The notes beneath the pieces are model-generated. The model did no database searches. It worked only from the letters and a program-made list of their open reading frames with translations, and was not told the origin of the DNA. A stretch of DNA of 8,675 nt, from the NCBI GenBank assembly GCA_017466965.1, contig JAFTTD010000072.1, positions 1 through 8,675 of the forward strand, in the 5' to 3' direction. A program made the translations under genes and the position numbers. Every line of letters begins with the position of its first letter. Positions within the stretch are counted from its first letter, which is position 1. The stretch comes from Bacteroidaceae bacterium. Lineage in GTDB: Bacteria; Bacteroidota; Bacteroidia; Bacteroidales; Bacteroidaceae. Shown here in pieces: positions 1-8,675 of this stretch.

Positions 1-40
1 TCAATAATGCAGACACTGTTAGTAATTTTTTGATTCCCAT
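1..40 (-). CDS. N-terminus of a divergent, probably exported protein (partial)
   Basis: Reading the minus strand from position 40 down to 1 gives an ATG followed by 12 open codons: M-G-I-K-K-L-L-T-V-S-A-L-L. Two lysines followed by a hydrophobic stretch are what a Sec signal peptide or lipoprotein N-terminus looks like. The frame is still open at the window edge. The 20 bases upstream of the ATG are strongly A/T-rich, as usual for Bacteroidetes starts, and a TACATTTG (-7 type) box lies on the same strand at 125-132. Only 13 residues are visible, so the function cannot be named, and a chance ORF cannot be excluded. Confidence 0.42.
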   Translation of the reverse strand, partial: MGIKKLLTVSALL

Positions 41-124
41 AAAATATAGTATTAGTTAATAAATAAAAGATTGTTCTTTAGTTATTTTTAGACTCCAAGC
101 AATTCCATTAAGGAAAATTCGGCA

Positions 125-132
125 CAAATGTA
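125..132 (-). promoter_or_regulatory. Candidate minus-strand -7 promoter box
   Basis: CAAATGTA on the plus strand reads TACATTTG on the minus strand, an exact match to the Bacteroidetes -7 consensus TAnnTTTG. It lies about 85 bases upstream of the candidate minus-strand start at 40. No clear TTTG -33 box is found 19 or so bases further upstream, where the C-run lies, so support is partial. Confidence 0.3.
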
Positions 133-135
133 ACT

Positions 136-183
136 AAAAGTTAACATTTTACCCCCCCCGAACGTTAAATAACGTTAAAGGGG
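136..183. repeat. GTTAA-motif cluster with dyad symmetry and C8 run
   Basis: AAAAGTTAACATTTT (136-150) is a near-perfect dyad centred on GTTAAC. It is followed by an 8-C run (152-159) and the tandem 10-mers AACGTTAAAT and AACGTTAAAG (161-180). The two AACGTT copies can pair with each other, and CCCC (156-159) can pair with GGGG (180-183) outside them. The cluster lies between two divergent transcription units and could be an operator or a hairpin. Nothing in the sequence names a regulator. Confidence 0.4.
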
Positions 184-289
184 TGAATTTTGTCTTTTGG
201 GGTACTTGAATATTATGAAAACAATGCTCGCCGAAGGCAATTTCTTTTTCCTTTTACCACTTTTCTATTAGCGTAATAATACAAACGCA

Positions 290-360
290 GGCTCGTTTAA
301 TTATAAATGAGGGCTCGTTTGATTATAAATGAGGGCTCGTTTGTATTTAAATGAGGGCTC
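290..360. repeat. 22-bp tandem direct repeats, three copies plus a partial
   Basis: Three contiguous units of exactly 22 bp (290-311, 312-333, 334-355) begin GGCTCGTTT and end AAATGAG, and a partial fourth starts GGCTC at 356. Units 1 and 2 differ at one base (A/G after GGCTCGTTT). Unit 3 differs at a few central positions. The array ends about 50 bases before the -33 box of the etfB promoter. A 22-bp period is close to two helical turns, so each unit presents the same DNA face, as expected for a protein-binding array. A neutral minisatellite is the alternative. Confidence 0.85.
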
Positions 361-411
361 TTCTCCTTTCCTCCAAAAATCCCCTTTTTATATAAAAAAA
401 ATGATGTAAAG

Positions 412-441
412 TTTGAGAATAAAGAAAAATATGTAACTTTG
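412..441 (+). promoter_or_regulatory. Promoter of the etfB-etfA-acyl-CoA dehydrogenase unit
   Basis: A TTTG -33 box (412-415) and a TAACTTTG -7 box (434-441) match the Bacteroidetes primary sigma-factor consensus TTTG-N19-TAnnTTTG, with an 18-base gap. Transcription would start at about 446-450, giving an etfB leader of roughly 70 nt. Confidence 0.75.
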
Positions 442-451
442 CAGTATTAGA

Positions 452-472
452 CATAGTGCGCTCTGCGCTATG
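452..472 (+). promoter_or_regulatory. Small hairpin at the 5' end of the etfB leader RNA
   Basis: CATA-GT-GCGC-TCT-GCGC-TATG folds into a stem of GCGC/GCGC plus CATA/TATG, with a 3-nt loop and a 2-nt bulge on the 5' arm. It begins only a few bases after the predicted transcription start, a position where hairpins often protect the transcript end. There is no T-run behind it, so it is not an intrinsic terminator. Confidence 0.4.
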
Positions 473-520
473 CTGAGTTATGAGAGATACTATACTTATA
501 AACATAAACAACTAATTTTT

Positions 521-1393
521 ATGAGTCTAAAAATCATTGTATTGGCTAAGCAGGTGCCTGACACACGAAATGTGGGCCCTGATGCTATGACTCCGGAAGG
601 AACTGTGAACCGTGCCGCTCTGCCGGCTGTGTTCAATCCTGAGGATTTGAATGCCTTGGAACAGGCGTTAAGATTGAAGGATGCAAATCCTGGTTCTACA
701 ATCACCATGATTACCATGGGTCTGCCTAAGGCCACTGAGGTTTTGCGCGAAGGCTTGTTCCGTGGTGCTGACGAGGGAGTGCTTCTTACTGACCGCGCTC
801 TCGGAGGTGCTGACACCCTTGCAACAAGCTACACCCTTGCTCAGGGTATCAAGAAGGTTGGCGACTATGACATTATTCTTTGCGGTCGTCAGGCTATTGA
901 TGGTGATACAGCTCAGGTTGGTCCTCAGGTGGCAGAGAAGCTTGGACTTACTCAGATTACTTATACTGAGGAGATACTTGAATGTACAAAGGACAAGATT
1001 GTTGCTAAGCGTCATATTGACGGCGGAGTGGAAACGGTTGAAGGCCCAATGCCTATCGTTGTGACTGTCAACGGAAGTGCAGCGCCATGCCGCAGCCGCA
1101 ATGCAAAGCTTGTGATGAAGTACAAGAAGGCAAAGACTCCGCAGGAGATTGCCGCTCTGAGCGAAGAGGAGCAGGCTTTCTATGCTGAGCGTCCTTACCT
1201 TAATATTAAGGTGTGGGGTGCTGCTGACATTGAGGCTGACCCTAACCAGATTGGAAAGGCTGGTTCGCCTACGAACGTGAAGTCTGTTAAGAATATCGTG
1301 TTCAAGGCTAAGGAGAATAAGACACTGACTGACAGCGACGCAGACGTTGAAAGTCTCATTGTTGAACTTTTGGAAAGCAATACCATAGGATAA
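521..1393 (+). CDS. etfB: Electron transfer flavoprotein subunit beta
   Basis: This is a 290-residue EtfB/FixA-family protein, the cytoplasmic partner of EtfA that passes electrons between an acyl-CoA dehydrogenase and other carriers. The N-terminus MSLKIIVLAKQVPDT is the typical first strand and turn of the family's nucleotide-binding fold. Residues 121-135, CGRQAIDGDTAQVGP, form the cofactor-binding loop; the DGDT form is the type associated with a second FAD rather than AMP. Residues 166-200 (ETVEGPMPIVVTV, then CRSRNAKLVMKYKK) match the conserved C-terminal part of the family. The frame is open from an ATG at 470, but the 17 extra residues there (MLSYERYYTY...) are not family-like and overlap the leader hairpin, so the ATG at 521, behind A-rich sequence, is preferred. 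First gene of the unit; etfA follows after 92 bases. Confidence 0.95.
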   Translation: MSLKIIVLAKQVPDTRNVGPDAMTPEGTVNRAALPAVFNPEDLNALEQALRLKDANPGSTITMITMGLPKATEVLREGLFRGADEGVLLTDRALGGADTLATSYTLAQGIKKVGDYDIILCGRQAIDGDTAQVGPQVAEKLGLTQITYTEEILECTKDKIVAKRHIDGGVETVEGPMPIVVTVNGSAAPCRSRNAKLVMKYKKAKTPQEIAALSEEEQAFYAERPYLNIKVWGAADIEADPNQIGKAGSPTNVKSVKNIVFKAKENKTLTDSDADVESLIVELLESNTIG

Positions 1394-1481
1394 GTTTTTA
1401 AGTTCGTCAGTTTTTTAGTTATAAGCCCAATGGGTTGTCCGACTCAAAAAACTCGAAGCTCAAAAACTCAAAAACTCAAAA
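1392..1481 (+). repeat. Long imperfect hairpin and CTCAAAAA repeats between etfB and etfA
   Basis: Bases 1393-1419 can pair with 1442-1468: 24 base pairs with three bulges and one A-C mismatch. The loop contains a mini-hairpin, AGCCC-AAT-GGGTT (1424-1436). The 3' arm continues into tandem CTCAAAAA units (1459-1466, 1467-1474, partial 1475-1481) up to the etfA start. There is no T-run after the stem on the plus strand, so it is not an ordinary intrinsic terminator. It may act in RNA processing or stability, or be a short relict of the repeat family that flanks the four-helix-bundle gene downstream. Confidence 0.7.
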
Positions 1482-1485
1482 TGAT

Positions 1486-2526
1486 ATGAACAGCGTATTT
1501 GTATATTGTGAACTTGAAGGCAACAAGGTTGCCGACGTAAGTTTGGAACTCCTGACAAAAGGACGCAAGCTCGCCAACAAGCTTGGCGTTGAACTTGAGT
1601 GTCTCTGCATTGGTAGCGGACTTGATGGAGTGGAGAAGCAGGTTATGCCTTATGGTGTTGACAAGGTGCACGTGTTTGATGCTGAGGGCTTGTTCCCTTA
1701 TACTTCACTTCCGCATACATCTGCAGTTGTGAATCTCTTCAAGGAAGAGCAGCCGCAGATTTGTCTGCTTGGAGCTACTGTGATAGGCCGCGACCTCGGT
1801 CCGCGCGTTTCTTCAGCATTGCATTCAGGTCTTACTGCCGACTGTACTCAGCTTGAAATCGGTTCGTTCGACATGAAGGTGAAGGATGCTGAAGGCAATT
1901 TCGTTGACAAGCACTATGAGGACCAGCTCTATCAGATTCGTCCTGCATTCGGCGGCTCAATCATTGCTACAATCGTCAATCCGGAACATCGCCCTCAGAT
2001 GGCTACAGTGCGTGACGGCGTGATGAAGAAGGAGATTCTTGACGAGAACTACAAGGGTGAGGTCATCAAGCATGATGTTGCAAAGTATGTGCCTACTACT
2101 GACTATGTGGTGAAGGTTCTTGACCGCCATGTTGAGAAGGCTAAGCATAACCTTAAGGGTGCGAACATCGTCATAGCCGGCGGTTATGGCGTAGGTTCAA
2201 AAGAGGGCTTCGACCAGCTCTTCGACCTTGCGAAGGAAATCCATGCAGAGGTGGGTGCAAGCCGTGCCGCTGTGGATGCAGGCTGGATTGACCATGACCG
2301 ACAGATAGGTCAGACAGGTGTAACTGTTCGTCCGAAGGTGTATATCGCTTGCGGTATCTCTGGAGCCATCCAGCATATTGCTGGTATGAAGGACAGTGGC
2401 ATCATCATCTCTATCAACAGTGATCCTAATGCGCCTATCAACCAGATTGCCGATTATATCATCAACGGCACTGTGGAAGAGGTTGTACCAAAACTCATCA
2501 AGTATTATAAGAAGAATAGTAAATAA
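1486..2526 (+). CDS. etfA: Electron transfer flavoprotein subunit alpha
   Basis: This is a 346-residue EtfA/FixB-family protein that carries the redox-active FAD in its C-terminal domain and pairs with EtfB. The N-terminal domain begins MNSVFVYCELEGNKV. ATVIGRDLGPRVSSAL (about 97-112) is a conserved N-domain motif. The FAD-binding domain shows GASRAAVDAGW (257-267), GQTG (275-278) and IACGISGAIQHIAG (about 287-300), the last being the classic EtfA signature, followed by SINSDPNAPI. The frame can be extended to a TTG at 1435, but those 17 residues come from the CTCAAAAA repeats and are Ser/Lys/Asn-rich, so the ATG at 1486 is the better start. The stop codon overlaps a TAAATAA direct repeat bounding the inserted four-helix-bundle cassette. 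Confidence 0.95.
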   Translation: MNSVFVYCELEGNKVADVSLELLTKGRKLANKLGVELECLCIGSGLDGVEKQVMPYGVDKVHVFDAEGLFPYTSLPHTSAVVNLFKEEQPQICLLGATVIGRDLGPRVSSALHSGLTADCTQLEIGSFDMKVKDAEGNFVDKHYEDQLYQIRPAFGGSIIATIVNPEHRPQMATVRDGVMKKEILDENYKGEVIKHDVAKYVPTTDYVVKVLDRHVEKAKHNLKGANIVIAGGYGVGSKEGFDQLFDLAKEIHAEVGASRAAVDAGWIDHDRQIGQTGVTVRPKVYIACGISGAIQHIAGMKDSGIIISINSDPNAPINQIADYIINGTVEEVVPKLIKYYKKNSK

Positions 2527-2530
2527 ATAA

Positions 2531-2604
2531 GGAGTTAAAAGGAGGAGTTAAAATAAGAAGTTAAAATAGGGAGTAAAAGAAGGAGTTAGGAAAGGGTGTT
2601 AAAA
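2531..2604 (+). repeat. Left array of GGAGTTAAAA-like repeats
   Basis: Degenerate copies start at 2531 (GGAGTTAAAA), 2544 (GGAGTTAAAA), 2557 (GAAGTTAAAA), 2570 (GAGTAAAA), 2582 (GGAGTTAGG) and 2596 (GTGTTAAAA). The period is about 12-13 bp. The array is the inverse complement of the array after the four-helix-bundle gene. GGAGGAG at 2541-2547 resembles a Shine-Dalgarno sequence but no start codon follows it. Confidence 0.8.
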
Positions 2605-2655
2605 GAAGATGCTATGAAGTGATGTTGAAAGAATCAAAGTTAAAGGGAAAATTGT

Positions 2656-3030
2656 ATGACACGAAATTATGAAGACTTGTTGGCTTGGCAGAAGGCACAT
2701 GAATTTGTGCTAAATGTATATCGTGTGACAGCTTTGTTTCCAGATGTAGAAAAATTTTGCCTCGTTTCACAATTTCGCAGGGCTGCAGTGTCTATCGCTG
2801 CAAATATAGCTGAGGGCTACAGGAAAATAGGTAAAGCAGATAAACTTCGTTTCTTGAATATGGCCCAAGGCAGTTTGGAAGAATGTAGATACTATATATT
2901 GTTGTCGAGTGATTTAAATTATATTAATGAAGAACAACGACAATCACTGCATTTGTTGCTCTACACTTGTAGTAGGCTTTTAAATTCATATTGTAAAGGT
3001 ATAGTCCAAAATAATGGAGTGTGTGATTGA
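2656..3030 (+). CDS. Four-helix bundle protein, S23 / 23S rRNA-intervening-sequence family
   Basis: A 124-residue protein, the usual length for this family. Hallmarks are NYEDLLAWQKAHEFVLNVY (4-22), TALFPDVEKFCLVSQFRRAAVSIAANIAEGYRK split around residues 25-57, the conserved NIAEG (50-54), FLNMAQGSLEE (about 66-76) and a final helix with repeated Leu. Family members form oligomeric four-helix bundles related to Avd, the accessory protein of diversity-generating retroelements. Their cellular role is not established, though a nucleic-acid-binding role has been suggested. The gene is much more A/T-rich than its neighbours: I count 15 G/C in 2881-2940 against 32 in 2281-2340. It lies alone between inverted repeat arrays inside an otherwise metabolic operon, so its job is probably tied to the repeats rather than to electron transfer. 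Confidence 0.9.
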   Translation: MTRNYEDLLAWQKAHEFVLNVYRVTALFPDVEKFCLVSQFRRAAVSIAANIAEGYRKIGKADKLRFLNMAQGSLEECRYYILLSSDLNYINEEQRQSLHLLLYTCSRLLNSYCKGIVQNNGVCD

Positions 3031-3042
3031 AATAGATACGTC

Positions 3043-3108
3043 TTTTTTTAACTCCTTTTTTTAACTTCCTAATTTAACTCCTAAACAAATATCTTACTCC
3101 TCATCTCC
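3043..3108 (+). repeat. Right array of TTTTAACTCC-like repeats
   Basis: Degenerate copies are TTTTAACTCC (3046-3055), TTAACTTCC (3061-3069), TTTAACTCC (3073-3081), CTTACTCC (3093-3100) and ATCTCC (3103-3108). They are the inverse of the array before the four-helix-bundle gene. The T-runs at 3043-3049 and 3056-3062 lie within the pairing arm, so the folded structure could also cause partial transcription termination ahead of the dehydrogenase gene. Confidence 0.8.
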
Positions 3109-3127
3109 TAAATAATAACAAAAAACA

Positions 3128-4837
3128 ATGGCTAACTCATATACAGATTATCCAGAATTAAGGTTCCACATGCAGCATGAACTCATGAAGAGAATCGTGG
3201 AACTAAAAGAACGTGGCTACGAAGACAAGGACAAGTATGACTATGCTCCGCAGAATTTTGAGGACGCAATGGACTCATACGACAAGACTCTTGAAATTGT
3301 AGGCGATGTTACAGCTAATGTTATAGCACCAAACGCTGAAGCGGTTGACGCTGAAGGTCCGCACTGCGAAAACGGACGAGTACGTTATGCTGCCAAGACT
3401 TACGAAAACCTTGACGCTACTATCAAGGCGGGAATGAATGGTATGACAATGCCGCGTCGTTACCAGGGACTGAACCTCCCAATAACAGTTTATACTGCTG
3501 CTAATGAGATTATCTCTGCAGGCGATGCCGGCTTTGAAAATATATGGTCACTTCAGGACTGTATTGAAACTCTCTATGAGTTCGGTAATGAAGATCAGCG
3601 TCAGCGCTTCATCCCTCGCGTATGCAAGGGCGAGACAATGTCTATGGACCTTACTGAGCCAGATGCAGGTTCAGACCTCCAGTCTGTGATGCTCAAGGCT
3701 ACATATTCAGAAAAGGACGGATGCTGGTTGCTCAACGGTGTGAAACGATTCATTACAAACGGTGATTCTGACATTCACCTCGTGCTTGCACGTTCTGAAG
3801 AGGGCACTCGCGACGGACGCGGTCTTTCAATGTTCATCTATGACAAGAATCAGGGAGGTGTGAATGTGCGCCGTATAGAGAACAAGATGGGTATTCACGG
3901 AAGCCCTACTTGTGAGCTTGTATATAAGAACGCTAAGGCAGAACTTTGCGGTGACCGCAAACTTGGTCTTATCAAGTATGTGATGGCTTTGATGAACGGT
4001 GCGCGTCTTGGTATCGCGGCACAATCAGTTGGTATTGAGCAGGCTGCATACGATGAGGCTTTGGCATACGCTCGCGACAGAAAACAGTTCGGAAAGGAAA
4101 TCATCAATTTCCCTGCTGTTTATGACATGCTTTCGCTCATGAAGGCTAAGCTTGACGCTGGTCGTTCACTCCTTTACATGACAGCACGCTATGTTGACAT
4201 CTACAAGGCGCTTGACGACATTGCACGCGATCGCAAGCTCGAACCAGAAGAACGCAAGGAACAGAAGACTTTTGCTAAACTTGCAGATGCGTTCACTCCG
4301 CTGGCTAAGGGTATGAACTCAGAGTTTGCAAACCAGAATGCATACGACTGTATTCAGGTGCATGGCGGCTCTGGCTTTATGATGGAATACAAGTGCCAGC
4401 AGCTCTATCGTGACGCACGTATCACAAGCATTTATGAAGGAACAACTCAGCTTCAGACTGTAGCCGCTATACGCTATGTTACAAACGGAACATACATCAG
4501 TGTGATTCGTGACTATGAGGCTGTTCCTGTTGCAGAGGAATACGAAGGATACATGAACCGAATAAAGGAGATGGCATCAAAGCTTGAAGCTGCAACAAAT
4601 GCAGTGAAGGACGCTAATGACCAGGAACTCCTTGACTTCTGCGCACGTAAGCTTTACGAAATGACTGCATATACAATCATGTGCCATCTTCTTCTTCAGG
4701 ATACACAGAAGGCACCTGAAATGTTCGCACGCAGTCTGAACGTGTTTGTGAATTATGCGGAAAGTGAAGTGGAGAAGCATTTCAACTATATCCGTAAGAT
4801 GGATGCAGCACAGCTTGCTAATTACCGTCAGGCATAA
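3128..4837 (+). CDS. Acyl-CoA dehydrogenase, long form with C-terminal extension
   Basis: A 569-residue FAD enzyme that interconverts acyl-CoA and 2-enoyl-CoA and exchanges electrons with EtfAB. The middle domain has MDLTEPDAGSD (173-183) and LNGVKRFITNGDSD (202-215). The C-terminal helical domain has NGARLGIAAQSVG (290-302) and YARDRKQFGKEI (314-325), then QVHGGSGFMMEY (410-421) and YRDARITSIYEGTTQLQ (427-443). Glu437 in IYEGT aligns with the catalytic base of short- and medium-chain enzymes. At 569 residues it is well above the roughly 380 of those classical enzymes: it has an extra N-terminal helix region and about 125 residues after the active site, as in the long-chain/DmdC-like branch. 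Substrate chain length cannot be read from sequence; a butyryl/crotonyl or branched short-chain substrate is plausible in an anaerobe. The ATG at 3128 follows A-rich sequence. The gene ends just before a strong terminator. Confidence 0.93.
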   Translation: MANSYTDYPELRFHMQHELMKRIVELKERGYEDKDKYDYAPQNFEDAMDSYDKTLEIVGDVTANVIAPNAEAVDAEGPHCENGRVRYAAKTYENLDATIKAGMNGMTMPRRYQGLNLPITVYTAANEIISAGDAGFENIWSLQDCIETLYEFGNEDQRQRFIPRVCKGETMSMDLTEPDAGSDLQSVMLKATYSEKDGCWLLNGVKRFITNGDSDIHLVLARSEEGTRDGRGLSMFIYDKNQGGVNVRRIENKMGIHGSPTCELVYKNAKAELCGDRKLGLIKYVMALMNGARLGIAAQSVGIEQAAYDEALAYARDRKQFGKEIINFPAVYDMLSLMKAKLDAGRSLLYMTARYVDIYKALDDIARDRKLEPEERKEQKTFAKLADAFTPLAKGMNSEFANQNAYDCIQVHGGSGFMMEYKCQQLYRDARITSIYEGTTQLQTVAAIRYVTNGTYISVIRDYEAVPVAEEYEGYMNRIKEMASKLEAATNAVKDANDQELLDFCARKLYEMTAYTIMCHLLLQDTQKAPEMFARSLNVFVNYAESEVEKHFNYIRKMDAAQLANYRQA

Positions 4838-4864
4838 TATCGGTTCTGCATAAATAATAGTGAA

Positions 4865-4916
4865 GAGGGTGTGTCAAAATGAATGCTACTATCATTTTGA
4901 CATACCCTCTGTTTTT
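4865..4916 (+). terminator. Strong intrinsic terminator after the acyl-CoA dehydrogenase gene
   Basis: GAGGGTGTGTCAAAATGA (4865-4882) pairs with TCATTTTGACATACCCTC (4892-4909): 18 base pairs including one G-T, with a 9-nt loop. TGTTTTTC follows, giving a 5-T run at 4912-4916. It lies 27 bases after the dehydrogenase stop codon and closes the etf unit. The GGGTGTGTCAAAA arms resemble sequences common in Bacteroidales intergenic regions (from memory, not checked). Confidence 0.9.
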
Positions 4917-5035
4917 CACCTTCCTTTTACCTTCTTTTAATTTCCCCGTCCTATAGTCTTTTTGAAAGCATGTGAGAAATCTTCTTCCCTCCCAATTATT
5001 AAAAAAATCAACATAAAGACCAATAAAATTGCTAA

Positions 5036-5069
5036 TTGTTGGTATTTTCTGCAAAAAATTATAATTTTG
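5036..5069 (+). promoter_or_regulatory. Candidate thrA promoter
   Basis: TAATTTTG (5062-5069) matches TAnnTTTG exactly. TTG copies at 5036-5038 and 5039-5041 can serve as the -33 box; the second gives a 20-base gap, close to the usual 19. Transcription would start near 5075, about 25 bases before the leader ORF and about 280 bases before thrA. Confidence 0.6.
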
Positions 5070-5101
5070 CACTGATTTTAAGAATTTTCTAAACAATAGA
5101 T

Positions 5102-5194
5102 ATGAAAACTCACGCTTTTAACATGAATTTTGTACGTTTGTCATGGACAATGACAGAAGGTACGGCTGCTAAGGGTATGACCCTTAGGGGTTAG
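5102..5194 (+). CDS. Candidate thrA leader peptide, 30 residues, Thr/Met-rich
   Basis: An ATG at 5102, placed about 25 nt after the predicted transcription start behind A-rich sequence, opens 30 codons to a TAG at 5192. The peptide starts MKTHAFNMNFVRLSW and continues TMTEGTAAKGMTLRG. It has five Thr (3, 16, 18, 21, 27), three of them within codons 16-21, and four Met. Thr and Met are both products of the pathway that ThrA feeds. A hairpin lies over codons 13-18 (5137-5157) and another over codons 23-29 (5169-5187), with a possible terminator about 30 bases after the stop. This is the layout of a translational attenuator. The Thr run is less dense than in enterobacterial ThrL, so the ORF could instead be a chance reading frame or a small protein of other function. 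Confidence 0.45.
   Translation: MKTHAFNMNFVRLSWTMTEGTAAKGMTLRG
5137..5191 (+). promoter_or_regulatory. Hairpins within the thrA leader ORF
   Basis: TTTGTCAT/ATGACAGA gives an 8-pair stem (5137-5144 with 5150-5157, one G-T) and a 5-nt loop over the clustered Thr codons. CTAAGGGT-ATG-ACCCTTAG (5169-5187) is a perfect 8-pair stem with a 3-nt loop. ACCC (5180-5183) can alternatively pair with GGGT (5188-5191), which competes with the second stem. A translating or stalled ribosome would decide which of these can form. Confidence 0.55.
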
Positions 5195-5222
5195 GGTGTG
5201 TATATATATGAATCTATGTTTT

Positions 5223-5268
5223 GCGGTTTTAATATGACAGATTTTTATGCCGCTTTTTAATTAAAATC
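5223..5268 (+). terminator. Possible attenuator terminator and competing stem ahead of thrA
   Basis: GCGG (5223-5226) can pair with CCGC (5250-5253), extended by a T-G pair, and TTTTT (5254-5258) follows. This is a weak terminator-like stem with a large loop. GGTTTTAAT (5225-5233) can instead pair with ATTAAAATC (5260-5268), a 9-pair stem with one G-T, which excludes the first. Two exclusive states before thrA fit an attenuator, but the terminator stem is short. Confidence 0.3.
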
Positions 5269-5355
5269 AAAATCCATTTACGTAATCAAATAAGTTTTTT
5301 ATATCTGTTTTGTCATAGGATGTGACAGGGATGTAAGGATTATAACAATATCACA

Positions 5356-7803
5356 ATGAAAGTTTTGAAATTTGGTGGAACGTCCGTAGGTTCCGTAGAG
5401 AGTGTCCTTAACGTAAAGAGTATAGTTGAATCTTCAAAAGAATCGCTTGTAGTAGTGGTTTCGGCATTAGGTGGAATAACTGATAAACTTATTGCTGCAT
5501 CAAAATTGGCTCAGGCTGGCGACGTTGCATATCTGACAGAATATAACGAAATAGTTGAGCGTCATCATTCTATGATTGACGCTATAGTGAAAGACTATAC
5601 AAAGAAGGCAGCCTTGCTTTATGTTGTTGACGGGCTTCTTGCAGATTTGAAGAGCATCTATCAAGGTGTATATCTTATTAAGGATTTGTCTGAAAAGACA
5701 TCGAATGTAATAGTGAGTTATGGTGAGCGTATATCATCACGAATAGTAGCTTCCCTTGTTGACGGAGCTGAATGGGTTGATGCTCTTTCCTTGATAAAGA
5801 CTGAAAAGAAGCAGTGTAAAAACAGCCTTGTCACAGACTTGACATATTCTCTTGTTCGCGAAACCTTTGCAGGTTATACAGCAGATGGAGGTGAACGCAA
5901 AGTGGCTCTTGTGCCAGGATTTATTTCCACAGATATTCATACTGGTGAAGTTACAAACCTTGGGCGAGGCGGATCTGACTATACAGCAAGCATTATTGCA
6001 GCTGCATTAGATGCTGAGGCTCTTGAAATATGGACTGATGTTGATGGGTTCATGACTGCAGATCCAAGGGTTATAAACAATGCATACACTATAGACCGTC
6101 TGAGTTATGTTGAAGCTATGGAGCTGTGTAACTTTGGTGCGAAGGTGGTTTATCCGCCTACAATATACCCTGTTTGTATAAAAAACATACCTATATATAT
6201 AAAGAATACATTCTGTCCGGAAAGCAAAGGTACAGTGATAAGCAAGGATTGTGGTGATGAGAACAGGGCTATTAAGGGTATTTCGTCTATTAACGATACG
6301 AGTCTTATCACTGTTTCAGGTCTTTCTATGGTAGGCGTCATTGGTGTGAACCGCCGTATCTTTAGTGCGCTTGCAGACAGAGGAATAAGTGTGTTTATGG
6401 TAAGTCAGGCTTCTTCTGAAAACAGCACGTCAATCGGTGTGCGCAATGAAGACGCTGAGCTTGCTTGCGAAGTGCTTAACGAAGAATTCTCCAAGGAGAT
6501 AGAAATGGGCGCAATGTATAAGATGAACCTTGAGAGCAACCTTGCGACAGTGGCTATTGTAGGCGAAAATATGAAACATACTCCTGGTATTGCAGGAAAA
6601 TTGTTCGGAACTCTCGGGCGTAATGGAGTTAGTGTGATTGCGTGTGCTCAGGGAGCATCGGAAACAAACATTTCGTTCGTTGTAGAAAGTAAGCTCCTTC
6701 GTAAAACTCTTAATGTCATACATGACAGTTTTTTTCTTTCTGAATATCAGGTCCTGAACCTTTTCATTTGTGGTGTAGGAACCGTGGGAGGCAGTCTGAT
6801 TGAACAGATTGCAGGTCAGCGCGAAAAATTGATGAGGGACAGAGGACTTAAACTTAATGTTGTGGGTATTGCCAGCGGACATTATGCGATGTTCAATCGT
6901 GAAGGACTTGAGCTTGAAGGTTTTCGTGAACGTCTGAAACAGAGTGAGCCAAGCAATATCGAACGCCTGAAGAATGAGGTTATAGGAATGAATATATTCA
7001 ATTCGGTGTTCGTGGATTGTACCGCAAGCGATGATGTTGCGGCATTGTATAATGATTTCCTTGAACATAGTATATCTGTGGTGGCTGCAAACAAGGTGTC
7101 GGCATCTTCAGATTACGATAATTATGCAAAATTAAAAGCCACAGCCTTGAAAAGGGGTGTTAAATTCCTGTTTGAAACAAATGTGGGTGCAGGACTTCCT
7201 ATAATCAACACTATAAACGATTTGAAAAACAGTGGTGACCACATCCTGAAATTGGAAGCTGTGTTAAGTGGAACGCTGAACTTTATTTTCAATACAATCA
7301 GTGCTGAAATACCATTCAGCGAAACTGTGCGTATGGCTAAGGAAGAAGGATATTCAGAGCCTGATCCGCGAATTGATTTGAGTGGTAAGGATGTGATACG
7401 CAAACTTGTGATTCTGTCGCGTGAGGCTGGATACAAGATGAACCAGGAAGATGTGGAAAAACATCTGTTTATCCCTAATGAATTGTTTGAAGGTTCATTG
7501 GATGAGTTCTGGAAAAATCTTCCTGCCCTTGATGCTGATTTTGAAGCTCGTCGTAAGGTGCTTGAAGCTAACAAGAAGCATTGGCGATTTGTGGCGCGCC
7601 TTGAGGACGGCAAGGGCAGTGTGTCTCTGCAGGAGGTGAATGAACATCATCCTTTCTATGATCTTGAGGGAAGCAATAATATCATTCTCATAACAACAGA
7701 ACGCTATCATGAATATCCAATGCTCATACAGGGATATGGAGCAGGAGCCAGTGTTACAGCTGCAGGAGTGTTTGCGGATATAATGAGAGTGGCAAATATT
7801 TAA
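5356..7803 (+). CDS. thrA: Bifunctional aspartokinase / homoserine dehydrogenase
   Basis: An 815-residue cytoplasmic fusion, close to the length of E. coli ThrA (820). It phosphorylates aspartate (step 1) and reduces aspartate semialdehyde to homoserine (step 3). The kinase part shows KFGGTSVG (5-12), SYGERIS (121-127), NLGRGGSDYTA (201-211) and EIWTDVDGFMTADPR (224-238). Two ACT-type regulatory regions lie at about 315-385 and 396-460, where threonine feedback acts in homologues. The dehydrogenase part has the NAD(P) loop GVGTVGG (473-479), AANK (577-580), ETNVGAGLP (607-615), LSGTLNFIF (637-645) and EPDPRIDLSGKDVIRK (668-683). Glu668, Asp674, Asp679 and Lys683 match catalytic or binding residues known from yeast homoserine dehydrogenase. 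No frame breaks are seen. It follows a leader of about 280 nt and precedes an ApgM-like gene by 95 bases. Confidence 0.97.
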   Translation: MKVLKFGGTSVGSVESVLNVKSIVESSKESLVVVVSALGGITDKLIAASKLAQAGDVAYLTEYNEIVERHHSMIDAIVKDYTKKAALLYVVDGLLADLKSIYQGVYLIKDLSEKTSNVIVSYGERISSRIVASLVDGAEWVDALSLIKTEKKQCKNSLVTDLTYSLVRETFAGYTADGGERKVALVPGFISTDIHTGEVTNLGRGGSDYTASIIAAALDAEALEIWTDVDGFMTADPRVINNAYTIDRLSYVEAMELCNFGAKVVYPPTIYPVCIKNIPIYIKNTFCPESKGTVISKDCGDENRAIKGISSINDTSLITVSGLSMVGVIGVNRRIFSALADRGISVFMVSQASSENSTSIGVRNEDAELACEVLNEEFSKEIEMGAMYKMNLESNLATVAIVGENMKHTPGIAGKLFGTLGRNGVSVIACAQGASETNISFVVESKLLRKTLNVIHDSFFLSEYQVLNLFICGVGTVGGSLIEQIAGQREKLMRDRGLKLNVVGIASGHYAMFNREGLELEGFRERLKQSEPSNIERLKNEVIGMNIFNSVFVDCTASDDVAALYNDFLEHSISVVAANKVSASSDYDNYAKLKATALKRGVKFLFETNVGAGLPIINTINDLKNSGDHILKLEAVLSGTLNFIFNTISAEIPFSETVRMAKEEGYSEPDPRIDLSGKDVIRKLVILSREAGYKMNQEDVEKHLFIPNELFEGSLDEFWKNLPALDADFEARRKVLEANKKHWRFVARLEDGKGSVSLQEVNEHHPFYDLEGSNNIILITTERYHEYPMLIQGYGAGASVTAAGVFADIMRVANI

Positions 7804-7821
7804 TGAGCCGGCCCGGAATTT

Positions 7822-7866
7822 GTGTTGCTGTTTGTGCAAGTAAGGTGCTGTTGTAAATTGCAACAC
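7822..7866 (+). promoter_or_regulatory. Inverted repeat between thrA and the ApgM-like gene
   Basis: GTGTTGC (7822-7828) pairs perfectly with GCAACAC (7860-7866) around a 31-nt loop. A competing local stem uses TGTTG (7849-7853) with CAACA (7861-7865). No T-run follows, so it is not an intrinsic terminator. It fills much of the 95-base gap and could affect message processing or downstream translation. Confidence 0.35.
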
Positions 7867-7898
7867 TGTGATAACGTGGGCTAAACATTTATTTTCTA

Positions 7899-8675
7899 AT
7901 GAAACATCTAATTATTTTAGGTGACGGAATGGCTGATTGGGAGGTTGAAAGCCTTGGCGGTAAAACTCTCATGCAGTATGCACGTACACCATATATGGAT
8001 ATGTTGGCAAAGAAAGGACGTACAGGTATGCTAATTACTGTGCCGGACGGTTTTCATCCTGGAAGTGAAGTTGCCAATTCTTCCATTCTTGGATATGATC
8101 AGGAAGTTGTATATGAGGGGCGTGGACCACTTGAAGCTGCAAGTATAGGAGTGGAGCTTGAAGAAGATGACATGGCTATTCGTTGCAACCTGATTTGTGT
8201 TGAAAATGATAAGATAAAGAATCATTCGGCTGGCCATCTCTCAACCGATGAGGCGGATGTGTTGATAAAATATCTTGAGAGAGAGCTTGGAAATGAAAGA
8301 GTGCATTTTTATACAGGAGTTCAATATCGTCATTTGCTTGTAATTAAAGGTGGTGACAAAAGAATAATATGTACTCCTCCTCATGATGTGCCAGGAGAAC
8401 CGTTCAGACCTCTCATGGTAAGGCCTGAAGTCCCTGAGGCAGAGGAAACAGCTAATATTATCAATGAGCTGATAATGAAGTCGCAAAAGATTCTTGCTGA
8501 TCATCCTCTGAATAAGAAACGCATTGCTGAAGGACATGACCCTGCAAACAGCATCTGGCCATGGGCTGGTGGGTACAGACCTAAAATGGTTCCTTTGACT
8601 GTTACTTATCCTCAGATAAAAAGGGGGGCTGTAATAACTGCCGTTGATTTGATTCGAGGTATAGGAAGATATGCA
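7899..8675 (+). CDS. ApgM-type phosphoglycerate mutase family protein, proposed homoserine kinase (3' end missing)
   Basis: The frame is open from the ATG at 7899 to the window edge: 259 codons of an expected 400 or so. It belongs to the alkaline-phosphatase superfamily branch of archaeal-type cofactor-independent phosphoglycerate mutases. MKHLIILGDGMADW opens the protein, with Asp9 as a metal ligand. PGSEVANSSILGYD (54-67) carries the family's phosphorylated serine (Ser56 by alignment with NSEVGH of classical iPGM). GRGPLEAASIGV (75-86), CNLI (97-100) and WPWAGGYRP (220-228) are further conserved blocks. The ATG lies behind A/T-rich sequence. Genes of this subgroup that sit between thrA and thrC have been proposed to encode a replacement homoserine kinase, which fits the position directly after thrA here; many databases still call it phosphoglycerate mutase. 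thrC is expected beyond the window. Confidence 0.9.
   Translation, partial: MKHLIILGDGMADWEVESLGGKTLMQYARTPYMDMLAKKGRTGMLITVPDGFHPGSEVANSSILGYDQEVVYEGRGPLEAASIGVELEEDDMAIRCNLICVENDKIKNHSAGHLSTDEADVLIKYLERELGNERVHFYTGVQYRHLLVIKGGDKRIICTPPHDVPGEPFRPLMVRPEVPEAEETANIINELIMKSQKILADHPLNKKRIAEGHDPANSIWPWAGGYRPKMVPLTVTYPQIKRGAVITAVDLIRGIGRYA

Follow-up and report, generated by a model that had tools for sequence, protein, structure and literature searches.

A probable inserted cassette of inverted word arrays and one S23/IVP gene, related to 23S rRNA intervening sequences, inside a Bacteroidaceae etfA-dehydrogenase operon

Genes of the S23/IVP family are known from rRNA intervening sequences (IVSs) and are described as lacking a known function (PMC4990558). 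The window considered here, i.e. the whole 8,675-nucleotide stretch of Bacteroidaceae DNA that was analysed, raises the question of how such a gene comes to lie between etfA and an acyl-CoA dehydrogenase gene, and not inside an rRNA gene. The window is a Bacteroidales-type stretch that carries, in order, etfB (521..1393, the first of the etf pair, its start set by reading and the mechanical ORF running from 470), etfA (1483..2526), the S23/IVP four-helix-bundle gene (2656..3030), the acyl-CoA dehydrogenase gene (3128..4837, from the ORF list and a profile) and a long ORF (5356-7803) which we read, not from a profile, as an aspartokinase/homoserine dehydrogenase; the first four genes and the arrays described below are all on the plus strand. 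In profile searches the 124-aa product of ORF 2656-3030 matched PF05635 (E 3.2e-36, 124.2 bits, cut-off 33.8) as well as TIGR02436, and its solved relatives are 2gsc and 2rld, with five chains each. The description of this locus in an earlier note, as an S23/IVP gene between inverted arrays, is confirmed.

The left array (2531..2610, outer edge by fold) begins a few nucleotides past the etfA stop codon and consists of GGAGTTAAAA-type words in about six units of 12-13 nt, while the right array (3041..3108) holds the inverted words TTTAACTCC and similar; in register, six copies are found on the left at 12-13-nt spacing and three on the right at 13-nt spacing. Between 2531-2566 and 3046-3081 the arms can be paired without gaps along 36 positions, of which 29 are Watson-Crick and 2 are G-T, exactly as claimed earlier. 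The flanks have a complementarity score of 49; among 3000 N-free random windows with identical geometry, 4 reach 35. Folding of 2518-3120 as RNA gave -159.3 kcal/mol (z -4.5, from 20 shuffles only), and since the outermost pairs of this fold run from ~2530 to ~3109, a right edge at ~3108 is more likely than one at 3081, where the ungapped arm ends; the earlier note had left the choice between the two. S23 is the sole ORF of at least 60 aa within 2531-3108, hence the block has no transposase, as had been proposed. An Rfam scan of the window at the gathering threshold returned no match, and no reverse transcriptase was recognised among the window's large ORFs.

The TAAATAA words flanking the block had been suggested as a target duplication. 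They occur as overlapping copies at 2520..2530 (starting at 2520 and 2524, and including the etfA stop codon) and, by sequence match, beyond the right array at 3109..3115. As a target duplication this candidate is weak and was set aside as unsupported: the word consists of A and T only, holds a stop codon, is found also at 60, 166 and 4851, and has no homologous second copy in relatives. The 16-bp etfA-dehydrogenase gap left on removing the block plus one TAAATAA stands as arithmetic; in the two closest relatives the spacer measures 23 nt and holds no second TAAATAA. Likewise, retention of an ATG on the left side of the cassette was considered as a duplication signature, but its presence at L074, L163 and L170 among the filled etfA-dehydrogenase loci amounts to too few cases.

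Some further features of the window were observed outside this block. The etfB-etfA spacer (1394-1482) forms a hairpin (fold of 1391-1486, -22.2 kcal/mol, z -4.35), contains AACTCAAAAACTC-type words but no ORF, and is possibly an ORF-less relative of the cassette. Upstream of etfB, at 280-360, a 37-nt stretch (GAGGGCTCGTTT..TATAAAT) occurs in three direct copies spaced at 22 nt. A hairpin after the dehydrogenase gene (4864-4910; 19-nt arms, 95% complementary, 9-nt loop, followed by a T run) looks like a terminator, and a 30-aa ORF containing TMTEGTAAKGMT (5102-5194), ahead of the aspartokinase-like gene, may encode a leader peptide; folding of 5095-5360 reached a z of only -1.95.

If the block is an insertion, related genomes should include empty sites. 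EtfA was used to collect the best 80 loci out of a larger number, the dehydrogenase being present as well in 77. An S23 gene occupied the spacer in 12 of these 77 loci, in all 12 on the operon strand; in 42 the spacer was shorter than 50 nt, and in 23 it was of other kinds, among them ORF-less inverted inserts, unrelated small ORFs and one artefact of the start estimate (L076). A further locus, L032, in which S23 is cut by the contig end, was left uncounted. The nearest two relatives among the best 80 loci (EtfA 95% and 94%) have the 23-nt spacer and no S23, and at L130, a third near relative, the spacer is 129 nt long, also without S23. The contrast is clearest between G143 (filled) and G184 (empty): their flanks are 87.3% identical along 1942 bp on one side and 88.4% along 1689 bp on the other, and the distance between the matched flanks is 520 nt in the former and 17 nt in the latter. 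An independent set of 201 genomes yielded, among the listed places compared, at least nine S23 genes just upstream of the dehydrogenase and on its strand. The empty sites that the earlier note had proposed to look for were thus found in the closest relatives, and its proposal of an IVS-like cassette inserted in an operon is supported by these sites and by arrays around other S23 genes. It had also named three outcomes that would speak against insertion, i.e. no empty site, presence of the gene in all relatives, and other family genes free of arrays; the opposite was found in each case.

Other, unrelated small ORFs were read in the same spacer at L012, L019, L025, L060, L064-L067 and L075, and because they occupy it in some genomes the junction appears to accept several kinds of insert. 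G/C-rich, ORF-less inverted inserts with CCCCTCCCC words were observed in the spacer at L004, L008, L023, L027 and L037.

S23 matches are widespread in Bacteroidota, with at least 110 of 201 genomes in the family sample, 122 of 149 in the class sample and 116 of 148 in the phylum sample; the samples overlap and include metagenome-assembled genomes, and gene calls were naive. For flank analysis, 87 distinct loci and a further 53 from the class and phylum samples were used, which are mostly best-scoring matches and not random draws, and one (L193) had flanks too short to score. Across the remaining 86, the median complementarity of a locus's own flanks was 40.5 against 17 for flanks combined across loci, and 56 exceeded the cross-locus 95% point. 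Scores reached 29 in 64/86 and 35 in 55/86 (49/69 and 41/69 without the etfA-dehydrogenase loci), against 9/3000 and 4/3000 random windows without N, while 22/86 loci stayed below 29; given the relatedness among the S23 loci, p-values overstate independence. Similarly, 34 of the 53 class and phylum loci exceeded their own cross-locus 95% point. The profile behind the 87 loci, derived from proteins similar to that of the window, missed L089, L092, L095 and L097, four genes over the PF05635 cut-off that on reading all have array-like flanks. Of seven S23 loci read in four Fibrobacter genomes, clear inverted arrays could be recognised by eye in at least three (L345, L346, L350). Most other S23 genes thus have inverted arrays, in line with the earlier note, but their words are mostly their own and not of the GGAGTTAAAA type.

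This individuality of the words extends to single genomes. Ten of the 17 copies read in G261 (of 23 present) reached a score of 29, seven falling below, with words that vary from copy to copy, and all six copies read in G109 (of 13) reached it. No near-identical pair was present among these copies, the best pair having 75% nucleotide identity; because such copies are lacking among those read in two multi-copy genomes, active copying within a genome, a form of the mobility suggested earlier, is disfavoured. Conversely, the two arms of one copy belong together. At six recurrent junctions with 44 cassettes (L010, a near-copy of L009, being left out), own left-right matching summed to 1629. When right arms were exchanged between genomes within each junction, 5000 permutations averaged 1084 and did not exceed 1298. 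Comparison therefore indicates that the arms of a copy match each other while the words differ between copies.

The orientation of the genes is similarly non-random. With naive ORF calls, 72 of 87 loci have both neighbours on the same strand as S23, and among the other 15 at least six (L009, L010, L103, L123, L125, L170) are miscalls whose junctions read as codirectional; the class and phylum set gave 41 of 53. As a control, both neighbours were codirectional for 556 of the 1147 ORFs in sampled regions, and for 73 of 182 when the comparison was restricted to ORFs of similar size. Apart from etfA-dehydrogenase, recurrent junctions include sdhA-sdhB-, fadJ-fadI-, nuoC-nuoD- and groES-groEL-like ones, the latter four named from sequence and not profiled. 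The sense orientation suggests that the S23 gene may be expressed by read-through. Pairs of S23 genes separated by no more than ~2 kb were also observed (G335:C1:1511153/1512987, G346:C5:203830/205388, G339:C5:5723/7387), as if neighbouring junctions had been filled together.

A strict detector was applied for periodic inverted arrays irrespective of S23, and found seven in 1598 kb of six genomes, four enclosing S23 and three without it. The detector is insensitive, with four of the 11 S23 ORF pieces in the surveyed regions enclosed, and its counts are lower bounds both ways. By genome, G016 had one array in 400 kb (S23 not found), G401 none in 400 kb (11 S23), G007 none in 400 kb (one S23), G109 one in 180 kb (13 S23), G143 four in 118 kb (10 S23) and G084 one in 100 kb (11 S23), with no simple relation between array density and S23 richness across these six. 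The raw totals of inverted repeats in this survey may contain artefacts caused by N runs.

Evidence that arms and ORF can form one unit comes from L068, at the etfA-dehydrogenase junction, and L115, at a different junction, which align along 578 columns (73%) that take in both arms and the ORF; the aligned part starts and stops in the outer words or within ~30 nt of them, and the genes beyond differ. Arm words are also common to L101 and L108, which lie at different junctions. In a protein tree of 99 S23 sequences (128 columns, weak resolution), the 17 genes from the etfA-dehydrogenase junction do not form one group: seven changes are needed for the 17 rows, of which at least two are forced by strongly supported branches. 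L070 falls with L161 from another junction, and L115 falls among the etfA-dehydrogenase genes. Both S23 subfamilies are present at three junctions, which points to independent insertion. Estimates of dN/dS were 0.07 (L183/L192) and 0.09 (L068/L120), with 0.26 and 0.27 for two further pairs with usable dS and most remaining pairs saturated; by this comparison, purifying selection acts on the S23 protein in the few measurable pairs.

In combination, these observations favour the interpretation of ~2531-3108 as an inserted cassette of inverted word arrays and one S23/IVP gene, an intra-operon relative of the 23S rRNA IVS that spreads by rare insertion or transfer and whose arms are kept complementary at the DNA level, and we give this reading as a whole a probability of roughly 0.6. 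Sequence comparison shows that close relatives lack the block and that, in one clear case, arms and ORF form one unit across junctions.

Of the alternatives, the one that fares best places the pairing in RNA, the operon transcript folding the arms into a stem cut by RNase III as in the 23S rRNA IVS. It accords with the fold of the window, in which the arms form the outer stem (z -4.5), with the sense orientation of the cassettes, and with the Coxiella IVS, which has a 28-bp terminal stem and an S23 ORF and is excised by RNase III (PMC4990558). Selection on a sense RNA stem should leave G·U in excess of A·C among imperfect pairs. The opposite sign was observed: the 108 elements gave 147 G·U and 217 A·C, made up of 51 and 100 in the window-like subfamily, 46 and 53 in other Bacteroidaceae and 50 and 64 in the class and phylum set, and the cross-locus control gave 419 and 520. 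The sense-strand G·U excess was accordingly dropped as support for an RNA stem. A conserved box beside the arms in the window-like subfamily (A) does covary, over 13 loci and at two positions that each have a Fisher p of 0.005, in a lenient test: 16 loci matched on both sides, L118, L125 and L170 were dropped by eye, one of several matches was chosen in L119, and the loci are related. This covariation is compatible with pairing in RNA or in DNA. Because the G·U excess is lacking, upkeep of the arms at the DNA level is preferred, RNA pairing as a maintained feature is not supported, and we regard the RNA-level explanation as unlikely, at perhaps one chance among several.

A still less probable explanation makes S23 an old member of these operons, long resident and often lost, with spacers that carry regulatory hairpins and without mobility. 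The etfA-dehydrogenase genes are indeed more clustered in the tree than expected, none of 500 shuffles giving as low a value, and because of this clustering inheritance with loss explains part of the pattern; several junctions, moreover, hold closely related S23 genes in different genomes. Against long residence stand the mixing of subfamilies at three junctions, the grouping of L070 with L161 and of L115 with the etfA-dehydrogenase genes, the arms and ORF common to L068 and L115, and the spread of 170 cassettes (140 S23 and 30 GxxExxY, see below) over 123 junction keys. That the arrays are ordinary intergenic repeats which exist without S23, and on which S23 merely lands, is very improbable: ORF-less inverted inserts do occur at the etfA-dehydrogenase junction (L005, L036, L039, L045, by reading) and three of the seven periodic arrays lack S23, but such arrays are rare under the strict detector (lower bounds) with four around S23, and the arm words shared by L068/L115 and by L101/L108 at different junctions argue that arms can travel with the ORF.

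The architecture is not confined to one gene family. Among 183 ORFs of 100-170 aa in sampled regions, five had flank complementarity of at least 35, comprising three S23 genes, one other ORF and one GxxExxY gene (TIGR04256 E 2.4e-43, PF13366 E 7.4e-42). The latter, of the PD-(D/E)XK superfamily, lies at L318:1666-2038 on the minus strand with inverted word arrays around it. GxxExxY genes between inverted arrays, with words such as ACACAGAG or CGCAGATT, were then read at L351-L380, and PF13366 is present in 104 of 149 class genomes. Across the 30 best-scoring GxxExxY loci the median own complementarity was 33 against 18, with 18 loci reaching 29 and 13 reaching 35, and both neighbours were codirectional in 24. 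One architecture thus carries two unrelated ORFs, S23 and the nuclease-superfamily GxxExxY.

Taken together, the course of events favoured here starts with a relative of the 23S rRNA IVS that is now found within operons, placed in sense orientation between two genes and spread by rare insertion or horizontal transfer and not by fast copying. Template switching at the hairpin, with slippage between words, would rewrite the word locally while the arms stay complementary, and because of such rewriting the locus-specific words would be explained as well. The S23 protein, a relative of the pentamer-forming retroelement protein Avd, probably binds the hairpin, and GxxExxY cassettes may be a helper in insertion; that these nuclease-like cassettes help S23 cassettes to move is speculation. 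A bolder generalization, offered tentatively and with the odds somewhat against it, is that Bacteroidota and at least some Fibrobacter harbour a cassette class defined by architecture, with one small ORF (Avd-like S23 or PD-(D/E)XK-type GxxExxY), a word rewritten at each locus and arms copied onto each other, so that terminal inverted repeats would be regenerated and not inherited as sequence. Should many S23 genes of one phylum lie in operon spacers between self-matching, locus-specific inverted arrays, they would provide a large natural data set on the role of S23, the making of the arrays and a possible partnership with nuclease-like GxxExxY genes, and would explain many cases in which a conserved operon is broken up by an annotated 'four helix bundle protein'. 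No description of intergenic S23 or GxxExxY cassettes was recognised in searches of open-licence PMC papers.

The closest known system is the IVS of Coxiella: 428 nt in 23S rRNA, with a 28-bp terminal stem, excised by RNase III, and with heptamer tandem repeats preceding an S23 ORF described as decaying and as probably silent (PMC4990558). The two have in common an S23 ORF in the loop of complementary arms, a short insert without a transposase, and short tandem repeats near the ORF. The present cassette differs in lying in an operon spacer and not in rRNA, in arms that are multi-unit, copy-specific word arrays, and in an S23 protein that is under purifying selection in the measured pairs. IVP ORFs are likewise reported in rRNA insertions of CPR bacteria (PMC11270868). 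The window protein is a clear member of PF05635/TIGR02436 (2gsc, 2rld), models that cover the protein only and not the arrays. PF05635 is said to resemble Avd (PMC10053308); the window S23 shares the broader fold group of Avd/bAvd while scoring below both Avd cut-offs (35.8 against 80 bits and 28.6 against 40 bits).

As with the cassettes, REPIN/RAYT and MITE-type elements link short intergenic palindromes to a small gene family. Unlike these elements, the cassettes have no transposase and no palindrome sequence common to the copies of a genome. Unlike an insertion sequence or transposon, they have inverted arms with copy-specific words, no family-wide terminal repeat and, among the copies read in G261 and G109, no near-identical copies (best 75% nt). 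The cassettes are consequently filed as a variant of the IVS kind, with an S23 ORF and complementary ends, in operon spacers, and not as rRNA IVSs.
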